Assembly (NCBI GenBank): GCA_902518985.1
Contig: CABYIF010000008.1
Coordinates: forward strand, 1 to 47,506
Source: an uncultured Alphaproteobacteria bacterium
GTDB lineage: Bacteria > Pseudomonadota > Alphaproteobacteria > HIMB59 > GCA-002718135
Direction: 5' to 3'
DNA: 47,506 nt
Of the stretch, positions 1 through 47,506 are shown piece by piece. Both the position numbers and the translations under genes were made by a program. Under the pieces are notes generated by a model. The model was given only the letters and a program-made list of their open reading frames with translations, did no database searches and was not told the DNA's origin. Position 1 is the first letter of the stretch. Each line of letters begins with the position of its first letter.

Positions 1-1857
1 ATCATTGATGTTATTTATCATAGTAGTAAAATTTTTATTTTGTTTCTCTGGTAAAAAATCAATATTGGTTGATATTAGGTCATTTGTAATAAGGAGTGAT
101 GTAGAAAAATTTTCTTCATATTTATTATAAGAATAATCTATTAAACATTCTTGAAGTTTAGGATTAATTGGAGGAGGAGAAACTTCAGATGAGTAATAAG
201 ACCTAAGAGGTAAATAATTTACTAATTGTGGAAAATATCCAACTACACCTAATCCAACTAATTGCAGTAAAATAAACACGCTTGCACCTTTCCAAATTTC
301 TGTTGTTTTTATAGATTTTGGCGCAACCCCTCTAAGATAAAATAATGAAAATCCAAATGGTGGAGTTAAAAATGATGTTTGCATATTTACACCAATCATT
401 ACCCCCAGCCAAACCGCAGTAACATTTGCTGATGTTTCAGCTAATAGTATTGGCGCAACTATTGGAACAACAACAATAGCAATTTCTATGAAATCTAAAA
501 AAAAACCTAGTACAAATATAACTGCCATTACAACTATAAATTGTGTCCAAAAACCTCCAGGCAGACTAGTAAGAAAATCCTTAACTATTTCTTCGCCTCC
601 AAAACCTCTAAAAGCTGCTGTTAACATTGCAGCACCAATGAGAATTATAAAGACCATTGACGTGGTTAAACTTGTTTCAATCATTACATTTTTTAAAACA
701 TTATTTATTTTAAATGTTCTCCAAAAACTCCAAACAACACCAACTAGTAAAAATATAACTGCAAATATTGCAATAACTAAAGCTACTACTTCTGATGTTG
801 ATGAGATATTTTTAATATTTAGTTTAAAATTTATAACAATAAAAGTTATTACAATTAATGAAATTATAGTTAGTAAAGCCGGGGTATATTTATTTTTTTT
901 ATCATACAATCTATAACCACCCATCACACCTGCACCAACAGCACCTATGGCACCTGCTTGATTTACTGTTGCAATACCAAGTAATATTGAGCCTAAAACT
1001 ACAAAAATTAGTGCCAATGGCGGGACAAGTGATAAAAAGACTCTCCTAAAAAAATCTCTGTCATAATTTCCATCATAATCTACTGGTGGAACTGCTTCTT
1101 TTTTAAATATTCCAATAAGTAAAACATATAACATGTATAGACCAACAAGAACTAATCCTGGTAAGAAAGCTCCTAAAAACATATTTCCAGCACTAACTGA
1201 GTCTACACTAAATTGACTTGGTATATTTGTTGAGCCTGTAATATTTTTATAATTTTCAATTCTCATATTATCTGCTGCATCTGAAGCTGATGCTAATTGA
1301 TCAGATAAAATTATAAGAACAATTGAAGGGGGTATTATTTGTCCAAGTGTTCCTGAAGAACAAACAATACCTGATGCAAGAGATTTATTATAATTATTTT
1401 TCATCATTGCAGGAAGGGAAATTAAGCCCATTGCAACTACAGTAGCTCCAACTATACCAGTTGTAGCAGCTAATAATGCACCAACAAATATTACAGATAT
1501 GCCTAATCCACCTGGAATTGGGCCAAATAATTGCCCCATACTTATTAATAAGTCTTCTGCAATTTTTGATTTTTCAAGCATTATTCCCATGAAAATAAAA
1601 AGAGGTATTGCAATCAATGTATCTCTTTCTACTTCCCAATATACTCCTCGGAAATTTGTTATTCCTGCATTTAGCCATTGAAAAGGTCCATCAGATATAA
1701 AATATTCGTTTGGGTTACCTTCAATTAAATATCCAGCTAAACCAGCTAAAAATATTGATATTATAGCTGAACCAGGAAGAGCGAAAGCCAATGGATATCC
1801 AGATGCAAGTGCAAAAGCCATTAAAAATATTAATAAAAAAAGAAAAAATAATTCCAT
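1..1857 (-). CDS. dctM: TRAP transporter large permease (DctM-like), truncated at window start
   Basis: Hand translation of the minus strand from ATG at 1857 is open to the window edge (MELFFLFLLIFLMAFALASGYPLAFALPG...; later LDFIEIAIVVVPIVAPIL, typical of DctM). Its ATG overlaps the dctQ stop (TAATG). Not in the ORF track because it runs off the edge. Confidence 0.9.
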   Translation of the reverse strand, partial: MELFFLFLLIFLMAFALASGYPLAFALPGSAIISIFLAGLAGYLIEGNPNEYFISDGPFQWLNAGITNFRGVYWEVERDTLIAIPLFIFMGIMLEKSKIAEDLLISMGQLFGPIPGGLGISVIFVGALLAATTGIVGATVVAMGLISLPAMMKNNYNKSLASGIVCSSGTLGQIIPPSIVLIILSDQLASASDAADNMRIENYKNITGSTNIPSQFSVDSVSAGNMFLGAFLPGLVLVGLYMLYVLLIGIFKKEAVPPVDYDGNYDRDFFRRVFLSLVPPLALIFVVLGSILLGIATVNQAGAIGAVGAGVMGGYRLYDKKNKYTPALLTIISLIVITFIVINFKLNIKNISSTSEVVALVIAIFAVIFLLVGVVWSFWRTFKINNVLKNVMIETSLTTSMVFIILIGAAMLTAAFRGFGGEEIVKDFLTSLPGGFWTQFIVVMAVIFVLGFFLDFIEIAIVVVPIVAPILLAETSANVTAVWLGVMIGVNMQTSFLTPPFGFSLFYLRGVAPKSIKTTEIWKGASVFILLQLVGLGVVGYFPQLVNYLPLRSYYSSEVSPPPINPKLQECLIDYSYNKYEENFSTSLLITNDLISTNIDFLPEKQNKNFTTMINNIND

Positions 1858-2780
1858 TATTTATTCTTTCTTATTACTTCTAAACTTCTTAATGAATAAA
1901 CTATAAATTGTATTAGCATTGTAAGAGCAAATATTATCAAAAAACCCGCCATTAAATATTTAATATTCATTCCTTGTGTACTTTGTGATGTTTCAAAATT
2001 CATTATTGGTTGATTTAAAACACATTGCTTACAGTACATTCCGAGAAAAAAAACAGTTAGACAAAGTGGAATACCCAATATTATACTTCCAAAAAGATTC
2101 ACTCGTGCTTTATTTTTTTCACTAAAATTTGTATACAAAACATCAACACGAACATGACCATCTTTAATCAAAGTATAATAACTTCCAAATAAAAATAAAC
2201 TTCCATACCAAAACCTCACTAGATCACTCATCAAAGTTTGCTCATATGAAAAAACAAATCTTAAAATTACAATTTGAAATTCTGCTATAACAACTAGAAA
2301 TGCTAACCAAAAAAAATTAAGAGCTTTGAAATAATACGCAAATATTAAAGACACAAATAAAAGAGGGAAATGAACATATGGAGCTCTGAAAGAATTATTT
2401 GAAAACTTTATGTTCCAACTTTTACCTAAAAACTTTTCAAGAAAGCCTTCAATAATAAGTAAAGAAATAATTGCATCTACTATTCCAATAATAAGAACAG
2501 ACCAAAAACCAAATCGTATTATGAAATCATTAAGTTTTTCAAGATTATTAGCAAGAGTAATGTTATCTAAATTTTTATTATAATTAATAAAAATTATTGG
2601 AGCTAAAACTGCAAAAACATAGAAAAAAAATTGAATTAATGAGTAAATATTTACTGACTCATAAAGTGTGAAAGGACCTGGCCAATCACCTGCAAATGTC
2701 AAATAATTATTAATTAGAAATGCAAATACGATTAAAATTAGACTAATGGAAAGAAATTTTGAAATATTAATGATGTTCAT
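1857..2780 (-). CDS. dctQ: TRAP transporter small permease (DctQ-like) with long N-terminal membrane extension
   Basis: Hydrophobic 307 aa ORF between dctP and dctM; C-terminal half resembles DctQ (VILRFVFSYEQTLMSDLVRFWYGSLFLFGSYYTLIKDGHVRVDVLY). Confidence 0.85.
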   Translation of the reverse strand: MNIINISKFLSISLILIVFAFLINNYLTFAGDWPGPFTLYESVNIYSLIQFFFYVFAVLAPIIFINYNKNLDNITLANNLEKLNDFIIRFGFWSVLIIGIVDAIISLLIIEGFLEKFLGKSWNIKFSNNSFRAPYVHFPLLFVSLIFAYYFKALNFFWLAFLVVIAEFQIVILRFVFSYEQTLMSDLVRFWYGSLFLFGSYYTLIKDGHVRVDVLYTNFSEKNKARVNLFGSIILGIPLCLTVFFLGMYCKQCVLNQPIMNFETSQSTQGMNIKYLMAGFLIIFALTMLIQFIVYSLRSLEVIRKNK

Positions 2781-2788
2781 ATAAATTT

Positions 2789-2811
2789 AGTGGGGAGTTT
2801 AACTCCCCACT
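2789..2811 (-). promoter_or_regulatory. Intergenic stem-loop between dctP and dctQ
   Basis: AGTGGGGAGTT-T-AACTCCCCACT near-perfect inverted repeat in the 43-nt dctP-dctQ gap; no long T tract follows on the minus strand. Confidence 0.7.
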
Positions 2812-2823
2812 TAAAACAGAATT

Positions 2824-3930
2824 TTAACTTTCAAGTACTCTATTTCTTTGAGTAAAGAAAGCTGAGTCAGCTTTTTTCAACCAACCACTTATTTCACTTC
2901 TTGACTGTTTGAAGCTTGCGAGAATTCTACCAGTAAGTTCGTTACCTTCAGCTAGCTCTTCGTAAAGCTCCTCTGCAGCTTCTCCCATTGCATCAATAAC
3001 ATCTTCATTAAACTCTCTAAGTTCTACACCATGATCGTTTACAAGTCTTTGTAACGCAGCTCCATTATTAGCATTATATTCAGTCAACATTCTTTCATTT
3101 TGAACTGTTGAGGCGTGCTCAATAATCATTTGATCTGTCTTACTTAAACTAGTTAACCAAGATTTATTACAACCAAGAGTAATTAACGTTCCTGGTTCAT
3201 GACAACCAGGCCAATAATAATACTTAGCAGCTTCATAAAATCTTGATCTTTCATCATTCCATGGACCTACCCATTCTGTAGCGTCAATAGTTCCATTGAT
3301 TAAGTTTTCATAGATTTGTCCTCCTGGAACACCTACTACAGATAGTCCAAGTTTTGACATCATCATTCCACCTAAACCAGGAATTCTCATTTTAAGACCT
3401 TTGAAGTCATCTGGTGAATTTATTTCTTTATTAAACCATCCTCCCATTTGTACTCCTGAGTTTCCAGCCATAAAGTTTTTCAAACCAAATTCATCTCCAA
3501 GCTCATCCCATAGCTCTTGTCCACCGCCATGTCTTATCCATCCATTGATTTCAGTTGCAATCATTCCAAAAGGAACTGCTGCGAAGAACCCCCAACCTGG
3601 ATGTTGTCCAACCCAATAGTAGTCTGCACTGTTATACATTTGTGCATTACCAGAAGTAACTTCTGTGAATACATCAAGTGGCCCAACTCTCTCTCCTCCA
3701 GCAAAGTGATTTACCACAATTCGTCCATCACTTAAGTCTGATATTCTTTGAGAAACAGCTTCTGCACCTGTACCTAAACCAGGATAGCCTCTTCCCCAAG
3801 TAGCAACGCAATTGACTTCAATTCTATCAGCAGCAATAGCTGGAGCTGGAAAAGATGATATTGCAGCTGCAGCTGCCCCACCAATCCCTGCTTTTTTAAG
3901 GAAGTCACGTCTTTTAAAGTTTTTTTTCAT
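2824..3930 (-). CDS. dctP: TRAP transporter substrate-binding protein (DctP/TakP-like)
   Basis: Tat-like signal peptide (KRRDFLKKAGIGGAAAAAISSFPAPAIAA) and TRAP SBP sequence (GLKMRIPGLGGMMMSKLG...GQIYENLINGTIDATEWVGPWND). Confidence 0.9.
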   Translation of the reverse strand: MKKNFKRRDFLKKAGIGGAAAAAISSFPAPAIAADRIEVNCVATWGRGYPGLGTGAEAVSQRISDLSDGRIVVNHFAGGERVGPLDVFTEVTSGNAQMYNSADYYWVGQHPGWGFFAAVPFGMIATEINGWIRHGGGQELWDELGDEFGLKNFMAGNSGVQMGGWFNKEINSPDDFKGLKMRIPGLGGMMMSKLGLSVVGVPGGQIYENLINGTIDATEWVGPWNDERSRFYEAAKYYYWPGCHEPGTLITLGCNKSWLTSLSKTDQMIIEHASTVQNERMLTEYNANNGAALQRLVNDHGVELREFNEDVIDAMGEAAEELYEELAEGNELTGRILASFKQSRSEISGWLKKADSAFFTQRNRVLES

Positions 3931-4045
3931 ATGTCCTCCCGAGATTATATGAATTAATTAATTAATTTAATGATAGAATTATACAAAAATAGAATATCTA
4001 TCAATTTCTAAAATTTATAAATAACTATTAATAAGTATAAAATTA

Positions 4046-5221
4046 TTAAAAACTTGAAATTCCAGTCTGATTTTTACCCAATATCAAAGAATGAATATCC
4101 TCAGCACCCTCATAAGTTTTAACTGTTTCAAGATTTACTAGATGTCTCATTACGTGATATTCTTCAAGTAATCCATTTGCACCTAGCATGTCTCTTGCCT
4201 CTCTAGCTATATTTAGAGATTTTTGGCAATTATTTTTCTTTAATACACTAATAGCATTAATTATATCTTTGCCTTCATCTAAGGCTTTTGCCGTAAGTAA
4301 ACATGAAGCTAGGCCAAGATTAATTTCAATTTGCATTTCAGACAATTTTTTTTGAATAAGTTGATTAGCTGCTAAAGTTTTTTTAAACATAATTCTATTT
4401 TCCACATAATCTTTTGCAATCATCCAACACTCTGTTGCACTACCCAATACTCCCCAACTAATTCCAAATCTTGCTTTATTAAGGCAGCTAAAAACAGATT
4501 TCCATCCATTTGTATTTTCTAATTTTGAATCTTTTGGCACAAAAACGTTGTTTAATACAATTTGACCAGTTGGACTTATTTTTAAACTTGTTTTATTATT
4601 TATTATAGATGTTTTTAATCCATTGAAGTTTTTTTCTAAAATAAATCCTTCAATACTTTTATTATCTTTATTTTCTTCTACAGCCCAAATTATAAAAATA
4701 TCAGCTATTGGTGCATTTGTTATCCAATTTTTAGATCCGTTTAAAATATAACCATCTTTAGTTTTTTTAAAAGTTGTTTTCATTGATGATGGATCAGATC
4801 CTGCCTCACTTTCAGTTAATCCAAAACAACCAATTTTTTTTCCATTAATCAATTCAGGTAAATATTTATCTTTTTGTTTATTTGATCCAAATTCACTAAT
4901 AGGATGTATTACTAATGATGATTGAACAGATATTGATGATCTATAACTACTGTCAACTTTTTCAAATTCATAAGCTACAAGACCATAAGCTAGATTTGAC
5001 GTGCCAGAACCTCCATGAGATTTAATAGTTTGACCTAACACTCCAAGAGCACCAAACTTAGGATATAGATTTTTATCAAAATAATGATTTTTATTCATTT
5101 CAATAACTGATGGCCTTAGCTCTTTGTTGCAGAAATTACTTACATTTTTTTGTATTTTAATCTCTTCTTCAGATAGATGAGACTGAACGTAAAAAGGGTC
5201 AAACCAATTATTTTGTTTCAT
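4046..5221 (-). CDS. gcdH: Acyl-CoA dehydrogenase, likely glutaryl-CoA dehydrogenase
   Basis: ACAD family motifs (GCFGLTESEAGSDPSSMKTTF, RDMLGANGLLEEYHVMRHLVNLETVKTYEGAEDIHSLILG); resembles the GcdH branch. Confidence 0.85.
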   Translation of the reverse strand: MKQNNWFDPFYVQSHLSEEEIKIQKNVSNFCNKELRPSVIEMNKNHYFDKNLYPKFGALGVLGQTIKSHGGSGTSNLAYGLVAYEFEKVDSSYRSSISVQSSLVIHPISEFGSNKQKDKYLPELINGKKIGCFGLTESEAGSDPSSMKTTFKKTKDGYILNGSKNWITNAPIADIFIIWAVEENKDNKSIEGFILEKNFNGLKTSIINNKTSLKISPTGQIVLNNVFVPKDSKLENTNGWKSVFSCLNKARFGISWGVLGSATECWMIAKDYVENRIMFKKTLAANQLIQKKLSEMQIEINLGLASCLLTAKALDEGKDIINAISVLKKNNCQKSLNIAREARDMLGANGLLEEYHVMRHLVNLETVKTYEGAEDIHSLILGKNQTGISSF

Positions 5222-5265
5222 ACAATATTAGGCATTATCATTTTTTTAATGTAAATAACCATAAA

Positions 5266-5685
5266 ATGAAAAATAAAACAGTATATATTGCCTCAGATCA
5301 TGCAGGATTTAAACTCAAAATGCAGCTTTTAAAAATATTTCCTAAATTAGCTGATTTAGGAACAAAGTCTAATGAAAGTGTTGACTATCCTGATTTTGCA
5401 CACAAATTAACAAAACATGTTCTTAAGAATAAAGAAAATGTTGGTATTTTAATTTGTGGAACTGGAGTGGGCATGAGTATTGCAGCAAATAGAAAAAAAG
5501 GTATTAGGGCTGGTCTTGTAAATAGTTCAAAAATAGCAAGATTGATAAGAAAGCACAATGATGCTAATGTACTTGTTTTACCAGGAAGGTTTATTAATAC
5601 AAATGAAGCAAAAAAATGTGTTCAGACTTTTTTATCTACTAAGTTTGAGTCTGGGCGTCACAAGAAAAGGATAAAAAAAATATGA
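5266..5685 (+). CDS. rpiB: Ribose-5-phosphate isomerase B
   Basis: SDHAGFKLK..., [37 protein letters not shown]. Confidence 0.93.
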
Positions 5686-6971
5686 AATCAGATTTGTTTA
5701 CAAAAGGAATTAAAGAGGCAGATCCCGAAGTTTATGGAACTTTAAGAAGTGAATTGCAGAGACAACAAAACCAAATTGAATTGATTGCTTCAGAAAATAT
5801 TGCCTCAAGGTCAATTTTAAATGCTCAGGGCTCAGTTATGACCAATAAATATGCAGAGGGTTATCCTGGTAAAAGATATTATGGTGGATGCGAATTTGTT
5901 GATCAAGCTGAAGAAATTGCGCTAGAAAGAGTAAAAAAATTATTTAATTGTAAGTATGCTAACTTACAACCCCATAGTGGTGCGCAAGCTAACCAAGCTG
6001 TATTTCTTGCACTACTTCAACCACATGACACCATCTTAGGTATGTCTCTTGCTTCAGGAGGTCATTTAACCCATGGAGCTAAACCTAATTTATCAGGTAA
6101 GTGGTTTAATGCAGTTCAATATGGAGTGAAAAAAGAAGGTAACGACAAAGATCTTATTGATTATGATGAGGTAGAAGCACTGGCTTTAGAACATAAACCT
6201 AAAATGATAATTGCTGGAGCCTCAGCTTATCCTAGAGTAATTGACTGGAAACGTTTTAGAGAAATTGCTGATAAAGTTGGAGCATATTTTCTTGTAGATA
6301 TGGCTCACTATTCAGGTTTAGTTGCTGGAAAACAATATCCTAACCCTATTGAACATGCTCATATCGTTACATCAACTACTCATAAAACCTTAAGAGGTGC
6401 AAGAAGTGCGATGATTTTAACCAATGATGAGGAATTATATAAGAAAATTAATTCCGCTGTCTTCCCTGGTTTGCAAGGAGGTCCATTAATGCATGTCATT
6501 GCAGCAAGAGCAGTTTGTTTTGGTGAGGCATTAAAGCCAGAATTTGAAGAATATATAAAGAATGTTATCGCTAGTGCGAAAATTATGGCACTAACACTTG
6601 TAGATAGAGGATTCAGAATAGTTACTGGAGGAACTGACTCACATATTGTTTGGTTAGATTTAACTCCAAAAGGCTTAACAGGAGATAAAGCAGAAAAAAT
6701 TCTTGAGGAAGTAGGTCTTGCTTGCAACAAAAATGCTATTCCTTACGATCCAAATCCTCCAAAAGTAACAAGTGGATTAAGGTTTGGAACTGCAGCAGCT
6801 ACAACTAGAGGATTTAATCAAGAAGATTTTAAAGAAGTTGGGAATATGATAGCCGATATCTTAGACAGTCTTTTATTAGATGAAATAAAAAGACAGGAAG
6901 TATTTAACAAAACTAGATCAGATGTAATTAGTTTATGTAGTAAGTACCCTATTTATGACGAGGCTTTTTAA
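5682..6971 (+). CDS. glyA: Serine hydroxymethyltransferase
   Basis: [60 protein letters not shown]. Confidence 0.97.
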
Positions 6972-7423
6972 TGAGATGTCCTTTTTGCAGCAATGAGGAC
7001 TCACAAGTAAAAGACTCAAGGCCAACGGAGGATAACACAGCTATAAGAAGAAGAAGAATATGTGAACAATGTGGATCTAGATTTACTACTTTCGAAAGAA
7101 TTCAATTAAGGGATTTGATTGTTATAAAAAGTAAAGGTCAAAAAGAAAATTTTGATCGTGATAAAATGTTCAGGTCTTTATCTTTAGCTTTAAGAAAAAG
7201 AAACATAGATAATGAAAAAATAGAAAAAATAGTTAATGCAATTGTTCGTAAATTAGAAAATTCTGGAGAAACAGAAATAAAGTCAAATATAATTGGCCAA
7301 TATATCATGGAAGCTTTGCTTCATTTGGATCAAGTAGCTTATGTAAGGTTTGCATCAGTCTATAAAAATTTTAGAGAAGCAAAAGACTTTGAGGATTTTC
7401 TTGGAAACTTAGAAGACAAATAA
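6971..7423 (+). CDS. nrdR: Transcriptional repressor NrdR
   Basis: [49 protein letters not shown]. Confidence 0.97.
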
Positions 7424-7428
7424 ATTAA

Positions 7429-8511
7429 GTGTCTCAAATAAATTATAAAATGATTGCTTTAGCTCATGATATTGCAAGAAAAAAGTTTGGCCAAACCTTT
7501 CCTAATCCAACCGTAGGTTGTGTAATTGCTAAAAATTCAAAAATTATTTCAAAAGCAGTAACTAATTTTTCTGGTAGACCTCATGCAGAAGAAATAGCAT
7601 TGGCAAAAGCTGGTTCAAAATCAAAAGGCGCAACAATGTATGTAACTCTTGAACCATGTTTTCACAGTTCTCGAAATGGTTCATGCACTGATCAAATATT
7701 AAGAGCAGGGATAAAAGAAATATTTATTTCAGTCGCTGATCCAGATACTCGAACAAATAATAAAAGTATTAAGAAGTTAAAAAAAAATAATGTAATCGTT
7801 AATGTAGGCTTAGATAAGGATAAAACTTACAAGTTAAATAATTTTTTTTTTACAAGTATAAAAAAAAAACAACCATTTACAAAAGTAAAATTAGCTATTT
7901 CTGATGATGAAAAAATAGCATGGTATAATTATAAAAGTAAGTGGATATCAAATGAATATAGTCGAGAATATGCTCATAAACTAAGATCAATGAGTCAAGC
8001 TATTTTAACTACTTCAAAGACCTTAATGAAGGATAATCCAAGTCTAACAATTAGACTTAAAAAAAATCTAGAAACACACATTCCAATTATTGTTATTGAT
8101 AAAGATCTTAAAATACCAACGAATTCAAAAATATTGAGAGACATATCCAAAAAAAGGATAATAATCTTTACTTCAAGAAAAAATAAAAAATATGAAGATT
8201 TAACAAAACTTGGTTGTGAGCTAATTTTTTGTAAACTAAATAAAGATAAGAAATTAAATTTAAAAAAAATTTTTTATATAATTTATTCTTTAAAAATTTC
8301 TGATATTTTAGTTGAAGCTGGAGGTATCTTCTTTACTGATTTGATAAAAAATAAACTAGTTGATGAATTACATATATTCAAATCAAAAAAAATTATAGGT
8401 AAAAATGGAAAACCAGCTATTTGGGGTAAAAGTTTGAGTGATTTAAAATTGTATTTGAGTGAAGTAAAAAAATTTAAAGAAGATAAATATTATAACTATA
8501 GGTTAATTTAA
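7429..8511 (+). CDS. ribD: Bifunctional pyrimidine deaminase/reductase RibD (GTG start)
   Basis: Deaminase motifs (FPNPTVGCVIAKNSKII, RPHAEEIAL, LEPCFHSSRNGSCTDQI) and C-terminal reductase domain; first gene of a rib cluster. Confidence 0.93.
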   Translation: MSQINYKMIALAHDIARKKFGQTFPNPTVGCVIAKNSKIISKAVTNFSGRPHAEEIALAKAGSKSKGATMYVTLEPCFHSSRNGSCTDQILRAGIKEIFISVADPDTRTNNKSIKKLKKNNVIVNVGLDKDKTYKLNNFFFTSIKKKQPFTKVKLAISDDEKIAWYNYKSKWISNEYSREYAHKLRSMSQAILTTSKTLMKDNPSLTIRLKKNLETHIPIIVIDKDLKIPTNSKILRDISKKRIIIFTSRKNKKYEDLTKLGCELIFCKLNKDKKLNLKKIFYIIYSLKISDILVEAGGIFFTDLIKNKLVDELHIFKSKKIIGKNGKPAIWGKSLSDLKLYLSEVKKFKEDKYYNYRLI

Positions 8512-9101
8512 TGTTTACTGGTATCATTCAAGATTTAGGCTATATTAAAAATTTAAGTAATGGATTGTATCAAATTACAACAAATCTTGATTTAACTAAT
8601 TCTATGGAAGGTTCCTCAATTTCATGTAACGGTGTTTGTTTAACTGCAAAAAATATAAAACAAAATAAAGATAATACATTTATTTTTGAAGCAAACATAG
8701 GTGAGGAAACACTCTCAAGAACTAACTTAGGTAAAAATATTTTAACTGGTGAAAAAATTAATTTAGAAAAATCTCTTAAAATTGGAGAAGAGATTGGAGG
8801 ACATTTTGTTTATGGCCATGTTGATACAATTACAACCGTAAAAAAAATTGTAAAGTTAAATAATAGTTGGGAATATTATTTTGATAAAAATTTTCAAAAT
8901 AATAATAGATTTATAGCTGAAAAGGCATCAATTGCAATCAATGGAGTTTCTCTAACAATAGCAAATGTTTCACATGACGCATTTAATATTTCAGTTATAG
9001 AACATACCTATAAAAAAACTAATCTTCAGTATTTAAAAATAGATAATACTGTTAATGTTGAATTTGATTATTTAGCTAGGTTTATTTTTAAAAATGAATA
9101 A
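8511..9101 (+). CDS. ribE: Riboflavin synthase (alpha subunit type)
   Basis: MFTGIIQDLGYI, GEEIGGHFVYGHVDTI, ASIAINGVSLTIANV. Confidence 0.95.
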   Translation: MFTGIIQDLGYIKNLSNGLYQITTNLDLTNSMEGSSISCNGVCLTAKNIKQNKDNTFIFEANIGEETLSRTNLGKNILTGEKINLEKSLKIGEEIGGHFVYGHVDTITTVKKIVKLNNSWEYYFDKNFQNNNRFIAEKASIAINGVSLTIANVSHDAFNISVIEHTYKKTNLQYLKIDNTVNVEFDYLARFIFKNE

Positions 9102-10200
9102 AAACAATAAAATAGATATTAACCTCTCATCAATTGAAGAGATAATTGAAGATGCTAAAAATGGCAAAATGTATATCTTGGTTGATGACCCTGATCGAGA
9201 AAATGAAGGTGATTTAATTATTCCGGGTCAGTATGCAAATTCAGAAGCTATTAATTTTATGGCAAAATATGGAAGAGGTTTAATTTGCTTAGCAATGACA
9301 AAAGATAGAATAGAGAAACTTGATCTGCCATTAATGAATCCTAATAACAAAAAAAACGATCTCACAGCCTTTACTGTTTCAATTGAAGCAAAAGAAGGAG
9401 TAACAACAGGGATTTCAGCCTCTGATAGAGCTCATACAATTTCCGTAGCTATTAATGATAATAAAAGTAAAGAAGATCTTGTTTACCCAGGCCATGTTTT
9501 TCCATTAATGGCTTGGGATGGAGGAGTGCTTGAACGCGCAGGTCACACAGAAGCTGCCGTTGATATATCCAAGATAGCTAATTTAAATCCTTCAGGAGTT
9601 ATTTGTGAAATAATGAGTGAAGATGGTTCTATGGCAAGATTACCAGAAATTATAAATTTTGCCAAGAAGCACAATCTAAAAGTTGGGACTGTAAGTGATT
9701 TGATAAAATTTAGACTAAAAAAAACAAAAATAGTTGAACTTATTTCAGAAAGAAAATTTGAAAGTGAAATGGGTTCAGGCTTTATATTAAAGATTTTTCA
9801 AAATACAATTTCAGGAGAAAAGCATTATGCATTAGTTAAAAATTTAAAAAACACAAATTCCCCTTGTCTTGTCAGAATGCATAAGCTTAATATAACTAAA
9901 GATATTTTTGAGGAAAAAAATATTTTTGGAAGAGAAATTAAAAGTGCATTTCAATTGATTGAAAAATCTGGCTCTGGTGCCATTGTCTTAATTAACAGTG
10001 ATATGTCTCCAAACATTCTTAAATCTTTTAATAAAAGAAAGAAAGCAAATAATAAGCTAGAACTTAGAGAATATGGAGTAGGAGCTCAAATTTTGTCACT
10101 ACTTAACATAAAGAAAATAATCTTATTAACAAATACAAAAAAACGCATTATTGCTTTAGATGGTTTTAATATAGAAATAACTGATCAGCATAAAATATGA
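9094..10200 (+). CDS. ribB: 3,4-dihydroxy-2-butanone-4-phosphate synthase (RibB) fused to a degenerate RibA-like domain (RibBX-like)
   Basis: RibB motifs intact (DDPDRENEGDLIIP, GHVFPLMAWDGGVLERAGHTEAAVD). The C-terminal domain lacks the RibA Cys cluster (VRMHKLNITKDIFEEKNIFG in the place of [21 protein letters not shown]). Confidence 0.92.
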   Translation: MNKNNKIDINLSSIEEIIEDAKNGKMYILVDDPDRENEGDLIIPGQYANSEAINFMAKYGRGLICLAMTKDRIEKLDLPLMNPNNKKNDLTAFTVSIEAKEGVTTGISASDRAHTISVAINDNKSKEDLVYPGHVFPLMAWDGGVLERAGHTEAAVDISKIANLNPSGVICEIMSEDGSMARLPEIINFAKKHNLKVGTVSDLIKFRLKKTKIVELISERKFESEMGSGFILKIFQNTISGEKHYALVKNLKNTNSPCLVRMHKLNITKDIFEEKNIFGREIKSAFQLIEKSGSGAIVLINSDMSPNILKSFNKRKKANNKLELREYGVGAQILSLLNIKKIILLTNTKKRIIALDGFNIEITDQHKI

Positions 10201-10598
10201 AAAAAAAAATATTAATTGTATCCTCTAATTATTACTCAGATGTATCTAATAACTTAGAGATGGGAGCCATTAATGTTCTTAAAGAAAAGAGTTTTGATTA
10301 CGATATTATAAATGCACCTGGATGTTTTGAAATTCCCTTCTTAATAAAAAGTAATATTAATAACTATCGTGCTTTTATTGCATTAGGCTGCATAATAAAA
10401 GGAGACACCTACCATTTTGAAATAATTGCAAATGAAACTGCAAAAAAAATCATGGATCTTTCAATTCATAACTTAGTTCCAATCGGATTTGGGGTACTAA
10501 CTTGTTATAATTTAGAACAGGCTTTAGTAAGAAGTGATCCTAAACAAAAAGATAAAGGTCGTGAAGCTGCATTAGCCTGTATAGCATTATTGAATTAA
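10197..10598 (+). CDS. ribH: 6,7-dimethyl-8-ribityllumazine synthase
   Basis: INAPGCFEIPFLIKS, ALGCIIKGDTYHFEIIANETAKKIMDLS, PIGFGVLTCYNLEQAL. Confidence 0.95.
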   Translation: MKKKILIVSSNYYSDVSNNLEMGAINVLKEKSFDYDIINAPGCFEIPFLIKSNINNYRAFIALGCIIKGDTYHFEIIANETAKKIMDLSIHNLVPIGFGVLTCYNLEQALVRSDPKQKDKGREAALACIALLN

Positions 10599-11066
10599 AT
10601 GCAGAATTTAGTTAAGTCACAAACTCGACTTGCTTTTATTCAATATATTTTTCAGTCAGAATTTTTCAAATTAGACCAAAAAGAAAGTATAGAAGATTTT
10701 CAGAAATATTTTTATGATTATAATATTGCAGTTATTGGGGCAAAAAAAGAATATAAATTAAAATTTAATAAAAATTTTTTAAAAAAATTGAGTGAAAATT
10801 ACATTAAAAGTTTTGATAAAAAGACAACAATAAATATTTTAAATAAAAATATTGATCTCGACAGAAAATTTGAAAAATGGAATTCAGTATTGAAGTCAAT
10901 AATTTTTGCAATAATTTCAGAATTACAAAATTCTGATTTCAAACTCAGAAAGATTATTTTAAATGATTATTTAAATATTTCAAAAAGTCTTGTTACACAA
11001 AGAGAAACTAAGCTCATGAATGCAATAATACAAAAATTTATAGATGAACAAAATATATCAAGTTAA
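10599..11066 (+). CDS. nusB: Transcription antitermination factor NusB (divergent)
   Basis: Position between ribH and thiL; SQTRLAFIQYIFQSEF start and helical C-terminus (RKIILNDYLNISKSL) fit NusB. Confidence 0.8.
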   Translation: MQNLVKSQTRLAFIQYIFQSEFFKLDQKESIEDFQKYFYDYNIAVIGAKKEYKLKFNKNFLKKLSENYIKSFDKKTTINILNKNIDLDRKFEKWNSVLKSIIFAIISELQNSDFKLRKIILNDYLNISKSLVTQRETKLMNAIIQKFIDEQNISS

Positions 11067-12024
11067 CAATTTAAGTGAAGATTATATAATTAATAATTAC
11101 TTAAGAAAATTAAATTTTAATAAAATAAATACTTTCAATTTTGAAAATGATGCTTCATATATTTTTCTTAAAAATAAAAAAGTTGTTATAACAACTGATT
11201 CTATCTCACAAGATATAGATTTTTTTAGAGGCGATAGCCCTAAATCTATAGCTTCTAAGATAACAACGATAAATTTATCAGACTTATCTGCAATGGGTGT
11301 TATGCCTAATGCATATTTACTAAATCTTTTTCTTCCTAATTATATAAATCATAATTGGCTAAGTGTATTTACAAATGAACTTTTAAAAATCCAAAAAAAA
11401 TATAATTTTTATCTATTAGGTGGTGATTTATCTAAATCTAATAAACTAATATTATCATCAACTTTCTTAGGTTTGTCAAAAACTGATAATATTTTATCTC
11501 AAAATTCTATAAGTCTTAATAATGATATATGGGTAACTGGAAATTTAGGTGACTCATTAATTGGACTACAATTATTAAAGAAAAAAATTTCTATAAAAGA
11601 TATTAAGATGAAGGAATATTTTATTAACAAATATTATTATCCTCAACCTTGTATGATTGGATCTAAGATTAGCAAATACGCTTCAGCTGTAACGGATATT
11701 TCTGATGGATTTATTGGTGATTTAAAAAAAATGCTAAATAATAAATATGGCGCTAAATTATATATAAAAAATTTTCCAACAAGCTCAAATTTAAAAAAGA
11801 TATTTCAATCAAAAGTAATTGAAAATAAATATATTTTAAATTCTGGTGATAATTATGATTTAATTGTTATTTCTAGTAGTAAACACAGAAAAAAAATTTC
11901 TAATTTAGCAAAAAAAAATAACGTTAAAATTAGCCTTGTAGGCAAAATTATTCAAAATCCTCAAATAGTGGACGATTCAAATAATTCTTTGAATATTCCG
12001 CAAAAATTTGATCATTTTCGCTAA
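11044..12024 (+). CDS. thiL: Thiamine-monophosphate kinase
   Basis: VVITTDSISQDIDFFRGDSPKSIASKITTINLSDLSAMGVMPNAYLL, AVTDISDGFIGDL. Confidence 0.92.
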   Translation: MNKIYQVNNLSEDYIINNYLRKLNFNKINTFNFENDASYIFLKNKKVVITTDSISQDIDFFRGDSPKSIASKITTINLSDLSAMGVMPNAYLLNLFLPNYINHNWLSVFTNELLKIQKKYNFYLLGGDLSKSNKLILSSTFLGLSKTDNILSQNSISLNNDIWVTGNLGDSLIGLQLLKKKISIKDIKMKEYFINKYYYPQPCMIGSKISKYASAVTDISDGFIGDLKKMLNNKYGAKLYIKNFPTSSNLKKIFQSKVIENKYILNSGDNYDLIVISSSKHRKKISNLAKKNNVKISLVGKIIQNPQIVDDSNNSLNIPQKFDHFR

Positions 12025-12081
12025 TTTCTTGATTTTTTCAAAACTTTCTGACATATCACCACCAATTTTAAGGAGTTTTTA

Positions 12082-14196
12082 ATGACAACAATGCAAATAT
12101 TAATCATTTTATGTGGTCTGGCAGCCGTATTGTACGGCTTAATTACATCAAGACAAATTTTATCACTTGATACTGGCAATGATAAAATGAAAGAAATTGC
12201 TAGCGCTATTCAGGAAGGTGCTAGAGCTTATTTAAATAGACAGTATATGACAATTGGAATAGTCGGTGTAGTAATATTTGTATTAATATGGCTAGTCTTT
12301 GATCTAGCCTCAGGAATCGGTTTTTTTATTGGTGCTTTTTTCTCAGGAGCAGCTGGTTATGTTGGAATGAATATTTCAGTTAGATCAAATGTAAGAACAA
12401 CTCAAGCTGCGAGTAAAAGTCTTGCAGAAGGTTTATCAGTTTCATTTAAGGCTGGAGCAGTAACAGGAATGTTAGTAGCTGGTTTTGCATTGCTTTCAAT
12501 TGCGGTTTTTTATTTTGTTCTACATAATTCAGGATCATTTCCTGGCAGAGAAATTGTCGCTCCTTTAGTATCACTTGGATTCGGAGCTTCACTTATCTCT
12601 ATATTTGCAAGATTAGGTGGTGGAATTTTTACAAAAGGCGCAGATGTAGGTGCTGATTTAGTTGGAAAAGTTGAAGCAGGAATTCCAGAAGACGATCCAA
12701 GAAATCCTGCTGTAATAGCTGATAACGTCGGTGATAATGTTGGCGATTGCGCTGGTATGGCTGCAGATCTATTTGAGACTTATGTTGTTACAGTAGTAGC
12801 GACTATGGTTTTGGCATCTATTTTTTTTGTAGGTAACTCATATACTATGATGTTTTATCCTTTGGCAATAGCAGGAGTTTGCACATTAACTAGTATAGCA
12901 GGAACCTATTTTGTAAGATTAGGTAAAAGTGAAAACATTATGGCCGCCTTGTATAGGGGGTTTGCAGTGACAGCAATATTATCAGCTGTGCTTTTATACT
13001 TTGTCACAGATTATGTTGTAGGATTAGAAAATAATTTAACTGTTGATGGAACAAATACACAATTTACTGGTATGTCTCTTTTCTTTTGTGGAATATTAGG
13101 ATTAATTATTACTGGTTTAATTATTTGGGTTACAGAATATTATACTGGTACAAATTATAGACCAGTTCAAAGTATTGCCCAATCTTCAACTACAGGACAT
13201 GGAACTAATGTAATTCAAGGACTTGCAATTAGTTTAGAAGCAACAGCACTTCCTGCTTTAATTATAGTAGCAGGTATTATTTCCACTTATTCATTGGCAG
13301 GTTTGTTTGGAATAGCAATAGCTGTAACAACTATGCTTGCGTTGGCTGGAATGGTTGTAGCTTTAGATGCTTATGGACCAGTTACTGACAATGCAGGTGG
13401 AATAGCAGAAATGTCAAACCTTGACGAGAACGTTAGAAAAACTACAGATGCTTTAGATGCTGTTGGAAACACAACAAAAGCTGTTACAAAGGGTTACGCT
13501 ATAGGCTCTGCTGGTCTTGGAGCACTAGTTCTTTTTGCAGCATATACTGAGGATTTAGAGCATTTTGCTAAAGATCCATCAAGTCCACTTTACGTTGGCA
13601 AAATTGGAACAGTTAGTTTTGATTTATCAAATCCTTATGTTGTTGTTGGCCTTTTATTAGGAGGCCTTTTACCATTTCTATTTGGCGCTTTAAGTATGAC
13701 GGCAGTTGGAAGAGCAGCAGGTTCAGTTGTATTAGAAGTCAGAAGACAGTTCAAAGAAATACCTGGAATAATGGAAGGAAAAGGAAAACCTGAATACGGA
13801 AAATGTGTAGATATATTAACAAAGTCAGCAATTAAAGAAATGATTGTTCCTTCTATGTTGCCAGTGCTCTCACCAATAGTTGTGTATTTTGTAATATTAA
13901 CTATAGCTGGACAATCAAATGCGCTTTCTTGTTTAGGTGCTTTACTTTTGGGCGTAATTATAACTGGCCTTTTTGTAGCAATCAGCATGACAGCTGGAGG
14001 TGGTGCTTGGGATAACGCTAAAAAATATATTGAAGACGGAAATCATGGTGGTAAAGGTAGCGAGGCACACAAAGCTGCAGTAACTGGAGATACAGTTGGG
14101 GATCCATACAAAGATACAGCAGGACCAGCAGTAAATCCAATGATAAAAATTACAAATATCGTAGCGTTACTTTTACTTGCTGCTATATCTTTATAA
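12082..14196 (+). CDS. hppA: Membrane-bound proton-translocating pyrophosphatase, predicted K+-independent
   Basis: [54 protein letters not shown] motif; SD AAGGAG upstream. Confidence 0.97.
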
Positions 14197-14204
14197 TTAA
14201 ATTT

Positions 14205-14636
14205 TTATGGGGTGGTTGGAAGCTCTTGTTGAGCGCCAACTCCCCCAAACACTTTTTCGATTAATCCTCTTCTAACAACTTCGCTCTTTGTTTCATCTTT
14301 TATAAAATCAATATTATTTTTAGATTTTGTTAAATCATAAACACTTGAATTAACTATTTTATCATATTCGTTAAATTCAAAAACAAAAATAAAATTGTAA
14401 CTAGTTTTTTTACCGAATATTGATTTTTTTTGATTTTTTTCTGAGTGATAAAAATATTTATTTTCTATTGGGTCAACAAAGCTTGGAACACCTAGTTTAG
14501 CAGTTAGTATTTCTTTATTTTTAAAATTAATATTATTTAAATCCTCTTGATTTAATATTTTTCCAGAATATGTTGTTTTGTTAGAACAATTAAATAACAA
14601 AAAACTAAAAATTATTATAATAAGAGCTCTGAACAC
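14205..14636 (-). CDS. bamE: BamE/SmpA-like outer membrane lipoprotein (GTG start)
   Basis: Lipobox-like LLFNCS, short beta-rich sequence (EILTAKLGVPSFVDPIENKYFYHSE); genomic position next to the cytochrome c chaperone gene. Confidence 0.75.
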   Translation of the reverse strand: MFRALIIIIFSFLLFNCSNKTTYSGKILNQEDLNNINFKNKEILTAKLGVPSFVDPIENKYFYHSEKNQKKSIFGKKTSYNFIFVFEFNEYDKIVNSSVYDLTKSKNNIDFIKDETKSEVVRRGLIEKVFGGVGAQQELPTTP

Positions 14637-14639
14637 AAT

Positions 14640-15140
14640 ATGATATTACATTATTTTACAAAAAAAGAAAATACTGAGAGTATTATTGCAACAAATATAT
14701 ATAAATCAATACTTAAAAGAAGTAATAATTTTTTAAGGCAGAACAATTTTTTTATCAATAAAGATTACAATACATCTTTTGAAATTGTTTCATTTATATT
14801 GATTATTTATATTAATCTTAATATTAAAAATTATAGTAAATATAAAAAAATTAATGATAATTTAATATCTATATTTATTTCAGATCTCGATGAGTCTTTA
14901 AGATCAAAAGGGATAGGAGACATGTCAATTGGTAAATATGTAAAATCATATGTAAAAAAATTTTATTTTAGATTGAGTAAGTTTCCCAGAAATACAGATT
15001 TTAATAGCAATGAAATATTTCATGATTATTTAAAATTAATTAAAATGATTAAAAACGATGAATATTTAAAAGCTTCTAAAAAATTTTTAAATTTATATAA
15101 AGAAATCTTAAATACTCACATGTCTTCACTAAGAAATTAA
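14640..15140 (+). CDS. Ubiquinol-cytochrome c chaperone family protein (divergent)
   Basis: DLDESLRSKGIGDMSIGKYVKSYVKKFYFRLSKF resembles the conserved DMDRNLRELGVGDLSVGKRVK region; expected alphaproteobacterial context. Confidence 0.8.
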   Translation: MILHYFTKKENTESIIATNIYKSILKRSNNFLRQNNFFINKDYNTSFEIVSFILIIYINLNIKNYSKYKKINDNLISIFISDLDESLRSKGIGDMSIGKYVKSYVKKFYFRLSKFPRNTDFNSNEIFHDYLKLIKMIKNDEYLKASKKFLNLYKEILNTHMSSLRN

Positions 15141-15202
15141 TTTTTTTGTTTTTTTTTAAAAAATTTCTTGCAAATATAATATTTTCAAATATGTGGTGAG
15201 AT

Positions 15203-15394
15203 ATGGCTGTTCCAAAACGTAAAACTAGTGTTTCTAAACGAAATATGAGAAGATCTCACCTAGGTATCAAAAACATTAATGTAATATTAGATAAGGAATC
15301 TGGTGAGCCAAGACTTTCACATAGAATTGATAAATCTACTGGTACTTATAAAGGTAGACAAATTTTAAAGAAAAAAGAGAAACAAAATAACTAA
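15203..15394 (+). CDS. rpmF: 50S ribosomal protein L32
   Basis: MAVPKRKTSVSKRNMRRSHLGIK, 63 aa. Confidence 0.95.
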   Translation: MAVPKRKTSVSKRNMRRSHLGIKNINVILDKESGEPRLSHRIDKSTGTYKGRQILKKKEKQNN

Positions 15395-15400
15395 TTTAGA

Positions 15401-16417
15401 ATGTCTGATAGACCTATAAACATTGCAATTGATGCAATGGGGGGAGAAGGTAGTCCTCATAAAGTTCTTAAAGGATGTGAAATATATTGTAGTAATAATT
15501 ATCATCATGCAAATATGTATTTATTTGGTAATAAAGAACAAATTGAATCCCTAATTATTGAAAAAAAAATAAAAATAAAAAATTATAAAATATTTGATAC
15601 TAAAGAAAACGTAAGTGATGATGATAACGCAAATACAATATTAAGATCTAGAAAAAATAGCAGTATTTTTAAGGGCCTTGAATTTGTAAAAAATAATCTC
15701 AATTCAGGATTTGTTTCAGCAGGAAATACTGCAGCAATTATGATTCTATCCAGATTACAACTTGGTATGATTGAGGGTATTGACAGGCCTGCTATATGTT
15801 CCCTTATTCCTAATAGAAAAAATTTCTCATTAATGCTTGATCTTGGTGCGAACGTATTAGTAAATGCATCAAATTTATTTCAATTTGCATTGATGGGTTA
15901 TTCATATTTTTCAATTATTAATAAAAAAATTAAACCCACTATTGGTATTTTAAATATTGGCACTGAAAATAATAAAGGTTTGGAATTCTTACAAGAAGCT
16001 TCAGAATTAATTAAAAAAAGTTTCTTAAAAGAATATTTTATTGGATTCATAGAACCTAATAAAATAACTTCTGGCGATTGTGATATTATTATTTCAGATG
16101 GATATACAGGTAACATTATGTTAAAATCCGCTGAAGGAATATCTGATTATATTACTTCTAATTTAAAATTAATGTTTAAAAAATCATTAAAAAACAAAAT
16201 AGCTTATAAATTGATAGAAAAAGATCTAATTAAATTAAAAGATCAAGTTAACCCAGATATTTATAATGGGGCAACTTTAATTGGTCTTAATGGTATTTCT
16301 ATTAAAAGTCATGGAAGTGCCTCTCCAATTGCCTTTAGTCATGCTTTAAATCAATGCAGTAATTTCATTTCTAAAAATTTAAATAAACAAATTATCAATT
16401 CAATAAAAAATAAATGA
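15401..16417 (+). CDS. plsX: Phosphate acyltransferase PlsX
   Basis: INIAIDAMGGEGSPHKVLKG, GFVSAGNTAAIMILSRLQLGMIEGIDRPAI, DGYTGNIMLKSAEG, GLNGISIKSHGSAS. Confidence 0.95.
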   Translation: MSDRPINIAIDAMGGEGSPHKVLKGCEIYCSNNYHHANMYLFGNKEQIESLIIEKKIKIKNYKIFDTKENVSDDDNANTILRSRKNSSIFKGLEFVKNNLNSGFVSAGNTAAIMILSRLQLGMIEGIDRPAICSLIPNRKNFSLMLDLGANVLVNASNLFQFALMGYSYFSIINKKIKPTIGILNIGTENNKGLEFLQEASELIKKSFLKEYFIGFIEPNKITSGDCDIIISDGYTGNIMLKSAEGISDYITSNLKLMFKKSLKNKIAYKLIEKDLIKLKDQVNPDIYNGATLIGLNGISIKSHGSASPIAFSHALNQCSNFISKNLNKQIINSIKNK

Positions 16418-16719
16418 ATTTAAAAAAAAATATATCACGTGATAATATAGCAGATACAATTAATAAAGAATTTGGATTTTCTAGAAAAGAATGTCTAGAA
16501 ATTGTTAATGATATATTTGATCTAATAATTGAAGGTCTTGAAATCAACGGATTTGTTAAAATTCACAATTTTGGTACTTTTAAAATGAAAAAAAAAGGAA
16601 GTAGAGTAGGTAGAAATCCAAAGACAAAACAAGAGGTTATTATCCAAGATAGATTAGTTATAACTTTTAAGGCAAGTAAAAAAATTATTGATTTTATTAA
16701 CTCTAAAAATAATGAATAA
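16414..16719 (+). CDS. ihfA: Integration host factor alpha subunit / HU family
   Basis: GFSRKECLEIVNDIFDLIIEGLEINGFVKIHNFGTFKMKKKGSRVGRNPKTKQEVIIQDRLVITFKASKK. Confidence 0.92.
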   Translation: MNLKKNISRDNIADTINKEFGFSRKECLEIVNDIFDLIIEGLEINGFVKIHNFGTFKMKKKGSRVGRNPKTKQEVIIQDRLVITFKASKKIIDFINSKNNE

Positions 16720-17080
16720 AAAATATCTAAACATAAGTGAGGTATCAGAATTATTGGATCTAAAAGAACATACAATCAGATATTGGGACTCTATTGATCC
16801 AAATACTAATTTATTAAGATTTGAAGGTCTTTCAACTAAAAGTAGAGCTGGAACTAGATACTTTAATAGAGAAAATATATTGAAGTTAAAACGACTAAAA
16901 AAATTACTGTATGATAAGGGTAATAATAATTACTCAGTATTATTGGCGAAAGAAATTATGTCATCCAAAAAACCAAATTTTAGTTCAATTGAAAGTTCAA
17001 AATTATCAATTTTAGAAAATCCAAAAAAGACTGAAAAATTTAATCAGATTCTTAAAAATATGAGAATATTGTTAAAATAA
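16712..17080 (+). CDS. MerR family transcriptional regulator
   Basis: MNKKYLNISEVSELLDLKEHTIRYWDSI...GTRYFNRENILKLKRLKKLLYDKG. Start moved from 16688 to 16712 because the MerR HTH begins there. Confidence 0.9.
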   Translation: MNKKYLNISEVSELLDLKEHTIRYWDSIDPNTNLLRFEGLSTKSRAGTRYFNRENILKLKRLKKLLYDKGNNNYSVLLAKEIMSSKKPNFSSIESSKLSILENPKKTEKFNQILKNMRILLK

Positions 17081-17176
17081 AAAGAATAGATTTAATTTAT
17101 TATAAAAAAATATATATATTTCAACTATTTAAAGCAATTATTTATACAAAAAATAATTGTAAAATTATTATTTTTT

Positions 17177-17197
17177 AGGTTTTATTTAGACCTCTTT
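17177..17197 (+). terminator. Weak possible terminator after merR
   Basis: AGGTTT-TATTT-AGACCT hairpin (one G-U) followed by CTTTT. Confidence 0.4.
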
Positions 17198-17251
17198 TAA
17201 AATATATGAATTCAATCTTATTAGTAAGGAAACAAACTATAAGGAGTTTTT

Positions 17252-18016
17252 ATGTTAAATAAGACTAGTCTATTTGGTATCATTGCTGCAACTATAGCAT
17301 TTATCGCTGTACCAGCATTTGCTGCCGACACTTTTTTATCAGGTTCTGATTTTGTAGGTGTTACATTCTGGATTGTATCTGTAGGAATGTGGGCCGCTAC
17401 TATATTCTTCTTTTATGAAGGTATGAGAGTTTCTGCAAAATGGAGAACTTCAATGGTTGTAGCAGGTTTAATTACATTTATTGCTGCAGTCCATTACATG
17501 TATATGAGAGACTTTTGGGTAGCTACAGGAGAATCGCCAGTTGTATATCGTTATATCGATTGGGTTTTAACTGTGCCACTTCAAATGGTTGAATTTTTCT
17601 TAATTCTTGTAGCTGCTGGTGCCGCTGTTTCTGGTGGTTCTTTCTGGAGACTTCTAGTTGGAACACTGGTAATGGTAATTGGTGGATATCTTGGTGAAGC
17701 TGGATATATTTCAGTTTTACTTGGTTTCATCATTGGTATGATCGGTTGGGCTGTTATCATTTGGGAAATTTTCCGAGGTGAGGCAAGCCAAGCTGCTACA
17801 ACTAAAGAATCTGTAACCTCTGCATTTAATGCAATGAGATTAATTGTTTTAGTTGGTTGGGCTATATATCCACTAGGATATATTTTCGGTCTAATGATGG
17901 GTTCAGTTGATGCTGACACTCTTAACTGGATCTACAATTTAGCAGATTTCGTTAACAAAATTCTATTTGGTTTAATTATATGGAATGCTGCCGCTAAGGA
18001 TTCAGCAACTGCATAA
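17252..18016 (+). CDS. Proteorhodopsin, blue-absorbing type, predicted proton pump
   Basis: Signal peptide; VVYRYIDWVLTVPLQMVEFFLIL (proton acceptor D, tuning Q, donor E); AAVHYMYMR His; Schiff-base Lys in NLADFVNKILFGLIIW. Confidence 0.97.
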   Translation: MLNKTSLFGIIAATIAFIAVPAFAADTFLSGSDFVGVTFWIVSVGMWAATIFFFYEGMRVSAKWRTSMVVAGLITFIAAVHYMYMRDFWVATGESPVVYRYIDWVLTVPLQMVEFFLILVAAGAAVSGGSFWRLLVGTLVMVIGGYLGEAGYISVLLGFIIGMIGWAVIIWEIFRGEASQAATTKESVTSAFNAMRLIVLVGWAIYPLGYIFGLMMGSVDADTLNWIYNLADFVNKILFGLIIWNAAAKDSATA

Positions 18017-18036
18017 ATAAACTAACAAAATTCTAT

Positions 18037-18066
18037 AAAAACCCTCTATTTAGAGGGTTTTTTTTA
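18037..18066 (+). terminator. Rho-independent terminator after proteorhodopsin
   Basis: AAAAACCCTCTA-TT-TAGAGGGTTTTT perfect hairpin with T tract. Confidence 0.9.
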
Positions 18067-18110
18067 TTAAAACATTGACTTAATTTTTTATAATATGTAT
18101 TGGCTTCGCG

Positions 18111-18569
18111 ATGAAAACTTACTCTCTTAAAAAAAATGATATTAAGAAAAAATGGCTCATTATTGACGCTAAAAATGCGGTTCTAGGCAGGCTAGCCGTT
18201 TTATCAGCAAATATTTTAAGAGGTAAAAATAAGCCAGAATATACACCCAACCAAGATTGTGGTGATAATCTTATCATTATCAATTCAGATCATGTCGCTT
18301 TGAAAGGCAAAAAAGCTGACAACAAAATCTATTATAGACACACTGGATTTCCTGGTGGAATTAAAGATACTACTCCTAATAAAATGAAGGAAAATAACAA
18401 ATCTGATGAGATCATTAAGCTAGCTATAAAAAGAATGATTCCTTCAGGGCCTCTTGGAAGGCAGCAATTATCTAATTGTAAGATATACAGAGATGAAAAT
18501 CATAAGCATGAGGCTCAAAACCCTGAAATTATTAGTTTAAGTGAATTAAACAGAAAAAATGTAATTTAA
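18111..18569 (+). CDS. rplM: 50S ribosomal protein L13
   Basis: [68 protein letters not shown]. Confidence 0.97.
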
Positions 18570-18571
18570 AT

Positions 18572-18997
18572 ATGGATAATCAAGAAGAAAAACCAAATCA
18601 ATTGGATACTAAAGAAAGAGCATATGCTACTGGAAAACGAAAGAATTCAATAGCAAGAGTATGGCTTAAACGTGGAAATGGTAATATAAAAATCAATGGT
18701 AAATCACTGGATAAATACTTTTCTAGGCCTGTATTACAGATGATAGTAAATCAACCCTTAAATGTTGTACAATCAGAAGATGGCTACGAAATTATGGCAA
18801 CTGTTAGGGGTGGCGGTTTATCTGGTCAAGCAGGTGCTATAAGACACGGTATAAGTAAAGCTCTTAGTTTGTATGATATATCAAATCGTCCAGCATTAAA
18901 AAAAGTTGGCTTTTTAACAAGAGACCCAAGAGTTGTTGAAAGAAAGAAGTCAGGTCTTGCTAAAGCAAGAAGAAGCTACCAGTTCTCAAAAAGATAA
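18572..18997 (+). CDS. rpsI: 30S ribosomal protein S9
   Basis: [21 protein letters not shown]...[19 protein letters not shown]...[17 protein letters not shown]. Confidence 0.98.
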
Positions 18998-19003
18998 GTT
19001 TCA

Positions 19004-20035
19004 ATGATAAATAAGATTAACGTGGCCGTTTTAGGCTCAACTGGTTATGTTGGTATGGAATTAGTTAAAATTCTATCAAATCATGAAAATGTTAATATTA
19101 ATTTTTTAGGCTCAGATTCAACTAATAATGTTTTTTTAAAAGATATTAAAAATAAAAAAGAATATTCAAATTTACCATTATTAAAAGATAATAATTCATT
19201 TGATCCATTAAAATCTGATTATGTTTTTCTTGCTCTTCCTCATGAAATTTCTAATCAATACGTTAATAATATTTACGACAAAATTAAGATTATAGACTTG
19301 TCAGCTGATTTCAGATTAGATGATATAAATATTTATAAAGATAATTATGGAGATAATCACTGTTGTGGCCAATATTTAAAAAATTTTGTCTATGGATTAG
19401 CTGAAATAAATAAATTAAATATATCTGAAGCCAAAAATATATCCGTACCAGGTTGCTATCCAACATCAATTTTATTGCCTTTAATTCCACTATTAAAAAA
19501 AAATCTTATTAATTCAGATAACATTATTATTGATTCAAAATCAGGATATAGTGGTGCTGGTAAAAAATTTGATATTAATAATATCAAATCAGAAAATGAT
19601 CTTAACTTTTATAATTATAATACTAATTCACATCGACATATATCAGAGATAAGGCAAGAACTACTAAAATTTAATATAGATCAGAATTTATCATTTTCTT
19701 TTAATCCACATATAATGCCAAATTTTAGAGGTATGATGTCTACAATATACTGCGATTTAAATATAAATGTTAAAAAGTCAGATATTATAAATGTTTATAA
19801 AAAATTTGATGAAAATAATTATTTTATTAAATTTATAGAAGAAAATGAAAGGCTTGATATTTTTTCTGTTCTAAATACTAATTTTTGTAAAATAAAAATA
19901 TTTAACCACCATAGTGAAGATAAAATTATTATAGTATCTAATATTGACAACTTAATAAAAGGTGCATCGGGTCAAGCTGTACAATGTTTTAATTTAATGG
20001 AAAAATTTGAAGAGACTAAATCTCTAATATTATGA
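19004..20035 (+). CDS. argC: N-acetyl-gamma-glutamyl-phosphate reductase
   Basis: VAVLGSTGYVGMELVKIL, DLSADFRLDD, SVPGCYPTSILLPLIPLL, SGYSGAGKK, IKGASGQAVQCFNLM. Confidence 0.95.
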   Translation: MINKINVAVLGSTGYVGMELVKILSNHENVNINFLGSDSTNNVFLKDIKNKKEYSNLPLLKDNNSFDPLKSDYVFLALPHEISNQYVNNIYDKIKIIDLSADFRLDDINIYKDNYGDNHCCGQYLKNFVYGLAEINKLNISEAKNISVPGCYPTSILLPLIPLLKKNLINSDNIIIDSKSGYSGAGKKFDINNIKSENDLNFYNYNTNSHRHISEIRQELLKFNIDQNLSFSFNPHIMPNFRGMMSTIYCDLNINVKKSDIINVYKKFDENNYFIKFIEENERLDIFSVLNTNFCKIKIFNHHSEDKIIIVSNIDNLIKGASGQAVQCFNLMEKFEETKSLIL

Positions 20036-20220
20036 ATAATTTATTTATATATATAATTTTATTATTATTATTATCATGTGGATATCCAGACATAGATACA
20101 GTTCCAGATTTCAGAGATGTCAATTTAACTTCTGATGAAATTATTGATTATTGTTCAAATTCACACACAATTAAAAAAAATATAGAAAAATGTGTTAATG
20201 ATTATAAAAGTAAAAAATAA
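20032..20220 (+). CDS. Small putative lipoprotein of unknown function
   Basis: 62 aa with signal sequence and lipobox (LLLLSCGYPD); 4-nt overlap with argC and 2-nt gap to hom support a coding call. Confidence 0.65.
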   Translation: MNNLFIYIILLLLLSCGYPDIDTVPDFRDVNLTSDEIIDYCSNSHTIKKNIEKCVNDYKSKK

Positions 20221-20222
20221 TT

Positions 20223-21521
20223 ATGAAAGAACTTAATATTTGTATTGCAGGATTAGGAAATGTGGGATCCTCTTTAATCGAGTCTATAGAAAAAAATAAT
20301 GATTATATTAATAGAAAAAGCTCTAATCAAATAAACATAATTGGTATTTCTGCTAAGTCAAAAAAAAAGAAAAGAAATATAGAGATTAGTAAATACAATT
20401 GGTTTGACAATCCAGTGGATATGACTTTGTTAGAAAATTGTGATGTTATTGTTGAATTGATTGGAAATGAAAAAGGTATAAGTTACGAACTTATTGAGTC
20501 AGCTCTTAAAAATAATAAGCATGTAGTTACTGGCAATAAGGCATTAATTGCAAATCACGGAAATTATCTTTTTAATTTAGCTGAGTATAATTCATTAGCT
20601 TTATCTTTTGAAGCTGCAGTTGCTGGAGGCATACCTATTATTAAAACAATAAAAAATAATATTTCATTTAATAAAATTAAAAAAATATCTGGAATATTAA
20701 ATGGAACTACAAATTATATATTAACTAAAATGGAAGAAGATAATTTATCTTTTGAAGATGTGTTGCAAATTGCAAAGGATAAAGGATTTACTTCTGATCA
20801 TGAAGCAGATTTAGATATAGAAGGATTTGATGCAGCACATAAGTTAACTATTTTATCCACCTTATGTTTTGGTTCAGACTTAAATTTTAAACAAAATTAT
20901 ATAGACGGTATTTCTAACATTAAAATTGAAGATATTAGTTTTGCAAAAAATATTGGATATAAAATAAAGTTAGTTTCTGAGTCAAGTATAATTAATGGTG
21001 AAATATATAATTTTACATCACCAAAATTAGTGAGTTTTAATAATCCTTTAGCTAATGTTGGAGATGCATTAAATGCAATAAATCTAGAAACAGATCATTT
21101 AGATAATCTTTTTCTTGAAGGTCAAGGAGCAGGGGGCAAGCCTACAACTAGTTCAGTTTTATCAGATTTATATGAGATCTCTCAAAATAATAATTTTAAT
21201 AATTTAGGTTTTAAAACTAAAGATTTAATAAAATATAAGAAATTTAATTTAGAAAATATAATAAATAGCTATTACTTAAGAATCATGACTGATGATAGAT
21301 CTGGAGTTTTATCTTCAATTACAAATCATTTTACAGATTCTGGTATATCTGTTGAAAAGATTTTGCAATTACCTGATAATAGTAATTTAAATGCACCAAT
21401 TCCTATTATTATTACAACACACAAAATTCAAAGAGAAATACTTAATAATGTAATAAATAAAATTGAAAAATTAAGTTTTGTAAAAGAAAAAATTACAGTC
21501 TTACCAATTCATGATAATTAA
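20223..21521 (+). CDS. hom: Homoserine dehydrogenase (with C-terminal ACT domain)
   Basis: CIAGLGNVGSSLI, VTGNKALIANHG, FEAAVAGGIPIIKTI, SGILNGTTNYILTKM, DLDIEGFDAAHKLTIL; ACT-like YYLRIMTDDRSGVLSSI. Confidence 0.95.
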   Translation: MKELNICIAGLGNVGSSLIESIEKNNDYINRKSSNQINIIGISAKSKKKKRNIEISKYNWFDNPVDMTLLENCDVIVELIGNEKGISYELIESALKNNKHVVTGNKALIANHGNYLFNLAEYNSLALSFEAAVAGGIPIIKTIKNNISFNKIKKISGILNGTTNYILTKMEEDNLSFEDVLQIAKDKGFTSDHEADLDIEGFDAAHKLTILSTLCFGSDLNFKQNYIDGISNIKIEDISFAKNIGYKIKLVSESSIINGEIYNFTSPKLVSFNNPLANVGDALNAINLETDHLDNLFLEGQGAGGKPTTSSVLSDLYEISQNNNFNNLGFKTKDLIKYKKFNLENIINSYYLRIMTDDRSGVLSSITNHFTDSGISVEKILQLPDNSNLNAPIPIIITTHKIQREILNNVINKIEKLSFVKEKITVLPIHDN

Positions 21522-21526
21522 GTTTA

Positions 21527-23275
21527 GTGCTATTGAATAAATCATTAACAAATAAAATTTGGCAAGAAAAACAAATCGATAATAATATTGTTGAAAAACT
21601 CTCTCAAAAGAAATCAATTTCTCAAATTTTTGCAAAATTATTATTATCAAGAGGTATAGACGAGGAAAACATAGATGAATTTTTAAACCCAGATATCACT
21701 GCTCAAATACCGAACCCCTTTGTTTTAAAAGATATGAAAAAAGGTGTTGATAGATGTTTAATTGCGTTAAAAAACAAAGAGAAGATTGGCATAATAGCAG
21801 ATTATGATGTAGATGGGTCTACTTCTGCTTCAATTTTATTTAAGTTTTTAAATAATTATACATCAAACATCGTTTACAAAATACCTAACAGGTTATCTGA
21901 GGGTTATGGTCCAAATCTTAGATTAATGGAGGAGATGAAACAAGAAAAAGTTAAATTACTCTTTACACTCGATTGTGGAACATCAGCTTTTAATACTATA
22001 GATCATGAAGATTACAAAAACTTAGAAGTCATAGTTATTGATCATCATTTAAGTGAATATAAATTACCAAAAGTACATTCTGTTATAAATCCTAATAGAT
22101 ATGATGAAGATAATAATAATTACAAAGATTTTGCAGCAGTTGGTGTTACTTTTTTATTTTTAATGGCGCTAAGAAAAGAAATTAGAAATCTAAAATTATA
22201 TCCTAATGTAAAAGAGCCTAATTTACTATCTTACTTAGATTTAGTAGCAGTTGGAACAATATGCGATATTGTTAACATTAAAAACTATAACAGATCTCTT
22301 GTTAAAAAAGGATTAGAGCTTGTAATTAAAAGACATAATAAGAGTATTGCAAGTATTATTGATAATTCAAATATTACTTACACTCCATCTTCAAGAGATA
22401 TCGGTTATATTGTAGGGCCTCAAATAAATGCTGCAAGTAGAATTGATGACTCATCTTTAGCATCAAAATTATTAATTAGTAATGATATAAATGAAATAGG
22501 TACTGTTTCTAAAAAATTATTTTTAATTAATGAAAAAAGAAAATTAATTGAAAATAAAGTTTTTCATGAAGCATTAGATCAAATTGAAAAACAAAAAAAT
22601 AATAAATTTTTTATATTGTATAAAAATAGTTGGCATCATGGGGTTTTAGGAATAGTTGCTAGTAAAATTGTATCAATTTATAATAAGCCTACGTTTGTCA
22701 TATCTTTTAACAACAATAAAGGAGTAGGATCAGGGAGATCTATAGACCAAGTTGATATAGGAAGTATAGTTCTTGAATTAAAAAATAATAATTTGATAGA
22801 GGAAGGAGGTGGTCACAAAATGGCTGTAGGTATAAAATTAAATATTAATAAAGTAGACAGTTTAAAAAAATATTTAAATAATAAATTTGCTATTTATAAT
22901 AATAGTATATTTGAAAAAATTTTAAGTTATGATCTTCAATTATCTGTTAATCAAATTAATTCCGAACTTCTTAATATTATAGAACAAATGGAACCATACG
23001 GCAAAGGAAATGAAGAGCCTCAATTTTTGATAAAAGATATTATGGTTGAAAAAATAAAAGTACTAAAAAATAAACATATTTTAATTTTCTTTAAAAATGA
23101 TTTAGGTTCAAATTTAAGAGGAATATCCTTTAACTGCATTGATACTCAGTTAGGTGACTATATTTCTAAACATAATTTATATAAATTTGATTTTTTATGC
23201 TCAATAAAAAGGGATAATTTTTCAAATAATGATTTACCACAAATACAAATCATTGATGCAAAAGTTATCAATTAA
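21527..23275 (+). CDS. recJ: Single-stranded-DNA-specific exonuclease RecJ (GTG start)
   Basis: IIADYDVDGSTSASILFKFL, LFTLDCGTSAF, VIVIDHHLSEYKLP, VGPQINAASRIDD, SWHHGVLGIVASKI, GGGHKMAVGIKL. Confidence 0.95.
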   Translation: MLLNKSLTNKIWQEKQIDNNIVEKLSQKKSISQIFAKLLLSRGIDEENIDEFLNPDITAQIPNPFVLKDMKKGVDRCLIALKNKEKIGIIADYDVDGSTSASILFKFLNNYTSNIVYKIPNRLSEGYGPNLRLMEEMKQEKVKLLFTLDCGTSAFNTIDHEDYKNLEVIVIDHHLSEYKLPKVHSVINPNRYDEDNNNYKDFAAVGVTFLFLMALRKEIRNLKLYPNVKEPNLLSYLDLVAVGTICDIVNIKNYNRSLVKKGLELVIKRHNKSIASIIDNSNITYTPSSRDIGYIVGPQINAASRIDDSSLASKLLISNDINEIGTVSKKLFLINEKRKLIENKVFHEALDQIEKQKNNKFFILYKNSWHHGVLGIVASKIVSIYNKPTFVISFNNNKGVGSGRSIDQVDIGSIVLELKNNNLIEEGGGHKMAVGIKLNINKVDSLKKYLNNKFAIYNNSIFEKILSYDLQLSVNQINSELLNIIEQMEPYGKGNEEPQFLIKDIMVEKIKVLKNKHILIFFKNDLGSNLRGISFNCIDTQLGDYISKHNLYKFDFLCSIKRDNFSNNDLPQIQIIDAKVIN

Positions 23276-23319
23276 ATAATTTGAAAAAATATATTATATC
23301 CACTATATAGCTTATTTTA

Positions 23320-23394
23320 GACCCCTTCGTCTATCGGTTAGGACATCAGGTTTTCATCCTGAAAAGAGGAGTTCGATTCTCCTAGGGGTCGCCA
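23320..23394 (+). tRNA. tRNA-Glu (UUC)
   Basis: GACCCCT/AGGGGTC acceptor stem, CAGG-TTTTCAT-CCTG anticodon arm with TTC, GGAG-TTCGATT-CTCC T arm, encoded CCA. Confidence 0.97.
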
Positions 23395-23397
23395 TAA

Positions 23398-24384
23398 TTA
23401 TGGCTTCAATATTATTGAGCCTACAGATTTTCTTGATTGTATTAATTCATGCGCTTCTGATGCATCTGATAATTTAAATTTTTTATAAATATTAGGAGTT
23501 ATATCTTTATTTTTAATTTTCTCAAAAAGTCGATTACTAGATAAATTTAATTCTTCTCTGTTTCTTATGTAATGCATTAATGTTGGTCTAGTAAAATAGA
23601 GACTTTTTGGATTAAAAGTACTATGTAAATCTACACTATCAATCATACCAGATGACTGCCCAAAAGAGACCATTAAACCTCTGTGGTTTAAACATTTTAA
23701 AGAAATCTCGAAAGTATCTTTGCCAACTCCATCATAAACAACATTAACGCATTTCTTTTTAGTTATTTTTAAAACTTCTTCATATACATCTGAATTTTTG
23801 TAATTAATTATATATTCACATCCATTTTTTTTGGCTAAATCTGATTTATCTTCGGTACTAACTGTTCCAATCATTTTGGCACCATTAGATTTTGCCCACT
23901 GGGATGCTATTAAGCCAACGCCTCCTGCTGCTGCATGAAATAAAAATATTTCATTTTTTTTTATTTTATACAACCTTTCAAATAAATATTCTACGGTCAT
24001 GCCCTGCAATAAAATAGAAGCTGCCTCATCGTTAGAAATAAAATCAGGTAATTTAATTACTTTATCAGCTTCAAAATCTCTGATTTCACAATATGCTCCT
24101 AGAGGTGGACTAAATGAATATGCAACTCTATCGCCAATTTTTAAATCATTTACACTATTACCAATTTCTATTATCTCACCTGCAGCTTCTAATCCTAAAC
24201 AAAATGGTAAATCAACAGCTAATGGATAGATTCCTGATCTATGATATGTGTCAATATAATTTAATCCAATAGATGTTTGCTTAATTCTTACTTGATTATC
24301 CGGAACATTATCTGAAATATTATAACTTTGATATTTTAAAACTTCTGGACCACCAAGTTGTGAAACTACTATTCTGTTAGGCAT
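23398..24384 (-). CDS. qor: NADPH:quinone oxidoreductase (MDR family)
   Basis: QTSIGLNYIDTYHRSGIYPL, LGLEAAGEIIEIGNSVNDLKIGDRVAY, HAAAGGVGLIASQWAK. Confidence 0.92.
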   Translation of the reverse strand: MPNRIVVSQLGGPEVLKYQSYNISDNVPDNQVRIKQTSIGLNYIDTYHRSGIYPLAVDLPFCLGLEAAGEIIEIGNSVNDLKIGDRVAYSFSPPLGAYCEIRDFEADKVIKLPDFISNDEAASILLQGMTVEYLFERLYKIKKNEIFLFHAAAGGVGLIASQWAKSNGAKMIGTVSTEDKSDLAKKNGCEYIINYKNSDVYEEVLKITKKKCVNVVYDGVGKDTFEISLKCLNHRGLMVSFGQSSGMIDSVDLHSTFNPKSLYFTRPTLMHYIRNREELNLSSNRLFEKIKNKDITPNIYKKFKLSDASEAHELIQSRKSVGSIILKP

Positions 24385-26320
24385 TTTTTTTTAAATTATT
24401 ATATATCTTTTGGAATTCAATTAAGCAATCTGGATTAACTAAAGTATCTAAATTTGATACATTTTCACCATTTATTAAATTTTTTATTAATATTTCTACA
24501 ATTTTACCACTTCTAGTTTTTGGAATTTCTTTGACTGAATATATTTTTGCTGGAACATGCTTAGGAGATAACTCTTTTTTAATTTTACTGATTATTTCAT
24601 TTTTAATAGAATTATTAAATTTTATTTGATTATGGGTAACAACAAATAAGATTATTTCTGTTCCATTTAAATTATTACGCTCAACAGCTATGCCTTCGGA
24701 AATATTTTTTAAATTTTCAATTACTCTGTATATTTCGGCAGTTCCAATTCGAACACCACCAGCATTAAGAGTCGCGTCTGATCTTCCTAAAATTACATAA
24801 CCATTGTTTAGAGTTTTAATGCAATAGTCACCATGACACCATATATTAGGAAATTTTAAAAAATATGAACTTTTATATTTTTTAAAATTAACATCATTCC
24901 AGAAATAAAGGGGCTTAGAAGGAAATGAAGATTTACATACTAACTCTCCTTTTTTATTGATTAAGCTTTTGCCACTTTCATCATATATATCTACATCCAT
25001 TCCTAAACCAGCACATTGTATTTCTCCACTAAAAACAGGAGATGATGGGTTGCCTAGTACAAAACAAGACACAATATCCGTTCCTCCACTAATAGAAGCT
25101 AGTTGTATATTTTTTTTGATTGAATTGTATACATATTCAAAAGTTTCTTTCACTAGAGGAGAACCAGTTGAAGCTAAAATTTCAAGTTTGCTAAGTTCAA
25201 ATAATTTATTTATTTTTATTTTATAATTTTTAAGAGTATCTAAATATTTTGCACCAATGCCAAAAAACTTAATTTTTTCTTTTTCAGCTATTTCAAAAAG
25301 ATATTCTTTATTTGGAATAAATGGAGATCCTTCATAAAGAATTATTTTAGCTTTAGATGCCAATGATGACACAAGCCAATTCCACATCATCCATCCACAA
25401 GTTGTGAAATAAAAAACTTTATCATTTGCATTTATATTACAATGGATTTTATGCTCTTTTTTATGTTGAATTAATGAGCCCCCGGCTCCATGAACTATAC
25501 ATTTGGGTATACCTGTTGTTCCACTTGAATATAGAATATAAAGAGGATGATCAAAAGAATATTTTTTGAATTTATTATATAAAAATTTTGATCTTAAAAT
25601 CTCTTTCCAATCAGTATACAAAAAGTCAGTTTCTATATCGGATATTTTTTTCTCATAAGGTATAATAATTACATTTTTAATACTTGGAATATTATTTAAA
25701 ATATCTGGTATTATTGATGTAGTTATTATTTTTTTTTGGTTATAGTAATAATAATCTGTAACAATTAATATTTTTGGTTCTATTTGTTTAAAACGGTCTA
25801 TTATAGCTTGTTTTCCAAAATCAGGAGAGCAAGATGACCATATAGCTCCTATTTGTGCGGTAGCTAAAAATGATATTACAGTTTCCGCAAAATTTGGAAG
25901 AATAGCAGCTACTCTATCACCCTCAAATATTTTTTTTGATTTAAAAAAATATGAAACTTTAAAAACATTTTCTCTTAATTTTTTCCATGAGTATACGTAT
26001 CTTTTCTTATTTTCTGTGTACGAAATTATTGCTATACTATTATCATTCCTTGTTAAGCAGTTTTCAGTGTAATTTAATTTTGATTTTAAAAAAAATTTTG
26101 TTTTAATAAAATCATCATCATGCTCATATATTTTTCCTTTTTTGCTGCCTATTATATTTGTAAATTTCCATATTTCATTCCAAAAGTCTTTTTTATTTTT
26201 AACACTCCATCTGTGTAAATCTTCGTACGAATTTATATTTAATTTTTTATCCAAAGAATTAACAAACTTCTCTAAATTGTTTTTTAAGTTTTTTGGGGAC
26301 CACAACTTCAAGTTGTGCAT
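24377..26320 (-). CDS. aacS: Acetoacetyl-CoA synthetase
   Basis: ILYSSGTTGIPKCIVHGAGGSLIQHKKEHKIHCNINANDKVFYFTTCGWMMWNWLVSSLA, GRSDATLNAGGVRIGTAEIYRVIE, PKTRSGKIVEILIK. Confidence 0.95.
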   Translation of the reverse strand: MHNLKLWSPKNLKNNLEKFVNSLDKKLNINSYEDLHRWSVKNKKDFWNEIWKFTNIIGSKKGKIYEHDDDFIKTKFFLKSKLNYTENCLTRNDNSIAIISYTENKKRYVYSWKKLRENVFKVSYFFKSKKIFEGDRVAAILPNFAETVISFLATAQIGAIWSSCSPDFGKQAIIDRFKQIEPKILIVTDYYYYNQKKIITTSIIPDILNNIPSIKNVIIIPYEKKISDIETDFLYTDWKEILRSKFLYNKFKKYSFDHPLYILYSSGTTGIPKCIVHGAGGSLIQHKKEHKIHCNINANDKVFYFTTCGWMMWNWLVSSLASKAKIILYEGSPFIPNKEYLFEIAEKEKIKFFGIGAKYLDTLKNYKIKINKLFELSKLEILASTGSPLVKETFEYVYNSIKKNIQLASISGGTDIVSCFVLGNPSSPVFSGEIQCAGLGMDVDIYDESGKSLINKKGELVCKSSFPSKPLYFWNDVNFKKYKSSYFLKFPNIWCHGDYCIKTLNNGYVILGRSDATLNAGGVRIGTAEIYRVIENLKNISEGIAVERNNLNGTEIILFVVTHNQIKFNNSIKNEIISKIKKELSPKHVPAKIYSVKEIPKTRSGKIVEILIKNLINGENVSNLDTLVNPDCLIEFQKIYNNLKKNA

Positions 26321-26326
26321 TATAAT

Positions 26327-26779
26327 TTATTTCTTTTTATTATCTTTGAGTGATCGTATTCTAACAATTACGTCAATATTATGTAATGTCAAACATGCAG
26401 GTATTGAGGGAATATCCAAATTAATATTTTTTGTTGGAATATCATGAATTTTACCTTCATCTTCAATATAAAGATGATAGTGAGATTTATTATTTGTGCA
26501 ATAAAGTGATTTATTTTGATCTACAACAATCTCCCTAATTAAACCAAGGCTAGTAAACTGTTTTAGAGTATTATAAATTGTTGCCATTGATATTTTTCTA
26601 TTTTCTTTTTTGACCTCATCTAATAAATTTTCAGCAGTTACATGTCTGTCGCCTTTTTCGAACAGCATTTTTGCTAGAACACGTCTTTGTTTAGTTGGCC
26701 TTATCCCACTATCTTCAATTTTTCTTAAAGCTATGTTATAAGCACTAAATGGGTCAAATACATTGGTTTCCGAACTCAT
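26327..26779 (-). CDS. irr: Fur family regulator, Irr-like
   Basis: GIRPTKQRRVLAKMLFEKGDRHVTAENLLDEVKKENRKISMATIYNTLKQFTSLGLIREI; matches Irr rather than Fur/Zur in N-terminal sequence. Confidence 0.85.
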   Translation of the reverse strand: MSSETNVFDPFSAYNIALRKIEDSGIRPTKQRRVLAKMLFEKGDRHVTAENLLDEVKKENRKISMATIYNTLKQFTSLGLIREIVVDQNKSLYCTNNKSHYHLYIEDEGKIHDIPTKNINLDIPSIPACLTLHNIDVIVRIRSLKDNKKK

Positions 26780-26794
26780 AATAAATAATTATCT

Positions 26795-27592
26795 ATGAAA
26801 TACATATTTTCTGCAATTTTTCTATATTTTTTTTCAGGTTTAATCCTATTTTTATTTCAAAGACGAATACTTTTCAACAAATCTGGATATCCAGGTTCCC
26901 CAGAAGATTATGAATTAACTAACATAAGGGAAATATATATTCCAACTAAAGATAATGTTAGCCTTTTGTCATGGCTTAATTTAGGTAACCCAAAACTACC
27001 ATTATTAGTTTATTTTCATGGAAATTCCTTTCATATAGGCGATAGAGCTCATAGAATTAAGAAATATATCAATGAGGATTGGAATGTTTTAATAGTTTCA
27101 TGGAGAGGGTTTGGAGGCAATAAAGGCAATCCAACTGAAAAAAATCTTTATCTTGATGGTGAGGCAGTAATAAATTGGATTGATAAAAAAACGCAATTTA
27201 ACATCAAAGAAATTGTGATATATGGGGAATCGTTGGGATCTGGAGTCGCAGTTGAACTTGGAACCAGATATCAATTTTTATCTATAGTATTGGAGGCCCC
27301 TTTTACATCTATAGCGGATATAGCTAAAAATAGATATCGTATCTTTCCAACAAGTTTTTTAGTAAAAGATAAATTTGATAATTTTTCTAAGATAGATAAA
27401 ATTAAATCACCTTTATTAGTTATTAGTGGCAAAAAAGATGAAATTGTTCCACATAATCATAGTATTAAATTAATGGAAAAGGCTAAAGTTTTAAAAAAGA
27501 GTGTTTTTGTTGACGAAGCAATACATAATAATTTATATGATTTTGCCATTGAAAAAGAAGTAATAAAATTTAATTTAAAGTTATGGAAATAG
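26795..27592 (+). CDS. Alpha/beta hydrolase (membrane-anchored, YfhR/ABHD-like)
   Basis: N-terminal TM; LVYFHGNSFHIGDRAHRI, VIYGESLGSGVAVELG, LVISGKKDEIVPHNHS. Confidence 0.88.
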   Translation: MKYIFSAIFLYFFSGLILFLFQRRILFNKSGYPGSPEDYELTNIREIYIPTKDNVSLLSWLNLGNPKLPLLVYFHGNSFHIGDRAHRIKKYINEDWNVLIVSWRGFGGNKGNPTEKNLYLDGEAVINWIDKKTQFNIKEIVIYGESLGSGVAVELGTRYQFLSIVLEAPFTSIADIAKNRYRIFPTSFLVKDKFDNFSKIDKIKSPLLVISGKKDEIVPHNHSIKLMEKAKVLKKSVFVDEAIHNNLYDFAIEKEVIKFNLKLWK

Positions 27593-28884
27593 ATTTAACA
27601 CTATCATATGTAGGTATACTAAGCTTAATTGTATTCGTACTGGCATACGCTGTAGTTATGGCAGAGGAATTTAGTCATCTAAGAAAATCAAAACCTGTTA
27701 TTATATCAGCTGCTGTCATATGGGCGATTATTGCATATCATTTTGCTGGTGATAAAGATTACGGCCATGAGATAGAACATGCGCTTGAACATAATGTTTT
27801 AGAGTTTGCTGAACTCTTTTTATTCTTATTAGTTGCAATGACTTACATTAATGCTCTTGAAGAAAGAAAAGTTTTTGACAATGTTAGATATCAATTAACA
27901 TCAAGAGGATTTAGTTTCAGACAACTTTTTATATTTACTGGAATAATTACTTTTTTCCTTTCACCCATTGCCGATAATCTAACAACCGCACTTGTAATGT
28001 GCTCTGTAGTAATGGCATGCGGTAAAGGAAACTCAAAATTTATTTCAATTGGTTGTATAAATATAGTTGTAGCAGCAAATGCTGGTGGGGCTTTCAGCCC
28101 ATTTGGTGATATTACTACATTGATGGTATGGCAAGCCGGTATTGTAGAATTTTTTACTTTCTTTAAAATATTTTTCCCATCTGTAATAAATTATATAATT
28201 CCAGCAGCTGTAATGTATTTCTTTATACCTAATGAAAAACCAGCAGTAAGTTCAGAAAAAGTTATTATTAAAAGAGGTGGAAAATTTATAATTTTTTTAG
28301 GATTATTTACAATATTTAGTGCAGTTAATTTCCATAATATTCTTCACTTGCCGCCCATGTTAGGAATGATGTTTGGCCTAGGTCTTTTAGGTCTATTTTC
28401 TTTTTATTTAAAAATAACATACAATGCATCTGAAGAGGATGAAAAATTTGACTTTTTTAAAAAAGTATCAAGAGCTGAATGGGATACATTATTATTTTTC
28501 TTTGGAGTTATACTAAGTGTAGGTGGATTAGGATTTATAGGATACCTTACAGTAGTATCAGAATTTTTATATGTTGGCTTAGGCCCAACAATGGCAAATG
28601 CTATTGTTGGGGTATTGTCAGCTATTGTTGATAATATTCCAGTTATGTTTGCAGTTATTACAATGAGACCTGAAATGTCCATAGATCAGTGGTTATTAGT
28701 AACCCTGACTACTGGAGTTGGAGGAAGTTTATTATCAATTGGATCTGCTGCTGGTGTAGCTTTAATGGGACAAGCTAGAGGATACTATACTTTCTTTGGT
28801 CATCTTAAATGGACACCTGTTATTTTTGTAGGTTATGTAGCTAGTATTTATCTTCATGTTCTAATGGCTGACTTGCCTTGGTAA
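27583..28884 (+). CDS. nhaD: NhaD-type Na+/H+ antiporter
   Basis: FFLSPIADNLTTALVMCSVVMACG, VAANAGGAFSPFGDITTLMVWQAG, SAIVDNIPVMFAVI. Confidence 0.93.
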   Translation: MEIDLTLSYVGILSLIVFVLAYAVVMAEEFSHLRKSKPVIISAAVIWAIIAYHFAGDKDYGHEIEHALEHNVLEFAELFLFLLVAMTYINALEERKVFDNVRYQLTSRGFSFRQLFIFTGIITFFLSPIADNLTTALVMCSVVMACGKGNSKFISIGCINIVVAANAGGAFSPFGDITTLMVWQAGIVEFFTFFKIFFPSVINYIIPAAVMYFFIPNEKPAVSSEKVIIKRGGKFIIFLGLFTIFSAVNFHNILHLPPMLGMMFGLGLLGLFSFYLKITYNASEEDEKFDFFKKVSRAEWDTLLFFFGVILSVGGLGFIGYLTVVSEFLYVGLGPTMANAIVGVLSAIVDNIPVMFAVITMRPEMSIDQWLLVTLTTGVGGSLLSIGSAAGVALMGQARGYYTFFGHLKWTPVIFVGYVASIYLHVLMADLPW

Positions 28885-30443
28885 TTTAAATTATCAATAG
28901 CTAAAAAAATTATCATACTAAATATTAAAATAATACCGGCAACAAATGAAGCTTCATTAAATCTATAAACACTAATCAATTTATAGAGATATGAGGGTAA
29001 AGTATCAAAATCTTGATCTTTAAAAAATGAAATTATTGTAAAATCACCAAAAGTAATAACTGTTGAAAATGCAAAAACAAAAATTATGTTTTTTCTTATA
29101 AGTGGTAGTAAAATTATAAAATAATTTCTTATACTAATACGAAAAGTTTGTTGAAAACTTTGATAATTTAAAAATATATTTTTTAGATTATTAAAAAGTA
29201 TTAATATAGAAAAAGGTATTAAAAAAAGACAATTAATTAAAATTATAACTAAATATTTAAAAAAATGTAAATATCTTAATTCACCTAATATAATAAAGTA
29301 GCCAAGACTAAAAATAATTGGTGAAATTATTATCATTGATGAACTTATTAAAAAAATAGATTGTTGAAAAAATATATTTTTATAATTTATCACTAATATT
29401 GATGAAATTATAAAACCAACTATACTGACAATTACTGCCGTAGTTATTGAAATTATTAATGAATTAAAAAAAGATTCTAAAAATTTTGCATTAATTAATG
29501 TTGAATAATATCCATTATGAATAAAATTATATACTACACAAAGGATTGGTGAAAAGAAAAAGATTGAAAAAAATATAATTAGTAAAAAATCTATAGTTTT
29601 AATGAATTTATATTCTTTATGAGGATGGATAAAATTAATTTGATCTACATCAAAAAAATTTGAACCTTTTAATTTGTAAAAACCAATAAATAAGAAAAAT
29701 AAACAAATAAATATTTGTAAAAAACTGAGTAAAATTGCCTTATTAAAATTTAGTTCAAAAAGTGCATATTGATAAATTGCCACCTCAATTGTTGAGTACA
29801 TAGGGCCCCCACCTAAAGCCATAACGATTGCAAAACTTAAAAAGCAGAGTGAAAATATTATTGAGAAAACGCTTAAAAAATTTTGTTTAATATATGGTAA
29901 TTCCAATCTAATAAGATTTCCTAAAAATTTAATATTTAGAGATCCAGATATTTCATAATATTTTGATGGAATGCTATTTAATGATTGGATAAATAATCGG
30001 GTTGCAAATGGTGTATTTAGAAGTGTATGGGCTATTAAAATTGCTTTTATCCCAAAAATTGTCTCAATGGATAAGTATTTGTACAAATTAAAATATGAAT
30101 TATAAAATCCGTTATTTCCGTAGAGCTTAATAACTGCATAAACTATTAAGATTGTTGGAATTACAAAACAAAATCCACAAAGAGAAATAATAAATTTAAT
30201 TATTTTTAAATCCTTATGCCTATTTAATGCTAATGCGAATGGAATAGCTAAAAAACAACTTAATATTGCAGAAACAAAAGCTTGATAAACTGAAAAATAA
30301 ATTAATCGATGCGTATAAGAATTTTGAAAAAAATCAAAAAATAAATTCAAATCATAATTAACTTTTGAAAAAATACCTATGAAAGGTAATAAGATTATTA
30401 ATCCAAAGAAAAATAATACTGAAAAGTTAGATTTGTAATACAA
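28854..30443 (-). CDS. thiP: Thiamine ABC transporter permease ThiP-like
   Basis: Large 2-domain permease, directly after thiB and the TPP riboswitch; ALIAHTLLNTPFATRLFIQSLNSIPSKYYEISGSL, VITFGDFTIISFFKDQDFDTLPSYLY. Confidence 0.88.
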   Translation of the reverse strand: MYYKSNFSVLFFFGLIILLPFIGIFSKVNYDLNLFFDFFQNSYTHRLIYFSVYQAFVSAILSCFLAIPFALALNRHKDLKIIKFIISLCGFCFVIPTILIVYAVIKLYGNNGFYNSYFNLYKYLSIETIFGIKAILIAHTLLNTPFATRLFIQSLNSIPSKYYEISGSLNIKFLGNLIRLELPYIKQNFLSVFSIIFSLCFLSFAIVMALGGGPMYSTIEVAIYQYALFELNFNKAILLSFLQIFICLFFLFIGFYKLKGSNFFDVDQINFIHPHKEYKFIKTIDFLLIIFFSIFFFSPILCVVYNFIHNGYYSTLINAKFLESFFNSLIISITTAVIVSIVGFIISSILVINYKNIFFQQSIFLISSSMIIISPIIFSLGYFIILGELRYLHFFKYLVIILINCLFLIPFSILILFNNLKNIFLNYQSFQQTFRISIRNYFIILLPLIRKNIIFVFAFSTVITFGDFTIISFFKDQDFDTLPSYLYKLISVYRFNEASFVAGIILIFSMIIFLAIDNLNYQGKSAIRT

Positions 30444-30448
30444 CTTAT

Positions 30449-31432
30449 TTAAGAGGCATTAAGCCATTCATTAATCCATTTTTCTTTATTTATATTAATC
30501 TCTTTTGGATCTATTTGAATAAAATTAGGTATTTCTAATTTATTAAATGCCTCAGGCAAATCTTTAATTGTTGTTACTGGATACATTATATTTGTAGACG
30601 GAATTACTGATTGAAATTCTTCTGACAGCATAAAGTTAAGAAATATATTTGCTAAATCTTTATTTTTTGAATTATTTAAGATTCCAGCAAATTCAATTGT
30701 TATATAATTTCCTTCTTCAAAGGTTGTTGCGCGAATATCATATCTGTCTTCAAACATAATATGAGCTGCAGGAGATGTAGTATAACTTAATACCATATCT
30801 GCTTCTCCTGCCATAAAAAAATTATAGTATGCATCCGTCCAACCTTTTGTAACAGAAATAATTTTTTTATTTAATTTTTTCCATTCAGTAGCAGCTTTAT
30901 CTCCATATATAGCTTTCATCCAAGTTAATAATCCTAATCCTGGGGTAGAGGTCCTGGGGTCTTGAATTACAATTCTGGCATTAGTAGAATTAATTAACTC
31001 ATCCATAGATTTTGGAGGTGTTTCTAAACTTGCCTCATTATATACAAAAGAAAAGTAGCCAAAATTATATGGAACAAATTTATTACTTTCCCAATTTAAT
31101 GGTAAATTTATAAAAGTGTTTATATTGTTAATATTATGAGTTGTGAAAAGCTCAGATTTATCTGCTAGGTCAAATAAATTCATATCAAGACCTAAAACTA
31201 TATCTGCCTTAGAAGTATCACCTTCTAAAATTACTTTATTTAATAATGTTGCCGCACTGTCAACTGCTATAAAATTAACATCTGTATTATATTTTTCTTC
31301 AAATATTTTTTCAATAATAGGTCCCGGACCCCATTCAGAAACAAAAGAGTCATAGGTATAAATAGTTAGTTTATTAGCATAGATTGAAAAAGAGATTAAT
31401 AGGGTAGTAAAAAAAATTAGAATTATTTTCAT
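30449..31432 (-). CDS. thiB: Thiamine ABC transporter substrate-binding protein
   Basis: LTIYTYDSFVSEWGPGPIIEKIFEEKYNTDVNFIAVDSAATLLNKVILEGDTSKADIVLGLDMNL; preceded by TPP riboswitch. Confidence 0.93.
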   Translation of the reverse strand: MKIILIFFTTLLISFSIYANKLTIYTYDSFVSEWGPGPIIEKIFEEKYNTDVNFIAVDSAATLLNKVILEGDTSKADIVLGLDMNLFDLADKSELFTTHNINNINTFINLPLNWESNKFVPYNFGYFSFVYNEASLETPPKSMDELINSTNARIVIQDPRTSTPGLGLLTWMKAIYGDKAATEWKKLNKKIISVTKGWTDAYYNFFMAGEADMVLSYTTSPAAHIMFEDRYDIRATTFEEGNYITIEFAGILNNSKNKDLANIFLNFMLSEEFQSVIPSTNIMYPVTTIKDLPEAFNKLEIPNFIQIDPKEININKEKWINEWLNAS

Positions 31433-31435
31433 ATT

Positions 31436-31500
31436 TCCTCCGCTGGCATTATCCAGATCAGGTTAAAAGGGTATAAATCTCAGCATTTAAGCACCCCTAA
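31436..31500 (-). ncRNA. TPP riboswitch (THI element)
   Basis: Minus strand reads TTAGGGGTGCTTAAATGCTGAGATTTATACCCTTTTAACCTGATCTGGATAATGCCAGCGGAGGA, with the canonical GGGGTGC, GCTGAGA, ACCCTTT.AACCTGATCTGG.TAATGCCAGCG blocks; ends in the thiB ribosome-binding site. Confidence 0.97.
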
Positions 31501-31581
31501 TATTATTATAGTTAATATTATTTTAGAAAACAAACATAAAAGAATTGTTTTTAATTTATATATGAATATAACAATTTTTTT

Positions 31582-31658
31582 CGGGGAGTAGCGCAGCCTG
31601 GTAGCGCACCTGGTTTGGGACCAGGGGGTCGAAGGTTCGAATCCTTTCTCCCCGACCA
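31582..31658 (+). tRNA. tRNA-Pro (UGG)
   Basis: CGGGGAG/CTCCCCG acceptor stem, CCTGG-TTTGGGA-CCAGG anticodon arm with TGG, AAGG-TTCGAAT-CCTT T arm, encoded CCA. Confidence 0.97.
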
Positions 31659-31712
31659 TCAGACTCTTGCCTATTTTTCGTCAACTTTTAAACTATATAA
31701 AGAAGATTAAAT

Positions 31713-33323
31713 ATGATTAGAACAACAATTGGACAATTTGCAAATTCTCTTGGTTTAAATAAAGATCAATATATTCCTAAAGAAGGGGCATCATTTTCTC
31801 TATTTAAAATAGAAATTCTCTCAGGGTTAACAGTTGCAATAGCATTAGTCCCTGAGGCTATAGCATTTGCATTTGTTGCAGGCGTTGCACCATTATCTGG
31901 TTTATATGCAGCTTTTATAATTGGTCTAGTAACTGCCTTAATAGGTGGTAGGCCAGGAATGATATCAGGTGCCACGGGAGCATTAGCAGTGGTAATGGTA
32001 TCTTTAGTTGCAGAACATGGAACTCAATATCTTTTTGCTACGGTTATTTTAATGGGAATATTACAATTATTAGCAGGTATTTTTAAATTAGGTAAATTCA
32101 TGAGAATGGTACCACAACCAGTTATGTTAGGTTTTGTAAATGGATTAGCAATTGTTATTGGTCTTTCACAATTACATCAATTTCAAATAATTAATTTAGA
32201 TGGATCTTATACTTGGATGTCTGGTGAAGTCTTAACTTATTCATTAGTACTTGTTTTTTTAACAATGTTAATAATCTGGTATCTTCCAAGAGTAACTAAA
32301 ATAATACCATCTACCTTAGCAGCAATACTTTTAGTCACATCTCTAGTATTGTTACTAGATTTACCAGTTCCAAGAGTAGGAGATTTAGCCAGTGTTGCTG
32401 GAGGATTGCCAGAATTTTCAATACCAATAGTTCCACTTAATTTTGAAACTTTAATTATTATTTTTCCATATGCTGTAATTTTAGCTGCTATAGGTTTAAT
32501 TGAAAGTTTATTAACATTAAATTTAGTTGGAGAGTTAACAAACAAAAAAGGTGGAACTAGTCAAGAGTGTTTAGCTCAAGGATTTGCAAATACCATTACC
32601 GGTTTTTTTGGTGGTATGGGAGGTTGTGCTATGATCGGTCAGTCCATGATTAATGTAAAGTCTGGAGGAAGAACAAGAATAGCAGGCATTACAGCAGCAT
32701 TGTTTTTACTTATTTTTATTTTATTCACTTCTAATTTAATCGAACTAATTCCGATAGCTTCACTCGTAGGCGTAATGTTTATGGTTGTTATAGGAACATT
32801 TGCTTGGAACTCATTAAAGTTATTATTTTATGTACCTAAATCAGATGCTTTAGTTATAATTTTAGTAACTATAATAACTGTTCTGGAAGATTTAGCAGTT
32901 GCAGTTGTTGCTGGAGTAATAATAAATGCTTTAGTATTTGCATGGAAATCTGCATCAAGAATTAGAGCAATTGAGAGACAATCCCAAACTGAGAAAGGTG
33001 CTAAAGTTTATGAAATTGAAGGCCCTCTATTTTTTAGTTCAACAAATAGCTTCTTAGATATTTTTAAACCAGATGAAGATCCAGATTTAGTAATTATTGA
33101 TTTTGCAAACTCAAAGGTAATTGATCAATCAGCTCTTAAAGCAATTGAAGATATTGCTGAAAGATACTCAAAAACAGGTAAAAGAGTTAAATTAAGACAT
33201 CTGACTAAAGATTGTCATCGATTACTTAGAAGAACAGGTCAGCTAATTGTTGATAGTGATGATGATCCTGATTACGGAGTAGCAGTTGATTACGGTGTTA
33301 AACTTGGTATTTTTGGAAAATAA
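31713..33323 (+). CDS. SulP family anion transporter with C-terminal STAS domain
   Basis: LSGLTVAIALVPEAIAFAFVAGVAPLSGLYAAFIIGLVTALIGGRPGMISGATGA; STAS-like VIIDFANSKVIDQSALKAIEDIAERY. Confidence 0.95.
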   Translation: MIRTTIGQFANSLGLNKDQYIPKEGASFSLFKIEILSGLTVAIALVPEAIAFAFVAGVAPLSGLYAAFIIGLVTALIGGRPGMISGATGALAVVMVSLVAEHGTQYLFATVILMGILQLLAGIFKLGKFMRMVPQPVMLGFVNGLAIVIGLSQLHQFQIINLDGSYTWMSGEVLTYSLVLVFLTMLIIWYLPRVTKIIPSTLAAILLVTSLVLLLDLPVPRVGDLASVAGGLPEFSIPIVPLNFETLIIIFPYAVILAAIGLIESLLTLNLVGELTNKKGGTSQECLAQGFANTITGFFGGMGGCAMIGQSMINVKSGGRTRIAGITAALFLLIFILFTSNLIELIPIASLVGVMFMVVIGTFAWNSLKLLFYVPKSDALVIILVTIITVLEDLAVAVVAGVIINALVFAWKSASRIRAIERQSQTEKGAKVYEIEGPLFFSSTNSFLDIFKPDEDPDLVIIDFANSKVIDQSALKAIEDIAERYSKTGKRVKLRHLTKDCHRLLRRTGQLIVDSDDDPDYGVAVDYGVKLGIFGK

Positions 33324-33462
33324 ATAACATCTAAAGAGTAATTTAAATTAAATTTAATATAATTTTACTTTTATATTTAAACCTCTATAGGATGAAAAAA
33401 ATAAATTTGTATTTTAAATCTATTAGTTGCTTTTACTTTACTTTTTATTTTCCCCAATTTTT

Positions 33463-34992
33463 GTGACTGAATTTTCCAAATATAATCTAAGTGAAACGCT
33501 AAATAAATCATTAAAAAATATAAATTTTAAAAATCCTACTCCAATTCAAGATATATCCATACCCTTAATATTAAAAGGAAATGATATCCTGGGTTCAGCT
33601 CAAACTGGAACTGGTAAAACAGCAGCTTATTCAATTCCCATTATAGAATTGCTTTTAAAATCAAAGAAATCTTCAGTGTTAATCCTTATTCCAACTAGAG
33701 AATTAGCTAAACAAGTACTCAATGTTATTCACTCATTATTAGGTTTTAAATCTAAAATTAACTCAGTTTCTTTAATTGGAGGCGAGTCAATGAGTAAACA
33801 GTTATCACAACTAAAAAGAAGGCCTAGAATTTTTGTTGGTACACCTGGACGAATTAATGATCATTTAGAGAAAGGTACGGTTAATTTTAAGTATGTTAAA
33901 CATTTAGTATTAGATGAAACTGACAGAATGCTTGATATGGGTTTTGAAGTTCAAATAAAAAAAATTTTAAAACATATTAAAAACCAAAAACAAATATTAA
34001 TGTTTTCAGCAACAATTCCAAAAGATATTATTAAATTATCATCAAAGTATTTAACTGATGCTGTTCGTGTTTCTATTGGAGACTCAAACGAAGTTGCTAA
34101 AAATATAACACAAGAAATTAAAGAACTTAAATCAGATGAAAAACTTCCTGAATTAATTAAACAAATCAATGAGCGAAATGGATCTATTCTTATATTTGTA
34201 AAAACAAAATATGGAACAGAAAAATTAGCAAAATCTTTATCAAAAAATAAAATAAAGTCCTTCCCTCTTCATGGAGGCTTGCGTCAAAGTAAAAGAAATA
34301 CAGTAATGAAGAAATTTAGAGAAATGAAATTCAGAATATTGATAGCAACAGATGTTGCAGCAAGAGGTCTCGATGTTCCTCACATTGAACATGTTATTAA
34401 TTATGATTTACCTCAGTTAGCAGAAGATTTTATTCATAGAATTGGAAGAACTGCACGTGCAGGTCTTAAAGGAGTTGCCCTTACTTTTGTAACAAAGGGT
34501 GATTTTAATAAATGGAAAGAAATACAAAACATATTAAATCCTAATAAAAAAAATTATAAACCTAAAAAGGTTTCTAAAAAAAATTTTAATAAGAATAAAA
34601 ATTTATATCGTAGTAAAAAAAATCTAAGATTTGATAAAAATAACAAATATTTTAAACATAATAAATTATCAGAAGACTTAAAATTAAAAGATAAAAAATA
34701 TTTAAAAAAAAGACCATCTAGTAAAAATAAAAAATATGGAAATGATTATCAACCCAATAATATAAAAGAATCGAAAATTGATTTTAAAAGAAAAAATTCA
34801 GATACAAACAAGTTAAAAAAAAAATCTCTTAATTATAATAAAAATGAAGAGAGATTTTTTAGAAAAAATAAAAAAAAATATTCTTCAGATTCTAAAAGTA
34901 ATAGTAAAATGACTTTTGACAAAAAAAGAAGTTTTAAAAATAAAAAAACACAATCATCTAATAATTTTAGAAAAAGACGAGTATATAAATAA
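33463..34992 (+). CDS. rhlE: DEAD-box family RNA helicase (DETD variant) with long Lys/Asn-rich C-terminal tail
   Basis: NPTPIQDISIPLILKGNDILGSAQTGTGKTAAYSIPI, LVLDETDRMLDMGF, MFSATIP, HRIGRTARAG. GTG at 33463 preferred over the upstream TTG at 33427 because homology starts at VTEFSKYNLSE. Confidence 0.92.
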   Translation: MTEFSKYNLSETLNKSLKNINFKNPTPIQDISIPLILKGNDILGSAQTGTGKTAAYSIPIIELLLKSKKSSVLILIPTRELAKQVLNVIHSLLGFKSKINSVSLIGGESMSKQLSQLKRRPRIFVGTPGRINDHLEKGTVNFKYVKHLVLDETDRMLDMGFEVQIKKILKHIKNQKQILMFSATIPKDIIKLSSKYLTDAVRVSIGDSNEVAKNITQEIKELKSDEKLPELIKQINERNGSILIFVKTKYGTEKLAKSLSKNKIKSFPLHGGLRQSKRNTVMKKFREMKFRILIATDVAARGLDVPHIEHVINYDLPQLAEDFIHRIGRTARAGLKGVALTFVTKGDFNKWKEIQNILNPNKKNYKPKKVSKKNFNKNKNLYRSKKNLRFDKNNKYFKHNKLSEDLKLKDKKYLKKRPSSKNKKYGNDYQPNNIKESKIDFKRKNSDTNKLKKKSLNYNKNEERFFRKNKKKYSSDSKSNSKMTFDKKRSFKNKKTQSSNNFRKRRVYK

Positions 34993-35037
34993 ATAACTAG
35001 CGAATTATTTTTTAAAATATAGAAGTAAAAATATTTT

Positions 35038-36846
35038 ATGAGTCATTTAATTAGAAATATAGCTATAATCGCCCATGTAGATCATGGAAAAACTACTCTT
35101 ATTGATAATATTATGAAGCAGAGTGGTTCATTTAGGGTAAATCAGGAAGTGAAAGAAAGATTAATGGACTCAGGTGATTTAGAAAAGGAAAGAGGTATTA
35201 CGATCCTTGCAAAACCTACATCAGTAACTTGGAAAGAAAATAGGATTAATATTATTGATACACCGGGTCATGCCGATTTTGGTGGAGAGGTCGAAAGAGT
35301 ATTGGGAATGGCAGATGGGGTTATCTTGTTAACAGATGCAGCTGAAGGTCCAATGCCTCAAACTAAATTTGTTCTTGGTAAAGCTCTTAAACAAGGATTG
35401 AAACCTATTGTTATAATCAATAAGGTTGATAGAAATGATGCAAGACCAGAAGAAGTTTTGAATGAAGTATTTGATTTATTTGTTTCTTTAGATGCAAATG
35501 ATGAGCAATTAGATTTTCCTATTTTATATGCATCAGGAAGAGACGGCTGGTGTGTCAATGATTTAAGAAATGAAAGAGAAAATCTTTTTCCTCTACTTGA
35601 TTTAGTTCTTTCATATGTAAATCCACCTAAAGTAGATGACCAAAAGCCTTTTGCAATGTTGGCAACACTACTTGATTATGACTCCTTTTTGGGGAGGTGT
35701 CTTGTTGGTAAAGTTGAACAAGGATCAGCTAATGTTAATTCAAATGTTCATTCTATTAATTTGGATGGTAAAGTTATTGAAAAAGGAAGGTTAACTAAAT
35801 TATTTCGTTTTGAACGTACTGAAAAAGTACCCGTAAATAGAGTTCACGCTGGAGATATTATATGTATTGCTGGTCTCAAGTTAGCATCTGTATCAGATAC
35901 AATTTCAGATCCTGAAAATCATACCCCATTAAAATCCACTCCAATTGATCCACCAACTATGTCGATTAATATTTCAGTCAATTCCTCTCCATTTGCAGGT
36001 TTAGAGGGTGATAAAGTAACTTCTACCTTAATAAGAGAAAGATTATTAAACGAGGCGGAAACTAATGTTGCTATAACATTTAAAGAAAATAAAAATAAAG
36101 ATTCATTTGAAATAGGTGGTCGAGGTGAATTACAACTAGGTGTTCTTATTGAAACAATGAGGAGAGAAGGTTTTGAGATGTCAGTTTCAAGGCCTCGTGT
36201 TATTTTTAAAAAAGATAGTAGTGGACATAATTTAGAACCTATTGAAGAAGTAACTATTGATGTTGATGAGGAGTTTTCCAGCTCAGTGATTGATAGTATG
36301 AATAAAAGAAAAAGTGATATGATTGATATGCGAACTGCAGGTTCTGGAAAAACAAGGTTAATTTTTAAAGTTCCTTCAAGAGGATTAATTGGATTCCAAG
36401 GAGCCTTTTTAACACAAACAAAAGGTACTGGTGTTATAAATAGAATTTTTTCATCATACGAACTTCATAAGGGAGAATTTCCAGAAAGACGAACAGGGGT
36501 TCTTATTGCTACTGAAACGGGAACAGCAGTAGCTTTTGCTCTCTGGAAATTACAAGATAGAGGGCCAATGTTTATTGATCCTCAAATGAAAGTTTATCAG
36601 GGTATGATTGTAGGAGAGCATACTAGAGAAAATGATTTAGACATAAATGTTCTTAAAGGTAAGCAATTAACAAATGTTAGAGCCTCTGGTAATGATGAGG
36701 CAGTAAACTTAATGCCACCGAAAAAAATGTCTTTAGAGCAAATGATTGCATATATTAAAGACGATGAGTTATTAGAAGTTACTCCTAAGAGCCTTAGATT
36801 AAGAAAAAAATATCTTATACCGCATGAAAGAAAAAGAGCCTCTTAA
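35038..36846 (+). CDS. typA: Ribosome-associated GTPase TypA/BipA
   Basis: RNIAIIAHVDHGKTTLIDNIMKQSGSFR, DSGDLEKERGITILAKPTSV, DTPGHADFGGEVERVLGMADGVILLTDAAEGPMPQTKFVL. Confidence 0.97.
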   Translation: MSHLIRNIAIIAHVDHGKTTLIDNIMKQSGSFRVNQEVKERLMDSGDLEKERGITILAKPTSVTWKENRINIIDTPGHADFGGEVERVLGMADGVILLTDAAEGPMPQTKFVLGKALKQGLKPIVIINKVDRNDARPEEVLNEVFDLFVSLDANDEQLDFPILYASGRDGWCVNDLRNERENLFPLLDLVLSYVNPPKVDDQKPFAMLATLLDYDSFLGRCLVGKVEQGSANVNSNVHSINLDGKVIEKGRLTKLFRFERTEKVPVNRVHAGDIICIAGLKLASVSDTISDPENHTPLKSTPIDPPTMSINISVNSSPFAGLEGDKVTSTLIRERLLNEAETNVAITFKENKNKDSFEIGGRGELQLGVLIETMRREGFEMSVSRPRVIFKKDSSGHNLEPIEEVTIDVDEEFSSSVIDSMNKRKSDMIDMRTAGSGKTRLIFKVPSRGLIGFQGAFLTQTKGTGVINRIFSSYELHKGEFPERRTGVLIATETGTAVAFALWKLQDRGPMFIDPQMKVYQGMIVGEHTRENDLDINVLKGKQLTNVRASGNDEAVNLMPPKKMSLEQMIAYIKDDELLEVTPKSLRLRKKYLIPHERKRAS

Positions 36847-36852
36847 ATATAT

Positions 36853-37302
36853 CTATAACTCTCCTTTTATTGTATACTTAAGTATATCTACAACTTCATC
36901 AACGTTTTTTGTAACTGCATAAGCTGCAGCATCAACTTCTTTTAAAGCATGTTGATGTTCGTCATTATGAATAATAATTAATGATTTATTAAGTGCTGAT
37001 GCATATCCAGCATCAAACGCTGCATTCCATTGTTTATATTTTTCACCGAAACGAATTACAACAATATCAGATTTTTCAATAGATGAGCGAGTTCTTATAG
37101 CATTTATTTTGGCTCCTTTATTATCATGCCAAAATTTTTTATCCTCCACCCCAAGTATTCGAACACCAACATCATCTGATAATTCGTGATTTGTAATTGG
37201 ACTTAAAAATTTTATTTCTAAATTTTCTTTATTACATTTATCAATAATTTCTTTTCTCCAGTTAGTATGTATTTCCCCAGATAAATAAACTTTTAAATGC
37301 AT
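36853..37302 (-). CDS. ytoQ: YtoQ family protein
   Basis: VYLSGEIHTNWRKEII, FLSPITNHELSDDVGVRILG, KFWHDNKGAKINAIRTRSSIEKSDIVVIRFGEKYKQWNAAFDAGYA. Confidence 0.88.
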   Translation of the reverse strand: MHLKVYLSGEIHTNWRKEIIDKCNKENLEIKFLSPITNHELSDDVGVRILGVEDKKFWHDNKGAKINAIRTRSSIEKSDIVVIRFGEKYKQWNAAFDAGYASALNKSLIIIHNDEHQHALKEVDAAAYAVTKNVDEVVDILKYTIKGEL

Positions 37303-37351
37303 AATCTAATATTAAAATATTATTATAATAAAGTAATTAAAATTACTAAAA

Positions 37352-37381
37352 AAAAACCCTCTAAATATTTAGAGGGTTTTT
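37352..37381 (-). terminator. Perfect 30-nt palindromic terminator downstream of the small membrane protein pair
   Basis: AAAAACCCTCTAAATATTTAGAGGGTTTTT, 15-nt arms; can act on both strands. Confidence 0.88.
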
Positions 37382-37398
37382 GTTACTGTAAGGATAAC

Positions 37399-37617
37399 TT
37401 ATCGTCTAAATAAAGCGTAAAGAATTCCTAGGGTGATAATTCCAACTAGTCCACTTCCGCCTAAGTCACTAACAAGTGCTGATATATTATCAATAACATC
37501 TGCGCCAATAAAGGGAACAGCAGGACCAAAAATGACACCTAAAACCACACTTAGTGGAATTACTACCATAGCTAAATCCATTACACCTCTTAGAAAGTTT
37601 CTTATATTATCCATCAT
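37399..37617 (-). CDS. Small membrane protein, unknown function (paralog 2 of tandem pair)
   Basis: 72 aa, two hydrophobic segments; about 33 of 72 positions identical by eye to the adjacent ORF; SD AGGAG upstream. Confidence 0.8.
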   Translation of the reverse strand: MMDNIRNFLRGVMDLAMVVIPLSVVLGVIFGPAVPFIGADVIDNISALVSDLGGSGLVGIITLGILYALFRR

Positions 37618-37642
37618 GGCATTACTCCTTTAACTTAGAAGA

Positions 37643-37864
37643 TTATTTACGCAAATATAGCCATACAATGATACCAATGGCAATAATGCCCACTAAACCA
37701 TCCTGACCTAATTTTGCTGTTATCGCGATAATATTATCAAGTATGCCAACCCCTATAAAAGGAACGGCAGAACCAAATATAATTTCAAGCACTACTGCTG
37801 CAGCAATTAATAAAAGTCCAACTTCTGTTATTTGCTTCAACCAGCTTTTTATTGTATCCAGCAT
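37643..37864 (-). CDS. Small membrane protein, unknown function (paralog 1 of tandem pair)
   Basis: 73 aa, shares IFG.AVPFIG...DNI...LG..GLVGII.GI with the neighbour; SD GAGGAGAG upstream. Confidence 0.8.
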   Translation of the reverse strand: MLDTIKSWLKQITEVGLLLIAAAVVLEIIFGSAVPFIGVGILDNIIAITAKLGQDGLVGIIAIGIIVWLYLRK

Positions 37865-37895
37865 AATCTCTCCTCGATTAAAAGTTTATCACGTT

Positions 37896-37915
37896 ATTTA
37901 AGACGTTTCTTAAAT
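37896..37915. promoter_or_regulatory. Operator-like dyad or 5'-UTR hairpin upstream of the small membrane protein pair
   Basis: ATTTAAGA-CGTT-TCTTAAAT perfect 8-bp inverted repeat, 32-51 nt upstream of the 37864 start codon. Confidence 0.5.
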
Positions 37916-38051
37916 GGAGACCTAGTTATTCTTAATAATAATTAATTGAAATATAATATAAAATATATTAGTAAGTTATTGAAAAATAATAATTATTTAT
38001 CTTAATTTCTTTTCTCAATTTATAGAATCCCGAAATTATATGAAAAAAAAC

Positions 38052-38076
38052 AAAAAAATCCTGCAAAATAAGGATT
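38052..38076 (-). terminator. Rho-independent terminator of the methyltransferase gene
   Basis: Minus strand AATCCT-TATTTTGC-AGGATT followed by TTTTT. Confidence 0.7.
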
Positions 38077-38091
38077 ATTTTAAATGTTTTT

Positions 38092-38862
38092 TTATTTCAA
38101 ATATGCAGTTGTTAATACAGGAAAACTTGTAAATCCAAATTTTTTATCTTTTTCGGAACGACTTAATTGTTCTTGCCAATCTATAACTGCATTTTCAGAA
38201 ACACCTTGGCTCATTGCAAATTTAGCTAACATTTTTTCATAAAAAATAGCTGGAGAATTTTTATCTCTATTTGTTATTAAATATGATAAATTTTCAGATT
38301 GAATATTTTGATATCCTAAAGTTGATAATTTACCAACTAGATCGAGAGGGAGCATCTGATGAAAGCAATGTGCTCTGAAAGCCTCATGAATAGTATCATT
38401 TAACTTTTTTTCTGGACCATAAAATCTAAAATAATCCCATAAAATAGATATATTAACAAATTTTGAGTTTTTTTTTGAAATTCTCTTTAGTTCATTTAAA
38501 GATGGTTCAATATCTTCTATATATTCCAATGTTTGAGTTGAAGTAACTCTATCACAATAACTATTTTCAATATTGATTTTATCTGCTGTACAACAGATAA
38601 GCTCTATATTTTTTAAATCTTTACAGCGATTATTTGCAGCTTTAAGTTGATCTTCACTTGGATCAATTCCAATTGATTTTCCATTTTCACCAACACCTAA
38701 AGAAATTTCCTGAACTAAATGTCCGCCACCACAACCAATATCAATTACATTTTGGCCAATTTCAAGTTCAATTGAATTCATGATTGCTAGTCGACGAGAA
38801 ACCCCTGCATAGCCATTAGCAATTTTTTGTTGTATTATACTTAACTCTTTATCAAACTTCAT
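38092..38862 (-). CDS. Class I SAM-dependent methyltransferase
   Basis: ELEIGQNVIDIGCGGGHLVQEISLGVGENGKSIGIDPSEDQLKAA, DRVTSTQTLEYIEDIEPSLNELKRISK. Confidence 0.9.
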   Translation of the reverse strand: MKFDKELSIIQQKIANGYAGVSRRLAIMNSIELEIGQNVIDIGCGGGHLVQEISLGVGENGKSIGIDPSEDQLKAANNRCKDLKNIELICCTADKINIENSYCDRVTSTQTLEYIEDIEPSLNELKRISKKNSKFVNISILWDYFRFYGPEKKLNDTIHEAFRAHCFHQMLPLDLVGKLSTLGYQNIQSENLSYLITNRDKNSPAIFYEKMLAKFAMSQGVSENAVIDWQEQLSRSEKDKKFGFTSFPVLTTAYLK

Positions 38863-38925
38863 AATAATAATTAACTTTGTTAAATTTTTATTCTAATATA
38901 ATTTTATTAATAGCTAAACATTTTT

Positions 38926-39348
38926 ATGAAAATAACAGGTAAATGTCACTGTAAAGAAATTTCTGTAAAAGCAGAAATTGATTTATCTACAATTTATGCT
39001 TGTCATTGTACAGATTGTCAGATTTTTGCTGGTGGTCCATTTAGGGTGATTGTAAATGTTGATAAAGAAAACATTTTAACAACAGGAAACCCTAAAGAAT
39101 ATATAAAAACTGGAGATAGCGGAAATAAAAGAATACAAGCTTTTTGTGGAAAATGTTCAACTTCTCTATATAGCACTTCACTAAAAAGAGATAAGTTCTC
39201 TTTAAGAACTGGTTTCTTGGACCAAAGAGAGAGCCTAATACCAAAAAAACATATATATGGCCGTTCTTCTGCAAAATGGCTTAAAGATATTTATGATAAT
39301 TATTGGGTTACAACTATGACTGATAGTGAGCCTTTTGAGTTTGAATAA
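38926..39348 (+). CDS. GFA family (glutathione-dependent formaldehyde-activating-like) zinc-binding protein
   Basis: GKCHCKEISVKA, YACHCTDCQIFAGGPFRV, AFCGKCSTSLYST. Confidence 0.92.
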   Translation: MKITGKCHCKEISVKAEIDLSTIYACHCTDCQIFAGGPFRVIVNVDKENILTTGNPKEYIKTGDSGNKRIQAFCGKCSTSLYSTSLKRDKFSLRTGFLDQRESLIPKKHIYGRSSAKWLKDIYDNYWVTTMTDSEPFEFE

Positions 39349-39388
39349 TTTATACTTCTAAATATAATGGTAAAAATTTATATTTATT

Positions 39389-39799
39389 ATGGAATATCTA
39401 TATACAAAAATATTTATTTTATCTTCAGTAACATCATTATTGGTTTTATTATTTTTTAATACTAGATTTTATAATATTTTTAATAAAATTTCTAAAAATA
39501 AAAAAATTATTATTAATTTTCTAGGTTATTCTATTTCGTTTTGTTTTTTTGCTTTTTTTAATTACCAAACTTCAACACTTGGTTTATCTTCTTTGGTATT
39601 TTTTAATGCAGCAATTATTACAATTATTTATTTTGAATTAGCAATATTTCTTGAAGAGACATTTTGGGATGATTTCCTTGGCAATTCTCTTCCTAGATCA
39701 ATTAATTTATTAATCAGTTTTGTTGTTATGATGAATTTTGGTTACTTTACTCTAATGTTTTACATAAAAATTTTAGGCATTAATTATTTAGTATCATGA
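39389..39799 (+). CDS. Hypothetical multi-pass membrane protein
   Basis: 136 aa, about four hydrophobic segments; 4-nt ATGA overlap with adenine deaminase. Confidence 0.7.
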
Positions 39800-41604
39800 T
39801 AACTAGATTTTCCGTTCCAAATCTTCATGAGGTTACTATACATTTAACAAATGTTGTTAATGGTAAATTAAAACCTGACCAAATTTTAACTAATGCCAAA
39901 ATTTTATCAACTTATACTGATACTATATTAGAGAATAAAGAAGTTTGGATTTCAAAGGGTCGTATTGCATGCATTAAAAATGCAAATGATTATAAAAAAA
40001 TATTTAATGGAAACGATATTTCTGTATTTGATATAGAAAATAATATTTTGGCACCAGGTTTAATAGATCCTCATATGCATATTGAAAGCAGTATGATTAC
40101 TGGATGTGCTTATGCTGAAGCTGCATTGTTAAACGGAACTACAACAATTTTTTGTGACTCACACGAAATAGGTAATGTATTAGATACAGATGGTATTGAA
40201 TGGATGCTTGAAGATTGTCGACAAGCCCCTCTATCAATTTTCCTAACTTTACCAAGCACTATACCAGCTACTAATGATTCATTGGAAACTGCAGGTGGCG
40301 ATCTAACTGCAACTAAGACAGCTTCTCTATATGATAAATGGCCCGAAATTTTGGGTTTAGGAGAAAAAATGGATTTTGTTTCAGTTTGTAATGGAGATGA
40401 AAGATCTCATAGTATTATATCTGAAACTTTAAAAAGAAATATTCCTGTTAGCGGTCATGTATTTGGTAGAGAATTTGTTGCTGCCTATGCAGCAAGTGGA
40501 GTTACAGATACACATGAGGCTGAAGAAAAATTATTTACAAATGATTTACTTGATGCAGGGTTGTGGATTTTTTTAAGAGGTGGAAATCCTCAAACGCCAT
40601 GGAACAGTATTAAAGAGGCTATTAAAGTATTAACTGAAAGTAAAGTGAGTTCAAAACGTATCTGTGTATGTACTGATGATAGGGATGCTGATGATTTATT
40701 TCATTTTGGTTTAGATTGGGTAGTAAAACAAGCTCATGAACTGGGAATAGAAAAAACGACATCTTGGTCAATGGGATCTCTGCATCCCGCTACAAGGTAT
40801 AATATTGATAGAGATTATGGAGCCCTAGGGCATGGTCGAAGAGCAGATATAGTAATGTTAGATGATAAAATTAATGTTCATAATACTTGGTTAGGAGGGA
40901 AATTGGTTGTTAAAAATCGTAAAATTACTTCAGCACTTGAGCAACAATTAGAAAATAAAAGATATACGTATCCTGATAGAGCATACAATACAGTTATTTT
41001 GCCAAACGAATTAAAGTTAATTCCTGAAATACCAAATAAAGAAAACCTAAAAGTTAATATTATTAAATCTGAACTACCAGGAATCATGACATCAAGAGAA
41101 ACTATACATGTAAAAGAAATTATTACTGATTGGAAAACTTTTTTGCATGATAATAATCTATGTCATTTATGTGTAGTAGAAAGACATGGACATAATGGTG
41201 AATATGCACATGGATTTTTAAAAAATTTTAATCTTAAACATGGTGCTGTAGCAAGTTCAGTTGGACACGATGCACATAATATAATTGTAGCTGGCATGAA
41301 CGAGAGTGATATGAAATTTGCAATAGATAAAATAACTGAAACTCAAGGCGGAATAGTTATAGTAAATAAGGGTACTTTAATAGCAAAAGTAGAATTACCC
41401 ATTGCTGGTTTACTTTCTGATAAAAGAGCAAATATTGTTGCTCAAGAAAATAAAATATTAAAAGATGAATGGAAAAATGCTGGTTGTACTCTTCCTTACA
41501 TGGGTTTTAATTTATTACCATTATCAGTAATTCCAAATTTTAGAATCACAAATAAAGGTTTAGTTGATGTTAATGCAATGAAACTTATTCCTTTATTTGA
41601 GTAA
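39796..41604 (+). CDS. ade: Adenine deaminase
   Basis: [56 protein letters not shown]-terminal [22 protein letters not shown]. Confidence 0.93.
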
Positions 41605-41661
41605 TTTACATTGAATTAATATTTTCATATTATTTAAATATGTTAATGATTATGTTTTAGA

Positions 41662-42360
41662 ATGAGGAAAGTTCTCTTTATATTACATCAAAAAACATCA
41701 GTCCCTGGAGATATTGGTAACAAATTTGTAAATAGGGGATATCAAATTGAAATATGTAGACCTCCTATTGGAGATGATTTGCCATCGAACTTAATTAACT
41801 ACTCAGCTATCGTAGTTTTTGGAGCGCCAGGAAGCATAAATGACGAAGATGAATTTATTCAAAAAGAAATTAATTGGCTTAAAAAAGTAATTGAATCAGA
41901 TATTCCATTTCTTGGAATATGTTTTGGAGCTCAACTATTAGCTAAATATCTTGGCTCTGACGTTAAAACTAATTCTATGGGTTTATCTGAAATTGGATTT
42001 TATAAAATACAGCCAACTGAACTAGGTGAGAAATTATTTCAATTTCAAGATACATTTTATCAATTCCATTCTGAAGGTTTTGATCTTCCAACTGGTTGTG
42101 AATTATTAGCTAGAGGAGATATTTTTAATAACCAAGCTTTTAGATATAAAAATTGTTATGCACTTCAATTTCATCCAGAAGTAAATTTCCGCGTACATCT
42201 AAGATGGATTTACTTAGTTTTGTTAAGAAATCCAAAAAAATTATTTGTACCTGGATCTCAAAACATTTTTACACAATTTTTTCTAAGACTAAGATACAAT
42301 AAATCAATATCAAATTGGCTTGATATTTTTATAGATAAATATCTTTTAAAAGAGAGATAA
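41662..42360 (+). CDS. Class I glutamine amidotransferase (GuaA-like stand-alone domain)
   Basis: VFGAPGSINDEDEFIQKEINWLKKVIESDIPFLGICFGAQLLAKYLG; YALQFHPEVNF. Confidence 0.9.
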   Translation: MRKVLFILHQKTSVPGDIGNKFVNRGYQIEICRPPIGDDLPSNLINYSAIVVFGAPGSINDEDEFIQKEINWLKKVIESDIPFLGICFGAQLLAKYLGSDVKTNSMGLSEIGFYKIQPTELGEKLFQFQDTFYQFHSEGFDLPTGCELLARGDIFNNQAFRYKNCYALQFHPEVNFRVHLRWIYLVLLRNPKKLFVPGSQNIFTQFFLRLRYNKSISNWLDIFIDKYLLKER

Positions 42361-42368
42361 TCTTTATT

Positions 42369-43130
42369 TTGTTTAAAATTAACAAATTATTTTACTCACC
42401 TGTTAAATCATTATCTTTTTCATCAGTAAAAAAATTAGAAATTTTAGATAATATTGGAATAAAATTTGATAGAAATTTTGCATTTACTAGAGATTTAGAT
42501 GATGATAAAATTAATTATATTTTAAACAATCCATTAAAAAGACAAATTATTAATTTCCTCTCATTAAAGCATTTTCCTGAGCTTAATGAATACAATTTTG
42601 ATTTTGAAAAAGATATTTTAAATTTAAAAAAAAATAATAATATTATTTTTGAAACTAATATTAATATACAATCAGATGTAGAAGCTTTATGTGCTAAAAT
42701 TCTTTTGCTAATTCCAAAACTAAAAAGAATTAAATTAATAAAAGACTCTAAAAATCCTTTTTTTGATACTATGCCTTCAAATACAATTTCTTTAATAAAT
42801 CTAAATAGTATTAAAGACTTTGAAAAAAAAATATCTAAAAATGTTGAATTGGAAAGATTTAGAGGAAACATTTATATAAATGGATTAGATGCTTGGGAAG
42901 AAAGAAACTTTATTGATAAAACTTTAGTAATTAACAACATAAAATTTAAAGTAATAAAAGAAATACCCAGGTGTTCAGCCACTAATATTAAACCTAATTC
43001 CTCTAAATTTAATCTATCCGTTCCAATATTATTAAAACAAACTTATAATCATATTAATTTAGGAATATATATTTTGCCTCTAAACAATGGTAATATTAAA
43101 TTAAATGATGATATTTTAATTAATGACTAA
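42369..43130 (+). CDS. MOSC domain-containing protein (TTG start)
   Basis: N-terminal MOSC_N-like LFYSPVKSLSF...DRNFAFTRD; VELERFRGNIYINGLDAWEER; KEIPRCSATNIKP. Confidence 0.85.
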   Translation: MFKINKLFYSPVKSLSFSSVKKLEILDNIGIKFDRNFAFTRDLDDDKINYILNNPLKRQIINFLSLKHFPELNEYNFDFEKDILNLKKNNNIIFETNINIQSDVEALCAKILLLIPKLKRIKLIKDSKNPFFDTMPSNTISLINLNSIKDFEKKISKNVELERFRGNIYINGLDAWEERNFIDKTLVINNIKFKVIKEIPRCSATNIKPNSSKFNLSVPILLKQTYNHINLGIYILPLNNGNIKLNDDILIND

Positions 43131-44247
43131 CTTTATTAATAAGCATTCTGAAAAAATTACTGGTTATTTTTTTATATTACCTGCAGTATTAATAATTAGC
43201 TTATTCGGAATCTTTCCTGTTTTTTTTGGTATGTATATGAGTGTTCATAAATGGAAGGTTTTCAAAGGTCGTTTTTTAGGTTTAGAAAATTATAATAAAA
43301 TATTAGGAGATATTACGGCATTTTGTTTTTTTATTATTGGGTTACTTCTATTAATTCTAAGTTATTGGCTGTGGAGTGAATTAAAAGATAAATTCAAAAA
43401 TAAAATATCTTTATTTTTACTTTCAGTTTTAACTTTAGTTATCGGAATTTACTTAATAAATATAAATTGGGATAAAATGCTTGTCTCAGGAGATGATGAT
43501 TATTTATATTCATTAATTTACACATTTTATTATTCTTTTTTTACAATAATTTTTGAAGTCGGTCTTGGTCTGATTATTGCGTATGCGTTATATCAAAGAT
43601 TAGCAGGTAAACAGTTTTTTCAAATGATATTATTATTTCCCTATATTACTCCAGCTGTTATGGGTGCGGCAGTATTCTTTTTAATTTTTGGAAAAGCTGA
43701 AAACTCATTTTTAAATCAATTTATTGGTTTATTTGGTATAGATCCACAACTTTGGTTGTTTGACAAAAGACCAATAACTGAAGTTTTATTTGGCATAAAA
43801 ATTGAAGGGTTTTTTGCAGGTCCAAGCTTAGCGTTAATGTCATCAATTCTTTATGGTATTTGGTCATATACTGGTTATTATGCAATAATACTCTTAGCAG
43901 GTCTTTCAATTATTCCTTCAGACTTATATGAGGCTGCTAAAGCTGAAGGCGCTAGTAGATGGCAAACTTTTACAAAAATAACAATACCATTATTGATGCC
44001 TATAATATTTTTTCTTATGTTAACAGGTTTTATAAATACCTTTCAAGCTTTCAATAGTATTTTTGTTATGCAAACATCTTCTGCAGGAAACTCAATGGAT
44101 GTTGTAACAATTGAAATATTTGATCATTTTTGGGGACGTGTAAAATATGGTTATGCTGCTGCGGAGGGAGTTATATTATTTATTATATTAAATGTTTTAG
44201 CTATTTCCCAATATGTAATTTTTAGAAAACGACTTAGTTATGACTAA
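43123..44247 (+). CDS. Carbohydrate-type ABC transporter permease (MalF/UgpA-like) with an extra N-terminal membrane insertion
   Basis: EAA loop DLYEAAKAEGASRWQTFTKITIPLL; additional hydrophobic segments between residues of about 60 and 125. Confidence 0.92.
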   Translation: MTNFINKHSEKITGYFFILPAVLIISLFGIFPVFFGMYMSVHKWKVFKGRFLGLENYNKILGDITAFCFFIIGLLLLILSYWLWSELKDKFKNKISLFLLSVLTLVIGIYLININWDKMLVSGDDDYLYSLIYTFYYSFFTIIFEVGLGLIIAYALYQRLAGKQFFQMILLFPYITPAVMGAAVFFLIFGKAENSFLNQFIGLFGIDPQLWLFDKRPITEVLFGIKIEGFFAGPSLALMSSILYGIWSYTGYYAIILLAGLSIIPSDLYEAAKAEGASRWQTFTKITIPLLMPIIFFLMLTGFINTFQAFNSIFVMQTSSAGNSMDVVTIEIFDHFWGRVKYGYAAAEGVILFIILNVLAISQYVIFRKRLSYD

Positions 44248-45085
44248 AATATTTAATTCAGAAACAAGAATACCTTATCTAATCTTATTAATTGTTTTTA
44301 CCGTTTCTATTTATCCTTTTTTTTATATGATTAGCACCTCTCTGATGACAGCAGGTGAAGCTTCTAATCAATATTTTCTTCCTAAAAAACTGATGTTTGA
44401 AAATTATTATGAAGTTTGGACCTCAAATAGATTTCAACGCTATACAATTAATAGTTTAATTATTAGCTCTATAACTGTCCTAGGTGTGTTGATCACTTCC
44501 ATACCTGCTGCTTACTCATTTGCAAAAATAAATTTCCCATTTAAAAATATTATATTTTATCTTTTATTATTATCATTAATGATACCAGAAATAATTACAT
44601 TACTACCTCATCTTTTAATCATTAGAGGTGAGATAATTCCTTTGCCTTTTGGCCCTTCTTGGATGAACACATTGCAGGGATTAACTGTACCATTTATGGG
44701 TAATATCTTTGTTATATTTTTATTAAGACAGTATTTTAAAAAAATTCCAAATGAACTATGGGATGCAGCTAGATTAGATGGGTCATCACATCTTAATTTT
44801 TTATTAAAAGTTGTTATTCCAATGAGTAAACCAATAATAGTTACTGTATCATTATTTACTTTTATTATTGCATGGAATAGCTTTGCCTGGCCTTTACTGA
44901 TATTAACTAGAGACGATTGGTATCCTGTAACAGTATCTATTTATAGTTTTGTCAGGGAGGTAGGCCCTAATTTCAATCTATTAATGGCAGCTTGTTTAAT
45001 TGCAATTTCTCCAATTTTGCTATTATACTTCTTTACCCAGAAGTTATTCATAGAAAGTATATCAAATTTCGGTTTAAAAGAATAA
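44240..45085 (+). CDS. Carbohydrate-type ABC transporter permease (MalG/UgpE-like)
   Basis: EAA loop ELWDAARLDGSSHLNFLLKVVIPMSKPIIVTVSLFTFIIAWNSFAWPLL. Confidence 0.93.
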   Translation: MTKIFNSETRIPYLILLIVFTVSIYPFFYMISTSLMTAGEASNQYFLPKKLMFENYYEVWTSNRFQRYTINSLIISSITVLGVLITSIPAAYSFAKINFPFKNIIFYLLLLSLMIPEIITLLPHLLIIRGEIIPLPFGPSWMNTLQGLTVPFMGNIFVIFLLRQYFKKIPNELWDAARLDGSSHLNFLLKVVIPMSKPIIVTVSLFTFIIAWNSFAWPLLILTRDDWYPVTVSIYSFVREVGPNFNLLMAACLIAISPILLLYFFTQKLFIESISNFGLKE

Positions 45086-45148
45086 ATTTGTAATATTTTA
45101 GTAACAAAATTTTCATATAAGAAGTATATTAAAATCATTAAACATGAG

Positions 45149-46489
45149 GTGATTATGAATTTTTTTAAATATTTTATAAAAATATTTTTTGCTTCTATTT
45201 TTTTTATCTCTTCTCAATCAATTGCAATAACTGCTCAAGATATTGAAAATGCTGATCCATCAGGTCAAACTGTAGAATTCTGGGTTCAATATTCTGATGA
45301 AAGATTAGATGCGATGATGGCAAGAGCAGAAAGATTTGAAGCAGAAACAGGTATTAAAGTTAATGTTGTTCACAAGGGACATTACGGCAAAGTTCAGTCA
45401 GCCATGATGTCAGCTGCCGGAACAAAAGATATTGCTGATGTTGCCAGAGGTTATGGTAATGCTGCTGCAGATATGTATCTAATTGGTGCATCAATAGATC
45501 AATCTATTCTAGCAAACAGTAAAAAATGGGGTGTATCTCAAGATGATATTAAAGATTGGGGGGCAAACTGGACAGTTGGTTACTCACCATACTTTGATGG
45601 CAATCCCAAGCTATTACATGAAGTTGGTAAATCAATCGAAATACTCTATTACAATGCTGATTGGTTAAAGGAATTAGGATTAGATGAACCAAAAACTCCT
45701 GCTGATTTTGCTGAAGCTGCATGTGCTGCAACGAATCAAGATTTCAGTGGCAAGATGGGAGATGATGTACCAAGTTACGGTTACGAAATTGATACCGATG
45801 CTAGTAACTTTGCTGCTTGGGTATTTGCTCATGGTGGCGATGTCTTTGATTATGATAGAGGTCAATATATTTACAATGGTCCAAAATCCATTGCGGCAAT
45901 GGAATTCATTCAAGGTATGGCAAATAAAGGTTGTGCTATAGTAGCTAGAGGAAAGTATACTGATCAACAATATCTTGGACAGGGATCAGTTTTATTTGCA
46001 GCCGGTTCTACTTCAGGTATTACTTATTTTGAAAAATCTATTGCAGAAGGTTATAATGGTAATTGGGATGTTGCTCCAATATCACACACTACTAATGAGC
46101 CAGTTCTCAATCTTTATGGTGGTGGATTAATTATGGGTAATACTAATGATGCTAACAGAATGGTGGCGGCTTATCAGTGGATGAAATATATTTCTAATAC
46201 TGAAAATTCAGCTGTATGGTCTACTGAAAGTGGTTATGGTTTTGTAAGAACATCATCTGCTGATCACCCGTTAATTGCAGAAAAAAGAGCTGAATTAGCT
46301 CAATACGATAAATCCTTGGGTATGGTTCAATTTGGTAAGGGGGAACCATCAGTCCCAGGATATTATTCAGTTAGAGGTGAGGTTGAAAAGGCTTATGCTG
46401 CTATAATTAATGGTGATGATATAATGTCTACTTTAAATCAGCTCAATGATGACGCTAATGCAATTCTAGCCGATGCAACAGCAGAGTAA
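45149..46489 (+). CDS. Family 1 ABC transporter substrate-binding protein
   Basis: Signal peptide; GQTVEFWVQYSDERLDAMMARAERFEAETGIKVNVVHKGHYGKVQSAMMSA; EILYYNADWLKELGLDEPKTPADFAEA. Confidence 0.92.
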   Translation: MIMNFFKYFIKIFFASIFFISSQSIAITAQDIENADPSGQTVEFWVQYSDERLDAMMARAERFEAETGIKVNVVHKGHYGKVQSAMMSAAGTKDIADVARGYGNAAADMYLIGASIDQSILANSKKWGVSQDDIKDWGANWTVGYSPYFDGNPKLLHEVGKSIEILYYNADWLKELGLDEPKTPADFAEAACAATNQDFSGKMGDDVPSYGYEIDTDASNFAAWVFAHGGDVFDYDRGQYIYNGPKSIAAMEFIQGMANKGCAIVARGKYTDQQYLGQGSVLFAAGSTSGITYFEKSIAEGYNGNWDVAPISHTTNEPVLNLYGGGLIMGNTNDANRMVAAYQWMKYISNTENSAVWSTESGYGFVRTSSADHPLIAEKRAELAQYDKSLGMVQFGKGEPSVPGYYSVRGEVEKAYAAIINGDDIMSTLNQLNDDANAILADATAE

Positions 46490-46510
46490 TTTTTAATTTA
46501 ATTTTTTAAC

Positions 46511-46535
46511 AGGGTGGTTTATACCACCCTTTTTT
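46511..46535 (+). terminator. Rho-independent terminator after the ABC binding protein
   Basis: AGGGTGGT-TTAT-ACCACCCT followed by TTTTT, ending directly at the next ATG. Confidence 0.9.
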
Positions 46536-47099
46536 ATGATAATTGTTTGCTCATTAAAAGATTTAACTAGCGTGTGTGAGAGTGTTAAGCCAAAATTTGT
46601 TATTTCTGTAATTGATCCTGGTTATGCACCTGAAACACCAAAAAATGTAACCTATCATTTAAAGTTAGGTTTTGATGATATTGTAAAAATTAGTCCAGAA
46701 AATAAAATTTTTAGACTCAATACAGATGAAGTTCCTCAAACTTTACCTGCAGAAAATCACATCAACTCAATAATTGAATTTACAAAAAATTATGAAGATA
46801 ATGAAAATATAGTAATTCATTGTTGGTGCGGTGTATCTAGATCTATGGCTACAGCTACTTATCTTTTATGCAGAAATAATAGATCAACAATTAAAAATAA
46901 TATTAAATATATTCGCAAAGTTGCACCTCATGCAAATCCTAATAAATTATTAATTAAGTTATTTGAGAATAAATTAAATCTCGAAAATGAAATTTCTTCT
47001 TCATTTGACAAACATCCTCATACTAAAACTTATGATTGTTCTTCAAATTTTGCGCCTATTACTTTATTTGATATAGAACAGATGAAAAAAACAATATGA
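46536..47099 (+). CDS. Tyrosine/dual-specificity phosphatase-like protein
   Basis: PTP loop IVIHCWCGVSRSMATATYLL (HCX5R); N-terminus like alphaproteobacterial predicted tyrosine phosphatases. Confidence 0.85.
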   Translation: MIIVCSLKDLTSVCESVKPKFVISVIDPGYAPETPKNVTYHLKLGFDDIVKISPENKIFRLNTDEVPQTLPAENHINSIIEFTKNYEDNENIVIHCWCGVSRSMATATYLLCRNNRSTIKNNIKYIRKVAPHANPNKLLIKLFENKLNLENEISSSFDKHPHTKTYDCSSNFAPITLFDIEQMKKTI

Positions 47100-47506
47100 A
47101 AGAATATGTAAGAACCATTGCTGATTATCCTGTTAAAGGTATTCAATTTAGAGACATAACTACACTTTTGCAAGATGCTGGTCATTTTAGACAAGTAGTA
47201 GATGATATGATTGCCCCATGGAAAAATAAAAAAATCGATGCAGTACTTAGTATTGAGTCAAGGGGTTTTATTATGGCAGGAGCTATAGCATATTTTTTAA
47301 ATGCAGCTTTTATACCATTAAGAAAACCTCATAAGCTACCTTTTGAAACATACAAAGTTTCATATGATCTAGAATATGGCTCAACTGAAATGCACATTCA
47401 CACCGATGCTTTAGATACGCATAATGATTTATTAATTATCGATGATATATTAGCAACTGGTGGAACAGCCTTAGCGGCTCTAGAATTAATTGAAAATTTT
47501 AAAAAT
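47096..47506 (+). CDS. apt: Adenine phosphoribosyltransferase, truncated at window end
   Basis: Hand translation MKEYVRTIADYPVKGIQFRDITTLLQDAGHF...AVLSIESRGFIMAGAIAYFL...LLIIDDILATGGTALAALELIENF. Confidence 0.95.
   Translation, partial: MKEYVRTIADYPVKGIQFRDITTLLQDAGHFRQVVDDMIAPWKNKKIDAVLSIESRGFIMAGAIAYFLNAAFIPLRKPHKLPFETYKVSYDLEYGSTEMHIHTDALDTHNDLLIIDDILATGGTALAALELIENFKN

Follow-up and report, generated by a model that had tools for sequence, protein, structure and literature searches.

Two adjacent genes, A and B, in the 47,506-nucleotide stretch of DNA that was analysed as a whole (the window) encode members of an alphaproteobacterial family of predicted inner-membrane hairpin proteins. 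On balance we favor the reading that this family, about half of whose genes elsewhere in the class appear to stand behind NrdR boxes and which appears to have been rewired in the HIMB59/AEGEAN-169-type order of the window, serves a response to DNA-precursor supply or replication.

Two paralogous genes in a self-contained unit

The two tandem minus-strand open reading frames (ORFs) of the preliminary description were borne out (Table 1), and its estimate by eye of about 33 identical positions of 72 proved exact in an ungapped alignment; BLASTP of A against B gave an E value of 5e-18. Each gene also has the separate Shine-Dalgarno (SD) motif ascribed to it, CGAGGAG before A and AAGGAGTAATG before B. 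A profile search detected the family, mostly as an A-B tandem, in 23 of the 162 genomes of the window's order. In codon alignments of order-level sequences the median dN/dS was 0.15 for A and 0.11 for B, with a maximum of 0.44, and thus not near 1, the value named in the preliminary description as telling against it. Because of this recurrence and the low dN/dS, A and B are taken as real coding sequence: they are genuine genes that recur mostly as an A-B tandem under purifying selection.

The dyad upstream and the terminator downstream of the pair, both previously pointed out, were located as well. The terminator is the only terminator-like site between positions 36800 and 38500 (0.5 expected), and a comparable hairpin stands behind B in each of the eight relatives read. 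Leader, pair, and terminator were found jointly at three chromosomal positions, so the unit is self-contained, as had been proposed. In the window it adjoins ytoQ and typA, and in L015 it occupies the third position. The commonest site in the order has a PfkB kinase gene, an indigoidine-A/PsuG-like gene, a RihA-like nucleoside hydrolase gene, and a PhyH gene on one side and, in several genera, mazG directly after the pair. In L018, L020, L120, L121, and L123, the T-run of the A-B terminator ends with the start codon of mazG, whose expression could therefore depend on readthrough. Several of these neighbours handle nucleosides or nucleotides, which is only a hint of a functional link. Across the class the neighbours are unconserved, no cluster being common to more than 7 of 41 loci, and a function read from neighbours was discarded, since no cluster is common beyond small groups. 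Elsewhere in the window, a thiamine pyrophosphate (TPP) riboswitch lies at 31419-31508 on the minus strand, above the Rfam gathering score.

Table 1. Positions of the gene pair, its control elements, and the adjoining gene in the window
Feature	Position	Strand	Basis or remark
Gene A, first of the pair, 73-aa membrane protein	37643-37864	minus	ORF, paralogue alignment, order-level profile matches
Gene B, second of the pair, 72-aa paralogue of A	37399-37617	minus	ORF, BLASTP, alignment, order-level profile
Conserved single GATTC (GANTC, CcrM/GcrA-type site)	38025-38029	minus	19/19 sequences
Upstream element TTCAATAACTTA	37972-37983	minus	Conserved in the order
Leader hairpin ATTTAAG-N6-CTTAAAT	37896-37915	minus	Hairpin in 19/19 sequences
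Leader pairing element CGTGATAA (CGTGATG in most relatives)	37886-37893	minus	Mismatch-free at the A-B locus only
SD region of A, TCGAGGAG	37870-37877	minus	Possible pairing of its 5' half with codons 26-27
CTTGAA inside gene A, partner of the SD region	37784-37789	minus	Complementarity
Partner element TTATCGCG inside gene A, codons 45-47	37724-37731	minus	Complementarity to the leader
Intrinsic terminator AAAAACCCTCTAAATATTTAGAGGGTTTTT, 13-bp stem plus T-run	37352-37381	minus	Downstream of B
YtoQ-family nucleoside 2-deoxyribosyltransferase adjoining the pair	36853-37302	minus	In the relatives checked, the pair is at another locus

Distribution and architecture of the family

Beyond the window's order, the profile search found the family, as single or tandem genes, in 43 of 385 sampled alphaproteobacterial genomes (33 of 276 genera). 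Almost nothing was found outside the Alphaproteobacteria, a deep profile run against 399 genomes of the phylum giving one weak partial match in other classes. Viral contigs, phage collections, and plasmid collections held no homologue, so a phage or plasmid origin of the pair is unsupported and was set aside. Tandem partners fall in several separate clades of a poorly resolved short-sequence tree, which suggests several independent duplications and led us to reject a single ancient one.

The family gave no significant match in Pfam, NCBIfam, PHROG, or, by sequence, the PDB, and no convincing match in PADLOC. The Foldseek search suggested in the preliminary description, run with the AlphaFold model as the query against the PDB and viral models, likewise returned nothing significant. 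The family thus stays unassigned, as the first inspection of the sequence had it, and we found no name for it in the open-access literature and curated databases searched.

The AlphaFold model of A, built from 59 sequences, has a pLDDT of 85 and a pTM of 0.48; it predicts helices at residues 2-33, 41-54, and 57-72 and places the VPFIG turn between the first and the second. The family alignment shows a charged N-terminus, a first hydrophobic segment (TM1), a (V)PFxG turn, the motif N-L...LGxxGLVGLIALGI, and a basic C-terminus. The members are accordingly predicted to be inner-membrane hairpin proteins of 70 to 80 aa with two transmembrane (TM) segments, in which a basic amphipathic N-terminus would lead into TM1; the VPFxG turn and an amphipathic helix would follow, and then TM2, rich in glycine and with R/K at its end. 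The TM2 glycines are spaced in the alignment in a glycine-zipper-like manner, and this resemblance suggests that the glycine-rich TM helices of A and B form oligomers. Channels of the MscL type have a similar plan (amphipathic N-helix, TM1, short turn, TM2); the family is about half the length, and neither profile nor fold comparison with solved structures gave a match to MscL.

Probable NrdR boxes upstream of family genes outside the window's order

When the 250 nt before 39 class-level members were searched for palindromes without supervision, a 16-bp palindrome, ccACtAnATnTaGTgg, emerged with a log-likelihood of 83.6, compared with 45 to 50 in shuffled (Markov-resampled) controls. We then used an independent matrix built solely from sites in ribonucleotide reductase (RNR) promoters (32 sites from 19 loci). 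At a score of at least 10 it matched the upstream regions of 22 of 41 family genes versus 14 of 450 other genes at the same loci (p=6e-18), and some of the strong control matches were the family gene's own box viewed from a divergent neighbour. About half of the class-level members had no scoring box. A runner-up site lay at 31 to 32 bp in 11 of the 22 box-bearing members.

Published NrdR boxes are 16-bp palindromes with a central AT and occur in pairs separated by about 15 bp (PMC12176259, PMC12051234). Two boxes of the regulon are expected at a spacer of 14 to 17 bp, or 31 to 32 bp centre to centre. Since the 16-bp palindromes and their 31- to 32-bp spacing match this geometry, the sites upstream of family genes outside the window's order look like NrdR boxes. 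In nine of the same genomes (G376, G298, G428, G209, G273, G367, G262, G456, and G388), a genome-wide scan placed the same tandem-box pattern immediately before RNR genes, and NrdR is encoded in 20 of the 23 genomes tested, the window's contig included. Outside the window's order the family is therefore predicted to belong to the dNTP-sensing NrdR regulon. None of 10 second-in-tandem genes had a box at a score of at least 10, so a single NrdR-box promoter would serve both genes of a tandem.

The family promoters thus resemble the known regulon in their 16-bp boxes, their 31- to 32-bp tandem spacing, and their scores with the RNR matrix. They differ from it in what they would control: the published targets of NrdR consulted here are RNR genes, in RNR operons, and, in Pseudomonas, topA (PMC4409342, PMC12176259), whereas here the genes encode small membrane proteins, for which we found no report as NrdR targets in the open-access literature. 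In a sister-family genome, L117 (6142-7373 plus flank), gcrA is directly followed by a diverged family pair, and an NrdR-box-like palindromic ATACTATATATAGTAT is found between gcrA and the divergent gene.

A different promoter block in the window's order

The window's own pair departs from this pattern: the 400 nt before gene A contain no NrdR box (best score, -0.8). The RNR promoters of the order carry clear boxes, with scores of 12 to 20; one order-level relative scores above 10 before the pair, but 270 nt upstream. As the order lacks boxes before the pair, the NrdR link for A and B themselves rests on homology. An nrdR gene (TIGR00244, E=1.3e-50) lies on the window's own contig at 6971-7423 on the plus strand, some 30 kb away from the pair.

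What the order has instead before A is a single GATTC, placed 163 to 174 nt before the start of A in all 19 sequences. GcrA acts at GANTC sites in Caulobacter, and it was present in all 13 order-level genomes tested. The near-constant position of GATTC and the presence of GcrA make a cell-cycle-type (GcrA/CcrM-type) promoter plausible for the pair in this order. A second component, TTCAATwAsTTA, occurs before the pair in two copies 81 to 83 nt apart in many relatives; the double element was rejected as a regulon-wide motif, being found at the A-B locus only. At no more than one mismatch, TTCAATAAsTTR is present in 4 of 6 order-level RNR promoters, which is suggestive of a candidate element common to the RNR and A/B promoters of the order. 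In the RNR promoters of L170, L171, L174, and L175, a TTCAATAAsTTG-like element about 170 to 200 nt upstream resembles the TTCAATAAsTTA elements before A and B.

A leader RNA that may pair with gene A

Read toward gene A, the leader consists of ACTTAAG-N4/5-CTTAAGT (the form of its hairpin in most relatives, with one C-G to U-A compensatory pair), CGTGATGAAC, TTCGAGGAG, and ATG. It is close to invariant within the order. Its core was found without mismatch at the A-B locus and nowhere else in all 12 genomes with the pair that were tested, and the leader, with exact copies at that locus only, was dismissed as a regulon-wide motif. A low-threshold Rfam search returned mainly the terminator or noise, with no toxin-antitoxin match at the leader.

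In most relatives, the leader element CGTGATG is complementary to CATCACG at codons 44-46 of gene A (AACATCACG), and the codons of the partner element include two rare ones, ATC (6% of Ile) and ACG (4% of Thr). Closer to the start, TTCGAG near the SD has its complement in CTCGAA at codons 26-27, where CTC is also rare (2% of Leu); other members have CTCGAA or CTCGAG at this site, L015 excepted. The two helices, leader/codons 44-46 and SD/codons 26-27, nest. The lineage of the window has CGTGATAA in the leader, ATC as codon 46, and a partner shifted by about one codon to TTATCGCG; the change retains eight pairs, with A-U and G-U pairs among them.

The duplex energy was compared in 15 sequences with that of 300 synonymous recodings of the same protein. 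The observed duplex beat the recodings at p<=0.007 in 14 of the 15, the remaining one, L033, giving p=0.047. Paired cells made up 93.2% of the alignment, versus 31 to 39% when the partners were slid by one to three columns. The covariation score exceeded all 500 shuffles, a test that the relatedness of the sequences weakens; two-sided (compensatory) change occurred in just two pairs, which 62 of the 500 shuffles matched, and helix 3 is broken in some members. The minimum-free-energy folds of the window, L020, L032, and L050 include the long-range CGTGAT helix.

CGTGATG and CATCACG also form an inverted repeat in DNA and the leader hardly varies within the order, so the two elements might instead be a pair of protein-binding DNA sites or the target of a small RNA. 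We regard this as unlikely: neither half is palindromic by itself, the second helix nests inside the first, and the window's lineage keeps complementarity through A-U and G-U pairs despite the displaced partner. The helix between leader and gene A, by comparison, quite probably forms, and its effect would be to mask the SD of gene A.

Discussion

Put together, these observations outline a possible mechanism. Outside the window's order, the family genes, stand-alone or in tandem and about half of them behind NrdR boxes, would be expected from those boxes to be repressed at ample dATP and induced alongside ribonucleotide reductase once DNA precursors become scarce. In the HIMB59/AEGEAN-169-type order, a block of GATTC and TTCAATwAsTTA would have replaced the boxes, placing induction in step with the cell cycle, and the structured leader, by base-pairing with the coding region of A around the SD, would tune the translation of A. 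Through their glycine-rich helices the products would assemble in the inner membrane as homo- or hetero-oligomers, which would help the cell respond to its DNA-precursor supply or its replication state.

Several readings of such an oligomer may be compared. It could be a brake on division or on the membrane, a plausible role, though one we hold with low confidence, that draws on analogy with small membrane proteins induced by DNA damage. These, division inhibitors and DinQ/TisB-type peptides, are like the family small inner-membrane proteins linked to DNA or replication stress, and DinQ too is controlled at the transcript leader (PMC6051672, PMC3567139). The family differs in its two predicted TM segments, in its predicted control by NrdR and not LexA, and in that no sequence similarity was found. 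Taken further, the likeness would make A and B type I toxin-like peptides in the style of hok, tisB, or dinQ, with pairing that silences the message and peptides that depolarise the membrane. Their small size and hydrophobicity, the extension of the leader/coding pairing to the SD, and the tandem paralogues often seen in type I toxin families would fit, as would the account of DinQ as an SOS-regulated membrane peptide with several transcripts, only one of them translated (PMC3567139). Typical type I toxins, however, are shorter and less constrained than these proteins of 70 to 80 aa, which carry a conserved internal VPFxG...N motif and show strong conservation across many families; neither an Rfam antisense RNA nor a convincing PADLOC match was found, and the family is absent from the plasmid and phage collections searched; we judge the toxin reading very unlikely.

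Nucleoside permeation is the next candidate after the brake. An oligomeric component that passes or senses nucleosides or nucleobases and feeds salvage at low dNTP would agree with the predicted co-regulation with RNR (box matches), with mazG and the RihA-like nucleoside hydrolase gene at the commonest order-level site, with the nucleoside 2-deoxyribosyltransferase family of ytoQ beside the window's pair, and with a glycine-rich TM2 suited to oligomers. It is nevertheless improbable, given neighbours that are unconserved outside the order and the lack of any significant match to a transporter family or solved channel.

Least probable by far, and disfavoured, is descent from type IV secretion system (T4SS) or conjugation pilins or TrbL-like subunits, which comes near the pilin-like role first suggested. 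The short hydrophobic hairpin recalls TrbL/VirB6 and TIGR03745/DUF2976, and there is a weak profile echo, TrbL matching 9 of 59 members (best E, 0.0022), and NF010426 13 of 59 and TIGR03745 9 of 59 (best E of the two, 2.5e-4). These matches are below cut-off where shown, and the window's protein falls far short (16.9 versus 25.9 bits for TrbL and 11.7 versus 52.5 for TIGR03745). The motif is different, the family profile found no solved pilin at E<=10, no plasmid homologue exists in the collections searched, and there is no tra/vir context and no conserved or conjugation neighbourhood (at most 7 of 41 loci per cluster). An accessory role in an energy complex fared no better, as no energy-complex neighbour recurs across loci. 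None of the roles suggested in the preliminary description gained support, and its interpretation as a whole is partly supported: the tandem paralogous membrane proteins, the independent unit, the unrecognised family, and the purifying selection hold up, and the spread of the family through the class, the NrdR boxes, and the pairing of leader and coding region go beyond it.

Our own more specific proposal is tentative and, we think, somewhat less likely to be right than wrong: the family may be a hidden second output of NrdR, directed to the membrane as a brake or a nucleoside flux, which the HIMB59/AEGEAN-169-type order has swapped to a GcrA/CcrM-type promoter and a self-pairing leader. NrdR has been described as a repressor of almost nothing but RNR. 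If the proposal is true, the recurrence of a non-enzymatic membrane target across many alphaproteobacterial families would imply that the membrane, too, receives a signal of DNA-precursor status. The NrdR boxes give an unnamed protein family a concrete handle, and the case would show how control can be rewired in a streamlined ocean lineage, from repressor sites to a promoter block and an RNA structure between leader and coding region.
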